A DNA stretch of 64,000 bases, taken from contig NZ_JANHMQ010000005.1 in assembly GCF_024609325.1 (NCBI RefSeq), positions 62,001 to 126,000 on the forward strand, given 5' to 3'. A program made the position numbers and the translations under genes. Of this stretch, positions 1 through 64,000 are shown piece after piece (position 1 is the stretch's first letter; each line of letters begins with the position of its first letter). The notes beneath the pieces are model-generated. The model saw nothing but the letters and a program-made list of their open reading frames with translations. It was not told the DNA's origin and ran no database searches. This DNA comes from Geothrix fuzhouensis. Lineage in GTDB: Bacteria; Acidobacteriota; Holophagae; Holophagales; Holophagaceae.

Positions 1-38
1 TCGTGATGGAAGGTGGAGAACGGCGTGGTCCGCCTCTC

Positions 39-383
39 CTACTTCATCTCGCCCTTGAACGTCGCGATCTCCCGCCGCAGGACCGTGGCACGGTTCTTCG
101 CTTCGGTCGACTTTAGTTGCGGCGTCAAGTCCGCCAGTTCCTGCTCGACGCGTTCGACAGTGGCGATCGGTGCCTCCACCTGGCTGGACGCATCCACGCC
201 CAGCGCCTGGGTCCGGCCGGCCGCCTGCCATTGCTCGCGGGCTCGCGCGAATTCCTCGCCCAGATCAATCACCTGCTGCTCCTCCGCCGAGAGGGCCACC
301 CAGGGGAGGCGGCCCGTCATGAAGTAGTAGCCTCCCGTAAACAAGCCAGCCACGACCACAAAGACAGCCAGAATCCTCTTCAT
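39..383 (-). CDS. Small membrane-anchored protein, unknown function
   Basis: Predicted 114-residue protein. I do not recognise the family. The N-terminus (MKRILAVFVVVAGLF) is a positively charged start followed by one hydrophobic helix, so it is an uncleaved anchor or a signal peptide. The rest is charged, Glu/Gln/Ala-rich and probably helical or coiled-coil, with two runs (about residues 35-60 and 75-112) separated by a short linker. I chose the ATG at 383; a GTG two codons upstream (389) is also possible. It is transcribed away from der and shares the 110-bp gap with it. Its location in the envelope is an inference from the hydrophobic N-terminus only. Confidence 0.6.
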   Translation of the reverse strand: MKRILAVFVVVAGLFTGGYYFMTGRLPWVALSAEEQQVIDLGEEFARAREQWQAAGRTQALGVDASSQVEAPIATVERVEQELADLTPQLKSTEAKNRATVLRREIATFKGEMK

Positions 384-498
384 GAACACACCCCATCGGA
401 TTTCTCCGCCTCAGCTTACGGCGAATGGAGGGCGATAGTCTCATTCCTTCCCTGTCTTTTCCCGCCCGAACCGATAGACTGAAGGGCTTGGAACAGAT

Positions 499-2079
499 AT
501 GAAACTACCCCTTGTCGCCCTCTGCGGACGCCCGAACGTGGGCAAGTCCACCCTCTTCAACCGGCTCACCCGCACCCGGGCGGCCCTGGTCCACGACCTG
601 CCGGGCATGACCCGCGACCGCAGCTACGGGCGCGTCACCTGCCTGAGCGAGGAGGGCGTGGCGGAGGAGGTCTTCGAGCTGGTGGATACCGGCGGCCTGG
701 ATTTCGAAGGCGATGACGTCATCACCCAGGGCATCACCCGCATGGCCGAGGCCGCGCTGGGCGAGGCCCACGTGGCCATCCTCCTGGTGGACGGCCACGA
801 CGGCCTGACCGCCGGGGACGAGGAGATCGCCGCGCGGCTCCGCCGCCAGGGCAAGCCCATCCTGCTCGTCATCAACAAGCTGGACGGCATGAAGGGCGGC
901 GCGCCCGATGCCGGCTTCTACGGTCTGGGCTTTGATCAGGTGCTGGCCATCTCCGCCGCCCACGGGGCGGGTGTTCCCGAGCTAATCGAGGCCATCCGTG
1001 CGCGTCTGCCCTTCCACCGCACGCCCGAAGAGGCGGAAATCCACTCGCTTTCGGACGAGCTGCGCTTTGCCATTATCGGCCGGCCCAACGTGGGCAAGTC
1101 TTCCCTCACGAACCGCCTGCTGGGCTATGAGCGCAGCCTGGTGAGCGAGGTCGCCGGCACCACGAGGGATACCGTAGATACGGTCTTCCACGTGAAGGAC
1201 AAGGTCTACCGGATGATCGATACGGCCGGCATCCGCAAGAAGGGCAAGACCCACGAAGGCGCCGAGAAGCTCAGCATCCTCAAGGCCAAACAGGCCATGG
1301 CGCGCGCCGACGTGAGCCTGCTCCTGCTGGATGCCGTGGAGGGGGCCACCCACCAGGATGCCGTCATCGCCGGCTACGCCCAGGAGGCCGGTGCCGCTGT
1401 CATCCTCGTGGTGAACAAGTGGGATCTCGTCGAGAAGGACACCCACACCATCTACGGGGCCGAAGAAGACCTCCGCCGCAGCCTGGGCTTCCTGCACCAC
1501 GCACCCATGATCTTCCTGTCGGCGCTCACCGGACAGCGCGTGTCAAAACTTTTCGGCATGATCGACGAGCTGGCCGAGGCCCACGCCCGGCGGATCCCCA
1601 CGGGCGAGCTGAACCGGTTCCTGCGCGAAACCGTGAGCGCCATGAGCCCCCACGCCATCGATGGCAAGCTGCCCAAGCTCTACTTCATGACCCAGGTGGG
1701 TGTGCGACCGCCCAGCTTCGTGGTGAAGGCCAACACGGACCGCGGACTCCACTTCAGCTACGTCCGCTACATGGAGAACCGCCTGCGCGAGCAGTTCGGC
1801 CTAGCAGGCGTGCCGCTACGCCTCAGCATCCAGAAAAAAAAGAAAGACGAGGGCGAGGAAGCGGAAGTCGCAGCTGTGCGCCGCATCCTGGATCCGGGTG
1901 AAGGCCTGAAGCCTTCCCGTAGCAACGAATCCCTCCAGGCCCAGCGGGTGGACAAGGTCAAGGCGCGGCCCCGCCCCAAGAAGAAGGAAGGCCCCAAACC
2001 CGCTGCCAAACAGGCGCCTCGCAAGGGCCCCGGCGGGCCGCCCAAGCGGGTTCGGCAGAAGTCCACCAAGCGCCCCTAG
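499..2079 (+). CDS. der: Ribosome assembly GTPase Der (EngA)
   Basis: Double-GTPase needed for maturation of the 50S ribosomal subunit. Two complete G domains are visible: GRPNVGKSTL near residue 10 and GRPNVGKSSL near residue 194, each followed by DTGG/DTAG and NK.D motifs. A C-terminal KH-like domain follows at about residues 370-460. The protein is 526 residues, longer than the usual 440-490. The excess is a Lys/Pro/Arg-rich disordered tail of about 65 residues (ending PKRVRQKSTKRP), suited to binding rRNA. The start codon follows only a weak Shine-Dalgarno sequence. Identification is secure; the role of the tail is inferred. Confidence 0.97.
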   Translation: MKLPLVALCGRPNVGKSTLFNRLTRTRAALVHDLPGMTRDRSYGRVTCLSEEGVAEEVFELVDTGGLDFEGDDVITQGITRMAEAALGEAHVAILLVDGHDGLTAGDEEIAARLRRQGKPILLVINKLDGMKGGAPDAGFYGLGFDQVLAISAAHGAGVPELIEAIRARLPFHRTPEEAEIHSLSDELRFAIIGRPNVGKSSLTNRLLGYERSLVSEVAGTTRDTVDTVFHVKDKVYRMIDTAGIRKKGKTHEGAEKLSILKAKQAMARADVSLLLLDAVEGATHQDAVIAGYAQEAGAAVILVVNKWDLVEKDTHTIYGAEEDLRRSLGFLHHAPMIFLSALTGQRVSKLFGMIDELAEAHARRIPTGELNRFLRETVSAMSPHAIDGKLPKLYFMTQVGVRPPSFVVKANTDRGLHFSYVRYMENRLREQFGLAGVPLRLSIQKKKKDEGEEAEVAAVRRILDPGEGLKPSRSNESLQAQRVDKVKARPRPKKKEGPKPAAKQAPRKGPGGPPKRVRQKSTKRP

Positions 2080-2491
2080 CACGCCCTCGGCCAGGCCGAA
2101 GTTGCCCGAATGCGAGGGCTCGGTCTGGGCTGTCGGAGGCCAATTCCCCGAAGGTTCCATCGTCAAGGCGCGCGTCCCATGCCTGCTCAAAGAGGACCGG
2201 ATCAACCTCCAGCTCCCTTGATCAATAGCTTCAAACAGGACTTTCTGATTGATTATTAATTATTGTAAATAATGCATTTATTTTAAAAATATCTAAATAG
2301 AACTGATTCTCAAGAAAATTAACAAGCCTTAACTTGAGGGGTTGACGGGCGACAGGGACTCTGGTTCCTACTTCCTGATCTTTCTTCGCAACCTTACCCT
2401 CCACGTCTGCACTCGCGAGGCGTGGGGCCGCATGGGCCAGTCGGGCCGATGTGGTTGCGCCCCCTCCCCCCCTCTATTGAAGGAGTTGCCA
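2080..2491. other. Intergenic region with AT-rich island
   Basis: A 412-bp gap between der and the M4 protease. The first 140 bp are GC-rich and show no convincing gene. Roughly 2222-2338 is strikingly AT-rich (runs such as ATTATTAATTATTGTAAAT) in an otherwise high-GC region. It lies directly upstream of a promoter-like TTGACG at 2342. I infer a promoter-upstream or silencer-binding island controlling the secreted protease. An in-frame ATG-less extension of the protease frame runs back to 2342 but has no Shine-Dalgarno. Confidence 0.5.
2342..2370 (+). promoter_or_regulatory. Candidate sigma-70-type promoter for M4 protease
   Basis: TTGACG (2342-2347), a 17-bp spacer, then TTCCTA (2365-2370). 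The -35 matches the consensus well; the -10 is weak. It sits at the end of the AT-rich island and about 120 bp before the protease start, leaving a long 5' untranslated leader. Read by eye only. Confidence 0.3.
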
Positions 2492-4921
2492 ATGGCGATC
2501 TCCAAGGGCCGCATGGCCTTGTCTTTCCTCGCGGCCGCGCTGGCCGCCGGTTCCCTCAGTGCCCGCCTTCCGCAGGAGTCTCTGCGCGGCGAGGCCGCGA
2601 CCCAGCGCCTGCTGGCCAACCGGGCCCAGCTGGGCCTGACCGCCGACCACGCGTTCCTGCTGCGGGACACGCATTCCGACCAGCTCGGTCAAACTCACGC
2701 CCATTTCCAGCAGACGTACAAGGGTGTGAAGGTGTGGGGCGGCGACGCCATCACCCACCTGAGCAAGGATGGCGCCGAGCTCCCACTCACCAATGCTCTG
2801 CTCAAGGGCATCCAGCTCAACGTGACGCCAGCTCTGGGCGCCACCGAAGCCCTGGCTGTGGCGCAGCAGGACTTGGCCCCCAAGGGTGCCTTCGCCTACG
2901 CCCCGACCACGGAACTGGTGGTCTACCCCGAGATGACCGAGGTCGTGCGTCGCACCGGCAAGGCCGCCGCGGAGTTGAACGCCGAGGACATGTCCCGCGA
3001 GGTGCTCCGCTACACCCTCGCCTACCACGTCCACACCGAGCTTGAGAATGACCAGGACGGCATCAAGCACACGGACTACCTGGTGAACGCGCACACCGGC
3101 GCCATCCTCAAGTCCTGGAACACCCTCCACACCACCGCCGCCACCGGCACCGGCAACAGCCAGTACAACGGCACGATCTCCCTGCCCACCAACTACACCG
3201 GCAGCACCTACGAACTGCGCGACATGACCCGCGGCACCGGCGGTTCCTTCGGCAACAACGTGGTCACCAACATGGCCCACGCCGCCACCACCAGCACCGC
3301 CACGGGCACCCTCTACACCGACGCCGACAACACCTGGGGTGACGGCGCCAACTACGTGGAAGGCAGCTCCACCACCGCCGCCAATGGCGAGACCGCGGCC
3401 GTTGACGCCATGTTCGGCATGATCAAGTCCTGGGACTTCTACAAGAACGTCTTTAGCCGCAACGGCATCGACGGGGCCGGCACCGCCACCTACAGCCGCG
3501 TCCACATCAGCAACAGCTACGACAATGCCTTCTGGTCTGACAGCTGCTTCTGCATGACCTACGGCGATGGGTCCTCCTTCACCACGCTCACCGCCCTCGA
3601 CGTGGCCGGCCACGAGATGAGCCACGGCGTCTGCGCCCGCACCGCGAACCTCACCTACTCCGGTGAGTCGGGCGGCCTGAACGAGGCCAACTCCGACATC
3701 TTCGGCACCATGATCGAGTACTACGCCCGCGGCGGGTCGGGTTCGACCATCGGCAGCACCGGCGGCAACTGGACCATCGGCGAGCAGCTGGCCACCAGTC
3801 CCCTGCGCTGGATGTACAAGCCCAGCCTGGACGGCTCCAGCCCCGACGCCTGGTCCTCCACCATCGGCAACCTGGACGTGCACTACTCCAGCGGCCCCAT
3901 GAACCGCTGCTACTACTTCCTCAGCCAGGGCGCCACCACCAGCGGCAACACCAGCACCACCTACCTGCCCAGCGGCATGACCGGCATCGGAAACGACGCC
4001 GCCGCCCGCATCTGGTTCCGCGCACTTTCGGTCTACATGACCTCCAGCACCAACTACGCCGGAGCCCGCACCGCTTCCATCAGCGCCGCCAAGGACCTCT
4101 ACGGTGCCGGCAGCGCCCAGGAACAGGCCGTGTGGAACGCCTTCCATGGCATCAACGTGGGTGCCGCCTGGACCAGCGGATCTTCGGATACCACCGCTCC
4201 CACCGTCTCGGCCACCGAGTCTGGCACCAGCGGCACCATCACCTTCTCCGCCACGGCCTCCGACAATGTGGGCGTCACCAAGGTGGAGTTCTACGTGGAT
4301 GGCGCCCTGAAGGGCAGCGACACCACCAGCCCCTACAGCATGACCCTGGACAGCACCACGCTGACCAATGCCAGCCACACCCTCACGGCCAAGGCCTATG
4401 ACGCGGCGGGCAATGTCGGCACCAGCACCGGTGTCAGCTTCACGGTGTCCAACGCCACCTCCGGCGCGGAACTCATCCTGAACGGCGGCTTCGAAAGCGG
4501 CGTCACCAGCTGGACCCAGACTACCGGCGTCATCGGCACCTACACCGGCGAGCCCGCCCATGGCGGTTCCTACGATGCCTGGATGTGCGGCTACGGCTCG
4601 GCCCACACCGACTACGTCTACCAGCAGATCGCCGTCCCCAGCACCGCCACCGGCACCCTGACCTTCTGGCTCCACATCGACACAGCGGAAACCACCACCA
4701 CCACCGCCTACGACACGATGAAGGTCCAGGTGCTCAACACCTCCGGCACCGTGCTGGCCACCCTGGCCACCTACTCGAACCTGAACAAGAACACGGGCTA
4801 CACCCAGAAGTCGCTGAGCCTCAGCGCCTACAAGGGCCAGACCATCCGCCTGCGTTTCTACTCCGTGGAAGACAGCAGCCTCCAGACCTCCTTCGTCATC
4901 GACGATGTGAGCGTCAAGTAG
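2492..4921 (+). CDS. Secreted M4-family (thermolysin-like) metalloprotease
   Basis: Extracellular neutral zinc protease of 809 residues. The ATG at 2492 is preceded by GAAGGAG and begins a signal peptide (MAISKGRMALSFLAAALAAG), so the in-frame upstream extension is not used. An FTP/PepSY-type propeptide precedes the catalytic domain. The zinc motif HEMSH begins at residue 374 and the third ligand, in GLNEANSD, is E398: the 24-residue spacing matches thermolysin H142/E166. DVHYSSGPMN carries the equivalent of thermolysin H231. After the catalytic domain come an Ig-like domain (about 566-655) and a C-terminal beta-sandwich (about 658-809, starting ILNGGFESG), probably for binding to substrate or surface. 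It is followed by a strong terminator and is monocistronic. Confidence 0.95.
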   Translation: MAISKGRMALSFLAAALAAGSLSARLPQESLRGEAATQRLLANRAQLGLTADHAFLLRDTHSDQLGQTHAHFQQTYKGVKVWGGDAITHLSKDGAELPLTNALLKGIQLNVTPALGATEALAVAQQDLAPKGAFAYAPTTELVVYPEMTEVVRRTGKAAAELNAEDMSREVLRYTLAYHVHTELENDQDGIKHTDYLVNAHTGAILKSWNTLHTTAATGTGNSQYNGTISLPTNYTGSTYELRDMTRGTGGSFGNNVVTNMAHAATTSTATGTLYTDADNTWGDGANYVEGSSTTAANGETAAVDAMFGMIKSWDFYKNVFSRNGIDGAGTATYSRVHISNSYDNAFWSDSCFCMTYGDGSSFTTLTALDVAGHEMSHGVCARTANLTYSGESGGLNEANSDIFGTMIEYYARGGSGSTIGSTGGNWTIGEQLATSPLRWMYKPSLDGSSPDAWSSTIGNLDVHYSSGPMNRCYYFLSQGATTSGNTSTTYLPSGMTGIGNDAAARIWFRALSVYMTSSTNYAGARTASISAAKDLYGAGSAQEQAVWNAFHGINVGAAWTSGSSDTTAPTVSATESGTSGTITFSATASDNVGVTKVEFYVDGALKGSDTTSPYSMTLDSTTLTNASHTLTAKAYDAAGNVGTSTGVSFTVSNATSGAELILNGGFESGVTSWTQTTGVIGTYTGEPAHGGSYDAWMCGYGSAHTDYVYQQIAVPSTATGTLTFWLHIDTAETTTTTAYDTMKVQVLNTSGTVLATLATYSNLNKNTGYTQKSLSLSAYKGQTIRLRFYSVEDSSLQTSFVIDDVSVK

Positions 4922-4940
4922 TCTCGTTCCGCATCACGAT

Positions 4941-4975
4941 AAGGGCCGCCTCCGGGCGGCCCTTTCTCATTTTCT
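4941..4975 (+). terminator. Rho-independent terminator after M4 protease
   Basis: Perfect 10-bp stem AAGGGCCGCC / GGCGGCCCTT (4941-4950 and 4955-4964) with a TCCG loop, followed by a T-rich run. It lies 20 bp after the protease stop. Confidence 0.9.
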
Positions 4976-4996
4976 TCCGTGGTCTAAGAAGTGCTA

Positions 4997-5190
4997 GAAC
5001 ACAGAGGGCGCGGAGGACCACAGAGGACGCAGAGGGGGCTGTGTGCTCGCCGCGCGGGTCCGCCGAAGGCCGCTTTCGCTTTTCCCCTGATCAGCAAGAG
5101 TTCCAACGTGGCCCAGGGCTGATAGGAGACCATCCGCAGCAGCTCTCTGTGCCTTCTGCGGCTCTCTGCGTCCTCTGTGTTCCTCTTTTT
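4997..5190. repeat. Long inverted-repeat element A (CAGAGGACG-type)
   Basis: Left arm 4997-5036 is made of imperfect 9-10-nt units (GAACACAGAGG, ACCACAGAGG, ACGCAGAGG). Right arm 5143-5185 is the pyrimidine-rich complement (CTGCGTCCTCTGTGTTCC) and is followed by CTCTTTTTGAG. About 105 bp separate the arms. It lies between the convergent M4 protease and recN. It shares its architecture, not its sequence, with the elements at 18938, 19337 and 22885. Confidence 0.8.
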
Positions 5191-5220
5191 GAGACTTGAA
5201 AACCCTGGACGATTCCCTGC

Positions 5221-6903
5221 TCATCCCTCGAGCAGCACCTTCGCGTGTTCCAGGGCCTCGGGCCGGTCAGGGTGGCCGGAGAGCAGGCGTGCCAGCTCGC
5301 GGTTGCGGGCCTCACCCGCCACCCAGCCCAGGGCGCTGCGGGTGCGGCCGCCTTCGGTTTCCTTGTGCAACCGTCCATGCCGGTCCGCCCGGGCCGCCAC
5401 CTGGGCGAGGTGCGTCACAGCCAGCACCTGGTGCGCCTGCCCGAGTTCCGCCACGGCTTTGCCCACAGCCAGGGCCGTCTCGCCGCCGAGGCCGGCGTCC
5501 ACTTCGTCGAGGACCAGCGTCAGCCCGTCTTTCACGCCCGCGCCCAGGGCCAGGCCCGCGCCCACCAGAGCCAGCATGAGGCGGCTCAGTTCGCCGCCAG
5601 AGGCGATCTTGGCCAGGGGACGGAAGCCTTCGCCTGGGTTCGGCTCGATCCAGATGGCCAGGGCCGAGAAGCCCTGCGCCGCCACCCGGACGGGCCGACC
5701 GCTCTGCTGCACAGGGCTGCCGGTCTCCTCCGCGAGGGAAAGCCGCAATTGGATCCGCGCACCCTTCATGCCCAGGCGGCCAAGGCGCTTCTGCACCTCA
5801 GCCTCCAGCTTGGGGATGGCTTCGCCTCGGCGCCCGTGCAAGAGCTCAGCCACCAACCGGTAGGCCTCCGCGGCCTTTGCCAGAGCCTTTTCCAGTTCCT
5901 TCACCGAGACATCACCGGCCAGCAGGGCCCGCCGTTCGTCCCTGAGGGTCTGCTGGCGGGCGACCAGTTCCTCGGGCTCGCAGCGGTGGCGGCGGGCCAG
6001 GCGTTCGTACAGCGCCAGACGGGCTTCCATGATCTCGATGCGGTCGGCCCCAGCCTGGGACCAGCGCAGGGCCTGATCCTGGGCCAAGGCCAACAGGTCC
6101 TCCAGCTCCAGGACGGCGGAGCGCAGGCGGTCCTGCTCGGCGACGGCGTCAGGCCAGTGCGCCACAGCGCGCACCAAGGCCTTATGAGCCAGCTCCACCT
6201 TGGGAATGCCGTCGTCCAGGGCCTCCGCTGCCTCGCGGAAGGCCTGTTCGAGATGGACGGCGTGGCGCAGGGGTTCGCGATCCGCCTTGAGCTGGGCCCA
6301 TTCGCCAGGTTTCGGAACGAGCTTGTCCAGATCCGCGAGCGCCTCCGCCAGCTGCTCCAGTCGCTGCTCGCGTTCGGCCTCGCTGCGACGCCGGGCCTTC
6401 AGCGCCGTCTCGGCTTCCCGCACGGCCGCAGCCTCGGCCTCCAGGCCGGGCTCGATGCCCAAGACTTCGTCGATGAGGGCGAGATGACGTTCCTCCCCCA
6501 GCAGGGACTGGTGATCATGCTGGCTGGTTAGGCGCATCCAAAGGCGGCCGGCATCGCGCAGATCCGCGAGGGTGCAGCTGGCGCCGTTGATCCAGGCCCG
6601 GCTGCGGCCCGACCCCACTTCGCGCCGCAGCACCACCGGCTGTTCCTCCGGCATGCCTCGTTCAGTCAGGAAGGCCCGCCAGACCTCGAAACGACCTTCC
6701 ACGACGGCTTCCACCGTGGCCCGTTCCGAGCCGTGGCGCACCAGTTCCGCATCGCCCCGGGCGCCCACCAGCAGGGACAGCGCATCCACCAGCAGGGACT
6801 TGCCCGCGCCGGTCTCGCCCGTGAGCACCGTGAAGCCCGGCCCCCAATCCAGGGACAGGTCTTCGACCAGGGCCAGGTTCTGGATGCGCAGCGAGGAGAG
6901 CAT
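5221..6903 (-). CDS. recN: DNA repair ATPase RecN
   Basis: SMC-like ATPase acting early in recombinational double-strand-break repair. The protein is 560 residues, the normal length. The N-terminus is typical (MLSSLRIQNLALVEDL). Walker A is GETGAGKS near residue 30, a long coiled-coil-forming middle (about 160-370) follows, and the C-terminal half carries an ABC-type signature (ASGGELSRLMLAL) and Walker B (LVLDEVDAGLGGE). It is transcribed toward the M4 gene, with repeat element A between them. The HTH gene lies 53 bp upstream on the same strand, so co-transcription is possible. Confidence 0.96.
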   Translation of the reverse strand: MLSSLRIQNLALVEDLSLDWGPGFTVLTGETGAGKSLLVDALSLLVGARGDAELVRHGSERATVEAVVEGRFEVWRAFLTERGMPEEQPVVLRREVGSGRSRAWINGASCTLADLRDAGRLWMRLTSQHDHQSLLGEERHLALIDEVLGIEPGLEAEAAAVREAETALKARRRSEAEREQRLEQLAEALADLDKLVPKPGEWAQLKADREPLRHAVHLEQAFREAAEALDDGIPKVELAHKALVRAVAHWPDAVAEQDRLRSAVLELEDLLALAQDQALRWSQAGADRIEIMEARLALYERLARRHRCEPEELVARQQTLRDERRALLAGDVSVKELEKALAKAAEAYRLVAELLHGRRGEAIPKLEAEVQKRLGRLGMKGARIQLRLSLAEETGSPVQQSGRPVRVAAQGFSALAIWIEPNPGEGFRPLAKIASGGELSRLMLALVGAGLALGAGVKDGLTLVLDEVDAGLGGETALAVGKAVAELGQAHQVLAVTHLAQVAARADRHGRLHKETEGGRTRSALGWVAGEARNRELARLLSGHPDRPEALEHAKVLLEG

Positions 6904-6956
6904 GGGGAGAGTCTAGCGGGTCGCAGAGAAAGGCGGGCGCGGCCCCCGAAACCCCG

Positions 6957-7208
6957 CTAGCCGAACCCGACCCGCCGCTGTTCCTCGAACAGATCCCTGC
7001 CCTCCAACCATGCATCGATTTCGAAGGGATAGGCATAGACGGAGCCGAGCCGACGATGCATGTGGCGGTGCACGGGCAGCCGCTCCCACTTCTCCCAGCG
7101 TTGGACGGTCGCCACGCTCACCTGCGCGTAGGCGGCGATCTCCTTCCAGGAGCGCAGGCAGACCTCTCCCGCCTTGGCGCCGCCCGGGGTGTCGCCTGAA
7201 GGGGCCAT
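6957..7208 (-). CDS. Small helix-turn-helix DNA-binding protein
   Basis: An 83-residue protein almost entirely made of one HTH domain: SWKEIAAYAQVSVATVQRWE is the recognition helix-turn-helix, followed by a short wing and GSVYAYPFEIDAWL. This HTH type is common in Acidobacteriota, often as the N-terminal domain of larger TolB/TPR proteins; here it stands alone. I chose the ATG at 7208 because GGAGGAG lies just upstream; the longer frame to 7286 has no such site. It could be a transcription factor, an excisionase-like protein or a relic of a larger regulator. Its targets are unknown; an AT-rich stretch (about 7260-7350) just upstream may be its own promoter. Confidence 0.75.
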   Translation of the reverse strand: MAPSGDTPGGAKAGEVCLRSWKEIAAYAQVSVATVQRWEKWERLPVHRHMHRRLGSVYAYPFEIDAWLEGRDLFEEQRRVGFG

Positions 7209-7766
7209 GCCGCTCCTCCCTCCGACCTCGTCATGCCACGCTCTGAAATGCCTTGAGCATGTCGGCAATCTTACAGAAAAAGGCATTCTTGTCGATTACA
7301 TCCATCACTATTTTCATAAAATCGCTTCTCATTCTTAATAAACATCAGCATGAACATGAGTCGTTGGCAGACCTCGCCACGCCTCTCATCGCTGTCGTCT
7401 GGTCCACAGCGATCCCGGCACGGTGGCACCCGCAAGTTCACCGAACCGGGGTTCTCCCTTTCCAACTCAGACAAAATCCTCCCGGGCAGGCATGGACCGG
7501 GTCGGTCCCTGCCTGCCACCCACCCTACCTATTGCAGGGGCGCAACGTTGGTGAGCACGCCAGAGATATCGGAGTTGAAATAGCCCAATTCCTGCATGCC
7601 GCCGGCCAGGGGGGACCAGGCGAAGATGCCGGCCCCCAGGAGGTTTCCGGAAGCGTTGGCGAAGTCGCCGCCCGGATTCTCATGCTTCCTGACCCGCCCG
7701 AAGGGATCGAGAGCCTCTCCCCGAGGTGGCGGCATCGCCGGTCATACTGGCATCAGGAGGAACCTC
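7209..7766. other. Intergenic region with AT-rich block, hairpin and gene remnant
   Basis: A 558-bp gap between divergent genes. 7260-7350 is AT-rich and probably promoter DNA for the HTH gene. 7485-7517 is an imperfect palindrome (GGCAGGCA / TGCCTGCC outer stem), placed just after the stop codon of the minus-strand remnant annotated separately. 7753-7766 holds the AGGAGGAA ribosome-binding site for the next gene. I see no complete gene. Confidence 0.5.
7529..7735 (-). pseudogene. 3' remnant of an unidentified gene
   Basis: Minus-strand open frame whose last ~45 residues look like a genuine protein C-terminus (ending NSDISGVLTNVAPLQ). The preceding residues are Arg/Pro-rich noise with no good start. 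A hairpin with four T residues beyond it (7485-7517, T-run at 7473-7476 read on the minus strand) follows the stop, as expected for an intact 3' end. I infer that the 5' part was lost when the cbs/E1-beta pair came to lie here. I do not recognise the family. Confidence 0.35.
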
Positions 7767-8765
7767 ATGCAGTACCGGAAGCCCTGCGGCAGTGTCCTGG
7801 AAGCCATCGGCAACACGCCGCTGGTGCGGCTGCGCCGCGTCGTGGGGGACCTGCCGACGGAGGTCTTCGCCAAGCTCGAGTTCCTGAATCCCATGGGCAG
7901 CAGCAAAGACCGCATTTCCAAGTACATGATCGAAGCCGCGGAGCGCGACGGCCGCCTGAAGCCCGGGGACACCATCATCGAAAACTCCTCGGGCAACACC
8001 GCCATGGGCTTGGCCCTCATGGCCATCCAGAAGGGCTACAAGCTGAAGGTGGTGGTGCGCGACACCATCTCCCAGGAGAAGCTCAATCAGCTCCTGGCTC
8101 TCGGCGCCGACGTCCTCAAAGTGGACACGAGCCTGCCGCCAGAACACCCGGACAGCTACAACAACATCACGCCCCGCCTCGCCCGGGAGATCCCGAACTG
8201 CTTCTTCCCGGACCAGCACGGGAACCGCGAGAATAACGCGGCCCACTACCACGGCACGGGGCCGGAGATCTGGGAGCAGATGGAAGGCCGCATCGACTAC
8301 CTGGTGGCCGGAGCCGGCACCGGCGGCACCATCGGCGGCGTGGGGCGGTATCTCAAGGAGCAGGATCCGAAGATCAAGGTGGTGGCCGTCGATCCTGTGG
8401 GCTCGGTGTTCACGCCTCACTTCCACGGGGAGAAGGACCCCAAGGCGGGCCCCTACAAGCTTGAGGGCCTGGGCGACGAATTTCTCATTCCCACCATGGA
8501 GTTCGAGCTCATCGACGAGATGTTCCAGGTGACGGACCGCGACGCCTTTCAGCACGCCCGCCGGCTCGTGAGGGAGGAGGGCGTCCTGGGCGGTGGCTCC
8601 AGCGGCGCGGCCCTCTGGGCGGTGCTCCAAGTGGCGAAGCACTTGCCGCCCATGGACCGCCCGGCGCGCATCGTGACCGTCTTCCCGGATGGCGCGGGCC
8701 GCTACCTCAGCAGCATCTTCAACGACGCCTGGCTCGCGGAACGGGGCCTGCTGGAGGCGAAATGA
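7767..8765 (+). CDS. PLP-dependent cystathionine beta-synthase-like enzyme
   Basis: Fold-type II PLP enzyme of 332 residues. It probably condenses serine or an acylated serine with homocysteine or sulfide. The PLP lysine is K47 in NPMGSSKDRIS; the phosphate loop is GAGTGGTIGG and the Ser-rich loop GGGSSGAAL. Details such as DQHGNRENNAAHYHGTGPEI, VDPVGSV and YKLEGLGDEFLIPT resemble cystathionine beta-synthase more than CysK/CysM. No C-terminal CBS regulatory domains are present, so control by S-adenosylmethionine at that site is not expected. I chose the ATG at 7767 because of AGGAGGAA just upstream. The stop overlaps the next start (ATGA), so the two are translationally coupled. Cysteine synthase is the main alternative. 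Confidence 0.85.
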   Translation: MQYRKPCGSVLEAIGNTPLVRLRRVVGDLPTEVFAKLEFLNPMGSSKDRISKYMIEAAERDGRLKPGDTIIENSSGNTAMGLALMAIQKGYKLKVVVRDTISQEKLNQLLALGADVLKVDTSLPPEHPDSYNNITPRLAREIPNCFFPDQHGNRENNAAHYHGTGPEIWEQMEGRIDYLVAGAGTGGTIGGVGRYLKEQDPKIKVVAVDPVGSVFTPHFHGEKDPKAGPYKLEGLGDEFLIPTMEFELIDEMFQVTDRDAFQHARRLVREEGVLGGGSSGAALWAVLQVAKHLPPMDRPARIVTVFPDGAGRYLSSIFNDAWLAERGLLEAK

Positions 8766-9724
8766 CCGCCTTCTCCGGCACCTACGTCGACGCCATCCGG
8801 CAGGCCCTCTTCGATGCCATGGAGGCCGATCCCCGGGTCTGCTGCCTGGGTGAGGACATCGGCACGTACGGGGGTGCCTTCCGCGCCACCGAAGGATTGC
8901 TGGCCCGGTTCGGCCCGGACCGGGTCATCGACACGCCCATCTCCGAGCAGGCCATCGTGGGCGCCGCCATCGGCGCGGCGATGATGGGCCAGCGGCCCGT
9001 GGCCGAGTTCCAGTTCATGGATTTTGCCCTGCTGGCGTCCGACCTGATGGTGAACTTCGCCGCCAAGACCCACTGGCGCTGGGGCGCCACCGTGCCAGCG
9101 GTATTCCGCGGACCCTCCGGCGCTGGCAACGGCGGCGGCCCCTTCCACAGCCAGAATCCCGAGGGCCATTTCCTGGGCAGTCCTGGCCTCAAGGTGGTGG
9201 CACCGGGCACCGTGCGCGACGCTTACGCCTTGCTGCGGGCCGCCATCGAGGATCCCGATCCGGTGCTGTTCTTCGAGCACAAGCACCTCTACCGCCGCCT
9301 CAAGGACCAGTGGGACGCGGCCCCCACGGCCCGGCTCGGGGAAGCGGCCCTACGCAAGGACGGCACGCGGGCCTGCATCCTCACCTACGGCGCGGCCCAG
9401 CATGTGGCGCTGGAGGCCGTGGCCGACCTGGATGTGGCCGTGCTGGATCTCCGCACCCTCTGGCCTCTGGACGATCAGGCCATCACGGGGCTCGTGCAGC
9501 GCACCCATCGCGCCCTGGTGCTCACGGAGGCCAGCCTCACCTACGGTCCCGGCGCCGAATGGGCGGCCCGCATCGGCGAGACCTGCTTCGGCTGGCTGGA
9601 CGCCCCGGTTCTGCGCCTGGGCGCCGCGGACACACCCACGCCCGCCAGTCCGCCCCTGGAGGCGGCCTATCTGCCTGGCGTGCAAGCCGTGCGGTCCGCC
9701 GTGGAACGGCTCCTGGCCTGGTGA
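8762..9724 (+). CDS. 2-oxoacid dehydrogenase E1 component, beta subunit
   Basis: A 320-residue transketolase-like beta subunit of a pyruvate or branched-chain/2-oxobutyrate dehydrogenase E1. Typical motifs are CCLGEDIGTYGGAF, DTPISEQAIVG (E for TPP activation), AAMMGQRPVAEFQFMDF and a C-terminal transketolase-C domain. An alpha subunit, E2 and E3 are absent from the window, so the partner must be encoded elsewhere. It overlaps the cbs-like gene by 4 nt. The pairing suggests a link between transsulfuration products (2-oxobutyrate) and oxidative decarboxylation, but that is inference. Substrate cannot be decided from sequence alone. Confidence 0.85.
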   Translation: MTAFSGTYVDAIRQALFDAMEADPRVCCLGEDIGTYGGAFRATEGLLARFGPDRVIDTPISEQAIVGAAIGAAMMGQRPVAEFQFMDFALLASDLMVNFAAKTHWRWGATVPAVFRGPSGAGNGGGPFHSQNPEGHFLGSPGLKVVAPGTVRDAYALLRAAIEDPDPVLFFEHKHLYRRLKDQWDAAPTARLGEAALRKDGTRACILTYGAAQHVALEAVADLDVAVLDLRTLWPLDDQAITGLVQRTHRALVLTEASLTYGPGAEWAARIGETCFGWLDAPVLRLGAADTPTPASPPLEAAYLPGVQAVRSAVERLLAW

Positions 9725-9794
9725 GGTCCCCGGATCGCACCTCGACCTCCAGTTTCATGACCAGGATCCGAGAAAAGCCGGTCTAATAGGTCAA

Positions 9795-12107
9795 ATGCTC
9801 CCGTCATTACCGGCCTTGATATCTCTCAGCCTCGTTCTTTTCCTGGGTCCTCCTGGAGTGGAGGCCATGGCCTTGGGGCAGGTCTCCCGTCCACCCCGAT
9901 CCCGGACCGTGGCCCAGACTCCGGTTCCCCTACCCACCCAAATCCAGATCCCGGCCCGGGCGCATGACCGCCGGCTGGAAGTGGCTGATGGTCAGGGCGG
10001 TTGGCGGCCCTTCTATGTCAAAGGCGTGAACCTCGGCGCGGCCCTGCCGGGCAAATTCCCCAGCGAGTTTCCCGGCCGGACCACCTACGACGGGTGGCTC
10101 CGGGAAATGGCCGAGGCGGGCTTCAACACGATCCGGGTCTACACCATCCACCCGCCCGCCTTCTACGAGGCGCTGCGCGCCTACAACCTCGGCGCCCGGA
10201 AACCACTCTGGCTCATCCATGGCGTGTGGGCCGAGTCCCCTCCCCGCCATGATTTCCAGGACCCGGCCTGGCTCGCGGCCTGGCGCCGGGAGATGCGGGA
10301 GGTGGTTGAGGTTCTCCACGGCCGCGCCCGCATCCCCGTGCGCCCGGGGCACAGCGATGGCACATACGGGGCGGATGTCAGCCCGTGGACCCTGGCCGTC
10401 ATTTTGGGCCGCGAGTGGGAATCGTCCAGCGTGGTGGCGTTCAACCGCCAGCATCCGGGCGCCGCGGACTGGGCCGGCCGCTTCGTGACCGTGCGGGGCG
10501 GCCACGCCATGGAACAGTTCCTGGCCCAGAGCATGGACCGCTTCCTGAGCCTCGAGTGGGACCAGTTCCACGCCCAGCGCCCCATCGCCTTCACCAACTG
10601 GCCCACGCTGGACCCCCTGTTCCACATCACGGAAGCCACGGAACGGGAGGAGCGCGCCCTGCGCCAGAAGCTGGGCATGGCCGTCGAGCCGCTGAACGCC
10701 GACATCGACGACGAGGATGCCGTCGGCCTCGACATGGAGAAGTTCGACGGGACACCGGCCTTGTTGGCGGGCCTCTTCGCCAGCTACCACGCCTATCCGT
10801 ACTATCCCGACTTCATGAACCTGGATCCCGGTTATGCCCAGGCCAGCGACCATCTGGGGCCCAGCAACTATGCGGGGTACCTCGCCGAGCTGGTGAAGCA
10901 CCATGCCCGTCACCCGGTGCTCATCGGAGAATTCGGAGTGCCCTCGTCCCGCGTGGTCGCCCACTGGCAGGCCCAGGGGTTGACCCACGGCGGCCAGAAC
11001 GAACGCGAACAGGGCGAGCAGGATGCCCGGCTCCAGCGGGACATCTACGACGCGGGCTGCGCGGGGGGCGTCCTGTTCGCCTGGATCGACGAATGGTTCA
11101 AGAAGAATTGGCTGACCATGCCGTTCGAGCTTCCCTCCGATCGGAAGCCGCTTTGGTACAACGTCATGGATGCCGAGGAGAACTACGGCCTCATTGCCTA
11201 CCGTCCGGGCGCCAAGGGACCCGCGATCCTCATCGACGGCAAGGCCGGGGATTGGGCCCGGGTTCCGGTCTATCTGGATGGCGGCGGCTACACCCTGAAG
11301 GTGCTGGCGGACGAAGGCTGGCTCCATCTGGGGCTGTTCCTCCCTGGTCCAGTGGACTTTTCGAAGCAGGCCTTCCTGGTGGGCATCGACACCGTGGATC
11401 CCCGGCGGGGTGATCACCGGCTGTCCGGTATGTCAGACCTTCGCAGCGAGGCGGGACTGGAGTTTGTGGTCCGCTTCCAGGGCTCGGACCGCACCGGCGT
11501 GTTCGTGGACGCACCCTATGCTATTCCCGAGTTCCGGCCCAGGCCCGACCAGCACTACCGGAGCCTCCCCAACGAGGCAGGCCGGTTCGTCATGCCCACG
11601 GCCAAGAGCAACCATCCCCGGATCGGCCGCGACGGCTCGAGGTTCCCGGGCCACAGCACCGATATCGGCTGGCTCCGCCAGGGCACCCAGGACCGCACCG
11701 ACCCCGCCTTCGATTCCCGGGCCGAGTGGCAGGTGGGCCAAAGCCCGGACGGGCGGGGGTTCCTGGAGGCGCGGATTCCCTGGACGCTGCTTCAGGTCAC
11801 GGACCCCAGCAGCCGGACGGTCCTCGACGATCCCGAGCAGAAGCAGCCCGGCTCTCTGGGAACGGCGATCACGCCCGGGTTCAGATTCGTGTTCGCGGCC
11901 CTCGCTGCCGACACACTCATCGGGGCCGGGAATGGCACTGTTCGCCTGACCCTCCCGACCGCCCGTCACGGACGCATCCCCTTGCCCCCCCTCTTCACCT
12001 GGCCCACCTGGAACCGACCGAGCTTCCATCGCTTCCGCAAGCAGTCCTACACGATCTACCAGAAGGCCCTGGCCGACACCCCCGACGAACCGAGGATGCC
12101 CCGATGA
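9795..12107 (+). CDS. Secreted clan-A glycoside hydrolase with C-terminal beta-sandwich
   Basis: Exported protein of 770 residues. The ATG at 9795 starts a signal peptide (MLPSLPALISLSLVLFLG). About residues 65-460 form a TIM-barrel related to GH2/GH5-type glycosidases: FYVKGVNLGAALPG, GFNTIRVYTIHPPAFY, ILGREWES (likely acid/base Glu) and VLIGEFGVPS (likely nucleophile Glu). About 480-750 resembles a CBM9/DOMON-like sugar-binding sandwich. It is the first gene of a five-gene block ending in a processive GT2 synthase; I infer that it trims or releases the polymer, as PgaB or BcsZ do in other systems. It overlaps the next gene by 4 nt. The exact GH family is uncertain. Confidence 0.75.
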   Translation: MLPSLPALISLSLVLFLGPPGVEAMALGQVSRPPRSRTVAQTPVPLPTQIQIPARAHDRRLEVADGQGGWRPFYVKGVNLGAALPGKFPSEFPGRTTYDGWLREMAEAGFNTIRVYTIHPPAFYEALRAYNLGARKPLWLIHGVWAESPPRHDFQDPAWLAAWRREMREVVEVLHGRARIPVRPGHSDGTYGADVSPWTLAVILGREWESSSVVAFNRQHPGAADWAGRFVTVRGGHAMEQFLAQSMDRFLSLEWDQFHAQRPIAFTNWPTLDPLFHITEATEREERALRQKLGMAVEPLNADIDDEDAVGLDMEKFDGTPALLAGLFASYHAYPYYPDFMNLDPGYAQASDHLGPSNYAGYLAELVKHHARHPVLIGEFGVPSSRVVAHWQAQGLTHGGQNEREQGEQDARLQRDIYDAGCAGGVLFAWIDEWFKKNWLTMPFELPSDRKPLWYNVMDAEENYGLIAYRPGAKGPAILIDGKAGDWARVPVYLDGGGYTLKVLADEGWLHLGLFLPGPVDFSKQAFLVGIDTVDPRRGDHRLSGMSDLRSEAGLEFVVRFQGSDRTGVFVDAPYAIPEFRPRPDQHYRSLPNEAGRFVMPTAKSNHPRIGRDGSRFPGHSTDIGWLRQGTQDRTDPAFDSRAEWQVGQSPDGRGFLEARIPWTLLQVTDPSSRTVLDDPEQKQPGSLGTAITPGFRFVFAALAADTLIGAGNGTVRLTLPTARHGRIPLPPLFTWPTWNRPSFHRFRKQSYTIYQKALADTPDEPRMPR

Positions 12108-13801
12108 TCCATCCCGCACCGCCCGCCCTGCAGGAACCCGCTCCGGCCCCCAACGCCACCGCCCTTCTGAAACAGGCCCGGGAGCTGCGTTCGCAAAAAC
12201 GGCTGCCCGAGGCCGTGGCGGTGTACACCCGGATGCTGGAACGCTGGAAGGATCAGCCCGACGCCCTCCTCGAACGGGCCCGGACGCTGAGCTGGATGAA
12301 GCGCTTCGACGAGGCCATCCGCGACCTCAAGCGGCACCGGGAGGTCCATCCGGAGCTTGCGGCCGAATCCGAACCGGTGCTGGCCCGGGTGACCGCCTGG
12401 TCCGGCCGGTTCAAGGAAGCGGTGCGGATCCTCCAGCCTTACGTCGCCAGGGGCGACCGCCAGGCCACCCTGGATACCGCCACCTATCTGAGCTGGGACG
12501 GACACCTCAATCAGAGCCTGGACCTGACCGACGGTTGGCTGAAGAGCCACCCGGCGGACCGGGACTTCTTCATCCTCCGGGGACGGGTGCTGGGCTGGCG
12601 TGGACGGCACGCCCAGGCGCGCCGGGCCTACCAGGAAGCGCTCCTCCAAAACCCGGGGGACCGCGAAGCGCTGCTGGGGCTCGCCCAGCTGGACCTCTGG
12701 GCGGGCGATCCCGAGGCGGCAGAGCGGCGCCTGGCCAGCCTGGGACCCGAGGACGCCAAGAGCCCCGAGGCGGAACTCATGCGGGCCCAGATCGACCAGC
12801 GCATGGGGCGCCTCCGCCAGGCCCGGAGCCGGACCGAGGCCTTGCTGGACCAGCCGGACCAGCGGGAGGACGCCCAGTCCAGGCTGCGCGGCCTCGCCGA
12901 CGCCCAGGGCCCCTGGCTCGAACTCTCCCAGACCCGCACCGATTCCAACGAAGGGCTGCGGGCCCAGGCCCAGCGGGTGGACGCGGCGATCCCGTTCTTC
13001 GACGGCAGTCTGCGGGTCGGCGGATCCTTCGACCTGCTCAATCAGAGTGGCCTGGCCGAGCGCAAGCCCCAGGAATGGTCAGTGGGGCTCAGCCAGCCCC
13101 TGGGCTCGCGCCTCACGGCCTCGGCGCAGGTGGGTCGGGTGGATGACGTCGGGGGGGATCCGGCGGGCTTCCATAGCCTCGCCCTGGGCTGGCGCGCCGC
13201 ACCGGGATTGAACCTGGTCCTGTCCCATGCCTTCGCGCCGAACCTGGCCACGCCCATGGCGGTGGACCTCCGCACCTACACCCGGACCTGGGGCCTGGGC
13301 GGGGCCTGGGTCTTCAACCAGACCCTCGATCATTTGGCTCTGTCCCTGGAGCGGGCCTTCCTCTCCCCGGGCGCCGCCCGAACGGGCCTCCGGGGAGAGG
13401 CGGGGCACCGCTTCCCCTTCGAGGGGGGAGAATGGCGCGCGGGCCTTGCCAGCCGGTTCATCGACCAGAACCGGAGCCTTCGCATCGGCTTCTTCAATCC
13501 CCAGCGCTACCGGTACTATGGCGCCACGGCCGGAGCCTCACTGCGCCAGGAGGAACGCTGGGAGCTCGCCCTCGATGCCTGGGGGGGAAGCCAGACGGTG
13601 AACCAGACGTCCAGCCAGTTCACCTGGGGGTACACGCTGGCTGGTACCTGGACGCCCGGGGGCTCGGCCGTCTCCCTCTTCGCCTCCTGGGGCCAGAGCA
13701 TGGCGGGCCTGCCCATCGCGGATCCCACGGATCCCACCAGCTACCGGGATCACACCCTGCGATTCGGAATCCGGATCCGTGGAAAACGCTGGATTTGGTA
13801 G
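12104..13801 (+). CDS. TPR protein with C-terminal outer-membrane beta-barrel (PgaA-like)
   Basis: Predicted 565 residues. About 20-290 are TPR-like helical repeats (units such as ALLERARTLSWMKRFDEAI and AYQEALLQNPGDREALLGLA). From about 295 to the end the chain switches to alternating beta strands ending in aromatic Trp (RGKRWIW), the signature of an outer-membrane barrel. This is the arrangement of PgaA, the porin for poly-N-acetylglucosamine. No signal peptide is visible at the chosen ATG (MIHPAPPALQEP) or in the open frame upstream, which is odd for a barrel protein. It starts inside the stop of the glycosidase gene (ATGA), and the response regulator follows after 22 bp. Confidence 0.75.
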   Translation: MIHPAPPALQEPAPAPNATALLKQARELRSQKRLPEAVAVYTRMLERWKDQPDALLERARTLSWMKRFDEAIRDLKRHREVHPELAAESEPVLARVTAWSGRFKEAVRILQPYVARGDRQATLDTATYLSWDGHLNQSLDLTDGWLKSHPADRDFFILRGRVLGWRGRHAQARRAYQEALLQNPGDREALLGLAQLDLWAGDPEAAERRLASLGPEDAKSPEAELMRAQIDQRMGRLRQARSRTEALLDQPDQREDAQSRLRGLADAQGPWLELSQTRTDSNEGLRAQAQRVDAAIPFFDGSLRVGGSFDLLNQSGLAERKPQEWSVGLSQPLGSRLTASAQVGRVDDVGGDPAGFHSLALGWRAAPGLNLVLSHAFAPNLATPMAVDLRTYTRTWGLGGAWVFNQTLDHLALSLERAFLSPGAARTGLRGEAGHRFPFEGGEWRAGLASRFIDQNRSLRIGFFNPQRYRYYGATAGASLRQEERWELALDAWGGSQTVNQTSSQFTWGYTLAGTWTPGGSAVSLFASWGQSMAGLPIADPTDPTSYRDHTLRFGIRIRGKRWIW

Positions 13802-13823
13802 AAAGGCGGTAGACTTTTTCCCG

Positions 13824-14228
13824 ATGACTCGACGCTGGCCAATTCAAACGACGGTCCTGGTGGTGGAAGACGACCCGGCGACCGCGAAGATCATCCAGGT
13901 CCGCCTGGAGATGGAGGGGCTGAAGGTCCTCGTCGCCGCCAATGGCCTGGAAGCGCTTGAGATCCTCCAGCGTGAGAAGATTGATCTGATCTCCACCGAC
14001 CTCATGATGCCGGCCATGAACGGGTTCCGATTGGTGCAAGAGGTCCGGGACCTCCCGCCCCCCAAGGGGCGCATTCCCATCCTGCTCCTCTCCAGCAACC
14101 ACAGTGAGCAGGACATGGTGCGCTGCCTGGCCGCCGGAGCCGACGACTACATGGCCAAGCCGATCTCGGTACAGGTGCTGGTGGAACGGCTGTGGCGACT
14201 TTACGAACGCTCCCATCGCGCGGGGTGA
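13824..14228 (+). CDS. Single-domain response regulator (receiver only)
   Basis: A 134-residue CheY-like receiver with no output domain. The acidic pair is VVEDD near residue 15, the phospho-acceptor Asp is in ISTDLMMP, the switch Ser in ILLLSSN and the conserved Lys in MAKPIS. All key residues are present, so it should be phosphorylatable. It is embedded between the TPR/barrel gene and the HEAT/GT2 genes; I infer post-translational control of polysaccharide synthesis by a distant kinase. Its frame continues past the TGA at 14226 directly into a membrane helix and the HEAT protein, so a readthrough product is possible. I chose the ATG at 13824; the upstream frame runs into the previous gene. 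Confidence 0.9.
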   Translation: MTRRWPIQTTVLVVEDDPATAKIIQVRLEMEGLKVLVAANGLEALEILQREKIDLISTDLMMPAMNGFRLVQEVRDLPPPKGRIPILLLSSNHSEQDMVRCLAAGADDYMAKPISVQVLVERLWRLYERSHRAG

Positions 14229-14318
14229 GTCATCGTCCCCCTTCACCTGCCGCATAACCTGCTTCTGCCCATCCTGGAATGGGCCACGCTCGGGCTGGTC
14301 GCCTTAGTCGCCTTCCTG
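14226..14318 (+). other. In-frame TGA followed by coding-like membrane segment without a standard start
   Basis: The TGA that ends the receiver (14226-14228) is in the same frame as the HEAT gene. The 30 codons from 14229 to 14318 are open and encode a helix-like hydrophobic stretch (LLLPILEWATLGLVALVAFL). They contain no ATG, GTG or TTG, only CTG and ATC as possible rare starts. Either translation starts at a non-standard codon here, or the receiver and HEAT proteins are joined by stop readthrough, or the base sequence carries an error. Confidence 0.6.
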
Positions 14319-15392
14319 GTGCTGGTGGGCACGGCCATGCAGTACCGCAAGGATCGCCTGAACCGGCATCGCATCGCCCGCTATCAGGCCTGGGAGGCCC
14401 AGCTCACGGACTACCTTTTCAAGAAGGGGTATCAGGAGCGGGGCTTCGGATCCATCGCCTGGCCCGACCGCTGGCTGTTCCGGGATTTCCTGGCCCGCTA
14501 TCTGTCCACGATCGCTGGCCAGGAATCCGAGCTGCTCCGCGAGCTCTACCTGAGCACGGGCATCCACCCGTCTCTGCCCCGGCGCCTGCGGGACCGCGAT
14601 CCGAAGGTCCGCGCCCAGGCGGCCAAGGAGATCGCCGTCTTCCGCCTGGATGAACCCGCGGAGCATGCGCCGCCGCCGGTGGCCGAGCGGCCCTGGCGCT
14701 GGAAGCCCGGCATCCGGATGGAGGGCTACATCGATCACGTGCTCCCCCTGCTCGATGACCCTGTCCCCTTCGTGGCCCACACCGCGGCCCAGACCTTGAC
14801 CCATAGCCGGAACCTGAAATTCGCCGCCCCGGTGCTGGCCTGGGTCATGCGGGAGGAACTCTACCAGCGGGAACGGCTGCTCCGGGTGCTCGAAGGCTTC
14901 GGCCCCTCCCTGCTGCCCTGGATGAAGGAGAATCTGGAGTCCCCGGATCAGAGCCCTGAGCCCTGGATCCTCTTCGCCCTGTTGGCAGGCTCCCACCGGC
15001 ACCGGGAATCCCTGCCTCGCTTGATTTGGCTCCTGGACATCCCGAACGTGGATCTGCGTGCTTCCGTCCTCAAGGCCCTGATCATTCTCGCGGATCCGGC
15101 GGTCTATTCGAAAGTACAGGGCTTCGCCGCCAGTCCCGCCTGGGAAATCCGGGCCCAGGTCGCCCGGGCCCTGGGTGTGCTCGGCGGTCCCTCCGCCGTT
15201 CCCGATCTGCTGCCCCTGATGGCCGATCCCGTGTATGAGGTCCGCCGGAATGCCGCGCAGAGTCTCGTGGATCTTGGCCACTCCGGCGTCTCGGCCCTGA
15301 CCTGGCTGGCGGACGATCTCGCGGCGGATCGCTTCGCCCGCGACATCGCCCGGGAGCGGCTCGAATGGGCGGATGAGCGGGGGCACATGTGA
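14319..15392 (+). CDS. HEAT-repeat protein, probably membrane anchored
   Basis: 357 residues from the first standard start codon (GTG at 14319), but that start cuts through a membrane helix encoded from 14229; the true protein is probably about 25-30 residues longer. After the helix comes a basic stretch (QYRKDRLNRHRIARYQ), then alpha-helical HEAT/Armadillo-type repeats: VRAQAAKEIAVFR (about residue 90), VPFVAHTAAQTLTHSR, VDLRASVLKALIILADPAV, WEIRAQVARALGVLG and YEVRRNAAQSLVDLG. HEAT solenoids bind proteins, so I infer a cytoplasmic scaffold linking the receiver to the GT2 synthase. It overlaps the GT2 start by 4 nt (GTGA), which implies coupling. Confidence 0.8.
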   Translation: MLVGTAMQYRKDRLNRHRIARYQAWEAQLTDYLFKKGYQERGFGSIAWPDRWLFRDFLARYLSTIAGQESELLRELYLSTGIHPSLPRRLRDRDPKVRAQAAKEIAVFRLDEPAEHAPPPVAERPWRWKPGIRMEGYIDHVLPLLDDPVPFVAHTAAQTLTHSRNLKFAAPVLAWVMREELYQRERLLRVLEGFGPSLLPWMKENLESPDQSPEPWILFALLAGSHRHRESLPRLIWLLDIPNVDLRASVLKALIILADPAVYSKVQGFAASPAWEIRAQVARALGVLGGPSAVPDLLPLMADPVYEVRRNAAQSLVDLGHSGVSALTWLADDLAADRFARDIARERLEWADERGHM

Positions 15393-16831
15393 CGTTCCGA
15401 GTGATCCTCATCGCCACCGTCGAGTGGAGCATCCTTGCCTATTTCCTGGCCACCAATCTGACGCACCTGGCCTTGATCCTGAGGGCCTTCTTCTCCATCC
15501 GCCGCTACCTGGATGCCGTCGGCATTGATCGCCTCGACACCGCCTTCGAAACCAGCCATTACAAGCCCATCACCCTCGTCTGCCCGGTGCACAACGAAGA
15601 GGCGGGCGCGGTGGCGAGCATCAACAGCCTCATCAGCCTGCGCTACCCCGAGTTCCAGGTGGTGGTGGTGAACGACGGCAGCACGGACGCCACCCTCGCA
15701 CGCCTGCTCAAGGCCTTCAAGCTCCAGCCAAGCCAGCGCGTCCTGCGCGAGCTGCTGCCCACCCAGGAGGTGCGCGGCATCTACGAGAGTGCCTACGTGC
15801 CCAACCTCGTGGTGGTGGACAAGGCCAACGGGGGGAAGGCCGACGCCCTGAACTGCGGCATCAACCTGGCCCGCTACCCTCTGGTCTGCTGCATGGATGG
15901 AGACAGCCTCCTGGAGAACGATGCGCTCCTCCGTATCGCCCGGCCCTTCACCGATCGCCCGGACATGGTGGCCTCCGGCGGCGTGGTCCGTCCCCTCAAT
16001 GGCTGCAAGGTGACCCCCATGGGCATCCGCGGCATCTACCTCCCCGGTTCCTGGCTGGCCCGCTTCCAGATCGTGGAATACCTGCGGGCCTTCCTCTTCA
16101 CCCGCGTGGGTCTGGCCTCCCTGGACAGCATGTTCATCGTCAGCGGCGCCTTCGGGGTGTTCCGCAAGGATGTGGTGGTGGCCGCGGGGGGCTTCGAGAC
16201 CGCCACCATCGGCGAGGACTTCGAGCTGGTCGTGCGCCTGCATCGCTGCCTGCGTGAGTGGAAGCGCCCCCATCACATCACCCTGGTGCCCGATCCGGTG
16301 TGCTGGACCGAGGTGCCCGAGGATTTCCGGGGGCTGGGTCGGCAGCGGAACCGCTGGCAGCGCGGCTTGCTGGAGACCCTCTGGCGGCACCGGAGCATGT
16401 GCTTCAATCCGAAGTACGGCCGCATCGGGCTCTTCTCCATGCCGTATTTCATCTTCTTCGAGGCGCTGGCACCCATCATCGAGGTCAGCGGGTACCTGCT
16501 GTTCGCCGTGTCCCTCCTGACCCACTCGGTCAGTGGCACCTTCGCGCTCCTGTTCTTCTACGTGGCCCTGCTCCTGGGCGTGCTGAATTCCGTGGTGGCC
16601 GTGGTCCTCCAGGAGATCAGCGGCCACCGCTACCAGGGCCTCAAGGCCTTCGGCCTGCTACTCTTCGCGGCCGTGGCCGAGAACTTCGGCTACCGCCAGC
16701 TCACGGTCTGGTGGCGCCTGAAGGGCACCCTCGACTGGATCCGTGGAAGGGGCCATTGGGGCCACATGAAGCGCCAGGGCCTGACGGCCCACCCCGCCCC
16801 GGAAGGGCCCACCCCGCCAGCCCAGGCTTGA
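15389..16831 (+). CDS. Processive family-2 glycosyltransferase (polysaccharide synthase)
   Basis: Inner-membrane GT2 of 480 residues resembling PgaC/BcsA/hyaluronan-synthase-type enzymes. One N-terminal membrane helix (about 5-30) precedes the cytoplasmic catalytic domain. Motifs are D96 in VVNDGSTD, DGDS with D170/D172, GEDFE with catalytic D277, and QRNRW (Q319, R322, W323), the QxxRW motif of processive enzymes. Two or three helices follow (about 350-440). No PilZ domain is attached, so direct c-di-GMP control is not indicated. It begins with GTG overlapping the HEAT stop and closes the operon. The sugar is unknown. A promoter-like -35 for the next unit overlaps its stop codon. Confidence 0.93.
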   Translation: MTFRVILIATVEWSILAYFLATNLTHLALILRAFFSIRRYLDAVGIDRLDTAFETSHYKPITLVCPVHNEEAGAVASINSLISLRYPEFQVVVVNDGSTDATLARLLKAFKLQPSQRVLRELLPTQEVRGIYESAYVPNLVVVDKANGGKADALNCGINLARYPLVCCMDGDSLLENDALLRIARPFTDRPDMVASGGVVRPLNGCKVTPMGIRGIYLPGSWLARFQIVEYLRAFLFTRVGLASLDSMFIVSGAFGVFRKDVVVAAGGFETATIGEDFELVVRLHRCLREWKRPHHITLVPDPVCWTEVPEDFRGLGRQRNRWQRGLLETLWRHRSMCFNPKYGRIGLFSMPYFIFFEALAPIIEVSGYLLFAVSLLTHSVSGTFALLFFYVALLLGVLNSVVAVVLQEISGHRYQGLKAFGLLLFAAVAENFGYRQLTVWWRLKGTLDWIRGRGHWGHMKRQGLTAHPAPEGPTPPAQA

Positions 16832-16856
16832 CGGCAAGCGGCGGTCAGACCATCCT
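16828..16856 (+). promoter_or_regulatory. Candidate promoter upstream of SAM riboswitch 1
   Basis: TTGACG (16828-16833), a 17-bp spacer and CATCCT (16851-16856). The -35 overlaps the GT2 stop codon. Transcription would begin about 20 nt before the riboswitch. The -10 is a poor match. Confidence 0.35.
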
Positions 16857-16884
16857 GATCCCTCGATCTTTGGCAGTCCGATAG

Positions 16885-16985
16885 CGCTATCCAGAAAGGT
16901 GGAGGGAAAGGCCCTGTGAAACCTTGGCAACCTGCGACAGCAAGGTGCCAACTCCTGCCCCCGGCATGCCCGGGGGGAAGATACC
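16885..16985 (+). ncRNA. SAM-I (S-box) riboswitch 1
   Basis: The conserved S-box core is present: CCAGAAAGGTGGAGGGA, GGCCCTGTGAAACC, TTGGCAACC and CAAGGTGCCAACTCCTGCC, with a terminal arm (CCCCGG / CCGGGG) and closing GAAGATA pairing to the 5' TATC. It is the leader of the Hcy/MTHFR gene that starts at 17055. No T-tract terminator follows, so control is probably at translation initiation. Its core is nearly identical to the second copy at 23113. Confidence 0.93.
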
Positions 16986-17054
16986 GAACCGTCTCTGACT
17001 GACCCGACCCTATCTGGATGCCGATCTACGGACTGCCGCTTCCCAGGCGCGTCC

Positions 17055-18917
17055 ATGACCCCATCCACCTTCCAGCAGGCCCTCGATGAGGGCGAGTGTT
17101 TCCTCTTCGACGGAAGCACCGCCTCGGCTTTGCATGATCGTGGAATCACGCTTCAGCGCAGCTTCGAGGAGTGCAACCTCAAGGCGCCGGACCTGCTGCT
17201 GGCCATCCACGGCGAATTCCTCGCGGCGGGCGCCCAGGTCCTCACCACCAATACCTGGGGCGCCAACCGCCTGAAGCTGGCCGCCCGGGGCCTGGAAGGC
17301 CAGCTCGATGCCATCAACCGGGAAGGCGTGGCCCTGGCGAAGCAGGCCATCGCCCAGCAGGGCGCCCGGGCCTGGGTGGCGGGCTGCATGGGGCCACTGG
17401 GTGTCCGCATCGAGCCCTGGGGACCCACGTCCTTTGACGAGGCCCGCGCCCTTTTCCGCGAGCAGGCCGAGGCGCTCGTCGGGGCCGGGGCGGACCTGAT
17501 CGTGCTGGAGGCCTTCGAGGATCTCAACGAGATCCACCAGGCCATCCTCGCCGCGAAGGAAGCCGGCAGCCTGCCCGTCGCGGCCCTGATGACCACCAAC
17601 GATGACGGCCAGGCCCTGTTCGGCGCCGAACCCGAGTGGTTCATCAAGCAGCTCGACACCTGGGGCGCCGAGTTGGTGGGCCTCATCGGCGGCAACGGCC
17701 CCGCGCCCCAGCTGCGCCTCCTGGAGCGCTTGAAGGCCATCACCACAAAGCCCATCGTCCTCCAGCCGAACCCCGGCCTGCCTCACCAGGTGGACGGCCG
17801 CCTCATCTACGGGGCCAGCCCCGAGTACCTGGGCGGCTTTGCAGCCCGCGCCCTCGCCGCCGGCGCCCGCGGCGTGGGCGGCTGCAGTGGCACCACGCCC
17901 GCCCACATCCGCGCCATGCGCGGGGCCTTCCGCCAGGAGCGGGCCTTCGTCCAGGCTGGCAGCGGGTTTGAGCTGAAACCCCATGAGCAGCCGCAGCCCG
18001 AGGTGCCCTTCGCCTACCGCAGCCGCTTCAGCCTCAAGCTGGCCCAGGGCGAGTTCGTCCACACCGTGGAGCTGGTGCCGCCCAAGGGCATGGAGTATGA
18101 CAAGCTCCTGGCCAAGACCCGCCAGTGCCGGGCCCTGGGCGTGGACGCCATCAACGTGCCGGACGGTCCCCGGGCCATGGCCCGCATGTCCGCCTTGGCC
18201 ACGGCACTCATCATCGAGCAGCAGGTGGGGCTTGAGACCATCCTCCACTACGCCTGCCGGGACCGGAACCTGCTGGGCATGCAGAGCGACCTGCTGGGGG
18301 CCGCGGGCCTGGGCCTGCGCAACATCCTGGCCGTCACCGGGGATCCCCCGAAGCTAGGCCCCTATCCCCAGGCCACGGCAGTCTTCGACGTGGACGCCAT
18401 CGGCCTCGTGAACATGCTCAAGCGCCTGAACACGGGTCTCGATCTGGGCGGCGCCAGCATTGGTAAGCCCACCTCCTTCAGCGTGGGCGTGGGCGCCAAT
18501 CCCGTGGCGCCGGACCTGGAACGGGAGAAAACCCGCTTCCGCTACAAAGTGGAGGCCGGCGCCCAGTGGGCCATCACCCAGCCCGTCTTCGACGCCGAGA
18601 GCCTCTTCCGCTTCCTCGACTTCACCGAGTCCCTGGACAGCAAGGGCGGCCTGCCCATCATCGCCGGTATCTGGCCGCTCAAGAGTCTGCGCAACGCCGA
18701 GTTCATGGCCAACGAGGTGCCCGGCGTCTTCATGCCGCCGTCCATCCTGGCCCGCATGGCGAAGTGGTCAAGCGCCGAGGACCAGATCAAGGAAGGCCTC
18801 GCCATCGCCCAGGAAGTGATCGAAACGATCCGGCCCCGCGTCCGCGGCCTCCAGCTCAGCGCCCCCTTCGGCCAGGTCGAACTGGTCGCACCACTGCTGC
18901 CGAAACGGGAGGAGTAA
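17055..18917 (+). CDS. Homocysteine-methyltransferase-like / methylenetetrahydrofolate reductase fusion
   Basis: A 620-residue two-domain protein of the YitJ type. Residues about 1-300 are a homocysteine S-methyltransferase barrel (FDGSTASALHDRG, TTNTWGANRLKL). Residues about 318-610 are a MetF-type reductase making 5-methyl-THF (TVELVPPKG, LAVTGDPPK, AQWAITQPVFDAE). The first domain lacks two of the three zinc-binding cysteines of the family: Gly215 replaces the GxNC cysteine and GGCC is GGCS (C277, S278). The MetH encoded downstream has all three. I infer an inactive or repurposed first domain and an active reductase. SAM riboswitch 1 lies upstream; the ferredoxin gene and metH follow on the same strand. 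No clear Shine-Dalgarno precedes the ATG. Confidence 0.92.
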   Translation: MTPSTFQQALDEGECFLFDGSTASALHDRGITLQRSFEECNLKAPDLLLAIHGEFLAAGAQVLTTNTWGANRLKLAARGLEGQLDAINREGVALAKQAIAQQGARAWVAGCMGPLGVRIEPWGPTSFDEARALFREQAEALVGAGADLIVLEAFEDLNEIHQAILAAKEAGSLPVAALMTTNDDGQALFGAEPEWFIKQLDTWGAELVGLIGGNGPAPQLRLLERLKAITTKPIVLQPNPGLPHQVDGRLIYGASPEYLGGFAARALAAGARGVGGCSGTTPAHIRAMRGAFRQERAFVQAGSGFELKPHEQPQPEVPFAYRSRFSLKLAQGEFVHTVELVPPKGMEYDKLLAKTRQCRALGVDAINVPDGPRAMARMSALATALIIEQQVGLETILHYACRDRNLLGMQSDLLGAAGLGLRNILAVTGDPPKLGPYPQATAVFDVDAIGLVNMLKRLNTGLDLGGASIGKPTSFSVGVGANPVAPDLEREKTRFRYKVEAGAQWAITQPVFDAESLFRFLDFTESLDSKGGLPIIAGIWPLKSLRNAEFMANEVPGVFMPPSILARMAKWSSAEDQIKEGLAIAQEVIETIRPRVRGLQLSAPFGQVELVAPLLPKREE

Positions 18918-18937
18918 GTGATGAAAGAGAACTGCCT

Positions 18938-19013
18938 ACCACCAAGACACCAAGACACCAAGAACGACAGGGAAGTGATCCTTCTTTTCTTGGTGCCTTG
19001 GTGTCTTGGTGGT
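18938..19013. repeat. Long inverted-repeat element B (CACCAAGA-type)
   Basis: 27-nt arms at 18938-18964 and 18987-19013 match at 26 of 27 positions when one is reverse-complemented, around a 22-nt loop. Each arm is three tandem copies of ACACCAAG-like units. It fills the gap between the MTHFR fusion stop and the ferredoxin start, so it would be transcribed inside the operon; a short T-run (ATCTTTTG) follows. Confidence 0.9.
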
Positions 19014-19042
19014 GATCTTTTGTGTTCTTGCAAGAGTGCCCC

Positions 19043-19330
19043 ATGCCAGTAAAAGTCCACTTCCTCCTCGAAGACCTGCTGGTGGAAGCTCCCGCAGGCA
19101 CGTCCTTGCAGCGCATCGCGGACGCCGCGGGGGCTGACATCACCTTCGGCTGCCGCACTGGCTCCTGCGGCACCTGCCGGGTGCGCGTCGCAGAGGGCCT
19201 GCACCATTGCAGCGACCCAAGCCCGGAGGAGCGCGACTTCCTTCAGGGCCTGGACGCCCCGCCAGACCAGCGCCTCGCCTGCCAGGTGACCGTTCACGGC
19301 GATGTGGCCATCGACTACATAGGGCTTTAA
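19043..19330 (+). CDS. 2Fe-2S ferredoxin, plant type
   Basis: A 95-residue soluble electron carrier. Cluster ligands are C37, C42, C45 (GCRTGSCGTC, the CX4CX2C pattern) and C80 in RLACQVTV. The fold order (beta-grasp start PVKVHFLLED, helix LQRIADAAG, cluster loop, C-terminal strand) is complete. It sits between the MTHFR fusion and metH, flanked on both sides by long hairpin repeats. I infer that it donates electrons to the MTHFR flavin or to oxidised cob(II)alamin in MetH. I chose the ATG at 19043; an upstream in-frame codon at 19022 lies in the repeat tail. Confidence 0.9.
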   Translation: MPVKVHFLLEDLLVEAPAGTSLQRIADAAGADITFGCRTGSCGTCRVRVAEGLHHCSDPSPEERDFLQGLDAPPDQRLACQVTVHGDVAIDYIGL

Positions 19331-19336
19331 CGATGA

Positions 19337-19422
19337 AACCGCAGATGACGCAGATTTCGCAGATGAAAAACTGGAATGAATTCCGCTCACTCCATCTGCG
19401 TTCATCTGCGTCATCTGCGGTT
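19337..19422. repeat. Long inverted-repeat element C (CGCAGATGA-type)
   Basis: Left arm 19337-19367 begins AACCGCAGATGACGCAGA; right arm 19392-19422 ends TCTGCGTCATCTGCGGTT. Units are 9-10 nt (GCAGATGAC). It fills the gap between the ferredoxin and metH. The sequence just after the right arm (AAAGAAAAAGG) provides the metH ribosome-binding site, so folding could affect metH translation. Confidence 0.9.
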
Positions 19423-19439
19423 AAAGAAAAAGGTCTTTC

Positions 19440-22400
19440 ATGACCACCCTCGACACACTCCTCCATGACAAGGTGCTGCTGCTGGACGGTGGCATGGGGA
19501 CGCAAATCTTCGCCCGCAAGCCCACGATGGAGGACTACGGTGGCGCGGCGCTGGAAGGCTGCGTGGATCTGCTCACAGAGCGGCGGCCCCAGTGGATCCG
19601 GGAGATCCACGAAAGCTATTTCAACGCCGGTGCCGATGCGGTGGAAACCAACACCTTCGGCGCGAACCCGCTGGTGCTCGGCGATTTCGGGCTCTCGGCC
19701 AAGGCCTACGAGCTGAACGTGCAGGCGGCCTCCCTCGCGAAGGAAGTTGCTCGCAGCTTCGACCGGCCCCGCTTCGTCATTGGCTCCGTCGGCCCCGGCA
19801 CCAAGCTCATCACCCTGGGCCACGTGGGCTACGCGGAGCTGCTGGCCTCGTACCGCGTGCAGATGGACGGCCTGCTGGATGGCGGGGTTGACGCCATCCT
19901 CATCGAGACCTGCCAGGACCTGGGCCAGATCAAGGTAGCCGTGCGAGCCGCCCGCGAGGCCATGGCCGCCAAGCAACGGAAGGTACCCATCTGGGTGCAG
20001 GCCACGGTGGAGACCACGGGCACCCTGCTGGTGGGATCCGACATCTCCGCCGTGCTCACCAGCGTGGAGCCCCTGGGCATCGACGTGCTGGGCCTCAACT
20101 GCGCGACGGGCCCCGATGAGATGCACGCCCACCTTCAGACCCTCTGCGAGGCCAGTCCCTTCCGCATCAGTTGCCTGCCCAACGCGGGGTTGCCAATGAA
20201 CGTGGGTGGGCAGGTGGTTTACCCGCTGGATCCTGCGGGCTTCGCCCCCAAGGTGCTGCACGCGGCATCGGAATTTGGCCTCGCCATCGTCGGCGGCTGC
20301 TGCGGCACCACGCCGGAGCACATCCGGGCCCTGGCACCAGGTGTGGCGAAACTGAACGTGCCGCGGCGCGCCCCAAAGCTGGAGCGTAGCGCCGCCAGCC
20401 TCTACCAGAGCGTGACGCTCCGGCAGGAACCCGCGCCCCTGATCGTGGGCGAGCGGACGAACGCGAACGGCTCGAAGAAGTTCCGCGACCTGCTGGCCTT
20501 GGAAGACTGGGACGGCATGATCACCCTGGCCAAGGAACAGCAGAAGGAGGGCGCCCATCTGCTGGACCTCTGCGTGGCCTACGTGGGCCGCGACGAGGTG
20601 CGCGACGCCGACCAGCTGCTGGGTCGGCTGGTCTCCCAGATCACGCTGCCGTTGATGATCGACAGCACCGAATTCCCGGTCATCGAGCGGGCCCTGCAGC
20701 GTTCCCCGGGCAAGTGCGTGGTGAACTCCATCAACTTTGAGGACGGCGAGGCCAAGGCCCGGAAGATCCTGGATCTGTGCAAGACCTACGGCGCGGCCGT
20801 GGTGGCCCTCACCATCGACGAGCGCGGCATGGCCAAGACCCGCGAGCAGAAACTCGAGGTGGCCCGGCGCCTCCACGCCCTGGTGGTGGGCGAGTACGGC
20901 CTGGATCCCGGTGACCTGATCATCGACCCCCTGACCTTCACCCTCGGCAGCGGCGACGAGGAATTCCGCGGCTCCGCCGTGGAAACGCTCGAGGCCCTGA
21001 AGCTCATCAAGGCCGAGCTGCCAGGGGTCATGACGATCCTCGGCGTGAGCAACGTGAGCTTCGGCCTGAACCCCGCCTCCCGCCATGTGGTCAACGCCCT
21101 CATGCTCTACCACGGCGTGAAGCATGGCCTCGACATGGCCATCTTCAACGCCTCGAAGGTGCTCCCCGTCGCGAAGATCGATCCCGAGGACCGCCGCATG
21201 GTCGAGGATCTGATCTTCGACCGGCGCTCGGAGGGCTACGACCCGCTCAAGGCCGTGCTGGCGCGCTTCAGCGACCGCAAGGCCACCCTAGTGGACGCTC
21301 ACCGCACTGACCTGCCCGTGCTGGAGCGCCTGCACCGCGGCATCCTCGACGGCGAGAAGCAGGCCATCCTCGCGGACGTGGACGAGGCCCTGAAGGACCA
21401 CGACCCCCTGAAGCTCATCAACGAGGTGCTCCTGGGGGCCATGAAGGTGGTGGGCGAGCGATTCGGTGCCGGCGAGATGCAGCTGCCCTTCGTGCTCGAG
21501 AGCGCCGAAGCGATGAAGGCGGCCATCAAGCGCATCGAACCCCACCTGCCCCGGGAATCGAACTATCAGAAGGGCCGCATCCTGCTGGCCACCGTGAAGG
21601 GCGATGTCCACGACATCGGCAAGAACCTGGTGGACATCATCCTCAGCAACAACGGCTTCGAGGTGAAGAACCTGGGCATCAAGCAGCCCATCGAAGCGAT
21701 CCTCAGGGAGCTGGAGGCCTGGCCCGCGGACGCCATCGGACTCTCGGGCCTGCTGGTGAAATCCACCGTGATCATGAAGGAGAACCTGCATTTCATGGAG
21801 GAGCAGGGGCTGAAGGTACCTGTCATCCTTGGCGGCGCCGCCCTCACCCGAGACTACGTGGAGGGCGACTGTCGCCGCTCGTACGCGGGCGCGGTTCACT
21901 ACGCAGAGGATGCCTTCGAGGGTCTTCGCCACATGCAGTCACTGGTGGCGGGCGACATCAGTGTGCCGGCTCCGGCAACCGCCGCCTCCGCGGCGGGCGA
22001 CATCAAAATCCTGAAGCGAGGCGGCGCCGCGGTGCCGCTCACGGAAGCGGGGCAGAGCAGCTGGGTGCGCCATGACGCGCCCTCGCCGGAGCCGCCCTTC
22101 TGGGGCGTTCGCGAGCTGACGGATGCACCGGGGGACCTCTTCGAGCACCTGGACGAGTTCGCCCTGGTGCGCAACCGCTGGGGTTTCAGCCAGGGCAGTC
22201 AGAGTGACGAGGCCTTTGCCGCCGTGCTGCGGGACAAGGCGGAGCCCCAGCTGGCGCGCTGGAAGGCGCGCCTTGTGGCCGCTCCGGTGTTTCAGCCGAA
22301 GGCCCGCTACGGCTACTTCCCCGTGCGGGCCGAAGGCGATGCTCTGCGGGTGCTTGATCCAACCGACCGCGAACGTACGCTGGCTTTGCTCGGCTTCCCC

Positions 22401-22862
22401 CGCCAGCCTGCAGGGCGTCGCCTCTGCATCACGGACTTCTTCCGGGCTGACGCCACCGATGTGCTGGCCCTCCAGCTCGTCACCCTGGGCCAGGCCGCCG
22501 CGGATCATGCGGCCAGGCTCTACCGGGAGGACGGCTATGCGGACTACTTCGCCTTCCACGGCCTGGCCACGGAGCTGACCGAAGCCTATGCCGAGCGGCT
22601 CCACGCCCGCATCCGCCGGGAGCTGGGCATCCACCACAAGGACCTGCCCGGCCGCGCGCTCTTCGCTCAGGGCTACCAGGGCTCGCGCTACTCCTACGGC
22701 TACCCCGCCTGCCCCGACCTGGAGGGCAACGGCCCCATCCTCGACCTGCTACGCGGCGCCGAGATCGGCGTCCACCTCAGCGACAGCCACCAGATGGACC
22801 CCGAGTACAGCACCAGCGCCCTCGTGGCCTGGCATCCCCAGGCGCGGTACTTCTCCGTCTGA
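19440..22862 (+). CDS. metH: Cobalamin-dependent methionine synthase
   Basis: Transfers a methyl group from 5-methyl-THF to homocysteine via cobalamin. All four modules are present in 1140 residues: the Hcy domain (about 1-310) with zinc cysteines in GLNCATGP and GGCCGTTP; the pterin-binding barrel (about 326-590, VGERTNANGSKKF); the B12 cap and B12 domain (about 630-860) with lower-ligand motif DVHDIGKN near residue 721; and the SAM-binding reactivation domain (about 880-1140, with RYSYGYPACPDL). It is a little shorter than E. coli MetH (1227). It lies third in the SAM-riboswitch unit after the MTHFR fusion and a ferredoxin. The ferredoxin is a plausible reductant for reactivation. Confidence 0.97.
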   Translation: MTTLDTLLHDKVLLLDGGMGTQIFARKPTMEDYGGAALEGCVDLLTERRPQWIREIHESYFNAGADAVETNTFGANPLVLGDFGLSAKAYELNVQAASLAKEVARSFDRPRFVIGSVGPGTKLITLGHVGYAELLASYRVQMDGLLDGGVDAILIETCQDLGQIKVAVRAAREAMAAKQRKVPIWVQATVETTGTLLVGSDISAVLTSVEPLGIDVLGLNCATGPDEMHAHLQTLCEASPFRISCLPNAGLPMNVGGQVVYPLDPAGFAPKVLHAASEFGLAIVGGCCGTTPEHIRALAPGVAKLNVPRRAPKLERSAASLYQSVTLRQEPAPLIVGERTNANGSKKFRDLLALEDWDGMITLAKEQQKEGAHLLDLCVAYVGRDEVRDADQLLGRLVSQITLPLMIDSTEFPVIERALQRSPGKCVVNSINFEDGEAKARKILDLCKTYGAAVVALTIDERGMAKTREQKLEVARRLHALVVGEYGLDPGDLIIDPLTFTLGSGDEEFRGSAVETLEALKLIKAELPGVMTILGVSNVSFGLNPASRHVVNALMLYHGVKHGLDMAIFNASKVLPVAKIDPEDRRMVEDLIFDRRSEGYDPLKAVLARFSDRKATLVDAHRTDLPVLERLHRGILDGEKQAILADVDEALKDHDPLKLINEVLLGAMKVVGERFGAGEMQLPFVLESAEAMKAAIKRIEPHLPRESNYQKGRILLATVKGDVHDIGKNLVDIILSNNGFEVKNLGIKQPIEAILRELEAWPADAIGLSGLLVKSTVIMKENLHFMEEQGLKVPVILGGAALTRDYVEGDCRRSYAGAVHYAEDAFEGLRHMQSLVAGDISVPAPATAASAAGDIKILKRGGAAVPLTEAGQSSWVRHDAPSPEPPFWGVRELTDAPGDLFEHLDEFALVRNRWGFSQGSQSDEAFAAVLRDKAEPQLARWKARLVAAPVFQPKARYGYFPVRAEGDALRVLDPTDRERTLALLGFPRQPAGRRLCITDFFRADATDVLALQLVTLGQAAADHAARLYREDGYADYFAFHGLATELTEAYAERLHARIRRELGIHHKDLPGRALFAQGYQGSRYSYGYPACPDLEGNGPILDLLRGAEIGVHLSDSHQMDPEYSTSALVAWHPQARYFSV

Positions 22863-22884
22863 CCTGATCGGAAAGGAAGAATGG

Positions 22885-22994
22885 AAGCGGAGGAAAACGG
22901 AGGTAATTGAGGAAAGCGGAGAAAGACCAACGATCCTTGCCTCAACCGGTTATCTTTTCTCCGCTTTCCTCCGCCCCTCCGCGACCCTCCGCTT
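22885..22994. repeat. Long inverted-repeat element D (GCGGAGGAAA-type)
   Basis: Two 42-nt arms (22885-22926 and 22953-22994) that are imperfect reverse complements; the left is purine-only in long runs (GCGGAGGAAAACGGAGG). Units of 8-10 nt vary around CGGAGGAAA. It lies 22 bp after metH and is followed by ATCGACATTTTTTCTG, so it may serve as the operon's terminator. Confidence 0.9.
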
Positions 22995-23029
22995 ATCGAC
23001 ATTTTTTCTGTGGGGACACCAAAAGGGGC

Positions 23030-23058
23030 TTGCCTGGATTCCCCCATGGCGCTAGCCT
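23030..23058 (+). promoter_or_regulatory. Candidate promoter upstream of SAM riboswitch 2
   Basis: TTGCCT (23030-23035), a 17-bp spacer and TAGCCT (23053-23058), about 55 bp before the riboswitch. Spacing is ideal; both hexamers are moderate matches. Confidence 0.4.
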
Positions 23059-23112
23059 TCTCCATCGGCCCTTCGGGGCCGTTCTCTTACGAGATCCTTG
23101 TCAGTTCCATAG

Positions 23113-24649
<1,537 letters not shown>

Positions 24650-24659
24650 AGGCCCAGCC

Positions 24660-25595
24660 ATGCCCGTCAAGGTCCCCAGCTCCCTGCCCGCCCGCGGCGT
24701 CCTCGAGGCGGAGAATGTCTTCCTGATGGACGAGCAGCGCGCCCTCCAGCAGGACATCCGCCCGCTCCGCATCGCGCTCCTCAACCTGATGCCCACCAAG
24801 GTGGCCACGGAGACGCAGCTCCTGCGCCTGCTCGGCAACACCCCTCTGCAGGTGGAGGTGACGCTGCTCCACACGGCGTCCCACGAGGCGAAGAACACCC
24901 CGACGGAGCATCTGCTGGAGCACTACGTGTCCTTCGCGGAGGTGCGCGACCAGACCTTCGACGGCCTGATCGTCACCGGGGCTCCGGTGGAGCAGCTGCC
25001 CTTCGAGGCCGTGGACTATTGGCCGGAGCTCGCCGAGCTGCTGGACTGGGCGCGGACGAACGTCTTCTCCAGCCTGTTCATCTGCTGGGGAGCCCAGGCC
25101 GCTCTCCACCGCTACTACGGGATTCCCAAACATCCCCTGGCGGAGAAGTTGTTCGGGGTCTTTCCCCACCGGCTGGAGGTGCGCAACGAGCGGATCGTGC
25201 AGGGGTTCGACGATGTCTTCTTCGCGCCGCACTCCCGCCACACGGAAACCCGCCGGGAGGACATCCTGGCGGAGCCGCGGCTGGAGCTGCTCGCCGAATC
25301 CGACGAAGCCGGGGTGTATCTCCTGCAATCCACGGATCACCGGCAGGTCTTCGTCACGGGACATTCGGAATACGATCCGGGCACCCTCCAGGGCGAATAC
25401 GCACGGGATCTCGGGAAGGGCCTGCCCATCGGCCTCCCGCGGAACTACTTCCCCGAGGACGACCCCACCCAAGCGCCTCTGGTGCGTTGGCGGAGCCACG
25501 CCAACCTCCTCTTCGCCAACTGGCTGAACTACTTCGTCTACCAGGAGACGCCCTACGAGCTGGGCCGCCTGCCAGAGAAGGGGGGCCGGGGATGA
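24660..25595 (+). CDS. metA: Homoserine O-acetyltransferase of the MetA (HTS) fold
   Basis: A 311-residue glutamine-amidotransferase-like acyltransferase. The catalytic Cys is in [10 protein letters not shown] and the His in [10 protein letters not shown]. In the acyl-CoA pocket motif [11 protein letters not shown] there is a Glu where E. coli MetA has Gly. Published work on Bacillus cereus MetA ties Glu at this site to acetyl-CoA and Gly to succinyl-CoA, so I predict O-acetylhomoserine as the product, although the family name is homoserine succinyltransferase. That fits the adjacent metY. It overlaps the aspartokinase start by 4 nt (ATGA). Confidence 0.93.
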
Positions 25596-26956
25596 GCCTG
25601 AAAATCCTCAAGTTTGGCGGCAGTTCAGTGGGCAGCGCCGAGGCGCTCCGCCGCGCCACCGCCATCGTTCGCGACGAGCTGCCGGCGGGCGGCCTGGTGG
25701 TGGTGTCCGCGCTCAAGGGCACGACGGATCGCATCCTCGAGGCCTGCGCCGCTGCGGGCAATAGCCACCTGGCCGAGGCCCAGGCCCACCTGGCGGGCCT
25801 CCGCCATCGGCATCGCGAAGTCGCCACCGAGCTCGGGCTGCTGGGGGCCGTCGAGGCGGCCTGGGAGCCCCTGTTTACCCGGCTCGACCAGCTGCTCACG
25901 GGCATGGCCATGCTGGGGGAGGCCACGCCCCGGGGCCGGGACTCGGCCCTGGCCCTGGGAGAAACCCTGTCGGCGCACCTGGCGGCCGCATGCTTCGGCG
26001 GAACCTTCCGCGAGGTCCGCGACGTAATGCGGACGGACGCCCGCTTCGGCAAGGCCCGGCCACAGCTCGTCGCCCTGCGCGTGGCAGCCGCTCCCTGGCG
26101 CGAGGCCCTGGCGGGCGGCGCCCTCTGGATCACCCAGGGGTTCCTCGGCGCCACGGCCGAGGGCCACACCACCACCCTGGGCCGGGGCGGCTCCGACACC
26201 AGCGCCACCCTTCTAGGCGAGGCCCTGGATGCGGAGGAGGTGCAGATCTGGACGGATGTGGACGGCGTGCTGACGGCGGATCCCAGCCTGGTGCCCAAGG
26301 CCCAGCCCATCGCCCAGATGAGCGTGAGCGAGGCCGAGGCCCTCAGCGCCTTCGGAGCCAAGGTGCTCCATGCGGATTCCCTGGCCCCCGGGGGACGGGC
26401 GGGGTTCCGACTCGTGGTGGCCAACACCCTGAGACCGACCGCCTCCCGCACGGAGATCCTGCCGGTGTCGCCCCTCCGGATTCCGGGCACCGTCACCTCG
26501 GTGGCCTACAAGGAAGGCATCAGCCTCCTGCGGTTCCCCGCCTCGGACGGCCTGGAACCGCCGCTGGAGGCCGCCCGGCGCCTGGAGGAGGCCGGAGCCC
26601 TGCGGTTCGGCCTGGTCTCGAGCCCTGCCGGCACGCTGCTGGCGGTGCGGCCGGACACGCCCGCCGCGACCAAGGTCCTGGCAGACCTGGCCATCTCGGG
26701 GCCGGAGCTGGAAGCCGGCTGGGCAGTCGTAGCTCTGGTAGGTGAGGGCCTGCGGGCGGATCCCCTGGCCGCATTGCGCCATCTGGCGACGCTGGGGCAG
26801 GAGCCCGTAGGCGGTCTCCTCACGGGCAGCAGCACGGTCTCCATCGCTTTCCTGGTGCCCGAAGCCCGCCTGGGCGACCTCATCCCGCGCCTGCATGACC
26901 GCTGTGTGGGAGGGTTGCGGCCGTCCAGACCACCGGAGGGTCAGCTGGCCGGATGA
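25592..26956 (+). CDS. lysC: Aspartate kinase
   Basis: A 454-residue first enzyme of the aspartate pathway (lysine, threonine, methionine). Kinase motifs are [14 protein letters not shown] at the N-terminus, [19 protein letters not shown] and [14 protein letters not shown]. The C-terminal 150 residues form a regulatory ACT pair. No homoserine dehydrogenase domain is fused. Being third after metY and metA behind a SAM riboswitch suggests an aspartokinase controlled by methionine supply rather than the general lysine enzyme. The symbol lysC is by family; the specific isozyme role is inferred. Confidence 0.93.
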
Positions 26957-26972
26957 TTGAAGCAGGACACCC

Positions 26973-27203
26973 TCAGACCTGGCGCAGCAGCCACGCGACC
27001 AGGCGGGAGTGGAAGCTCTCGGGATGTTCCAGATCCGTGCGGCGTAGGCGGGCCGGATGGGCGGGATCCCCCAGCAGCAGGGGGTCCGAGTCCACCAAAT
27101 TGGGTAGACGCTGGCCATCGGGCAGAGACCAGAGGCCTCCCCGACCCTCATCTTTCCGCAATTGCGATGCCTGGCGTCGATCGCCCTGGGTCTCCCGGAC
27201 CAT
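26973..27203 (-). CDS. Small hypothetical protein
   Basis: A 76-residue open frame with an ATG preceded by GGGGAAAGAG. The composition is Arg/Leu/Pro-rich with no membrane helix, no signal and no motif I recognise; the middle (GLWSLPDGQRLPNLVDSDP) reads like a folded protein. It converges with aspartokinase across a 16-bp gap. It could also be a chance ORF in GC-rich DNA. Confidence 0.4.
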   Translation of the reverse strand: MVRETQGDRRQASQLRKDEGRGGLWSLPDGQRLPNLVDSDPLLLGDPAHPARLRRTDLEHPESFHSRLVAWLLRQV

Positions 27204-27498
27204 CTCTTTCCCCTGTGGAATCTAAAAGATAGGCCCGCTCATCCGCGGCGCCACCGGCCCCTCCTGGGAAGGGCGGCTTCGTGATCTCGCGCACCCCGGA
27301 TTCAAGGAACGGCCCAACCCCACCTTCGGGCGATCCGGCCCTTTTTGCTCTAGATCGAGAAGGCATGGCACTGCATCAATTACGGTGGAACTTAAGCAGC
27401 GCATGGATTTTTCAGTGACAAACCTCTGACCCGACCCCTCCGATGGACTTACATTTCCCGTACGCGGATGCATCCCCCGCGGGAACAGGCGGAGCACC
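27204..27498. other. Intergenic region, no gene seen
   Basis: 295 bp between divergent genes. It contains a moderately AT-richer stretch at about 27375-27425 that may hold the promoter of the 27499 gene. I see no convincing terminator or gene. Confidence 0.4.
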
Positions 27499-28056
27499 AT
27501 GAAATCCCTCACCGAATGTTCAACCAACTTCCTGGAATGGCGGAGGGGAGACTCCAGCCCTCTCAGCTTTGAGCTGCGCAACGACGATGGGACCTTCGCC
27601 ACCCTCGTCTTCCTGGATAAGGAGTGCATCCTGGCCCGGGTGGAGACCGCCGAGGGGACCTGGACCCTCAAGCACCTGGGCGTCATGAACCCGGTGGTGA
27701 CCCTGCGCGAGGAGGGCGGGAAGGTGAACCTTGCCACCTTCCACCCCCATGCGTTCCGGCATGGCAAGCTGGAATTCCAGGATGGGGCGGTCTTCGACTG
27801 GACCTGGCACCACGGCATGGGACCCGGCGGGACCTTCACGGACCAGAGCGGCCTGCCCATGGTTCGCCTCCATGCCCGCACGGGACGAGATCTGACATCC
27901 GCGCCGGGGCTTGAGCATGGGGACGTGGAACTGAATACCGAACACTCGGTCCGCTTCCGGTTCGCCCTCCTGGCGGCCTTCGGCTGGTATCTGATCCTCT
28001 TCGACCACCTGAAGGTACGCGATGAGGTGGCCGCGGAAACGGCCTTAAGGCTGTAG
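27499..28056 (+). CDS. Hypothetical cytoplasmic protein with C-terminal hydrophobic patch
   Basis: 185 residues, not recognised. The N-terminal ~130 residues look beta-rich (SFELRNDDGTFATLVFLDKE, GKLEFQDGAVFDWTWHH). A hydrophobic stretch near the C-terminus (FALLAAFGWYLILFDHL) could be a membrane or amphipathic helix. The ATG follows GGCGGAG. It is not in an evident operon; it converges with the YidB-like gene. Confidence 0.75.
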   Translation: MKSLTECSTNFLEWRRGDSSPLSFELRNDDGTFATLVFLDKECILARVETAEGTWTLKHLGVMNPVVTLREEGGKVNLATFHPHAFRHGKLEFQDGAVFDWTWHHGMGPGGTFTDQSGLPMVRLHARTGRDLTSAPGLEHGDVELNTEHSVRFRFALLAAFGWYLILFDHLKVRDEVAAETALRL

Positions 28057-28068
28057 GCCTGGGTTTCT

Positions 28069-28461
28069 TCAGCCCAGGAACTTCTTCAGCAGATCCATCC
28101 CGAGGCCGCCTTCGGGCAGGCTTCCCTGGGGGCTGAGCTTGTCCACCACCTGGGGCAGCACACTGGCCAGGCCGGAAGCGGCTTCGTCCTGGGAGACCCC
28201 CATCTGACCGGCCAGCTGCTGGAGCTGGTCCGAGCCCAGGGCATTCTGGATGTGCTCAGCGCTGACGGGCTGGTTCGCGCCTGTTCCGATCCACGAGGCC
28301 ACCTGGTCCCCCAAGCCCTTCTCCTGGAGCTGGCTCAAGAGGCCCTGGATTCCTCCGGGATGGTTCTGGATGAGGCCCATGACCGCGCTCATGAGCGGGT
28401 TACCGCCCTGCGCCTGGCCGCCCTGTCCCAACAGACCGCCCACCATATCCATCAAACCCAT
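28069..28461 (-). CDS. YidB/DUF937-family protein
   Basis: 130 residues. The N-terminus (MGLMDMVGGLLGQG), a repeated Gly/Gln-rich section, VASWIGTGANQPVSAEHIQNALG and the C-terminal helical LPQVVDKLSPQG are typical of the YidB family, whose function is not known. I chose the ATG at 28461, which has GAGGAG 8 nt upstream; an upstream in-frame start (28524) lacks one. Confidence 0.88.
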   Translation of the reverse strand: MGLMDMVGGLLGQGGQAQGGNPLMSAVMGLIQNHPGGIQGLLSQLQEKGLGDQVASWIGTGANQPVSAEHIQNALGSDQLQQLAGQMGVSQDEAASGLASVLPQVVDKLSPQGSLPEGGLGMDLLKKFLG

Positions 28462-28618
28462 GACGTGCTCCTCGAGAAGTTGAGCCCCAGGGTCAACCCG
28501 GAACGTCGCGGCGGCAAGGACCATTGCAAAGTATTTCGGAACAACCCGGAATCCGTTGCCCCGCTTCCGGACCGGGCGTAGGGTGGATCACCATCTCTCA
28601 ATCCATCAGGGGGTTCCC

Positions 28619-28873
28619 ATGCTCCACTTCATCTGGACCTGCATCATCGGTCTCATCGCCGGTGCCGTGGCGAAGCTCCTCATGCCCGGCAAGGACCCGG
28701 GCGGGTGGATCATCACCATGATCCTCGGCATCGCCGGGTCATTCCTGGGCACCTGGATCGGGCGTGCGGTGGGCCACTATCAGGAAGGCCAGGGGGCCGG
28801 CTTCCTCATGTCCGTGGTGGGCGCGGTGATCCTGCTGGGCCTCTACCACCTCTACAAGCGGTTCACGGCCTGA
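28619..28873 (+). CDS. GlsB/YeaQ/YmgE-family small membrane protein
   Basis: 84 residues with three predicted membrane helices and the family motif WTCIIGLIAGAVAKLLMPG near the start, plus IILGIAGSFLGTWIG-like glycine zippers. Members are stress-associated inner-membrane proteins; they are sometimes called transglycosylase-associated on weak grounds. The stop overlaps the start of the DUF4126 gene by one base (TGATG). Confidence 0.92.
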   Translation: MLHFIWTCIIGLIAGAVAKLLMPGKDPGGWIITMILGIAGSFLGTWIGRAVGHYQEGQGAGFLMSVVGAVILLGLYHLYKRFTA

Positions 28874-29817
28874 TGGGCCCAGCGCAGACCCTGGCGGCCA
28901 TCCTCGGCCTGTCCACCGTCTCTGGCATCAACCTCTACCTCACGGTGCTCCTGGTGGGTGCCGGGCAGCGCTTCGGCTGGATCCACGGCCTGCCGTCGGA
29001 TCTGGCCATCCTGAGCCATCCGGTGGTGCTGGGCGTGGCGGGTTTCCTGTTCCTCCTGGAGTTCCTGGCAGACAAGGTGCCCTTCATCACGCCCATCTGG
29101 GACGGCCTCCACACCTTCATCCGCCCCGTGGGCGGCGCTCTGCTGGCCCTGGGCGCCGCGGGCGAGCTGCATCCCGTGGCCAAGGTGCTGGCCCTGCTGG
29201 CGGGCGGCACCATCGCCCTGGGCACCCACGGCAGCAAAATGGGCGTGCGGCTCCTGGCCCACACGGCGCCTGAGCCGGCCAGCCACAGCCTCCTCAGCGT
29301 GGCCGAGGACCTGGGCGTGGCGGCCCTGCTGGCCCTGGCCTACAGACACCCGGCCATCGCCCTGCCCGTGCTCGGGGCGGTGCTGGTGGCCACGGCCCTC
29401 CTCCTGCCCCTGCTGCTGCGGGCTCTGGCTTTCGTGCTCACGGGCTTCCGTGGTGCCCTGCGCTCCCTGGTGGGGCGCGGGAGCCGCGACGAGATCCCCC
29501 TCTGGGCGGAACTGAAGGCCCTGGAGCTGGCGCCCACGCGCCCCACGGAGGTCCTGCCCTGCTTCGCCCGCCGCGTGAAGGGCCTTCCGCGCTTCCACGG
29601 GGCCTTCCTCGTCCAGGCGGGTGGGAGCTGGCACCTGGTCTACCGGCGCTGGTTCCGGAGCCGCAGCCTTTCTTTCGACGCGGCTGCCGGCCCCGCCCGC
29701 ACCCTCCCCGGCCTCCTGTGGGACACCACCGTGTTCCTCCTCGATGGGAAGCCCCAAATCCTGCTGGTAGGGCGGGACTGGCGCCATACTCTGCCCACCG
29801 TGACGGCCACCCCCTGA
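28873..29817 (+). CDS. DUF4126-family membrane protein
   Basis: 314 residues. About the first 190 contain five or six hydrophobic helices with the family pattern (STVSGINLYLTVLLVGAGQR, FLEFLADKVPFITPIWD, THGSKMGVRLLAHTAPEP). The last 110 residues are soluble and unusual in length for the family (RVKGLPRFHGAFLV to the end), with beta-strand character. Function is unknown. It is coupled to the GlsB-like gene by a one-base overlap, suggesting a joint envelope role. Confidence 0.85.
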   Translation: MGPAQTLAAILGLSTVSGINLYLTVLLVGAGQRFGWIHGLPSDLAILSHPVVLGVAGFLFLLEFLADKVPFITPIWDGLHTFIRPVGGALLALGAAGELHPVAKVLALLAGGTIALGTHGSKMGVRLLAHTAPEPASHSLLSVAEDLGVAALLALAYRHPAIALPVLGAVLVATALLLPLLLRALAFVLTGFRGALRSLVGRGSRDEIPLWAELKALELAPTRPTEVLPCFARRVKGLPRFHGAFLVQAGGSWHLVYRRWFRSRSLSFDAAAGPARTLPGLLWDTTVFLLDGKPQILLVGRDWRHTLPTVTATP

Positions 29818-29931
29818 GCCACCCACCAATCCGGAGACCATCCCAATCCTTCACAAGTCAGATGGACCGGTAGGGATCTTGCGGGACTACACTTGGCGTC
29901 CCACCCCAACCCCTTCCCGAGGAGCCCCACC

Positions 29932-30327
29932 ATGGATCGCTTCGAACTTCTGAAGTCCGCCTATTCGCCGGCCCTGAGCATCGTGAACGGCCCCGGGTTC
30001 CAGGTCCACAATCTCCACCTGCAGGACGACAAGTTGTTCCTTAAGGCTAGCGCAGGCTCCGAGCAGTTGAAGAACGCGGTCTGGGACGCCCTGAAATCCG
30101 TGAACCCCAACGTAGATGACGTGACCTGCGACATCGACGTGAACGCGGCTCTGGCGCCCAAAGAAGCTGCCTACGAAGTGCATCCCGGGGATTCGCTCTC
30201 CAAGATCGCCAAGCGTTTCTACGGTGACGCGAGCGCCTACATGCGCATCTTCGAAGCGAACCAGGACCAGCTCAAGGATCCCAATCAGATCAATGTGGGT
30301 CAGACGCTCCGCGTTCCGCTCGACTGA
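29932..30327 (+). CDS. BON-like / LysM domain protein (YgaU type)
   Basis: 131 residues. The N-terminal part (about 15-75) has a BON-like beta-alpha-beta pattern ending DVTCDIDVN. A LysM domain follows (about 82-131: YEVHPGDSLSKIAKRFYGD, MRIFEANQDQLKDPNQINVG). This order is that of E. coli YgaU/Kbp, a potassium-binding protein; it has no signal peptide, also like Kbp. GAGGAG precedes the ATG at 29932. A potassium-sensing role is by homology only. Confidence 0.9.
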   Translation: MDRFELLKSAYSPALSIVNGPGFQVHNLHLQDDKLFLKASAGSEQLKNAVWDALKSVNPNVDDVTCDIDVNAALAPKEAAYEVHPGDSLSKIAKRFYGDASAYMRIFEANQDQLKDPNQINVGQTLRVPLD

Positions 30328-30384
30328 AGGTCCATAGGCCCTGGCCGATCGCAATCTGGGGCTTCAGGATGATCTTCGACTCCC

Positions 30385-30417
30385 GGGTCGGTAGGGGGAA
30401 CCCACCCCTTCCGACCC
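30385..30417. other. Intergenic hairpin after LysM gene
   Basis: GGGTCGG (30385-30391) pairs with CCGACCC (30411-30417), with an inner AGGGG/CCCCT pairing. No T-tract follows, so it is not a standard terminator; it may protect an mRNA end. Confidence 0.4.
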
Positions 30418-30472
30418 GACATCTTCCCGTGGCGAGCCTTTCGGTTCACCCTGGATGGTCCTGAGGTACTTC

Positions 30473-32521
30473 ATGCGCCGATCTTTGCCCCTCCTTTCCC
30501 TGTGTCTTGCCGTCCCCGCCCTGGTGGCGGCGCCGCCCAAGGCCCAGCCCCACGGCCTCGACCTGGCGGGCATGGACCGCAGCGTGGCCCCCGGCGACGA
30601 CTTTTTCACCTACGCCAACGGCGCCTGGGTGAAGCACACCGAGATCCCCGCCGACCGCGGCTCCTACGGGATCGGGCGCGAGGTGGCCGACCTCACCGAC
30701 CGCCGCACCGCCGCCCTGATCAAGTCCGCCGCCGCCTCCAAGGCCCCTGCGGGATCCGAGCTGCGCAAGATCGGCGACTTCTACACGAGCTTCATGGCCG
30801 AGAAGGCCATCGACCGGAAGGGCATCAGGCCCCTCCAACCCACCTTCAAGGCCATCGGCGCCATCCAGGACCGCAAGGCCCTGGCCCACTACCTGGGCAC
30901 AACCCTGCGGGCCGACGTGGACGTGCTGAACGCCACCCAGTACCACACGGCCAACTTCCTCGGTCTGTGGGTGGCCCAGGACCTGGACCAGCCCGATCGC
31001 TACGCGCCCTTCCTCCTTCAGGGCGGCCTGGGCCTGCCCGAGCGCAGCTACTACCTGGATCCCTCCGAGGGCATGGCGGCCGTCCGCACTCAATACACCA
31101 CCCACGTGGCGGCCATGCTGAAGCTGGCCGGCCTGTCGAACGTCCTTACCCGTGCCACAGCCGTGGTGGACCTGGAGACCCGCATGGCCAAGGCCCACCT
31201 GGGTCGGGAGGAATCCGGCGACATCCAGAAGGGCAACAACCACTGGGCCCAGGCAGACTTTCCCGCCAAGGCCCCGGGCCTGGACTGGAATAGCTTCTTC
31301 ACCGCCGCGGACCTGTCGAAGCAGGCGGTGTTCGTGGTCTGGCAGCCCGGCGCCGTCACCGGCCTCTCGGCCCTGGCCGCGGAGGTGCCCCTCGATGTCT
31401 GGCGGGACTACCTGACCTTCCACGCGATCCAGCACTGGGCGCCGGTGCTGCCCAAGGCCGTGGCGGACCAGTCCTTCGCCTTCTACGGCAAGGTGCTGAG
31501 CGGCGCCTCGCAGCCCCTGGACCGCTGGAAGACGGGCGTGGCGCTGACCAACCAGGCTCTGGGCGAGGCCGTGGGCAAGGCCTACGTGGCGAAGTATTTC
31601 CCGCCTTCGGAGAAGGCCCGGGCCGAGCGGATGGTCTCGAACATCAAGGCGGCCTTCCGCATCCGCATCGAGCACCTGGACTGGATGTCCCCCGCCACCA
31701 AGGCCAAGGCCGTCGCCAAGCTGGACGCGCTCAAGGTGGGCGTGGGCTACCCGGATCGCTGGCGCGATTACCGGAGCCTGAAGGTCGTGGCCGGGGACGC
31801 CTTCGGCAACCTCCAGCGGGCGGAGCGCTTCGATTACGAGCGGAACCTCAAGAAGCTCGGCCACCCCATCGACCGCACCGAGTGGGTGATGAACCCCCAG
31901 CTCGTAAACGCCGTGAACCTGCCCGTGATGAATGCCCTCAACTTCCCGGCGGCCATTCTCCAGCCCCCGTACTTCGATCCAAAGCGGCCCATGGTCATGG
32001 ACTTCGGCGCCATCGGCGCGGTGATCGGCCACGAGATCAGCCACAGCTTCGACGACTCTGGCTCGCTCTTCGACGCCACTGGGAAGCTGGAGAACTGGTG
32101 GACGCCCGAGGACCTGAAGCACTTCCAGGCTTCCGCCAACCAGCTGGTGAAGCAGTTCGACGCCTACGAGCCCTTCCCGGGCCTGCATATCAAGGGCAAG
32201 CAGACCCTGGGCGAGAACATCGCCGATGTGGCGGGTCTGGCCGCCGCCTACGATGCCTACCGTCTGTCCCTGGGCGGGAAGGAGGCGCCCGTGGTGCAGG
32301 GCCTCACCGGCGACCAGCAGTTCTTCCTCAGCTACGCCCAGAGCTGGCGCGAGAAGACCCGCGAGCCGCTGCTGCGCCAGCAGATCCTCACGGACGGCCA
32401 CGCCCCGGCCTCCTTCCGGCCCTACACCGTGCGGAACCTGGATGCCTGGTACCCCGCCTTCCAGGTGAAGCCCGGCCAGAAGCTCTACCTGGCCCCCGCG
32501 GACCGCGTCAGGATTTGGTAG
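30473..32521 (+). CDS. Secreted M13-family (neprilysin-like) metallopeptidase
   Basis: 682 residues, about the normal M13 length. A signal peptide (MRRSLPLLSLCLAVPALVAA) leads to the M13 N-terminal domain (MDRSVAPGDDFFTYANGAW). The zinc motif VIGHEISHSFDD has its first His near residue 520, and the third-ligand motif is ENIADVAGL about 60 residues later. NALNFPAAILQPPYFD and the C-terminal substrate-binding region end in RVRIW. It is a periplasmic or extracellular oligopeptidase. I chose the ATG at 30473, behind GAGGT, over the upstream one at 30455. Confidence 0.96.
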   Translation: MRRSLPLLSLCLAVPALVAAPPKAQPHGLDLAGMDRSVAPGDDFFTYANGAWVKHTEIPADRGSYGIGREVADLTDRRTAALIKSAAASKAPAGSELRKIGDFYTSFMAEKAIDRKGIRPLQPTFKAIGAIQDRKALAHYLGTTLRADVDVLNATQYHTANFLGLWVAQDLDQPDRYAPFLLQGGLGLPERSYYLDPSEGMAAVRTQYTTHVAAMLKLAGLSNVLTRATAVVDLETRMAKAHLGREESGDIQKGNNHWAQADFPAKAPGLDWNSFFTAADLSKQAVFVVWQPGAVTGLSALAAEVPLDVWRDYLTFHAIQHWAPVLPKAVADQSFAFYGKVLSGASQPLDRWKTGVALTNQALGEAVGKAYVAKYFPPSEKARAERMVSNIKAAFRIRIEHLDWMSPATKAKAVAKLDALKVGVGYPDRWRDYRSLKVVAGDAFGNLQRAERFDYERNLKKLGHPIDRTEWVMNPQLVNAVNLPVMNALNFPAAILQPPYFDPKRPMVMDFGAIGAVIGHEISHSFDDSGSLFDATGKLENWWTPEDLKHFQASANQLVKQFDAYEPFPGLHIKGKQTLGENIADVAGLAAAYDAYRLSLGGKEAPVVQGLTGDQQFFLSYAQSWREKTREPLLRQQILTDGHAPASFRPYTVRNLDAWYPAFQVKPGQKLYLAPADRVRIW

Positions 32522-32620
32522 CCCACTCGTAGCATCCAGCAGGGGGTTTCGCAGGAACCTCAAAGCTCCCGGGGAAGTCGCCCTTCCGGCGACTGGACAA
32601 CGCGACTATCGTCAGGGCCG

Positions 32621-35221
32621 ATGACCCTCGCCACCAGCACCCGCCTCGGCCCCTACGAACTCGTGGAGCGGATCGGTGCAGGCGGGATGGGCGAGGTGTG
32701 GAAGGCCCGGGATCCGAAGCTGGGCCGCTTCGTGGCCATCAAGGTCCTGCCCGATACTTTCCTGGCGGAGCCGCACCGGGTGGCCCGCTTCCGCCGGGAG
32801 GCGAAGGTCCTGGGAACCCTGAATCATCCCAACCTCGTGCAGGTCTTCGAGACGGGTGAACACGATGGCCTTCCCTACCTGGTGATGGAACTGCTGGAGG
32901 GCGAAACCCTGCGGGCCAGGATGGACGGCCACCCCCTGCCCCCGCACCGGGTCGTGGAGGTGGGTAGGGAACTCGCCATCGGTTTGGCCGCCGCCCACGA
33001 GAAGGGCATCCTCCACCGGGACCTGAAGCCCGAGAACATCTTCCTCACGAAGGATGGCCGGGTGAAGATCCTGGACTTCGGGCTGGCGAAGTCGCAGCCA
33101 CCTCCAGAAGGCGGCTCGCGGATCGCCACCCAGACTCAGCTCAGCGAGCCAGGCATGGCCGTGGGCACCCTCGGTTACATGAGCCCCGAGCAAGTGGCCG
33201 GGGATCCCGCGGACGCCAGGTCAGACCTCTTCAGCCTGGGGGTGACCCTCTGGGAGATGCTGGCAGGCGCGCGGCCCTTCCAGGGCGCCTCGGCCCTCGA
33301 GGTCATGCACGCCATCCTCCGGGAGGAACCGCCCGCCCTGGCCCCGGAGCTGAAGGTGCCTCCGGGCCTGGAACGCATCCTCCAGGACTGCCTGGCCAAG
33401 GCCCCCGAGGGCCGCTTTCACAGCGCCCACGACCTGGCCCTGGCCCTGGAGTCCCTGTCCACGATGGGCTCTCACCTCCTCCCGTTCTCCTTCCACCGCC
33501 CAGGCTGGATCAAGTGGGGGCTTCCCATCCTGGCCGCCGGGGCCCTGACCGTGGCTGGGCTTGGCCTCTGGATGCACCGGCGGCCCCTCCCGCCATCCTG
33601 GGATCCCCGCTGCGTGGCCATCCTGCCCTTCGAGAACCGTACCGGCGACCCGGCCCTCGACCCCCTCGGCCAACAAATCGTAGATCTGTTGCGCCAGGAT
33701 CTGCAGCCTGTGGAGGACCTGAAGGTGGCGGCGGACCCACCGCCCGCACTGAGCCACGGTAGCCCCATGGTGCGCTTGGCGGAGGCCACCCGGGCCCGCT
33801 ACATCGTGGCGGGGGCCATCTACCGGAAGGGCGGGGAGCTGGAATTCCAGGGGCGCCTGGAGGATCCCTGGATGAATCAGGTGGTCTACCAACTGGGGCC
33901 GTGGAAGGCCCCGCAGGAAGCTCCCGAACCCGCCCTGCTCGAACTGCGCCAGCGTCTGGGCGGCGCCGTGGCCTGGACCTTCGAGAAGGGCTTGCGCTAT
34001 CACCCTGGCGCCGTGCGCCCCCCGCGCTTGGATGCCCTGCAGATCTACCTGAAGATCATGAAGGACTGGGGGGGAGTTCCAGTCCAGAGCCTGATCCCGG
34101 ATTTCGAAAGGGCCGTGAGCCTGGACCCGGATTTCCTCCCCCTCCGCCTGGATTTCTTCGATGCCTGGGCGGCAACCTCAATCCAGCGGAGGGATAAGGC
34201 GGCCGAGCAGGTCGAAGCCGTGGAGGCTCGTGCCGGAAGCCTCACGCCCGTGGAACGGGTGCTCGCACGCCACCTTCGCGCCAGCCTCGAGGGATGGCGG
34301 ACCGACATGTTGACCTCCTGCGAGGAACTGGACGCCCTCCTTCCCGGCACTCCCTGGATCCGAGCCCGGCTAGGGACCACCTTCGTCACAGTCATGAGAA
34401 CCGGTTCGGCCATCCGCGTCCTCCAGCAGATTCCCGAGGGCTGGTATGGGCCCGGTGCCGGGGCGGCCACCTACCCCACGATCTGGCTCTGCTGGGCCTA
34501 CCACCTTCAAGGGGACTACGCGTCGGAGTTGAAGACGTCGCGGGAGGCCCAGGTCCTGCATCCCAACGATACAGGTCTGCGCGTTTCCGAGGTGGGGGCG
34601 CAGATCGGCCTGGGTCGATGGGAGGAGGCCGAGGCCCTGGTGGAGACCCTGGCCTCCGTGGGCCCCGGGCGGGGCGGCAGCGTCGTGTCAGGAGCCGTGG
34701 CGCAGCGGGCCATGATCGAGTTCCGGGTGCATGGGCAGCCGGAAAGGGCCCGGAGGTTGGCCGAACGTCGCCGGGCCGCCCTCCTGCAGGGCCCGCCCGA
34801 GGTGCGCAGAATTCATCGGGCTGACCTTTCCGTGGCACTTCTCTGCCTTGACCGGGTTGAAGAGGCCATGGCCATCCACCGGGAGCTCCTGGGTGAAGCC
34901 GACCCGGCCTCCATGAACGTCATCTTCCTCCGCGGGCGCGTGGGTGCCGCCCTGGCCCGCCTGGGCAGAGCCGAGGAGGCCCGGCAGGTCGAAGCCGACC
35001 TGGCCGCCCTGTCCCGCCCCTACTTGCGGGGAGACCACACCTTCTGGCGGGCCTGCATCGCCGCGAATCTGGGCGAGAAGGACCGGGCTGTGGACCTCCT
35101 GCGACAGGCCTTCGCCCAGGGTCGAGCCATGGACTTTGCGGCCAGCACCCATCGGGAGTTGTATCTCGAGCCCCTGCGGGACTACCGGCCTTTTCAGGAC
35201 CTCATGAGGCCCCGGGACTGA
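32621..35221 (+). CDS. Membrane Ser/Thr protein kinase with TolB-like and TPR region
   Basis: 866 residues. The Hanks-type kinase domain (about 10-275) has IGAGGMGEVWKARD, the VAIK lysine, catalytic HRDLKPEN (D134) and DFG (D152), and a full activation loop ending GTLGYMSPEQ. One membrane helix follows (about 292-315, WGLPILAAGALTVAGLGLWM). The outer part starts with a TolB-like segment (VAILPFENRTGDPALDPLG) and continues as TPR-like helical repeats to the end. This architecture is common in Acidobacteriota. I infer a sensor kinase with the repeat region outside the cytoplasm; the ligand and substrates are unknown. Confidence 0.93.
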   Translation: MTLATSTRLGPYELVERIGAGGMGEVWKARDPKLGRFVAIKVLPDTFLAEPHRVARFRREAKVLGTLNHPNLVQVFETGEHDGLPYLVMELLEGETLRARMDGHPLPPHRVVEVGRELAIGLAAAHEKGILHRDLKPENIFLTKDGRVKILDFGLAKSQPPPEGGSRIATQTQLSEPGMAVGTLGYMSPEQVAGDPADARSDLFSLGVTLWEMLAGARPFQGASALEVMHAILREEPPALAPELKVPPGLERILQDCLAKAPEGRFHSAHDLALALESLSTMGSHLLPFSFHRPGWIKWGLPILAAGALTVAGLGLWMHRRPLPPSWDPRCVAILPFENRTGDPALDPLGQQIVDLLRQDLQPVEDLKVAADPPPALSHGSPMVRLAEATRARYIVAGAIYRKGGELEFQGRLEDPWMNQVVYQLGPWKAPQEAPEPALLELRQRLGGAVAWTFEKGLRYHPGAVRPPRLDALQIYLKIMKDWGGVPVQSLIPDFERAVSLDPDFLPLRLDFFDAWAATSIQRRDKAAEQVEAVEARAGSLTPVERVLARHLRASLEGWRTDMLTSCEELDALLPGTPWIRARLGTTFVTVMRTGSAIRVLQQIPEGWYGPGAGAATYPTIWLCWAYHLQGDYASELKTSREAQVLHPNDTGLRVSEVGAQIGLGRWEEAEALVETLASVGPGRGGSVVSGAVAQRAMIEFRVHGQPERARRLAERRRAALLQGPPEVRRIHRADLSVALLCLDRVEEAMAIHRELLGEADPASMNVIFLRGRVGAALARLGRAEEARQVEADLAALSRPYLRGDHTFWRACIAANLGEKDRAVDLLRQAFAQGRAMDFAASTHRELYLEPLRDYRPFQDLMRPRD

Positions 35222-35348
35222 TCCCGCCCCGAGCCCCCGGAACACGCTTCTGGAGATGGCGCCCTGTCCCGAACACAGGCCTGGCATGGCCCTGGCTGGA
35301 GCCGCTGCCGGGGGCACGCTACGCTGGTTCCCTTGCCAGGAGGTTCCC

Positions 35349-35942
35349 ATGGCCCTTCTCGATCCCACCCGCAGCATCCTCGTGGTCATCGACCTCCAGG
35401 GCAAGCTCGTGGGCATGGTCCACCGGCCGGCCCTGGTGCTGGAGGCCACGCGCCGCCTCATGCGCCTGGCGGACCTCTTCGCCGTGCCCGTGGTGCTGAC
35501 GGAGCAGTACCCCAAAGGCATCGGCCCCACGGAGGAAAGCATCCGGGCGACATACGACGGTCTCACGACGTCGAAGTTCTTCCTCGAGAAGACGGCCTTC
35601 GGGTGTTGCGGCGATTCCGGCTTCGAAGCCCTGCTCCGCCAGGCCCGGCCCCACCTGGCCCGGGAGAAGCGCCAGATCGTGGTGGCGGGCATCGAGGCCC
35701 ATGTCTGCGTGATGCAGACCGTGCTCGAGCTGCTGGGCTCGGGCCACGAGGTGCACCTTTGCTGGGACGCCGTCAGCGGCCGGGGCGAGGAATACCGGAA
35801 GCACGCCCTGGAGCGCATGGCCGCCGCCGGTGCCACGCTCACCAACCACGAGTCCGTGGCCTTCGAGTGGGCCCGGGACAAGAACCACCCCCAGTTCAAG
35901 GCACTCTCGGCGCTCATGAAGGAAGGCCAGCCCCAAGGCTGA
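35349..35942 (+). CDS. Isochorismatase-family cysteine hydrolase
   Basis: 197 residues. The catalytic triad of the family is visible: Asp in LVVIDLQGK, Lys in LEKTAFGC and Cys in GIEAHVCVMQT. It has neither the ArCP domain of siderophore isochorismatases nor clear nicotinamidase metal ligands, so it belongs to the uncharacterised hydrolase group (YcaC-like). The ATG at 35349 follows CCAGGAGG. It converges with the VCBS lipoprotein with 5 bp between stops. Confidence 0.92.
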   Translation: MALLDPTRSILVVIDLQGKLVGMVHRPALVLEATRRLMRLADLFAVPVVLTEQYPKGIGPTEESIRATYDGLTTSKFFLEKTAFGCCGDSGFEALLRQARPHLAREKRQIVVAGIEAHVCVMQTVLELLGSGHEVHLCWDAVSGRGEEYRKHALERMAAAGATLTNHESVAFEWARDKNHPQFKALSALMKEGQPQG

Positions 35943-35947
35943 GGTGC

Positions 35948-37198
35948 TCAGCGCAGGGATCGGGGCGGGCCGAAGGTGCCCGGAACCGCGGTCTGGAGCA
36001 TCACGCTCGGCCCTTCGTTCAGGATCAGGTCGGTGCGGCCGTCTCCATCCAGATCGCCCAGGGCGATGAAGTTGGCATTCATGGTTCCATCCAGGACGGC
36101 CGCCACCGAGAAGGCGCCCCGATGGGCAGCGGTTTGCAGGAGGACGGTCACCTTCGAAGGGGTGGACAGCGACTGGTATACCAGCGAGATCACCGCCAAG
36201 TCCGGCAGGCCGTCGCCATTGAGATCGCCGATGACCACCTGGCGGGCCCCGTCGACCACGGGGATGGCCGTGGCTCCGAAACTTCCCGGCTGGTTCTGGA
36301 GGAAGACCGTCACGTTGGCGCCGCCCTTCCCGCCGTCCGGAGCATTTCCGGCGTTGGCCGCCACCAGGTCCACTCGGCCGTCGCCGTCGAGGTCCGCAGC
36401 CGCGACGCCATCCACCTTCAGCCCTGCGCTGAGGAACACGGGGGCCGCCAATCCGCCGCCGGGTTGCTGGTACAGGATCGCCACACAGTCGTAGCCGGCC
36501 AATGCCAGATCCGGACGGCCATCCCCGTTGACGTCGGCCACGGCCAAATCGCGGAAGCCGTGTCCGGAACCCACCGGCACCGGCACCGGCGGCAGCAGGG
36601 CTCCGGGTAGACCCGGAGCCTGCGCCAGCAGCAGGAGGCGGCTGTGGACGAAGACCCCGTCCGCCACCACCACATCCGCGCGGCCGTCTCCCGTCAGCTC
36701 CACCACGGCCGCAGGGCCAGCCCCCCCGCCGGTCCACACCCAGGTGGCGGGGAGGAAGTGCCCGGGCGTGACGGGATCCTGGCGCAGGATCAGCAGCCCG
36801 CCGCTGTCGCCAATGACATTCGCCTGAGGGGGGACCGAGGCCTGGATGGACACGATGAGGTCCGGCCGCCCGTCCCCATCCACATCCCCCACGCACAGGT
36901 TCCAGGGATCGAATTCGAGAGGGTAGGTCGACGGCGCCGCGAAGCCCCCCGCCGCGTCCCGGAGGAAGACCTGCACGCTGTTCCGGTGGGTGCCCCCGTC
37001 GATGAGGGTGGCGGGAACGGCCACATCCAGACGGCCGTCCCCATTGAGATCTGCCACCACCACCTGGCCCCAGACCCAGAACGGTGGCAGGACAAACCCA
37101 CTCTCGCCGCCCCCGCCACAGGCAGGGCCAAGCAGCAGGGCCGCTGCCCCCAGGGCGAATGAGATCCCCTTCCCGAGGCGACCAGCGAACCACTGCAC
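35948..37198 (-). CDS. VCBS/FG-GAP repeat lipoprotein
   Basis: 416 residues from a GTG at 37198 behind GGGAGGTGG; the longer open frame upstream is not supported. The start is a lipoprotein signal (GAAALLLGPACGGGGE, lipobox LGPA-C). The rest is at least seven VCBS/FG-GAP repeats with Ca2+-loop motifs: DLNGDGRLDV, DVDGDGRPDLIV, ELTGDGRADVVV, DVNGDGRPDLAL, DLDGDGRVDLVA, DLNGDGLPDLAV and DLDGDGRTDLIL. It is predicted to form a beta-propeller on the cell surface or periplasmic face. Binding partner unknown. Confidence 0.9.
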   Translation of the reverse strand: MQWFAGRLGKGISFALGAAALLLGPACGGGGESGFVLPPFWVWGQVVVADLNGDGRLDVAVPATLIDGGTHRNSVQVFLRDAAGGFAAPSTYPLEFDPWNLCVGDVDGDGRPDLIVSIQASVPPQANVIGDSGGLLILRQDPVTPGHFLPATWVWTGGGAGPAAVVELTGDGRADVVVADGVFVHSRLLLLAQAPGLPGALLPPVPVPVGSGHGFRDLAVADVNGDGRPDLALAGYDCVAILYQQPGGGLAAPVFLSAGLKVDGVAAADLDGDGRVDLVAANAGNAPDGGKGGANVTVFLQNQPGSFGATAIPVVDGARQVVIGDLNGDGLPDLAVISLVYQSLSTPSKVTVLLQTAAHRGAFSVAAVLDGTMNANFIALGDLDGDGRTDLILNEGPSVMLQTAVPGTFGPPRSLR

Positions 37199-37327
37199 GA
37201 TCCACCTCCCCCGGGAGCTTCCGGTTCGGTCCCGCGGAGATGGCCTTCTGCGGAGAAGGGTGTCTTTGTGGGAGCCGACCCGCCAAACTGGCGGAATCGC
37301 CGTCAATGTACGCCTTCTGGAAGCGTC

Positions 37328-37960
37328 ATGCCCCGCATTCAAGGCCACCCTGTCCCTGCCCTCTTCCCCGACACGAGTTCTGTGTCCGTGATGCTCTTCG
37401 GGGAGGCCCCGGGCCCCAGAGGCGCGGACCAGTCCGGCCTCCCCTTCTGGGGCGATGGGGCGGGCATCACGGTCTACCGCGCCCTGGCCGCCACCGGCCG
37501 GGCGGAGGTGCCCGAAGCGGCGTGGACGGACTGGGACGGCGCCCGCTTCAAGGCCCTGGGCCTGGCGCCGCGCCTCATCGGCACCGCCCTCAGCAACGCC
37601 TATCCCGCCTGCCCCACGAAGGATGGCGAGCACTTCCACGCGCCCTCCAACAAGGATCTGCTGGCCCCCGCCAACCTTGCCCGCCTGGTGGCGGAACTGG
37701 CCCGGGCCGCCACCGGTCGCAGCACCCCCCTGCGCGTCATCGCCTTCGGCAAGCGGGCGGAGTGGGTGCTCTCGCGGCTGGAGGGCGCGCCCCCCTTCGA
37801 GCTGCACGCCCTGCCCCACCCCAGCGCCCAGGGCTTGCTCCAGGCGGCACCGGGCAAAGGGAAGGGGCTGCGGCTGGACGATCTTCGCGTGGCATGGGAG
37901 GCCCAGCTGCGGGGACTGCTGGAGCAGGATGGGCCAGAACGGCCTGGCACTCCCACCTAG
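37328..37960 (+). CDS. Uracil-DNA glycosylase superfamily protein
   Basis: 210 residues. The motif VMLFGEAPGPRGADQSGLPFWGDGAG matches the family-4/5-like GEAPG...PF.G active-site loop, and LPHPSAQG matches the C-terminal HPS loop. The four Fe-S cysteines of classical family-4 enzymes are not evident, so it may be a distinct subgroup or have another substrate. It diverges from the VCBS lipoprotein across a 129-bp gap. I chose the ATG at 37328 by domain fit; no strong Shine-Dalgarno is seen. Confidence 0.7.
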   Translation: MPRIQGHPVPALFPDTSSVSVMLFGEAPGPRGADQSGLPFWGDGAGITVYRALAATGRAEVPEAAWTDWDGARFKALGLAPRLIGTALSNAYPACPTKDGEHFHAPSNKDLLAPANLARLVAELARAATGRSTPLRVIAFGKRAEWVLSRLEGAPPFELHALPHPSAQGLLQAAPGKGKGLRLDDLRVAWEAQLRGLLEQDGPERPGTPT

Positions 37961-38131
37961 CTGTCAGGGAGGGTTTGGCGGAAGCCGAGGCGGCTGCAAA
38001 GGCTCCTTCCGGGGCCGGATCTGCCTCAGGGGAACTTCCCGGGGCGCCTAAACATTTCTTAACAAGCGCTTTTCTTCGTGCCGCGTATGCTGAGGGCTTC
38101 CATGCGGAATCTTTCACAACCTGGAGGTCAC

Positions 38132-40945
38132 ATGTCTCTCTCCCGTCGATTCATCTTGCCCCTGTGCGGGGCCCTGGCCTTCGCGCTGGTGGCGGGAGAC
38201 GCCCCCAGGCCGGCCAGTGCGGCGTACAAGGCTGCCGCCAAGGTGAAAGCCGCGAAAGCGCTTCCGCTGCCTGCTCCCGCCAAGGTGACGGCGGTGGAGG
38301 GCATCACGGAATACCGCCTGGCCAACGGCCTGCGCGTGCTGCTCTATCCCGATGCGAGCAAGCCGACGATCACCACCAACATCACCTACCTGGTGGGCAG
38401 CCGGATGGAGCATTACGGCGAGACGGGCATGGCCCACCTGCTGGAGCACATGCTCTTCAAGGGCACGAAGGCGCGGCCGGACACCTGGAAGATCCTCAAC
38501 GAGCTGGGCGGCGACGCCAACGGCACCACCAACTTCGACCGCACCAACTACTACGTCTCCTTCCCGGCCTCCGAGGAGAACCTGAAGAAGGCGCTGGATC
38601 TGGAGGCGGATCGGATGCTGAACTGCACCTTCACGGCGGAGACGCTGTGGGGCAAGGACGGCAAGAGCGGCGAGATGACCGTCGTCCGCAATGAGTTCGA
38701 GTCCGGCGAGAACAGCCCCTTCCGCACCACCCTCCTGCGGGTCATGTCGGCGGCCTACGACTGGCACAACTACGGCAAGCCGGTCATCGGAGCCCGCAGC
38801 GACATCGAGCATGTGAATGTGGCCCACCTCCGGGCCTTCTACACCAATTACTACCAGCCGGACAACGCGATTCTGATGGTGGCGGGACAGTTCGACGGGC
38901 CGAAGACGCTGGCCACCATCAACGCCACCTTCGGCCGGCTCCCGAAGCCGGCCCGCACCCTGGAGCCCACCTACACCGTGGAGCCCGTCCAGGACGGCGA
39001 GCGGCTGGTGACCATCCGCCGCGTGGGCGGCACCCCGCTCCTGGTGGCCGGGTACCACGTCGCCCCCTCGGCCCAGGCAGATCGCAGCGCCACAGACTTG
39101 GCGGCGGCGATCCTTACTGATGCCCCCAGCGGCCGCCTCTACAAGGCGCTGGTGGAAACCAAGCTGGCCGCCCAGGTGTTCCCCCTCTCCTTCACCACCT
39201 ACGAGCCCGGCCTCCAGATGTTCGGCGTGGTCCTGGCGAAGGATGGCGACATGGAGAAGGCGAAGGAGGTTCTCCTGCACGAAGTGGAAACCCTGAAGGA
39301 CAAGCCTCTCACCCAGGCGGAGCTGGATCGCGCCAAGGCCCAGGTCCAGAAAGGTATCGACCAGGCTCTGTCCGACACCAAGACCATGGCCATCAGCCTC
39401 AGCGAAGCCATGGCGGCCGGTGATTGGCGGGAATGGTTCCTGGATCGCGACCGCACCATGGCCGCGACCCTCGACAAGGTGCAGACGGCCGCGGTGGCCT
39501 ACTTCAAGCCGAGCAATCGCACCCTCGGGGAATACATCCCCACGGAGAAGCCGGATCGGACCACGGTGCCGGCGGTGCCCGACGTGGCCGCGGATGTGAA
39601 GGCCTACACCGGCAAGCAGACCATCGCCCAGGGCGAGGCGTTCGATGCCAGCCCCGCCAACGTGGATCAGCGCACGGTACGGTTCACCACGCCCAACGGC
39701 CTGAAGGGCGCCCTGCTCTCCAGGAAGACCAAGGGCGGCATGGCCGCCGTCCAACTCACCCTGCGCTTCGGCCAGGAAACATCCCTGCGCGACAAGCTGG
39801 CCACGCCGGATCTCACCGGCGCCATGCTCATGCGCGGCACCCTCAAACATTCGCGCCAGGAGCTGGCGGATGCCTTCGACAAGCTGAAAGCGGAAGTGAT
39901 GATCACCGGCGGCGCCACGTCCGCCAACGCCCGGATCAAGGTGCCCCGGGAGAACCTGGCCGCCACACTGAAACTCGTGGCCGAGGTGCTGCGGGAACCT
40001 GCCTTCCCGGCCTCCGAGCTCGAGACCCTCGTGAAGCAGCAGACCACCGGCATCGAGTCCCAGCGTCAGGAGCCCCAGGCCAAGGCCATGGATTTCCTGG
40101 GCCAGACCTTCGATGCCTACCCGGCGGGCCACCCCTCGGCCTACCGGTCGCTGGAGACTCGGATCCAGGATATGAAGAGCACCAAGGTCGAGGATCTGAA
40201 GGCCTTCCACGCAGCCTTCTACGGGGCGGACCACGCGACCTTCGCGGCTTCGGGCGACTTCGACGCCAAGGAGATCCAGGGCCTGGTCACAGACCTCTTC
40301 GGTTCCTGGACATCCGCCTCGGCCTATGAGCGCATCCCCGCGCGCCTGAAGGTGGTTCCCGGCCAGTCCGAGGCTTTCGAAACGCCCGACAAGCAAATGG
40401 CCATCTTCGTGGCCATGGAGCGCTGGGCCATGAAGGACACGGATCCGGGCTATCCAGCCTTCCTCATGGCCAACCAGATCCTCGGCGGCGGCATCCTGAA
40501 GAACCGCCTCGGCGATCGCCTGCGCCAGAAGGAGGGGTTCAGCTACGGGGCGGGATCCAACTTCAACAGCAGCAGCCAGGATCCCGTCTCGTCCTGGCAG
40601 GCCTACGCCATCTACGCGCCCCAGAACGCGGCGAAGCTGGAGGCGGCCTTCCAGGAGGAACTCCAGAAAGCCCTTAAGGAGGGCTTCACCCAGGAGGAGC
40701 TGGATTTCGCCCGCAAGACCTGGCTCCAGGGCGAACAAACCCAGCGCCAGGAGGATCCTGCGATCGCCGCCTGGTTGAACAACAGCCTCTACCTGGGCCG
40801 CCCCGTGCTCTTCCAGGCGGAACTGGAGGCCAAGATCCAGGCCCTGAAGCTGGACGAGGTCAACGCCGCCCTGCGCCAACACCTGGACCCCGCGAAGCTC
40901 GTGATCGTCAAGGCCGGCGACTTCGCCAAGGGCGCGAAGAAGTAG
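38132..40945 (+). CDS. M16-family zinc peptidase, two-domain
   Basis: 937 residues with a signal peptide (MSLSRRFILPLCGALAFALVAG). The first M16 half has the inverted zinc motif HLLEH in TGMAHLLEHMLFKG and the downstream Glu in GEMTVVRNEFE. The second half (from about residue 500, VQLTLRFGQETSLRDKLATPD) keeps the fold but lacks the HxxEH motif, as in pitrilysin-like fused proteins. It is expected in the periplasm, degrading peptides. GGAGG precedes the ATG at 38132. A 15-bp stem terminator follows the stop. Confidence 0.95.
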   Translation: MSLSRRFILPLCGALAFALVAGDAPRPASAAYKAAAKVKAAKALPLPAPAKVTAVEGITEYRLANGLRVLLYPDASKPTITTNITYLVGSRMEHYGETGMAHLLEHMLFKGTKARPDTWKILNELGGDANGTTNFDRTNYYVSFPASEENLKKALDLEADRMLNCTFTAETLWGKDGKSGEMTVVRNEFESGENSPFRTTLLRVMSAAYDWHNYGKPVIGARSDIEHVNVAHLRAFYTNYYQPDNAILMVAGQFDGPKTLATINATFGRLPKPARTLEPTYTVEPVQDGERLVTIRRVGGTPLLVAGYHVAPSAQADRSATDLAAAILTDAPSGRLYKALVETKLAAQVFPLSFTTYEPGLQMFGVVLAKDGDMEKAKEVLLHEVETLKDKPLTQAELDRAKAQVQKGIDQALSDTKTMAISLSEAMAAGDWREWFLDRDRTMAATLDKVQTAAVAYFKPSNRTLGEYIPTEKPDRTTVPAVPDVAADVKAYTGKQTIAQGEAFDASPANVDQRTVRFTTPNGLKGALLSRKTKGGMAAVQLTLRFGQETSLRDKLATPDLTGAMLMRGTLKHSRQELADAFDKLKAEVMITGGATSANARIKVPRENLAATLKLVAEVLREPAFPASELETLVKQQTTGIESQRQEPQAKAMDFLGQTFDAYPAGHPSAYRSLETRIQDMKSTKVEDLKAFHAAFYGADHATFAASGDFDAKEIQGLVTDLFGSWTSASAYERIPARLKVVPGQSEAFETPDKQMAIFVAMERWAMKDTDPGYPAFLMANQILGGGILKNRLGDRLRQKEGFSYGAGSNFNSSSQDPVSSWQAYAIYAPQNAAKLEAAFQEELQKALKEGFTQEELDFARKTWLQGEQTQRQEDPAIAAWLNNSLYLGRPVLFQAELEAKIQALKLDEVNAALRQHLDPAKLVIVKAGDFAKGAKK

Positions 40946-40961
40946 GGTCCTCTTCACTGGG

Positions 40962-40998
40962 AAAATGGGGGAGCGGTCGGCCGCTCCCCCATTTTGCT
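40962..40998. terminator. Strong rho-independent terminator after M16 gene
   Basis: Perfect 15-bp stem AAAATGGGGGAGCGG / CCGCTCCCCCATTTT (40962-40976 and 40981-40995) with a TCGG loop. The A/T ends make it usable in both directions. Confidence 0.93.
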
Positions 40999-41079
40999 AG
41001 GTGGGGAAAGCCTTTCATGGTCTTCTGGATGTCCGCTTGGCGTTGATCAGGACGCGAGGCGATGACGGAGGGCGTAGCC

Positions 41080-43026
41080 ATGGCACGCATCGAACGGGAA
41101 TGGAAAGCGGAACACGAAGGCTCGGCGCTGGCCTCGGAACTGCACAGGGTGATGGTCATCAGCCACCGTCAGGCCAAGGGCTTCATTGATGGCCATTGCG
41201 TCACGGTGAACGGCGAGACCGTCGAGAAGCACGGCCACCGGCTCAACCCAGGGGACACCGTGAAGGTGGTCTTCGATCCCGAGCTGACCTACGACGTGCT
41301 GCCCGCGGCCCGGAAGCTCCAGGCAGGGCCCTTCGAAACCCTGTGGGAAGACAACCATCTGCTCTTCGTCTTCAAGCCCGCGGGTCTGCTGACGGTGCCC
41401 GCGGAACAGGGCGGCGAACCCAGCCTGGCCGAGGCCATCACCGAGTCCTACCGCCGTCGCGGCTTCAAGCGCTTCAACCTCTACATCGTCCACCGCCTCG
41501 ACCGCTTCACCAGCGGTGTGCTGGTGTTCGCCAAGACCCCCGAAGCCCTGCACGGTCTCAAGAAGCACTTCGAGCTGCACCGCCTTCAACGCGTCTACTT
41601 CGCCGTGCTCGTGGGTGAGCTGCCCGAGAACAGCGGCACGCTCGCGGGCCACCTCATTGAGCACGCCAAGTCCCTGAAGATGTCCGTGGCCACACCCCGC
41701 AAGGGCCCTGGCGGTGGCAAGCGCATGCCCGCCGGCGCCAAGGAGGCCGTGACCCACTACCGTGTGATCGAGCGCCTGCCCGGCCACACCGTGGTCGAGG
41801 TGCGCCTGGAGACCGGCCGCCGCAACCAGATCCGCGTGCAGTTCGCCGACCGCGGCTATCCGCTGCTGGGCGATCAGGTCTACGGCACGGAGAGCCCCCT
41901 GCTCGATCGCCAGGCTCTGCACGCCGAGCTGCTCGGCTTCAAGCATCCCGTCACCGAGGAGCAGGTCACAGTTACAGCCCCCATGCCCGCGGATATGGAG
42001 GCGGCCCTGAAGGCCCTGCGCAACCAGGCCCGCATCGTCCGCGCCGCCACCGGCGTGAAGGGCGAGGAGGGCATCTACCAGCCCACGGAAACGCGGGATC
42101 ACAAGCTCAAGCGCGTGGCCCGAGCCAAGCGCTTCGACGAACGCGAGGCGCCGGCACGGACTCCGCGTCCCCGCCCCGTGGATGGCGACGAGCGGCCCCG
42201 CCGCACCTTCGGTTCCGCCGAGCGACCCGCCCGTCCGCGCCGCGAGGAGGGCGAGGCACGGCCCCGCAAACCCTTCACCCCTGGCGATCGCCCAGCACGG
42301 CCCCGTCCGGACAGCGACGAGCGGCCGCGCCGCACCTTCGGTTCCGCCGAGCGACCCGCCCGGCCGCGCCGCGAGGATGGCGAGGCACGCCCCCGCAAGC
42401 CCTTCACCCCTGGCGATCGCCCGGCCCGGCCCCGTCCAGACAGTGACGAGCGGCCCCGCCGCACCTTTGGTTCCACCGAGCGGCCCGCCCGGCCGCACCG
42501 CGAGGATGGCGAGGCACGACCCCGTAAACCCTTCACCCCTGGTGACCGCCCGGCCCGGCCCCGCCCGGACAGCGACGAGCGCCCGCGTCGCACCTTCGGC
42601 TCCTCCGAGCGGCCCGCCCGGCCGCACCGCGAGGATGGCGAGGCACGGCCCCGCAAACCCTTCACCCCCGGTGACCGCCCGGCCCGGCCTCGCCCAGACA
42701 GCGACGAGCGCCCGCGCCGCACCTTTGGCTCCTCCGAGCGGCCCGCCCGGCCGCACCGCGAGGATGGCGAGGCACGGCCCCGCAAACCCTTCACCCCCGG
42801 CGACCGCCCGGCCCGGCCCCGCCCGGACAGCGACGAGCGCCCACATCGCGCCTCTGGACCTGTGGGCCGCCCGGGCGGCCCACGACGGGATGAAGGTGCG
42901 CCCCGGCCTCCCCGCACCTACAGTGCCGCCGGCCGCCCCACGGGCCCACGCCGCGAAGGCCCGGGTGAACGCCCCACCCGCAAGCCCGCACCCCGCACTG
43001 GCAAGCCCAAGTCGCGGAAGCCCTGA
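41080..43026 (+). CDS. RluA-family rRNA pseudouridine synthase with long Arg/Pro repeat tail
   Basis: 648 residues. An S4 RNA-binding domain (about 10-70) precedes the pseudouridine synthase fold (about 75-305) with catalytic Asp in IVHRLDRFTSGV and the RLETGRRNQIRVQ motif. From about residue 350 the protein is a highly basic, Pro-rich tail of about 290 residues, mostly made of 43-residue near-identical repeats. Typical RluA-type enzymes are near 300 residues, so the tail doubles the protein. I prefer the ATG at 41080 (GGAGGG at 41067) to the in-frame ATG at 41062. Which rRNA uridine is modified is unknown. Confidence 0.93.
   Translation: MARIEREWKAEHEGSALASELHRVMVISHRQAKGFIDGHCVTVNGETVEKHGHRLNPGDTVKVVFDPELTYDVLPAARKLQAGPFETLWEDNHLLFVFKPAGLLTVPAEQGGEPSLAEAITESYRRRGFKRFNLYIVHRLDRFTSGVLVFAKTPEALHGLKKHFELHRLQRVYFAVLVGELPENSGTLAGHLIEHAKSLKMSVATPRKGPGGGKRMPAGAKEAVTHYRVIERLPGHTVVEVRLETGRRNQIRVQFADRGYPLLGDQVYGTESPLLDRQALHAELLGFKHPVTEEQVTVTAPMPADMEAALKALRNQARIVRAATGVKGEEGIYQPTETRDHKLKRVARAKRFDEREAPARTPRPRPVDGDERPRRTFGSAERPARPRREEGEARPRKPFTPGDRPARPRPDSDERPRRTFGSAERPARPRREDGEARPRKPFTPGDRPARPRPDSDERPRRTFGSTERPARPHREDGEARPRKPFTPGDRPARPRPDSDERPRRTFGSSERPARPHREDGEARPRKPFTPGDRPARPRPDSDERPRRTFGSSERPARPHREDGEARPRKPFTPGDRPARPRPDSDERPHRASGPVGRPGGPRRDEGAPRPPRTYSAAGRPTGPRREGPGERPTRKPAPRTGKPKSRKP
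42187..42960. repeat. 129-bp tandem repeat inside pseudouridine synthase gene
   Basis: Units start at 42187, 42316, 42445, 42574 and 42703, each 129 bp (43 codons), with a sixth at 42832 that diverges after a few codons. Units differ by a few percent at DNA level and less at protein level (start DERPRRTFGS, middle EARPRKPFTPGDRPARPRPD). The array is in frame, so unit number can vary without breaking the gene. Confidence 0.95.
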
Positions 43027-43060
43027 GGAACCGGGCCGCCGCCCGGACTATCCTGCTTCC

Positions 43061-43501
43061 ATGCGCGGCCTTCTCTCCAGCCTCCTTCTCTCCTCCTGCC
43101 TGACCGCGCAGGAGGTGGGGAAGCTGGAGCTCCGTACGGAACTGGGCGTCCCCACCGAGCCCGTCCATCTGGTCATGCCCGGGTGCTGGGACGGCCTGAT
43201 CCTCGGGATCACCGCGAAGCCTCTGAAACCTTCCCGCCGGGAGCCGGCAGGCGCCACGGTGGAGGTGTGGGACTTGGCCTACCGCGAGTCCCCACGTCAC
43301 GAAGTGTTCACCCTCTACCTCAAGGCCCTGCGGGAGCGCCTCTCCGGGGCCTTTGAACTGCCTCCGCCAACACACCAGGCCCTGGAGCTGGGTGAATTCA
43401 TGTCCTCCGATCCGTCTCATCCGGAGCAGCTGGACCTCACCAAGGTGCAGTCCATGCAGGAACGGTTCAACCCGCCACCCCGCGCGACACCAATGCGGTG
43501 A
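43061..43501 (+). CDS. Small secreted or lipid-anchored protein, unknown
   Basis: 146 residues with a short hydrophobic signal (MRGLLSSLLLSSCLTAQE); the Cys at residue 13 could be a lipoprotein site though the lipobox (LLSSC) is imperfect. The mature part has mixed alpha/beta character with no motif I recognise. The start lies 34 bp after the pseudouridine synthase stop. It converges with the pterin dehydratase gene. Confidence 0.65.
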   Translation: MRGLLSSLLLSSCLTAQEVGKLELRTELGVPTEPVHLVMPGCWDGLILGITAKPLKPSRREPAGATVEVWDLAYRESPRHEVFTLYLKALRERLSGAFELPPPTHQALELGEFMSSDPSHPEQLDLTKVQSMQERFNPPPRATPMR

Positions 43502-43533
43502 GACAGGCTGGAGACTGGATTCCGGCCTCCCGC

Positions 43534-43842
43534 CTAGATGTGCTCCAGATACATCCGGTCCAGCGCCTCGGCCAGGTCCAGGTCCCGCTGCGTGACACCT
43601 CGGCTGACATGGGTGGTGAGGACGGCCACGACCCAGCGGTAGCCAAGGGTCAAGTCTGGGTGGTGGTTCACTTTCTCGGCGTGCTCGGCGGCGGCCATCA
43701 CGAACCCGAGGCCCCGGGGGTAGGCCGAGAAGACGTAGCGGCGGCGCAGGGTGAGGCCATGGGAATCCCCCTGTGCAACCCAGTCTGGATGCGTCTTGAG
43801 GAAGTCCTCCATGGCGTCAGGGCTCACCAGATCCTTGGACAT
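43534..43842 (-). CDS. phhB: Pterin-4a-carbinolamine dehydratase
   Basis: 102 residues, the normal length. The family signature is AEKVNHHPDLTLGYRWV with TTHVSRGVTQRDLDLAEALD. It recycles the pterin cofactor of aromatic amino acid hydroxylases; in bacteria without such an enzyme it may act on molybdopterin or folate intermediates. hppD, a tyrosine catabolic gene, is 7 kb away, but no phenylalanine hydroxylase is seen here. The ATG at 43842 follows GGGGGA. It is divergent from the FabG-like gene, 46 bp apart. Confidence 0.93.
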   Translation of the reverse strand: MSKDLVSPDAMEDFLKTHPDWVAQGDSHGLTLRRRYVFSAYPRGLGFVMAAAEHAEKVNHHPDLTLGYRWVVAVLTTHVSRGVTQRDLDLAEALDRMYLEHI

Positions 43843-43888
43843 GCATTCCCCCATGAGGCATCCTAATCTGTTCAATTCGAGTTGCGCC

Positions 43889-44647
43889 ATGCCCTTCAAC
43901 CAACCACCCCTGCTCGGCCGCATCGCCTTCGTCACCGGGTCCTCCCGGGGCATCGGGCGGGCCATTGCCGTGGAGTTTGCCCGCTGGGGCGCGGACGTGG
44001 TGGTGCATGCCCAGAAGAATCAGGACCTGGCCGACGCAGTGGCCGCCGAGATCCGGGGCCTGGGCCGCCGCGCCATGGTGGTGCTGGCGGACGTGCGGGT
44101 GAAGGCTGAACTGGAGGCCGCCGCGGACCGCGTGAAGGCCGAGTTGGGGCCCGTGGACATTCTTGTGAACAACGCCGGCACCCGCCAGGACGGTCCCTTC
44201 ATCCTCATGGGCGACGAGAAGTGGGAGGAGGTCATGAACGTGAACCTCCGGGGCACCGTGTACGCCACTAAGGCCTTCGTGCGCGGCATGATGGCCCGCA
44301 AGTGGGGCCGCATCGTCAACATCGTCAGCCCCACGGGCATCATCGGGAAGGCGGGCCAGACCAACTACGGCGCCAGCAAGGGCGCGGTGATCGCTCTCAC
44401 CCGTAGCCTGGCCCGGGAGATGGCCCCTTTTGGTGTGCTGGTGAACGCCGTGAATCCCGGCCTCATCCATACGGAACTCACGCAGGACGTGCCCGAGGAG
44501 GTGCGCCGCCAGATGCTGGCGCCCACCATCCTCAAACGCGAAGGCGAGCCCGAGGAAGTGGCCGGCGTGGTGGCCTTCCTCTGCTCCGACTGGGCCAGCT
44601 ACATGAGCGGCCAGATTATCAATGTCGACGGCGGACTCTGTCCCTGA
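43889..44647 (+). CDS. fabG: FabG-like short-chain dehydrogenase/reductase
   Basis: 252-residue classical SDR. The cofactor loop is TGSSRGIGR, followed by NNAG and catalytic Ser (IVSPTG) with YGASKG (Tyr/Lys). C-terminal MSGQIINVDGGL is typical of 3-oxoacyl-ACP reductases, so fatty-acid elongation is likely, but other FabG-like reductases cannot be excluded. It is not beside other fab genes. I see no strong Shine-Dalgarno at the ATG at 43889. Confidence 0.85.
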   Translation: MPFNQPPLLGRIAFVTGSSRGIGRAIAVEFARWGADVVVHAQKNQDLADAVAAEIRGLGRRAMVVLADVRVKAELEAAADRVKAELGPVDILVNNAGTRQDGPFILMGDEKWEEVMNVNLRGTVYATKAFVRGMMARKWGRIVNIVSPTGIIGKAGQTNYGASKGAVIALTRSLAREMAPFGVLVNAVNPGLIHTELTQDVPEEVRRQMLAPTILKREGEPEEVAGVVAFLCSDWASYMSGQIINVDGGLCP

Positions 44648-44661
44648 AATTCGCCGGCGAA

Positions 44662-45576
44662 TCAGCCTAGTTGATTCGCCGCCTGGAGGGTGTTGGTCAG
44701 CAACCCGGCGATGGTGAGCGGGCCGACACCGCCGGGCACAGGCGTCACGGCGGACGCCACCTGCATGGCTTCGCCAAAGCGCACGTCACCGCAGAGGACG
44801 GCGCCCTTGGCCAGCAGCGTCTCCAGCTTCTTCGGCTCGGCGGCGAAGATCCGCTCGCCCAGGAGGAGATCCTCCACGCGGTTGATGCCCACATCCACCA
44901 CCACGGCGCCGGGCTTGATCCAGGAGCCCTCCACCAGCCCGGGGCGGCCCACGGCGGCCACCAGCAGGTCCGCCTCCCGGCAGACGGCGGGCAGATCCTG
45001 CGTCCGGCTGTGGGCGATGGTCACGGTGGCGTGCTGCTCCAGCAGCATGAGAGCCATCGGCTTCCCCACGATCTCGCTGCGCCCCAGCACCACCGCCCGC
45101 AGGCCCTTGAGGGCCACGCCGTGGTGGGCCAGCAGGGACATGCAGGCGCTGGGGGTGCAGGGACGCAAGCCCGGCAGGCCCTCCAGCAGCAGGCCCTGGT
45201 TCATGGGATGGAAGCCGTCCACATCCTTGGCGGGGTCGATGCGGTGCAGGGCCCGCTTGGAATCCAGACCCTTGGGCAGGGGCAGCTGTACCAGGATCCC
45301 ATCCACCGCCGGGTCGGCATTCAGGCGGTCGATGAGGGTATCCAGCTCCGCCTGGGGGGTGTCCGCGGGCAGCCGGTGTTCGAGGGAGGTGACACCCACC
45401 CGGGCGCAGGCCGCGGCCTTGTTGCGGACGTAGACGTGGCTGGCGGGGTCATCCCCCACCAGCACCACCGCCAGGGCCGGGGCCCGCAGCCCCTGGGTCG
45501 CCCGGGCCTGCACGCCCAGCCGCACGGCCTCCAGCATGCGATCCGCGTGCGCCTTGCCGTCCAGGATGGTGGCCAT
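44662..45576 (-). CDS. folD: Bifunctional methylene-THF dehydrogenase/cyclohydrolase FolD
   Basis: 304 residues, interconverting 5,10-methylene-, methenyl- and 10-formyl-THF. Motifs are [14 protein letters not shown] (catalytic Lys), [37 protein letters not shown] and [11 protein letters not shown]. It supplies or drains the methylene-THF used by the MTHFR fusion at 17 kb. GGAGG precedes the ATG at 45576. Confidence 0.97.
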
Positions 45577-45673
45577 GGGTTCCTCCAACCTCCATTGAAG
45601 CCCAGGGGGACCGTGGCCCTCATCAAGATTTTCAGCAGGGACACGACTTGGCCCTGGACCCCCCAGGGAGGCA

Positions 45674-45741
45674 GCAGTGGCCCGGCTGCGCCGGGCCACT
45701 GCGCGGGGGTCCGGGGGTCTGCGCGCAGCGCAGACCCCCGG
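45674..45741. repeat. Tandem REP-like hairpins between folD and rimP
   Basis: Two perfect stem-loops 8 bp apart: a 12-bp stem GCAGTGGCCCGG / CCGGGCCACTGC (45674-45685, 45691-45702; loop CTGCG) and a 14-bp stem CCGGGGGTCTGCGC / GCGCAGACCCCCGG (45711-45724, 45728-45741; loop GCA). There is no T-tract. They lie in the divergent gap upstream of both folD and rimP. Confidence 0.85.
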
Positions 45742-45832
45742 AGAGCATTAACCAACCTTGAGATTCCTGGGAATGGGCGTTAGACTTGAAATTCAATTCG
45801 GCCATGGCAACCCCCCTCGGGTGCCAAGACTG

Positions 45833-45856
45833 GGTGGGTTCGGCCCACCTTTTTTG
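45833..45856 (+). terminator. Attenuator-like terminator in rimP leader
   Basis: GGTGGG / CCCACC stem (45833-45838, 45844-45849) with TTCGG loop, followed by TTTTTTGTTG. It lies about 20 bp before the rimP start, so it should terminate a share of transcripts entering the operon. Feedback through NusA is known for this operon in other bacteria; here it is inferred. Confidence 0.8.
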
Positions 45857-45875
45857 TTGTTAACTCGGAGTCTCC

Positions 45876-46445
45876 TTGGATCTGAAGAAAGCGCAGCCCC
45901 CCCTTGAGCGTCAGCTGGCCCTGCTGGGCTTCGAGCTGGTGCACCTGGAGCTCGTCCGCGAGGGCCGGGACGAGATGCTGCGCCTCTACATCGACCATCT
46001 GGATGCCGAGGCCAGCGGCCGCAAGATCACCCTGGACGACTGCACTTCCGCCAACGAAGGCCTGTTGCTGTGGATGGACGTGGAATTCCCCGATCTGCGG
46101 GAGAAGCTCGGCGTCGAGATCAGCAGCCCAGGCATGGAGCGCCCCCTGGTGAAGGCCGATCACTTCCGCCGTTTCGCGGGCCGGCTCTGCCGCGTGCAGA
46201 CCGCCGCCCCCATCAACGGCCAGAAGCGCTTCAAGGGCTGGATCGGCCCCGTGGCGGACGGCAACGTCACCCTCGAAGAAGACGGCGTCCTCAAGGTCAT
46301 CCCCATCGAAGGCATCCAGAAGGCCCGGCTGGCGCCGTTCGACGAAGAGAAAACCCCGCGGCCCAAGCATTTGACGGCCCGATTCACCGAAGTACCTGAT
46401 GCCGATGGCGTAGAGACAAGCGTCGTCGAGGACGAGGAGGCCTGA
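45876..46445 (+). CDS. rimP: Ribosome maturation factor RimP
   Basis: 189 residues acting in 30S assembly. Signatures are FELVHLELVREGRDEMLRLY, ITLDDCTSANEGL and EISSPGMERPL. It starts with TTG at 45876 behind CTCGGAG; no ATG or GTG fits. The Glu/Asp-rich C-terminus (VVEDEEA) is longer than in E. coli. nusA begins one base after the stop codon, consistent with the conserved rimP-nusA-infB operon. Confidence 0.96.
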   Translation: MDLKKAQPPLERQLALLGFELVHLELVREGRDEMLRLYIDHLDAEASGRKITLDDCTSANEGLLLWMDVEFPDLREKLGVEISSPGMERPLVKADHFRRFAGRLCRVQTAAPINGQKRFKGWIGPVADGNVTLEEDGVLKVIPIEGIQKARLAPFDEEKTPRPKHLTARFTEVPDADGVETSVVEDEEA

Positions 46446-46446
46446 G

Positions 46447-47775
46447 ATGGCGAATGTGGCAACGACCTTTTTCGACAGCGTGAAGATGATCGCCGCTGAA
46501 AAGGGCATCCCCGAGGAAGACGTCTTCGCGGCGGTCGAGGAAGCCCTGGCCAAGGCCGCGGACAAGTACTTCAATGCCCAGGATTTCTACGGCAACTTCC
46601 AGGCCCAGATGGACCGGGAGACGGGCGAGTTTCACGTCTACGCCCTGAAGCAGGTCGTGGCCGAAGTCGAAGAAGAGGATCTCGAGATCAGCCTGGCCGA
46701 GGCTCAGACCCTGAACCCCGACGCGGCAGAGGGCGACACCCTCTGGCTACCCCAGGACACCAGCCAGCTTGGCCGCATCGCCGCCCAGGCCGCCAAGCAG
46801 GTGCTCGTGCAGAAGGTCCGCGAGGCCGAGCGCGAGCGCATCTTCACGGAGTTCGCCGACCGCATCGGCGAGGTGGTGGTGGCCGAAGTGAAGCGCTTCG
46901 AGAAGAGCGCCATCATCCTGGAGATCGACCGTGTGGAAGCCATGCTGCGCCGCAGCGAGGCGCTGCGCGGCGACCGCTTCGACAAGGGCCAGCGCATCAA
47001 GGTCGTCATCGTGAGTGTCGACCGCAGCGCCAAGGACCCCCAGGTGCAGGTCAGCCGCACCGATCCGCGGCTGCTCATCAAGCTCTTCGAAAATGAAGTG
47101 CCCGAGATCCATGACGGCACCGTGGTCATCCGCAACTGCGTCCGCGAAGCCGGCGACCGCGCCAAGGTGGCCGTCCACAGCCTCGATCCCGACGTGGATC
47201 CCGTGGGCGCCTGTGTGGGCCTCAAGGGCAGCCGCGTGCAGGCCATCATCCGCGAGCTGAAGAACGAGAAGATCGACATCGTCCGCTACTCCGACGACCC
47301 TGCCCAGTTCATCGCCAACGCCCTGAATCCCGCCAAGGCCATCCGGGTGAACCTGGGTGACCCCGAGAGCCGCCGGGTCGAGGTGGTGGTGGACGACGAA
47401 CAGCTCAGCGTCGCCATCGGCAAGCGGGGCCAGAACGTCCGCCTGGCCGCCAAGCTCACGGGCTGGAACATCGATGTCCGCAGCGAGGCCGACAAGCGCC
47501 GCGAGGCCGAGGTCGCCATGGGCCTGGCCCTGCCTGAGATCGACGCCGAGGCGGCCCCTGCCGTCGAGGCCGCCGCGCCTGCTTCCACCCTGCTCGACGA
47601 GATCCAGGTCGAGGGGTTGGATGCCGCCCTCGTGGACCGACTCGCCGCCGCGGGCTTCTCCGATGTCAAATCCCTTTACACTGTCACTGCCGAGCAGCTC
47701 ATGCAGGTGGATGGCATGGATCAGGATCTGGCCTTCCGTCTCATCGATGCCGTGCAGGCTCATTTCGGGGAGTAG
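46447..47775 (+). CDS. nusA: Transcription factor NusA
   Basis: 442 residues. Domains in order are the NusA N-terminal domain (about 1-125), S1 (about 135-205), two KH domains (about 210-350, GACVGLKGSRVQAI and VAIGKRGQNVRLA) and a helix-hairpin-helix segment at the C-terminus (LLDEIQVEGLDAALVDRL). It controls pausing, termination and antitermination and, in other bacteria, its own operon through the leader. It lacks the two E. coli-type acidic repeats, which is common outside gammaproteobacteria. Confidence 0.97.
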   Translation: MANVATTFFDSVKMIAAEKGIPEEDVFAAVEEALAKAADKYFNAQDFYGNFQAQMDRETGEFHVYALKQVVAEVEEEDLEISLAEAQTLNPDAAEGDTLWLPQDTSQLGRIAAQAAKQVLVQKVREAERERIFTEFADRIGEVVVAEVKRFEKSAIILEIDRVEAMLRRSEALRGDRFDKGQRIKVVIVSVDRSAKDPQVQVSRTDPRLLIKLFENEVPEIHDGTVVIRNCVREAGDRAKVAVHSLDPDVDPVGACVGLKGSRVQAIIRELKNEKIDIVRYSDDPAQFIANALNPAKAIRVNLGDPESRRVEVVVDDEQLSVAIGKRGQNVRLAAKLTGWNIDVRSEADKRREAEVAMGLALPEIDAEAAPAVEAAAPASTLLDEIQVEGLDAALVDRLAAAGFSDVKSLYTVTAEQLMQVDGMDQDLAFRLIDAVQAHFGE

Positions 47776-47832
47776 GCTGTAGTCCTGCAGCCCTTCCCGT
47801 TTCCCACCCCCAGGCCGAGGTAATCCGCTTAC

Positions 47833-50800
47833 ATGCTGCGTATCAACCAACTCGCCAAAGAGCTCGGAGTCGCCAATCAGGAGGTCATCGAGGCCTGCGA
47901 GAAGCGTCTGGGCCTCCAAGGGAAGAGCCATAGCTCCAACCTCACCGATGACCAGGCGGACCAGCTGCGCCGGACCTTCCAGGGCAAGCACAAGGGAGAG
48001 AGCGATGCTCCGCCCCTCGCGCTGCACAAGCCCTCCGCTGCCGTGAGGGTGGTGAAGGCCCCCAATCAGCCGGCCCCCCCGCCGGTCAAGGCCGAGGTCC
48101 AACCCGTGCCTGAGGCGCCCAAGCCGGCCCCGGCCGTATTGGTGAAGAAGGCCGAGCCCCGACCCGAGCCCCAGCCGGAAGCCGAGGCACCTGCACCTTC
48201 CGCCGCGACCCCCCACGCGAAGGCCGCCGAGCCCGCTCAGGGCGCGGTCGCCACGCCCGTCGCCGCGCCGGCCCCTGAAGGCGGAGCTGTCGCGCCGACC
48301 AAGGCCCCGGCGCCCGCCGAGCCCGCTCAGGAGACTTTCTCCCGCCTGAAGGTGTCCACGGGCGCCGCCCCTGCCCCCCGGGAAGAGAAGCCGGCCCGCT
48401 ACATCCAGCTGCCCCCGGCCCGTCCCACGGGCGGCCAGGCATCCCAGCGCCCGCCCCAGACCTCCGGCCCCGGCCAGACCTCCGGTTCCGGTCCCCGCCC
48501 CGAAGCAGGCGCCCGTCCCATCGTCCAGCGCCCCGGCCAGGCCCCTTCGCCCGGCAGCGTGCAGCGCTCCGGCATGCCCCAGAAGGAGAAGGCCGTTCTC
48601 CAGATGGCCACCAATACCGGTCGGGGTGAGGTGCGCCATGAGGCCCCCGTGCCGATCTCCCCCAGCCGGCGGCCGTACATCCCGCCCGCCATCACGGAGA
48701 TGAGGCCCGACCAGGGCTTCAGCCGCATCAAGACCTCGGACACCCCGGCCCCTGCGCCGCGGTCCACAGAACCCGCCCGCTACATCCAGCTGCCTCCGCC
48801 CCGTCCCGTGGGCGGGGTCCGGCCCAGCGGCCCCGGCACGCGCCCCAGCGGCCCTGGCGGACGCCCCGGCGGTCCCGGCATGGGTTCCCGCCCCGGCGGC
48901 CCCGGTGGACGCCCTGGTGGTCCCGGTCGCCCTGGCATGGGTTCCCGTCCCGGTGGCCCCGGCCGCGGCCCGTCCATCCCCGCGACCGGCCCCATCGATC
49001 CCAACAGCCAGAAGGGCCCCGGTCGTGGCGCCCATGTGGGTGGCAAGAAGAAGAAGGGCGGCTACGTCCGGAGCAAGGAGGAGGAACTCGACCTCAAGCT
49101 CCGCCAGCCCCGGTCCCGCGCTCAGCAGGTGGCCAGCGAATACATCGAAGAGGAAATCGGCATCGTCATGCTCTCCGAGGGCGTGACGGTCAAGGAACTC
49201 GCCGAGAAGTGCAACCGGCCCGCCAAGGATGTCGTGGCCAAGCTGCTGCATCGCGGCGTCTTCGCCACCATCAACCAGCCCCTCGATACCGAGATGGCCA
49301 AGGACATCGCCCGCGAGTTCGGCTTCCTGGCCGACATCGTCTCCTTCGAGGAGGATGTCCAGATCGCCTCCGACGAATCCGGTGACGTGCAGGGCGAGAA
49401 GCTGCCCCGTCCCCCCGTGGTCACCATCATGGGCCACGTCGACCACGGCAAGACCTCGCTGCTGGACGCCATCCGCAAGACCAAGGTGGCGGCGGGCGAG
49501 GCAGGCGGCATCACGCAGCACGTGGGCGCCTACCACGTGAACGTGAAGGACCCGAACACCGGCGAGATGCGCAAAGTGGTCTTCCTGGATACGCCTGGCC
49601 ACGAAGCCTTCACCAAGATGCGTGCCCGGGGCGCCAAGGTCACAGACATCGCTGTCTTGGTAGTGGCTGCCGATGACGGCGTCATGCCTCAGACCGTGGA
49701 ATCCATCAACCACGCCAAGGCCGCGGATGTGCCCCTCGTCGTCGCCATCAACAAGATCGACAAGCCCGGCGCCAATCCCGACAAGGTCCAGCAGGGCCTG
49801 CTCCAGCACAGCGTCCAGACCGAGGCCTACGGTGGCGATGTGCCCGCCGTCCTCGTCAGCGCCAAGACCCAGCAAGGCCTCGACGAACTGCTTGAGACCC
49901 TGCTCCTCGTGGCAGATCTGAAGGAACTGAAGGCCGTCTACGACTGCCCCGCCGCCGGGTCCATCATCGAAGGCCGCCTCGACCGGGGCCGCGGCCCCGT
50001 GGCCACGGTGCTGGTGCAGCGCGGCACGCTCAAGGCCGGTGACATCTTCGTGGCCGGCGCCACCATGGGCCGCGTCCGCGCCATGTTCGACTATTTGGGC
50101 CAGCGCGTCACCGAGGCCGAGCCATCCACCGCTGTGCAGATCCTCGGTTTCGAGGAAGTGCCCAGCGCCGGCGACAACTTCCAGGTGGTGGAGGACGAGG
50201 GCAAGGCCCGCACCATCGTCTCCTTCCGCCAGGAGAAGGCCAAGCTGGCCGCGCAGCAGAAACAGCGCGCCACGCTGGAAACCCTGTTCAGCACCCTCAA
50301 GGACGGCCAGGTCAAGGAACTGCCCCTCATCATCAAGGCGGACACCCAGGGCTCGGTGGAATCGCTGGTGGGCCAGCTGGAGCGGTTGAGCACTGAAAAA
50401 GTGAGAGTGCGCATCATCCACAGCGCCGCCGGCACCGTCACCGAGAACGACGTGCTCCTCGCCGAAGCTTCCAAGGCCACCATCATCGGCTTCCAGACCC
50501 GGGCCGAGAAGAAGACCGAGGAGCTCGCCCGCGAAGAGGGTGTGGATCTGCGCTTCCACGACATCATCTACAAGATCACGGAAGAGATTGAGCAGGCCAT
50601 GGTCGGCATGCTCGATGCCACGGAGAAGGAAACCGTCCACGGCCAAGCCGAGATTCGCCAGCTCTTCAAGATCGGCAAGACTGTCATCGCCGGTTCCTTC
50701 GTCACCGAAGGCAAGGTCCAGAAATCGAACAAGGTCCGCGTGAAGCGTGGCGAGGAAGTCCTCTTCGAGGGCGGCATCAAGAACCTCAAGCGCTTCAAGG

Positions 50801-50928
50801 AGGACGTGACCGAGGTGAAGAACGGCCTCGACTGCGGCATCTCCCTCGACGGCTTCGACGAGCTGAAGGAAGGGGACATCCTCGAGTTCTTCAGCAAGGA
50901 GAAGGTCATCGCCACGTCCCTGAGTTGA
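47833..50928 (+). CDS. infB: Translation initiation factor IF-2
   Basis: 1031 residues. An N-terminal IF2_N-like domain ([18 protein letters not shown]) is followed by a 400-residue low-complexity linker, a second IF2_N (about 440), the G domain (from residue 534, [14 protein letters not shown], then DTPGHEAF and NKIDKPG) and domains II-IV. The linker contains a Gly/Pro/Arg stretch (about 330-385) and two copies of a 33-residue motif starting FSR(L/I)K and containing PARYIQLPP (residues 169 and 296; 23 of 33 identical). It is the last gene of the operon and is followed by a terminator. Confidence 0.98.
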
Positions 50929-50958
50929 TCCCAGCAGCCGCGCTCCGCGCGGTTATCG

Positions 50959-50986
50959 AAAGGGCCCGTGCAGCGGGCCCTTTTCA
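50959..50986 (+). terminator. Terminator after infB
   Basis: 10-bp stem AAAGGGCCCG / CGGGCCCTTT (50959-50968, 50974-50983), loop TGCAG, then a short T-run. The next ~60 bp are AT-rich and probably the hppD promoter region. Confidence 0.9.
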
Positions 50987-51109
50987 TTGACATCAATAAT
51001 CGACTCAATGGTATTTAAATGCTGAATTTGCTGAAGTAAACTTAAATCATGTGATCCTCGTCACGCACCCGGCGCCGCAGAATGATCGGCTGCCCTGCGT
51101 GAGGTGCCC

Positions 51110-52219
51110 ATGTCCGCTCCCAGCTTCGCCCTGACCGCTCCCACCCACAGACAGCCCGGCGGCAACCCCATGGGGTTGCAGCGCATCGACCACTTTCAGT
51201 TGACCGGCTCCGTCGAGCACCTGGAGCCTCTTTACCGCCGCCTGGGCTTCGCCCGCGTGGCCAGTGGCTCCCACACCTGGGGCCGACTGGTCCACCTGCG
51301 CCAGCAGCGCATGGATATCCTCATCTTCGAGGCCGTCGCCTCCCACCCCGCGGGCCATTACGCCCAGGCCCATGGTGAGGGCGTGTGCGCCCTCAATTTC
51401 CTCGTGGACGACCTCGACGTGGCCCTGGCCCAGGCCCGGACCCAGGGTGCCCATGTCTTACAGGAGCCGGAGTCCCACGACCTCGGTGGCGGCACGCTGC
51501 GCTTCGCCGCGATCCAAGGCGTGGGTGACGTCTGGAACTTCCTGGTGGAGCGGAAGGGCGAACTGTCCGCCTTCTGGCCCGGCCTTGCGCCCGACCCGGC
51601 CCCGGCCTTCTGCGACCCCGGCCTGGTACGCGTGGACCACCTCACCAACAACGTGGGCCCCGCCGAGATGGACGCCCTGGTGGCCTTCTACGAGCGCGTC
51701 TACGGCTTCGTCGTCACCCGCGAGTTCCACATTCGCGGCGCCCTGGGCACGGGGCTGGATTCCAAGGTCGTGCAGAGCGCGAACAACCAGGTGATCATCC
51801 CCATCAACCAGCCCACGGACGAGAAGAGCCAGGTGCAGGAATACGTCCAGCGGCACCGGGGCCAAGGCGTGCAGCACATCGCACTGTCCACCAACGACAT
51901 CTTCCACACCCTGCGCACCCTCCAGGACCAGGGGTTCCAGTTCCTCCGCGTGCCGGACACCTACTACGAGCTGCTGCCCGGGCGCATCGCGAAGGGCGGC
52001 TACACCGTGCAGGAGAGCCTCGGCGAGGCCAAGGAACTGGGCATCCAGATCGACGGCGACGAGACCGGCTACCTGCTTCAGATCTTCACCGAGGACCAGA
52101 TCGGGCCGCTGTTCTTCGAGATCATCCAGCGGCGGGGGAACATGGGCTTCGGCGAGGGCAACTTCCAGGCGCTGTATGATTCCATTGAGCTGGATCAAAA
52201 GAAGCGTGGCGTACTCTAA
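51110..52219 (+). CDS. hppD: 4-Hydroxyphenylpyruvate dioxygenase
   Basis: 369-residue Fe(II) enzyme converting 4-hydroxyphenylpyruvate to homogentisate in tyrosine catabolism. The iron ligands are His in LVRVDHLTNNV, His in GVQHIALSTNDI and Glu in LFFEIIQR. The C-terminal helix region is the usual gate (GFGEGNFQALYDSIE). The ATG at 51110 follows GAGGTG. Homogentisate dioxygenase and the rest of the pathway are not in the window. A strong terminator and a decayed copy of the gene's 3' end follow. Confidence 0.96.
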   Translation: MSAPSFALTAPTHRQPGGNPMGLQRIDHFQLTGSVEHLEPLYRRLGFARVASGSHTWGRLVHLRQQRMDILIFEAVASHPAGHYAQAHGEGVCALNFLVDDLDVALAQARTQGAHVLQEPESHDLGGGTLRFAAIQGVGDVWNFLVERKGELSAFWPGLAPDPAPAFCDPGLVRVDHLTNNVGPAEMDALVAFYERVYGFVVTREFHIRGALGTGLDSKVVQSANNQVIIPINQPTDEKSQVQEYVQRHRGQGVQHIALSTNDIFHTLRTLQDQGFQFLRVPDTYYELLPGRIAKGGYTVQESLGEAKELGIQIDGDETGYLLQIFTEDQIGPLFFEIIQRRGNMGFGEGNFQALYDSIELDQKKRGVL

Positions 52220-52238
52220 TGCCGCCCCGGTTCCCTCG

Positions 52239-52268
52239 AAAACGGGCCGCCCTGCGGCCCGTTTTCAT
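52239..52268 (+). terminator. Terminator after hppD
   Basis: 12-bp perfect stem AAAACGGGCCGC / GCGGCCCGTTTT (52239-52250, 52254-52265) with a CCT loop. Confidence 0.92.
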
Positions 52269-52317
52269 GCGCTCCCTATCGGAGGATCCCCCGGAGCCTC
52301 CGATGGCTGGTCGCCCC

Positions 52318-52490
52318 ATGGGCTTCGGCGAGGGCAACCTCCTCGCCCTTCGGGCTCAGACCTCTCCCAGAACGGTCCAGGCAATACCACGCCCCGTCAT
52401 CCCGGCAGGAGTGGTTCTCCACCCACCGTCGCTCTCCAGGCGCTGTATGACTCCATCGAGCTGGATCAGAAGAAGAGGGGCGTTCTCTAG
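52318..52490 (+). pseudogene. Decayed duplicate of hppD 3' end with 94-bp insertion
   Basis: 52318-52339 is identical to 52141-52162 of hppD (22 of 22). 52434-52490 matches 52163-52219 and encodes the same C-terminus (QALYDSIELDQ then KKRGVL and stop), with nearly all differences synonymous. Between the two lies 94 bp absent from hppD, which breaks the frame. The end overlaps the guaC stop codon on the other strand. The synonymous pattern implies this was once a functional second copy. Confidence 0.9.
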
Positions 52491-53500
52491 CGCAGCGTCT
52501 TGTGGGGCAGTCCCTCCACCCAGCCGGCGGGGGACACCTGCACGTAGTTGAGTTTCCGCTGGAGCTCGCGGATGGTGTTCGCGCCGGCATAGGTCAGGCC
52601 CGAGCGCAGGCCGCCCACGATGTCGGCGAGGATCTCGTCCTCGTCCTCGCGATAGAGAACCTCCGTGGCCACGCCTTCGGAGGTCTTCCAGCCGGTGAGC
52701 CCACCGAGGTGGTCGTCTGCCACCTCCTGGCTCGCCATGCCCCGGTACACCTTGCGGGTGGGCGTCCCCGCGGCATCCAGGAGCGGCTCGCCCGGCGTGG
52801 GGCGCGTGCCGGCGAGCATGCCGCCGATCATCACGAAGTCCGCGCCGAAAGCCAGGGCCTTCACGATGTCTCCCGGGGTGCGGATGCCTCCGTCGGCCAC
52901 GATGGAACGGTCCGCCCGGGCGCATTCCTTGATGGCGGTGAGCTGGGGTACGCCGAAGCCGGTCTTGATGCGGGTGGTGCAGACGCTGCCGGGGCCGATG
53001 CCCACCTTCACGATGTCGGCCTTCACGCTGGCCAGATAGTCCGCCCCGGCGTAGGTGGCCACATTCCCCGCCATGATGCATTCGTTGGGGAGGATCTCGC
53101 GCATGCGTTTGACCATCCGGCCGACGTACCGGGCGTGGCCATGGGCCACGTCCACGCAGAAGTACTGGGCCCCCGCATCCCGGAGGGCTTCCACCCGCTC
53201 CATCTCGGACTCGGCCGTGCCCACGGAGACGAAGGTGGGGAACCGGCAGCGCCGGAACATGGCGACGTTCTCCCCTACGGAGAGGAACCGGTGGAGGACC
53301 CCGATGCCGCCCCGTTCGCCGATGAAGTCGGCCATGGCCTCCTCGGTCACCGTATCCATATTCGCCGTCAGGACGGGCAGCTCCAGCCGGAGCTTCCCGG
53401 TCTTGTCGGTCATGCCGATGTCCACAGTCCGCCGCGACTCGTGGTGGTTGTAGGCCGGAATCAGAAGGACATCATCGAAGGTGATCGCAGGTTCGGGCAT
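52487..53500 (-). CDS. guaC: GMP reductase / IMP dehydrogenase-family enzyme without CBS domains
   Basis: 337 residues. The catalytic Cys loop is GIGPGSVCTTR, with phosphate-binding VADGGIRTPGD and GGMLAGT; the N-terminus is TFDDVLLIPAYNH. There is no CBS pair, and the length matches GMP reductase rather than the ~490-residue IMP dehydrogenase. Compact IMPDH-like enzymes exist, so GuaC is likely, not certain. I chose the ATG at 53500. Its 3' end overlaps the hppD remnant. Confidence 0.88.
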   Translation of the reverse strand: MPEPAITFDDVLLIPAYNHHESRRTVDIGMTDKTGKLRLELPVLTANMDTVTEEAMADFIGERGGIGVLHRFLSVGENVAMFRRCRFPTFVSVGTAESEMERVEALRDAGAQYFCVDVAHGHARYVGRMVKRMREILPNECIMAGNVATYAGADYLASVKADIVKVGIGPGSVCTTRIKTGFGVPQLTAIKECARADRSIVADGGIRTPGDIVKALAFGADFVMIGGMLAGTRPTPGEPLLDAAGTPTRKVYRGMASQEVADDHLGGLTGWKTSEGVATEVLYREDEDEILADIVGGLRSGLTYAGANTIRELQRKLNYVQVSPAGWVEGLPHKTLR

Positions 53501-53608
53501 GGGGCCCCCTTCCAGACGGGCCCAGCATACGTCCATCCTGCGGGGCCGGCCCGGGCAATCCCCGCAACCTCCCGCGCCACCGGCCCCAGGCTACGCTAAG
53601 GTAGTTCC

Positions 53609-54013
53609 ATGCGCTTTTTCCCTTCCCGCCAGCGCGGGTTCACCCTGATGGAACTCCTGGTCGTCATGACCATCCTGGCTCTCCTGGCCACGATCGGCCT
53701 GGTGGGCTACCGGTACAAGACGACCGTGGCCCGCGAGGCCGTCCTCAAGGAGAACCTCTTCCAGATCAACCACGCCCTTGAGCAGTATCGGGCGGACCGG
53801 GGCAAGTACCCTTCGAGCCTGGGGCCCCTCAGGGAGCTGGGCTACCTGCGGGACATCCCGTGGGATCCCATGACCCAGTCCCGGGATACCTGGCAGCTCG
53901 AAACAGAGCCCCCTGATCCCGATAATCCTGATGCCGAGCTGGGCGTATGGCGCGTTCGCAGTGGCTCTGCCGACAAGAGTCCCATCAATCAGATCCCCTA
54001 CAACGAGTGGTAG
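53609..54013 (+). CDS. Type II secretion/type IV pilus-like pseudopilin (GspG-like)
   Basis: 134 residues. The prepilin peptidase site is RQRG/FTLMELLVVMTILAL with the +5 Glu, then an amphipathic helix and a short C-terminal head (EQYRADRGKYPSSLGPL, GspG style). No other secretion genes are adjacent; it is an orphan pseudopilin. It ends 30 bp before the DUF4149-like gene on the same strand. Confidence 0.92.
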   Translation: MRFFPSRQRGFTLMELLVVMTILALLATIGLVGYRYKTTVAREAVLKENLFQINHALEQYRADRGKYPSSLGPLRELGYLRDIPWDPMTQSRDTWQLETEPPDPDNPDAELGVWRVRSGSADKSPINQIPYNEW

Positions 54014-54043
54014 AGCGGTCTTCAGCCTTCGATCCAGGAATCC

Positions 54044-54556
54044 ATGAGCCCCAGCACGCTTCGCCGTCTTGACCGCATCTCTGTAGCCCTCCTGCTGCTC
54101 TGGGCGGGAGCGGCCCTGGGTTTCGGGGTGTTCTCCGCACCGGTCTTCTTCCGGGAACTGCCCAGCCGGGATGTGGCGGGCCATATTGCCGGGTTGATCA
54201 TCGGCCGTCTCGACTGGGCGGCCTGGACGGCCTTCGGACTGGCAGGCCTCAGCTGGGGTGCCCGCTGGATGGCCGAACTGCAGGAAGAGCTCATCGGCCC
54301 CATCCGCCTCTGGAGCGCCGCCTGGCTGGTGGCCATGCTCATGTGCCTGGCGAGCACCTTCGTGGTGACGCCCAAGGTGCGGGCGATCCGCGCCAGGATC
54401 GGCGCGCCCATCGAGACCCTGGCGCCGGACCATGCCGACCGCGTGGCCTACAACAAGGCCCACGGCGTCAGCCGCAACCTCTTCTTCCTGCGCATCCTGC
54501 TGGCCCTGGGCCTCGCGGCCACCGTGGGGATGATGCCCCGGAAGGATCAGGAGTAG
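54044..54556 (+). CDS. DUF4149-family membrane protein
   Basis: 170 residues with four predicted helices (about 12-35, 50-70, 85-108 and 145-165) and the family-like FSAPVFFRELPSRDVAGHI segment. Function is unknown. Its 3' end overlaps that of hflX by 10 bp in convergent orientation. Confidence 0.8.
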   Translation: MSPSTLRRLDRISVALLLLWAGAALGFGVFSAPVFFRELPSRDVAGHIAGLIIGRLDWAAWTAFGLAGLSWGARWMAELQEELIGPIRLWSAAWLVAMLMCLASTFVVTPKVRAIRARIGAPIETLAPDHADRVAYNKAHGVSRNLFFLRILLALGLAATVGMMPRKDQE

Positions 54557-55734
54557 GCCGGGTCCGGCAGCTCCCAGGCCTCCAGCTCCCGGGGCATGGG
54601 TGGCCCGGGGATCAGCTCCCGCAGCCATCCCCGGATCTCGGGGATGCCCGTGCCATGCAAGGCGCAGGCCTGGACGGCCCCAGGATGGCGCTTTTTCAGG
54701 TCCAGCTTCTGGGGCCGGTGAAGGCGGTCCACCTGGTTCAGCACCAGCAGACGGGGCTGGGCGTCGTCGTCCTCGGGCGCGCAGCCGATCTCCCGGAGGG
54801 TGGCGCCCACCACCCGCAGATGCTCCTCCAGGTCCGGATGGGCGGCGTCGGCCACCACCACCAGGGCGTCCGCCGTGCGCACCTCCCCCAAGGTGCTGCG
54901 GAAGGCCGCCACCAGCTGGTGGGGCAACTTGCGGATGAAGCCCACGGTGTCGGCCACCAGGCAGTGCTTGGGCGCGCCGCTGCCCTCGCCGGTCACGACG
55001 TCGAAGTCCTGGCCCAGCCAGGCCTTGCGGGTGGTGGTGTCGAGCGTGGCGAAGAGCAGGTCCCGGGGCTCACCCTCGCCCGTGAGGGCCTTCAGGAGGG
55101 TGGTCTTGCCGGCGTTGGTGTAGCCCACCAGGACCACCCGAGGCAGGCCCTGGGGTCGGCCCTGGCGCTGGGTCTCCCGCACCTGCTCGAGGTGGGTGAG
55201 CTCCCGCTTGAGCTGGCTGATGCGGGTGCGGATCATGCGGCGGTCCACCTCGATCTGCGTCTCACCGGGGCCGCCGCGCAGGCCCACACCGCCGCCCTGG
55301 CGTTCCAGGTGGGTCCAGGCCCCCTTGAGGCGGGGCAGCTCGTACTCGAGCCGGGCCAGTTCCACCTGGGCCTTGGCCTCCCGGGACTGGGCCCGCTGTT
55401 CGAAGATGCTGAGGATGAGGCCCGTGCGGTCCAGGCAGATGAGGTTGGTGAGCTTCACGATGGCGTTCACCTGGCTGCCGCTCAGCTCGTCGTCGCAGAT
55501 GAGGTGGCGAACCCCCTGCCGGGCCGCCTCGTCGGCCAGCGCCTGCAGCTGGCCGGAGCCGTAGAAGGTCCGGGTGGCGATCTGGGACCGCTTCAGGATC
55601 CGCCGGGTCTGGACCTCGAATCCGCAACTCCGGGCGAGTTCGGCCAGTTCCAGGAGGTGATCCTGGATGCGGTCCTCCCGGTCCTCGGGGCCCTGGCGGG
55701 CGATGAGCAGACAGCGGGGAGGGGTTTCGGCCAT
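54547..55734 (-). CDS. hflX: Ribosome-associated GTPase HflX
   Basis: 395 residues. The HflX N-terminal domain (ELARSCGFEVQTRRILKRSQ, GSGQLQALADEA, ICDDELSGSQVNAI) precedes a coiled linker with the GGRGPGETQ-like motif (LRGGPGETQIEVDRR) and the G domain (VGYTNAGKTTLL, DTVGFIRKLPHQLV). HflX splits stalled ribosomes, typically after heat stress. The ATG at 55734 is divergent from the ABC permease. Confidence 0.96.
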   Translation of the reverse strand: MAETPPRCLLIARQGPEDREDRIQDHLLELAELARSCGFEVQTRRILKRSQIATRTFYGSGQLQALADEAARQGVRHLICDDELSGSQVNAIVKLTNLICLDRTGLILSIFEQRAQSREAKAQVELARLEYELPRLKGAWTHLERQGGGVGLRGGPGETQIEVDRRMIRTRISQLKRELTHLEQVRETQRQGRPQGLPRVVLVGYTNAGKTTLLKALTGEGEPRDLLFATLDTTTRKAWLGQDFDVVTGEGSGAPKHCLVADTVGFIRKLPHQLVAAFRSTLGEVRTADALVVVADAAHPDLEEHLRVVGATLREIGCAPEDDDAQPRLLVLNQVDRLHRPQKLDLKKRHPGAVQACALHGTGIPEIRGWLRELIPGPPMPRELEAWELPDPAYS

Positions 55735-55823
55735 GAGGCAAAGCTGCCGTGTCCGAGGGCAATAATCAAGCCCTGGCGCCCGGAAACCATGCCCGGCCTC
55801 CGGGCGGCGGCTACCCTGGAGCC

Positions 55824-57050
55824 ATGCCCTTGTTTGAACGCACCATCGCCGACCGCTATCTGAAGACCCACCGCAAGGGGGCCTTCGTCCGGATCATGGT
55901 CATCCTCACCCGTTTCGGGACGGCCCTGGGCGTCTTCGCCATGGTGGTGACCCTGGCCCTGATGAACGGCATTCGCGATGAGATCCAGGCCACCCTCTAC
56001 AGCGCCACGGCCCACTTCACGGTGTACCACCTGGCCGGCGACATTCCCGACACTGAGGGCGCCCTGAAGACCATCCAGGCCGTCTCCGGGGTCCAGGCCG
56101 CCTCGCCCATCCGGATCGAGAAGGGCCTGCTGCGGCGCACCGACAGCGACATGCCGCCGGAGCCGGTGGTGATCAAGGCCGTGGATCCCGCCACAGCCCA
56201 CGGTACCTCGAGCATCTTTGATTCCATGCAGCCCATCCCCGTGGAGCAGTTGAAAGAGGGCGAGATTATCCTGGGCAAGGAACTGGCCCAGCGTCTCAGC
56301 CTCAAGGTGGGCGACACCGTGGCCCTGGCTTTCTTTCGCTTGGAACTTGGACTGGGCGGCCAGCAGCCCAAGGTGGCGGCCTTCCGCGTAGCGGGGACCT
56401 TCTACAGCCACAGCTCCGAGTACGACAAGGCCTGGGCCTTCATCCACCTGGCGGACGCCATGCGGATTGCCCGGTCCGACGGCCGGGCGGAAATGATCGA
56501 GGTGCGTGCTCAGAGCATCGACCTCATCGAGAAAGTGAAACCCCGGGTGCTGGAGGTACTCGGGCCCGGCTACATGGCCACGGACCTGCGGGAGTCCAAC
56601 AAGACGCTCTTCGCCGCGCTGGCCCTGGAAAAATGGGGATTTGCCGCGGTATTCGGCCTCATCGTGCTGGTGGCGGCCTTCAACATCGTGGCGTCCCTGG
56701 TGCTGCTGGTGACGGAGAAGCGGCGAGACCTGGGCGTCCTGCTGGCCCTGGGGGCCACGCCGAAACAGATCCAGCGGCTCTTCGAGCTGCAGGGCCTGCG
56801 CATCGGCGTCGTGGGCACGGCCTGGGGTCTGGGCACCAGCGTGCCGCTCTGCCTAATCCTCGACCGCTTCAAGCTCCTGAAGCTCCCCGCTGCCGTCTAC
56901 GACTTCATCACCTACATGCCCTTCCGACTCAAGCTCCTGGATATCGTCCTGGTGGCCGTCTTCCCCCTGCTGGTCTCCTGGCTGGCGGCGCGCTACCCCG
57001 CCAAGAAGGCCGCCGCCCTGGACCCCGTCGACGCGCTGAGGGCCGAATGA
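55824..57050 (+). CDS. LolC/E-type ABC transporter permease
   Basis: 408 residues. One helix near the N-terminus (about 25-50) precedes a large periplasmic MacB-PCD-like domain (about 55-260), and three helices follow with the FtsX fold (FGLIVLVAAFNIVASLVLLV, LGVLLALGATPKQI). This is the lipoprotein-releasing permease arrangement. It is coupled to a LolD-type ATPase (ATGA overlap). A single permease gene suggests a homodimer (LolF-like). The start follows CTGGAG. Confidence 0.92.
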   Translation: MPLFERTIADRYLKTHRKGAFVRIMVILTRFGTALGVFAMVVTLALMNGIRDEIQATLYSATAHFTVYHLAGDIPDTEGALKTIQAVSGVQAASPIRIEKGLLRRTDSDMPPEPVVIKAVDPATAHGTSSIFDSMQPIPVEQLKEGEIILGKELAQRLSLKVGDTVALAFFRLELGLGGQQPKVAAFRVAGTFYSHSSEYDKAWAFIHLADAMRIARSDGRAEMIEVRAQSIDLIEKVKPRVLEVLGPGYMATDLRESNKTLFAALALEKWGFAAVFGLIVLVAAFNIVASLVLLVTEKRRDLGVLLALGATPKQIQRLFELQGLRIGVVGTAWGLGTSVPLCLILDRFKLLKLPAAVYDFITYMPFRLKLLDIVLVAVFPLLVSWLAARYPAKKAAALDPVDALRAE

Positions 57051-57697
57051 TCGGACAGCCGCTTTCCATCCAGGGCCTGCACAAGACCTACCCCGGCAAC
57101 GCCCATCCGGTCTTCGACGGCTTCGACCTCGACGTGGCCGCTGGCAACCTCTGCGCCATCGTGGGCGTCTCGGGCGTGGGCAAGACCACCTTGCTGAACT
57201 GCGTGGCGGGGCTGGACCATTGGGAGGGCGGGACCATCACCGTGGGGGGCGGCCCCGTGCCCGAAGGCGCCGAGGCCCGGGCCCTCTATCGCCGCCGCCG
57301 CGTGGGCCTGGCCTTCCAGCAGCCCCACCTGCTTCCCGAATTCACCGTGCGGGAGAACCTCCGCATGCCGCTCCTGATCGACGGCGATGGCTCCGCCGAA
57401 GCCGAAGCCTGGATCGGCCAGCTGCTGGCCACCGTGGGCCTGGGGGATCTCGGCGAGCGTCTGCCCGGCCAGCTCTCTGGCGGCCAGGCGGCCCGGGCGG
57501 GACTGGCCCGCGCCCTGGTGCGCAAGCCCGCCCTCTGGCTGCTGGACGAACCCACCGGCAACCTCGACCCCGCCACGGCGGAAGAGGTGTTTGGCTTCCT
57601 TCTGGGCCTCCACGCCGAGCTGCGGCCCACCACCCTCCTCGTCACCCACAATCCCGGCCTGGCCGAGCGCTGCATGCGGACGGTGCGGCTGGGGTGA
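57047..57697 (+). CDS. lolD: LolD-type ABC transporter ATPase
   Basis: 216 residues. Walker A is GVSGVGKTTL, the signature is LSGGQAARAGLARAL and Walker B is WLLDEPTGNLD, with the LolD/MacB-like pattern AFQQPHLLPEFTVREN. It overlaps the permease stop by 4 nt. Together they should extract lipoproteins from the inner membrane for delivery outward; the symbol is by family. Confidence 0.9.
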   Translation: MIGQPLSIQGLHKTYPGNAHPVFDGFDLDVAAGNLCAIVGVSGVGKTTLLNCVAGLDHWEGGTITVGGGPVPEGAEARALYRRRRVGLAFQQPHLLPEFTVRENLRMPLLIDGDGSAEAEAWIGQLLATVGLGDLGERLPGQLSGGQAARAGLARALVRKPALWLLDEPTGNLDPATAEEVFGFLLGLHAELRPTTLLVTHNPGLAERCMRTVRLG

Positions 57698-57704
57698 TTC
57701 TAGG

Positions 57705-58580
57705 TCAGAGCCCCGCGTCCTCTCGGCTGATGCGGGAGAGCGCCGCCAGGTCCTGTTCGCCGTAGCCCTTGGCCACGGCGGACAGGAGGCGGTCCCGCAG
57801 GAAGCTGGTGATGGGCAGGGGCGCCTGATAAGCCTCGGCGGCACGAAGGGCCAGGCTCACATCCTTGAGGGCCAGCCGCAGGGCAAAGCCCGCGGGCTCG
57901 AAGTCGCCTCGTACCACGGCGCCCCCATAGGCGTCAGCCAGCGGGGACTTCAGCAGGGCCGTGTTGAGGATCTTCAGGGTGGTCTCCGGCGCCACGCCCG
58001 CCTTCTCGCCGAAGGCGAAGGCCTCGCTGAGAGCCTCCACGGCGGTGACAAGGAGGCTGTTTCCCGCCAGTTTCAGGGCGTGGGCCGTGGAGGCCCGGCC
58101 GCCCAGCGGAAAGACGCCCTGGCCCAGGACCTGGAACAGCGGCTGACACTTGGTCACCTGGTCGTCGGGACCGGCAGCCAGGATCCAGAGCTGGCCGGAG
58201 GCCGCCGCGGGCGGGCGGCCGAAGACCGGCGCCGCCACGAAGCCCTGCCCGGCTTCGGCATGGGCCTCCCCCAGGCGGGCGGACGTGGCGATGCCGATGG
58301 TGCTCATGGAGACGTGGACGGCCTCCGGGTCCAGCACCTCCAGCAGACCGCCAGGGCCGAAGGTGATGGCCTCCTCCGCGGCATCGTCCGAGAGCATGGT
58401 GATGGCGACCTCCGCCCCCGCCACGGCCTCCCGCACGGAGCCCGCCACCCGCGCCCCCAGAGCTGCAAAGGGCCGGGCCCTGGCCATGTCCCGGTTGAAC
58501 ACTGACAGTTCGAAGGTGCCCGCCAACCGGCGCGCCATCGGATCGCCCATCCGTCCCAGGCCCAGGAATGCGATGCGCAT
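57705..58580 (-). CDS. NAD(P)-dependent beta-hydroxyacid dehydrogenase
   Basis: 291-residue member of the 3-hydroxyisobutyrate / tartronate-semialdehyde reductase family. The Rossmann start is IAFLGLGRMGDPMARRL, the substrate motif is VHVSMSTIGIATSARL (normally DxSTxxP), and the catalytic Lys is in AHALKLAGNSLL. It resembles GLYR1/succinic-semialdehyde reductase relatives. Substrate not decided. It precedes ruvX in minus-strand order after a 20-bp gap. Confidence 0.88.
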   Translation of the reverse strand: MRIAFLGLGRMGDPMARRLAGTFELSVFNRDMARARPFAALGARVAGSVREAVAGAEVAITMLSDDAAEEAITFGPGGLLEVLDPEAVHVSMSTIGIATSARLGEAHAEAGQGFVAAPVFGRPPAAASGQLWILAAGPDDQVTKCQPLFQVLGQGVFPLGGRASTAHALKLAGNSLLVTAVEALSEAFAFGEKAGVAPETTLKILNTALLKSPLADAYGGAVVRGDFEPAGFALRLALKDVSLALRAAEAYQAPLPITSFLRDRLLSAVAKGYGEQDLAALSRISREDAGL

Positions 58581-58600
58581 GGTCCCTCCGGCTGAAGGTT

Positions 58601-59038
58601 TCAGTCCAGCAGGTTAGCCGGAATCCCCCTGGCCCGCCGATCTTCCAGCAGTTCGCCTAGGATGACGGCCGCCGCGGCCGCATCGAGCATTGCCTTGCGC
58701 TTCTCGGGCTTCACGCCGCGTTCGCGCAGCAGGCGCTCGGCCTCGGCGCTGCTGAGGTGCTCGTTCACCAAACGCAGGGGCAGACCCGTACGGGCGGCCA
58801 GAGCCTCGCCAAAGGCCCGCGCCGCCGGCGCCGTGGCGCTTTCGGCGCCGTCCTTGTGCCGGGGGAGCCCCACCGCCAGGGCCTGCACGCCCTCTTCCTG
58901 GCAGAGCCGGGCCAGACGATCCAGGGTGCGCTCCTGCTCCTGGGGCCAGACCTCGAAGGGCGAGGCCAGGATCTCCAGCTCGTCCGAAAAGGCGAGGCCG
59001 ATCTTCTTCGTGCCGTGGTCAATGGCGAGCCAGCGCAT
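58601..59038 (-). CDS. ruvX: RuvX/YqgF-family nuclease
   Basis: 145 residues with an RNase H fold. The first Asp motif is LAIDHGTKKIGLAFSD, followed by AVGLPRHKDG and RLVNEHLSSAEAE, and the last Asp is MLDAAAAAVIL. It acts in pre-16S rRNA processing and resolves DNA junctions in some species. It is in line with the dehydrogenase downstream and an exported SHOCT-like protein upstream. Confidence 0.95.
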   Translation of the reverse strand: MRWLAIDHGTKKIGLAFSDELEILASPFEVWPQEQERTLDRLARLCQEEGVQALAVGLPRHKDGAESATAPAARAFGEALAARTGLPLRLVNEHLSSAEAERLLRERGVKPEKRKAMLDAAAAAVILGELLEDRRARGIPANLLD

Positions 59039-59065
59039 GACGTCAGACTAGCGGGAACGACCTGG

Positions 59066-59860
59066 CTAGAGGGACTTGAGGATGGCCTCGCGGCGGGCCT
59101 GGTACTCGGCCTCGGTGATGAGGTGGTCATCCCGGAGGCGTTGCAGCGTGCGCAGGCGCTCCGCCGTGGTCTGGTAGGCGGCCTCCTCACGGGGGCCGGG
59201 AGCGGACTTCGGGGCCGGTGCGGGCGCGGCGCTCGGGGCTGGCGCGGGGGCGGCGGGGAGCGGCGCAGCCGCGGGAGGCAGCGCCGCCGCAGCGGGCGGC
59301 AGGGGCAGGACCAGCCAGTCGGGCCGGACCCGTTGTGCGCCCGGCGCCTGGAGGTCGGCGTCCCCCGGCTGGGTGCGGGAGCCGAACACGAAGGTGGGCA
59401 GGGTATTGGATTCCAGCCAGGCGTCCATGAAGGCCAACCGGGCGTCGTGCACCAGCAGGTTCAGGGCGCCGTCCCGCACGAAGATCCGGGCCGTGAGCCC
59501 TTCGGCGCGCATGAGGTAGTGGCCTCGGCGGCTGGTGCTCACCAGCACCACGTCCTGGTTCGGTCCTGCCTGGGCCAGGGCTTCGCTCAGGGCCGGCGCC
59601 AGGGCGGCCACCTCGTCCTTGTAGAAGAGGGGGACCACCTTTCCATCCAGGGTGGCCCGCACGGAGCCCAACAGGGCGGCGAGGCCGCCGGGAGACAGGT
59701 CCACCGGCTGGGCATTGGGTGGGGCTCCGATTTCGGCGGGCACGAGCTTCACATAGGAGAATTCCCCCAGCTTCCACTCGGCGCGGGCATCGGCCTGGAG
59801 CCCGGACGGGGTCAGGGCCAGGAACAGAGCGGTCGTCGCCAGCCAGTGAGCCTGTCGCAT
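59066..59860 (-). CDS. Exported protein with Pro/Ala linker and SHOCT-like C-terminus
   Basis: 264 residues. A signal peptide (MRQAHWLATTALFLALTPSG) leads to a beta-rich domain of about 165 residues (EWKLGEFSYVKLVPAEIG, PTFVFGSRTQPGD) with no recognised family. A Pro/Ala linker (about 190-222) joins it to a short SHOCT-like helical hairpin (LRTLQRLRDDHLITEAEYQA). The ATG at 59860 follows GGAGG. Function unknown. Confidence 0.75.
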   Translation of the reverse strand: MRQAHWLATTALFLALTPSGLQADARAEWKLGEFSYVKLVPAEIGAPPNAQPVDLSPGGLAALLGSVRATLDGKVVPLFYKDEVAALAPALSEALAQAGPNQDVVLVSTSRRGHYLMRAEGLTARIFVRDGALNLLVHDARLAFMDAWLESNTLPTFVFGSRTQPGDADLQAPGAQRVRPDWLVLPLPPAAAALPPAAAPLPAAPAPAPSAAPAPAPKSAPGPREEAAYQTTAERLRTLQRLRDDHLITEAEYQARREAILKSL

Positions 59861-60037
59861 CGGTGCCTCCGGGGGTTGCCCCAGGATAGCGGCATCGGAT
59901 CTCCCGCGGGCGGCTGTGCCCGTGCTGAAGCACCACCCGGGGCTTGGGCCACACGGAGGAGGGCACGAAGCACGGCGGAGGCCAGGCTGCCATGGAGGCC
60001 GTTTCATTCCGGGACCAGACGTGATAGCACGGACCCC

Positions 60038-60529
60038 ATGCCTGCCCCGATGTCCTCACTCTCTTTCGCCACCGGCCTGAGTCGGCTGCGCCTGGCCTGG
60101 ACGGCCGAAGGCATCTGCCTTCTGCGCTTCGTGGACGGCCCCGACCGGGAGGAGGCCGCGCAGGCACCCGCCTGGGTCATGGAGGCCGTTCGGCGTCTGA
60201 TGGCGCACCTGGCGGGCCAGCCTCAGGACCTCGACGGAATCCCCTTGGATCTCTCGGAGCTGACGCCGTTCCAGCAGCGCGTGGCCCAGGTGCTGCGCTC
60301 CACCCAACCCGGCCAGACGCTCACCTACGGCGAGGTGGCCCTGCTGGCGGGGTGCCCCGGCGCGGCCCGGGCCGTGGGCCAGGCCGTGAAGGCGAACCCC
60401 ATCCTCATCCTGGTGCCCTGCCACCGCGTGGTGGCCGCGAACGGCTCTGGCGGCTGGAGCGCCTTCGGGACGCCGAAGCGCAAAGCGCGGCTGCTGGCTT
60501 TGGAACGGCCTGGACGTCAGATCGAGTAG
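60038..60529 (+). CDS. MGMT-family DNA alkyltransferase
   Basis: 163 residues (159 if the ATG at 60050 is used; neither start has a clear Shine-Dalgarno). The active-site motif is ILVPCHRVV, preceded by LTPFQQRVAQVLRSTQPGQTL and GQAVKANP. The N-terminal domain is degenerate and short. It transfers alkyl groups from O6-alkylguanine to its Cys. It is monocistronic, 57 bp before the HExxH gene. Confidence 0.92.
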   Translation: MPAPMSSLSFATGLSRLRLAWTAEGICLLRFVDGPDREEAAQAPAWVMEAVRRLMAHLAGQPQDLDGIPLDLSELTPFQQRVAQVLRSTQPGQTLTYGEVALLAGCPGAARAVGQAVKANPILILVPCHRVVAANGSGGWSAFGTPKRKARLLALERPGRQIE

Positions 60530-60585
60530 ACAACACTTGGGCCGGGTCTGAACATGATCCCTGCATCCACATAATCGGAGTACCC

Positions 60586-61917
60586 GTGTTGACGCGCGCC
60601 CGCCGCTTCCTTGGATTCGTTCTGTATTCACTCGCAGTGGCCGGTGGCGGCACGCCCGCCCCCATCGACCAGGGTTTGGCAACGGCGTTCTTCCATGAGG
60701 CCAAGGCCCTGAGCAGCCGGGATCGCGGGAGACTCTGGGGGAGCCCCCTGTACGGGCCGATGGTGTTCGTGGATCGAGTGTCTCGAAGCGTGGTCGCCAA
60801 TGGGCCGGATGCGAAAGGCGCACTCCAACGATCCGGGGATGTCTGGGAGGGTCACCTGCCAGAAGCGGTGTACATCGCCAACACGGCCATCGCGTGGTCC
60901 GGCGTCCACTGGACCATGGTGGGATGGCCACTTCCAGAGAACAAGCACTCGCGCGAAGCCCTGATGATGCACGAGTGCTTCCATCGGATTCAGAAAAGCT
61001 TGGGCCTTGAGATCCAGAACCGTCCCTGTGGGCACCTTGATTCAACCGATGGACGGGTCTGGCTTCAGCTGGAGTGGCGGGCGCTTGGCGAGGCGCTCCT
61101 GGCGCGTGGGAGCGCCCGTCGTCGCGCCATCCAGGATGCGTTCCTGTTCAGGGCGTACCGCCGGTCCCTCTTCCCAGGAACCGCAGAGGCGGAGCGAGCC
61201 ATGGAATTGACCGAGGGCCTGGCCGAATACACGGGCATCCGCTTGAGCGCCAGGTCCGAGGCCCAGGCTCTCACCGATGCCTTGGTGGATCTCAACCTCG
61301 GCGCTCGGAAGCCCACCTACGTTCGATCTTTTGCTTATGCTTCGGGACCCGCCTACGGCTTGCTGCTGGATTCATCGGCTCCCGGCTGGCGTCGCCACGT
61401 GAAGGACCTGCCGGATCTTGGCGATCTCCTCCAGAAGGCCCTGGCGATCAAGCTCACTCCAGAGTGGAAAGGCCAGGCCCTCGACCGTGCCACGGCTTAT
61501 GGCCTGCGGGATCTCGTCCAGGATGAAACCCGCCGGGAGGATGGAAGGAAGGCCGTGGTGGCGCAGTTCCGATCCAAGCTGGTGGAGGGCCCCGTCCTGA
61601 TCCTGCCTCGCACGGAAGCCCTCCACTACTCCTTCGATCCCAATCACCTGCTTCCCTTGGAGGGGCATGGCACGGTGTATCCAGCCATCCAGGCCAGCGA
61701 TGCCTGGGGCTCCCTTGAGGCCTCTGAAGGAGCGCTGATGACAACCGAGAGCCTCCGCATTCCCGCGCCCGAAGATCCGCAATCCAGGCCCCTCAAGGGG
61801 GCTGGATGGTCTCTGGAACTTACCCCTGGATGGAACCTTGTTCCAGATTCTCGGAAGGGGGACTATCGCCTGGTCCAGGAGCCGGCAAAGCCCGCCCTTA
61901 ATGGCCCGGTCAAGTAG
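60586..61917 (+). CDS. Putative exported HExxH peptidase-like protein
   Basis: 443 residues from GTG at 60586 (GGAG 5 nt upstream; TTG at 60589 also possible). A short signal peptide (TRARRFLGFVLYSLAVAGG) leads to a domain with MMHECFHRIQ (HExxH) near residue 130 and, about 80 residues on, MELTEGLAEYTGIRL, whose Glu could be the third zinc ligand. That pattern suggests a gluzincin, but I recognise no named family. The C-terminal third is beta-rich. Confidence 0.75.
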   Translation: MLTRARRFLGFVLYSLAVAGGGTPAPIDQGLATAFFHEAKALSSRDRGRLWGSPLYGPMVFVDRVSRSVVANGPDAKGALQRSGDVWEGHLPEAVYIANTAIAWSGVHWTMVGWPLPENKHSREALMMHECFHRIQKSLGLEIQNRPCGHLDSTDGRVWLQLEWRALGEALLARGSARRRAIQDAFLFRAYRRSLFPGTAEAERAMELTEGLAEYTGIRLSARSEAQALTDALVDLNLGARKPTYVRSFAYASGPAYGLLLDSSAPGWRRHVKDLPDLGDLLQKALAIKLTPEWKGQALDRATAYGLRDLVQDETRREDGRKAVVAQFRSKLVEGPVLILPRTEALHYSFDPNHLLPLEGHGTVYPAIQASDAWGSLEASEGALMTTESLRIPAPEDPQSRPLKGAGWSLELTPGWNLVPDSRKGDYRLVQEPAKPALNGPVK

Positions 61918-61973
61918 GCTGCTCCTTCGCAAGCCACAATCCTGCCTTGGTATGCCTCAGTGGGTTAACGCCG

Positions 61974-62633
61974 TTACAGGCGGTTGATGTCTCGCGTCTC
62001 CAGGAAGGCCTTCGGCGCTTCTTCCAGTCCCGCGCGGAGCATGGCCCGGCCAAGTTGTTCGGTGGTCGTGAGGCTGTCCGGGAACAGGGCCTTCAGGATC
62101 GGGAAGAAGGGCCCCAGCACCCGGTAGAGGATGCGGTAGAGCTTCGTGCTCGAGGTGATGCCGTGGAGCGGCTGGATGGTGCCGGGACGGAAGAGATACA
62201 CCGCCTTGAAGGGCAGCCGAAGCAGGGCATTCTCGGTCGCACCCTTGACCCGCGCCCACATGACGCGGCCGCGCTCCGTGCTGTCGGTCCCGGCGCCGGA
62301 GACATAGCTGAACGTCATCCCGGGATTGAGGCGGGACAGGGTCCCGGCCGCGGCCAGCGTCATCTCGTAGGTCACGCGGCGATAGGCGTCCTCGGTCAGG
62401 CCCGCCGAGGAAACGCCCAGGCAAAAGAAGCAGGCGTCCAGGCCGGACAGGTCGGCCTCGATCGGACCATAGTCGAAGAAATCCGTATGGACGAGCTCCT
62501 TCAGCTTCGCGTGCTTCTGGCTCGTGGGTCGGCGAACGAGAGATACGATCTGGGTGACCCGCGGATCGAGCAGGCACTCGCGCAGGACACCCTGACCGAT
62601 CATGCCCGTGGCACCGAAAAGCAGGACCTTCAT
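61974..62633 (-). CDS. NAD(P)-binding Rossmann protein (atypical SDR)
   Basis: 219 residues. The start KVLLFGATGMIGQGVLREC is a GxxGxxG nucleotide-binding motif; FSYVSGAGTD and the Y-x-F-R-P region resemble HTATIP2/TIP30-like and NmrA-like proteins. No clear catalytic triad of classical SDRs is seen. GGAGG precedes the ATG at 62633. It overlaps the MBL-fold gene upstream by 4 nt, so the two are coupled. Confidence 0.85.
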   Translation of the reverse strand: MKVLLFGATGMIGQGVLRECLLDPRVTQIVSLVRRPTSQKHAKLKELVHTDFFDYGPIEADLSGLDACFFCLGVSSAGLTEDAYRRVTYEMTLAAAGTLSRLNPGMTFSYVSGAGTDSTERGRVMWARVKGATENALLRLPFKAVYLFRPGTIQPLHGITSSTKLYRILYRVLGPFFPILKALFPDSLTTTEQLGRAMLRAGLEEAPKAFLETRDINRL

Positions 62634-63772
62634 GGGAGACCTCCCTGGAGGAGAGCGGGCCGTCCGTCCAGCGTGGCACGGATGGGAACCTCCGCCCCGG
62701 TCTTCCAAGGCAGGTCGGGCCACCAACGCTGGTGGGGCGGGGTCTCAGGCTCGAAGCCCTCGCCGGGCCGTGGTATCGCCACGGTGGCGCCGACCTGACC
62801 AGCCGCCGCGAGCACCCGCTCCACGGGTTCGGTCCAGCCATGGGCGGCCAGATCGAAGAGGCCCCAGTGGATGGGCAGCAGCACCCGGCCGCGCACCATA
62901 CTGAGGGCCGCCACGGCCTGCTCGGGCCCCAGGTGCCAGTCCGGCCAGGCCGGGTTGTAGGCGCCGGCCTCGATCATGGCCAGGTCGAAGGGCCCCAGGC
63001 GCTCGCCGATGTCCGCCAGGCCCTGGAACATGCCCGTGTCGCCGGAGAAGTAGACGCGATGGCGGGAACCGAGAAAGGCGAAGCCACCCCAGAGGGTCTT
63101 GTCCTTGTCCCGCAGGCCGCGACCCGAGGCATGGCGGGCCGGGACGAGCACCACCTCCAGCTCGCCCACCTGGATCGATTCCCACCAGTCCAGCTCGGTG
63201 ATGCGGGCGGTCGGCACGCCCCGGCGCACCAGCCGCGCGCCCACGCCCAGGGGTACCACGAACCGCGTGTCCCAGTCCTTCATGCGGCGCAGGGTGCTCT
63301 CGTCCAGGTGGTCGTAGTGGTCGTGGGAGATGGCCACCACCTGGGGCACGGGCACCTCCTCCAGGGGAATGAGGGGCGCGTAGAAGCGGCGTGGCCCGGC
63401 CCAGCGCACGGGCGAGGCCCGCCGGCCCCACATGGGATCCGTGAGGACGCGCGTGCCGTCCACCTCCAGGTACACCGTGGAATGGCCCAGCCAGGTGGCC
63501 CGCAGGCCCGAAGGGGCGGCCGCTTCCAGCTCGGCGCGGGTGGGGCACACGACGGGCAGGGTTTCCCGGGGCGTCGAATGCCGGTCCCGCCGAAAGAGGC
63601 TGCCGATGGCCCCCCCCGTGTCGGTCCAAAGGGGCTGGGGATTGCGGAAGCGCCCATCGCGCCACTGCGGGGATTGGGGGGATCGGTCCATGCGGGAACT
63701 CCTGAGGAAGTCGGGGGAGGAACCGGCGGCCCAGAAGCCCCCGGCCACCGCGGCGGAAAAGAGCAGGGCCAC
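62630..63772 (-). CDS. Metallo-beta-lactamase-fold hydrolase (NAPE-PLD/UlaG-like)
   Basis: 380 residues if the GTG at 63772 is used, which includes a hydrophobic N-terminus (ALLFSAAVAGGFWAAG); 353 from the ATG at 63691, which has a better Shine-Dalgarno (AGGAG). The metal motif SHDHYDHLD is followed by HASGRG, FSGDTGMF and LLPIHWGLFD, typical of N-acyl-phosphatidylethanolamine phospholipase-like enzymes. The hydrophobic segment suggests membrane attachment. It lies downstream of an SDR gene and is coupled to the Rossmann protein gene. Confidence 0.9.
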   Translation of the reverse strand: MALLFSAAVAGGFWAAGSSPDFLRSSRMDRSPQSPQWRDGRFRNPQPLWTDTGGAIGSLFRRDRHSTPRETLPVVCPTRAELEAAAPSGLRATWLGHSTVYLEVDGTRVLTDPMWGRRASPVRWAGPRRFYAPLIPLEEVPVPQVVAISHDHYDHLDESTLRRMKDWDTRFVVPLGVGARLVRRGVPTARITELDWWESIQVGELEVVLVPARHASGRGLRDKDKTLWGGFAFLGSRHRVYFSGDTGMFQGLADIGERLGPFDLAMIEAGAYNPAWPDWHLGPEQAVAALSMVRGRVLLPIHWGLFDLAAHGWTEPVERVLAAAGQVGATVAIPRPGEGFEPETPPHQRWWPDLPWKTGAEVPIRATLDGRPALLQGGLP

Positions 63773-63788
63773 GGTTTTGCGGAAACGG

Positions 63789-64000
63789 TCAGATCGGATA
63801 CACCACCCCCGTGCTCTGCTCGGAGTGCCGCCACATCCAGCGCTGGAGACCCCTGTCCTGGGAGAGGGCGTTGGACCGGACTCTCACCGGGGCTCCCTTC
63901 ATCTCCTGGAAGCCCGAGGGCCCGAAGTACTCGCCCCCTGTCACAGAGGCATCCGTGGCGGCCCGCAGCAACGGCTGGGCCCCGCCGAAGGCATCCTGGC
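63789..64000 (-). CDS. Short-chain dehydrogenase, C-terminal part (cut by window end)
   Basis: The visible ~70 residues run off the window's end. They carry QPLLRAATDASVTGGEYF, GPSGFQEMKG and a C-terminus (SEQSTGVVYPI) like those of retinol-dehydrogenase-type SDR oxidoreductases. Catalytic motifs lie outside the window. It ends 16 bp before the MBL-fold start on the same strand, suggesting a three-gene unit. Confidence 0.8.
   Translation of the reverse strand, partial: QDAFGGAQPLLRAATDASVTGGEYFGPSGFQEMKGAPVRVRSNALSQDRGLQRWMWRHSEQSTGVVYPI

Follow-up and report, generated by a model that had tools for sequence, protein, structure and literature searches.

Classical synthase-dependent polysaccharide secretion systems are described as being under the control of c-di-GMP, bound by the synthase complex, and a c-di-GMP-binding regulatory domain or co-polymerase is listed among their components (PMC7112194). 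A locus of the soil bacterium Geothrix fuzhouensis raises the question of what controls a synthase when a response regulator receiver and a HEAT-repeat protein stand beside it. Five co-directional genes occupy positions 9795–16831 on the forward strand of the window, the whole 64-kb stretch of DNA that was analysed. All five open reading frames were confirmed, and the motifs, domains and two 4-nt overlaps described in the original prediction were recovered. The overlaps lie at 12104–12107, between the hydrolase and TPR-barrel genes (reading ATGA), and at 15389–15392, between the HEAT and GT2 genes. A SAM riboswitch at 16884–16987 on the same strand (Rfam RF00162, 81.5 bits) starts the next transcription unit, of methionine genes, and we therefore set the downstream limit of the locus after the GT2 gene. 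Pfam and NCBIfam profiles detected no PilZ, GGDEF, PgaD, BcsB or deacetylase in the five genes, and there is no kinase gene within the operon.

Proteins encoded by the Geothrix locus

The GT2 glycosyltransferase (15389–16831, 480 aa) has N- and C-terminal membrane helices and matches Pfam Glycos_transf_2 (3.5e-19). Its motifs, NDGS, DGDS, GEDFE and QRNRW, sit in alignment columns that are conserved across three phyla. Among named families PgaC/IcaA scores best, with 133.6 bits where the cut-off is 422.3, and the CelA/BcsA profile gives 27.1 bits against a cut-off of 699, with BcsA being the closest solved structure by sequence. Pfam found no PilZ domain in the GT2 or in the HEAT protein. From the motifs and membrane helices, we infer that the GT2 is an inner-membrane processive synthase.

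The HEAT protein (about 14229–15392, 387 codons from the receiver's stop onward; HEAT_2, 1.6e-19 in Pfam) carries a single N-terminal transmembrane helix. Among the 115 homologues having such a helix, 106 show a positive flank after it, and this charge bias indicates that the HEAT domain is probably cytoplasmic. No in-frame ATG was found near the start of the gene, and the nearest GTG (14319) falls after part of the membrane helix; the start codon is perhaps the ATC at 14232. Programmed read-through of the receiver TGA into the HEAT gene, which is in the same frame, is disfavoured since in the sister clade the HEAT gene begins with an ATG beyond the receiver stop. The receiver itself (13824–14228, 134 aa; Pfam Response_reg, 1.7e-28) is a single domain with an intact active site, comprising the acidic pair E15/D16, the phospho-acceptor D59, the Ser/Thr position S90 and the lysine K112.

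Upstream, the TPR protein (12104–13801, 565 aa) has a Pfam TPR match of 9.9e-19 and weakly resembles PgaA and BcsC in its TPR part only; against the PgaA profile, that part scores 35.2 bits, where the cut-off is 366.65. Its sequence pattern and aromatic C-terminus (RWIW) predict a C-terminal outer-membrane β-barrel, making it a candidate export pore. We looked for a signal peptide in this protein and found none recognizable.

The first gene (9795–12107) encodes a protein of 770 aa without any Pfam or NCBIfam match, and a sequence search of the PDB returned nothing useful, but comparison of a predicted fold did find relatives. The model (pLDDT 93.4, pTM 0.94), for which plasmid-record sequences were left out of the alignments used in modelling, consists of a signal sequence, a clan GH-A TIM barrel and a C-terminal β-rich domain. 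The barrel is of the GH157 type (Z 33.6, rmsd 2.3 over 315 residues). Glu207 and Glu379, numbered E161 and E333 in alignment A5, show no variation among 51 homologues and, from their position, are the presumed catalytic pair. Thus, on the predicted fold, the protein is a secreted, GH157-like glycosidase of clan GH-A.

The receiver, HEAT and GT2 genes form the conserved core

The original prediction had offered synteny in relatives as the test of a functional system, and the genes proved to be syntenic in two surveys that are independent of each other. When Acidobacteriota loci were selected by the GT2, the HEAT gene lay directly upstream in 58 of the 59 loci with room upstream, and a receiver directly preceded HEAT in 43 of 55. 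Outside Holophagaceae, the same survey gave 52/53 and 37/49, respectively. About a fifth of the Acidobacteriota GT2 loci have no receiver found directly before HEAT. The locus family occurs in 77 of the 396 Acidobacteriota genomes sampled, and also in many Bacillota, Gemmatimonadota and others. When named genomes were selected by the hydrolase instead, HEAT-GT2 was found in 62 of 80 loci, mostly from Bacillota, usually with a receiver ahead. These two surveys, together with the gene order in congeners, rule out a chance neighbourhood.

Among 60 relatives, the GT2 has orthologues in every one of the 20 Geothrix genomes that match HEAT strongly and, beyond these, only in one genome from another family. 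In the latter, a single operon combines a lone receiver with HEAT, GT2 and a TPR protein and lacks the hydrolase. The five-gene order is preserved in congeners and its receiver-HEAT-GT2 part across phyla. One Geothrix keeps receiver, HEAT and GT2 at 82%, 74% and 84% identity, whereas its hydrolase (51%) and TPR protein (36%) are diverged and inverted. In Acetobacterium, HEAT is fused to GT2; an AF2 model of this fusion (pTM 0.58) did not place the halves confidently or resolve their interface. The hydrolase is accessory, missing or inverted in some relatives. A secreted glycoside hydrolase adjoins HEAT-GT2 in several phyla, and a TPR-barrel-like protein adjoins the GT2 in many Gram-negative loci.

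Since the surveys and the Acetobacterium fusion keep the receiver-HEAT-GT2 part while the hydrolase and barrel vary, this part is the core and the other two are exchangeable. The pairing of these genes has been kept in no fewer than three bacterial phyla. Of the five-gene system first put forward, the receiver-HEAT-GT2 unit therefore stands, but the five genes are not a conserved unit: relatives have in places lost, inverted or replaced the hydrolase and barrel, which do not define it.

Comparison with known polysaccharide systems

Measured against synthase-dependent systems, the Geothrix locus contains the synthase motifs and membrane helices and a secreted modification enzyme, the signal-bearing GH157-like protein, but has a receiver and HEAT protein instead of the c-di-GMP domain or co-polymerase. 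It resembles PgaABCD/HmsHFRS, which makes poly-β-1,6-N-acetylglucosamine, in its processive-type GT2, its TPR protein with a predicted barrel and its secreted polysaccharide-active enzyme. Membership of this family is ruled out, as the GT2 and PgaA matches fall below curated cut-offs and the operon lacks a PgaB deacetylase and PgaD; the receiver and HEAT replace the c-di-GMP-binding PgaC/PgaD pair. With Bcs (BcsA-BcsB-BcsZ-BcsC) it shares the DxD, (T/G)ED and Q(Q/R)xRW motifs, a secreted glucanase and a putative TPR-barrel exporter, yet it has no BcsB, its hydrolase is GH157-like rather than GH8, and a GT2 below the CelA/BcsA cut-off without PilZ rules out membership here as well.

Related gene sets are found in Gram-positive bacteria. 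Many Bacillota operons, of the type Hpt-REC-GGDEF-REC/HEAT/GT2/GH, hold homologues of receiver, HEAT, GT2 and hydrolase together, and differ from Geothrix in having GGDEF, an additional receiver and a hybrid kinase, and in lacking a barrel. Clostridium perfringens NELoc-2 (PMC2879425) and a Planococcus plasmid cluster (L041) share a conserved 685–690 aa protein, HEAT and GT2 in the same order, NELoc-2 being compared by gene order, sizes and annotation rather than by sequence. They differ in their extra CotH and VTC genes and in having no receiver beside HEAT and no barrel. The NELoc-2 GT2 is annotated as a chitin synthase (PMC2879425), and neither cluster is known to have been recognized as a polysaccharide synthase that has HEAT as its partner. 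Our literature search, covering open-licence papers, found no functional description of receiver-HEAT-GT2.

Control of the synthase

We consider it fairly probable that the locus is a synthase-dependent exopolysaccharide system with a receiver-HEAT-GT2 synthase module, in which the receiver gates the GT2 through HEAT, the barrel exports and the hydrolase trims. The GT2 would polymerize a sugar nucleotide and thread the chain, possibly a β-glucan, through its own membrane helices. As we infer the complex, HEAT rests its cytoplasmic repeats against the GT2 and links it to the receiver. A kinase encoded elsewhere in Geothrix (in many Bacillota, in the operon) would phosphorylate the receiver and alter its binding to HEAT, and synthesis would rise or fall accordingly. 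In a Gram-negative host such as this, the expected exit for the chain is the TPR-barrel protein, and the GH157-like enzyme may trim or release it. We put at a little under even the more specific proposal that the receiver is an integral synthase subunit on a membrane HEAT adaptor holding the GT2, where aspartate phosphorylation directly gates polymerization, separately from c-di-GMP and PilZ, and where pseudo-receivers in some lineages sense something else.

The four active-site positions of the receiver are retained in Geothrix and most relatives. Many Bacillota operons add a hybrid histidine kinase and a lone receiver as well as Hpt-REC-GGDEF-REC, and the kinase and Hpt domain make most sense if phosphate flows. 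However, the phospho-acceptor aspartate is missing from some HEAT-proximal receivers, and phosphorylation therefore cannot be the signal there. Moreover, the receiver is more dispensable than HEAT, which stays with the GT2 where no receiver adjoins it, as in Deinococcus, Paenibacillus and Planococcus plasmid copies. HEAT could then be a partner that the GT2 cannot do without for assembly or stability, as BcsB or PgaD are for their synthases, with a structural or ligand-binding receiver and minor or absent phospho-regulation; set against the retained active sites and the kinases, we regard this as unlikely.

Less likely still is that c-di-GMP is the real output, with the receiver controlling a diguanylate cyclase (part of the receiver protein in Bacillota, encoded elsewhere in Geothrix) and HEAT or GT2 sensing the product. 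The Geothrix genome does contain three PilZ and eleven GGDEF matches, all outside the operon, and in many Bacillota the receiver protein next to HEAT carries GGDEF too. But in many others it does not, none of the 44 Acidobacteriota loci with an adjacent receiver protein shows a GGDEF motif in it, and HEAT and GT2 have no PilZ. GGDEF comes and goes across lineages while the HEAT-proximal receiver stays; in the receiver tree, which does not resolve the deeper links, those of most Bacillota group in one clade and those of Geothrix in another. The strong synteny, the kept receiver site and an operon free of PilZ, GGDEF and deacetylase bear out the view that receiver and HEAT occupy the place of the c-di-GMP module in Bcs and Pga. 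The further claim of a switch by phosphorylation rather than c-di-GMP was too strong; since many Bacillota HEAT-proximal receivers carry GGDEF, the two signals may come together in certain lineages.

Finally, it is very unlikely that the GT2 makes a lipid- or protein-linked surface glycan or the like, with hydrolase and barrel in another pathway: both are replaceable, and CotH and VTC genes accompany the related clostridial and planococcal version (PMC2879425), but the processive-type motifs and membrane helices, the hydrolases beside HEAT-GT2 and the Gram-negative TPR-barrel neighbours argue for an exported chain.

Implications

The Geothrix gene set is thus likely to produce a surface sugar polymer and carry it out of the cell, and receiver-HEAT-GT2 is a widespread variant of synthase-dependent polysaccharide secretion, functionally uncharacterized as far as we found. 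It defines a large family in which a phosphorylation receiver and a HEAT adaptor stand where classical systems have c-di-GMP control. Gene sets annotated as 'HEAT repeat protein', 'hypothetical protein' or 'chitin synthase', C. perfringens NELoc-2 among them, thereby gain a proposed function. Should the receiver act on the enzyme, polymer secretion would come under post-translational control by two-component signalling, giving a testable account of matrix switching in bacteria without PilZ-type synthases.

A conserved receiver-HEAT-GT2 core

The genome is 3.3 Mb and its closest relatives are Geothrix (Holophagaceae, Acidobacteriota). The five open reading frames, all on the + strand, encode a hydrolase (9795-12107), a TPR protein with a predicted barrel, the TPR-barrel protein (12104-13801), a receiver (13824-14228), a HEAT protein (about 14229-15392) and a processive-type glycosyltransferase, GT2 (15389-16831), with 4-nt overlaps at 12104 (hydrolase/TPR-barrel) and 15389 (HEAT/GT2). 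A pyruvate dehydrogenase E1-beta-like gene is the upstream neighbour. Downstream, a SAM riboswitch (16884-16987) opens methionine genes, and thus the locus ends with the GT2. The riboswitch precedes a bifunctional homocysteine methyltransferase/MTHFR gene and metH.

Congeners carry the HEAT, receiver and GT2 genes together, flanked by the same genes as in the window. A GT2 orthologue was found in 21 of 60 relatives: all 20 Geothrix genomes in which HEAT matches strongly, and one genome of another family. Sixteen of the 20 Geothrix genomes encode the hydrolase (contigs are truncated in some), as does one incomplete genome, in which the contig stops at that point. Two complete or nearly complete genomes have the hydrolase and TPR genes inverted as a pair, the proteins being about 51 and 36% identical to those of the window, while their receiver, HEAT protein and GT2 are about 82, 74 and 84% identical. 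Outside Holophagaceae, the operon of relative G053 comprises a lone receiver, HEAT, GT2 and TPR protein, with the hydrolase absent. In the Holophagaceae variant L053 (7027-12551), a different secreted TIM-barrel protein, a TPR protein and a membrane sulfatase/LtaS-like protein replace the hydrolase and stand ahead of barrel-receiver-HEAT-GT2; variants L175-L179 share its pair of TPR proteins. Such operons suggest a modified polymer. Since the hydrolase and TPR genes vary in these ways, the core is receiver-HEAT-GT2, the part of the predicted five-gene order that is kept elsewhere, and not the hydrolase and barrel protein that were thought to define the system.

We searched 396 Acidobacteriota genomes with the GT2 alone, which gave a match in 77, and analyzed 60 loci plus that of G053, leaving out some weaker or second places. 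The HEAT gene directly precedes the GT2 in 58 of 59 loci with room upstream, and a receiver directly precedes HEAT in 43 of 55 (52/53 and 37/49 without Holophagaceae). Many of these receivers are single-domain proteins of 126–160 residues. A second survey of named genomes, with the hydrolase as query, kept 80 loci. HEAT-GT2 occurs in 62, counting the HEAT-GT2 fusion of two Acetobacterium genomes, one copy of which gives a weak score for the HEAT half; several other loci end too early to judge. Across 75 HEAT-GT2 loci, Geothrix and plasmid loci included, the gene immediately upstream of HEAT encodes a receiver protein in 59. No receiver adjoins the hydrolase, HEAT and GT2 genes of the Deinococcus, Paenibacillus and Planococcus copies. 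Judged from these gene neighborhoods, this GT2 clade has HEAT as a near-obligate partner and the receiver as a usual companion. The GT2 motifs NDGS, DGDS, GED and QRxRW are kept across Acidobacteriota, Deinococcota and Bacillota. No PilZ domain was found in the window GT2, nor a HEAT match at other GT2 loci of its genome.

Receiver and HEAT proteins

The window receiver retains the acidic pair, Asp59, Ser90 and Lys112; some HEAT-adjacent receivers have Asn, Ser or Glu in place of the phospho-Asp. In Bacillota, the protein upstream of HEAT frequently has the architecture Hpt-REC-GGDEF-REC, with genes for a lone receiver and a hybrid histidine kinase after that of the hydrolase. Shorter versions without GGDEF still keep a receiver nearest HEAT, and most of these nearest receivers fall in one clade.

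The HEAT protein has a single membrane helix near its start (exactly one in 107 of 121 homologues). The flank after this helix is the more positive side in 106 of the 115 homologues with a helix near the start, and the HEAT repeats should therefore face the cytoplasm, the side expected for the GT2 catalytic domain. The window's HEAT gene has no ATG here (14226-14330), and the helix is encoded ahead of the first GTG (14319). At least ten Geothrix genomes have TGA-NNN-AT(C/A) at the receiver stop, preceded by GGGGTGA, a candidate ribosome-binding site, and a sister clade starts HEAT with ATG. Geothrix may use a conserved non-standard start codon here.

Hydrolase and TPR-barrel protein

The hydrolase has no match in Pfam or NCBIfam. 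A confident model built from 51 homologues (pLDDT 93.4, pTM 0.94) has a TIM barrel resembling the Labilibaculum antarcticum GH157 solved with laminaribiose (Foldseek 7.3e-14; Z of 33.6, RMSD of 2.3 over 315 residues), followed by GH2 enzymes. All 51 sequences share two glutamates at positions expected for clan GH-A. A β-glucan substrate is only hinted at. Bacillota GH proteins (L088, 6858-10070, and others) have an N-terminal domain of ~350 residues (LDILIFDKTVPNQSYQEHNG...) ahead of the hydrolase, with no Pfam match; the Myxococcales locus L103 encodes it as a separate gene (10308-11447).

Comparison of the TPR-barrel protein with PgaA and BcsC gave weak scores confined to the TPR repeats. 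Its start (12104-12160, MIHPAPPALQEPAPAP...) has no recognizable signal peptide, as in congeners, whereas homologues from other Acidobacteriota have one.

Comparison with known systems

Membership of the Pga or Bcs (PNAG or cellulose synthase) systems was rejected; none of the proteins passes curated cut-offs. The nearest published gene set is Clostridium perfringens NELoc-2, encoding a 685-residue protein, a HEAT protein and a 'chitin synthase' in the same order, with no role assigned (PMC2879425); the likeness is one of order, size and annotation only. The Planococcus plasmid locus L041 (3949-11384) has the NELoc-2 layout (PMC2879425): a VTC-type polyphosphate polymerase domain, DUF4956, CotH kinase, a GH-like protein that has lost the catalytic Glu, HEAT and GT2. 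Searches of the open literature turned up no functional study of receiver-HEAT-GT2.

Synthase-dependent systems are described as having four parts, one being a c-di-GMP-binding domain or subunit (PMC7112194), whereas the five-gene locus is without such a part. The original prediction, in its anatomy and in placing a receiver-HEAT module where the c-di-GMP module would be, held better than one sequence would lead one to expect. Its exclusion of c-di-GMP was too strong, because the receiver protein of many Bacillota contains a GGDEF domain and Geothrix encodes GGDEF and PilZ proteins away from the locus.

We propose that receiver, HEAT and GT2 form a complex at the inner membrane, where the receiver's phosphorylation state would alter HEAT and, in turn, the GT2. 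The Acetobacterium fusion model does not confidently place the two halves relative to each other (pTM 0.58). The Geothrix receiver would have to borrow its kinase from elsewhere; Bacillota operons carry phosphate-supplying parts. By analogy with Pga/Bcs, the polymer may be exported via the TPR-barrel protein and trimmed by the hydrolase. We file the receiver-HEAT-GT2 locus, on sequence grounds, as a putative new form of synthase-dependent polysaccharide secretion.
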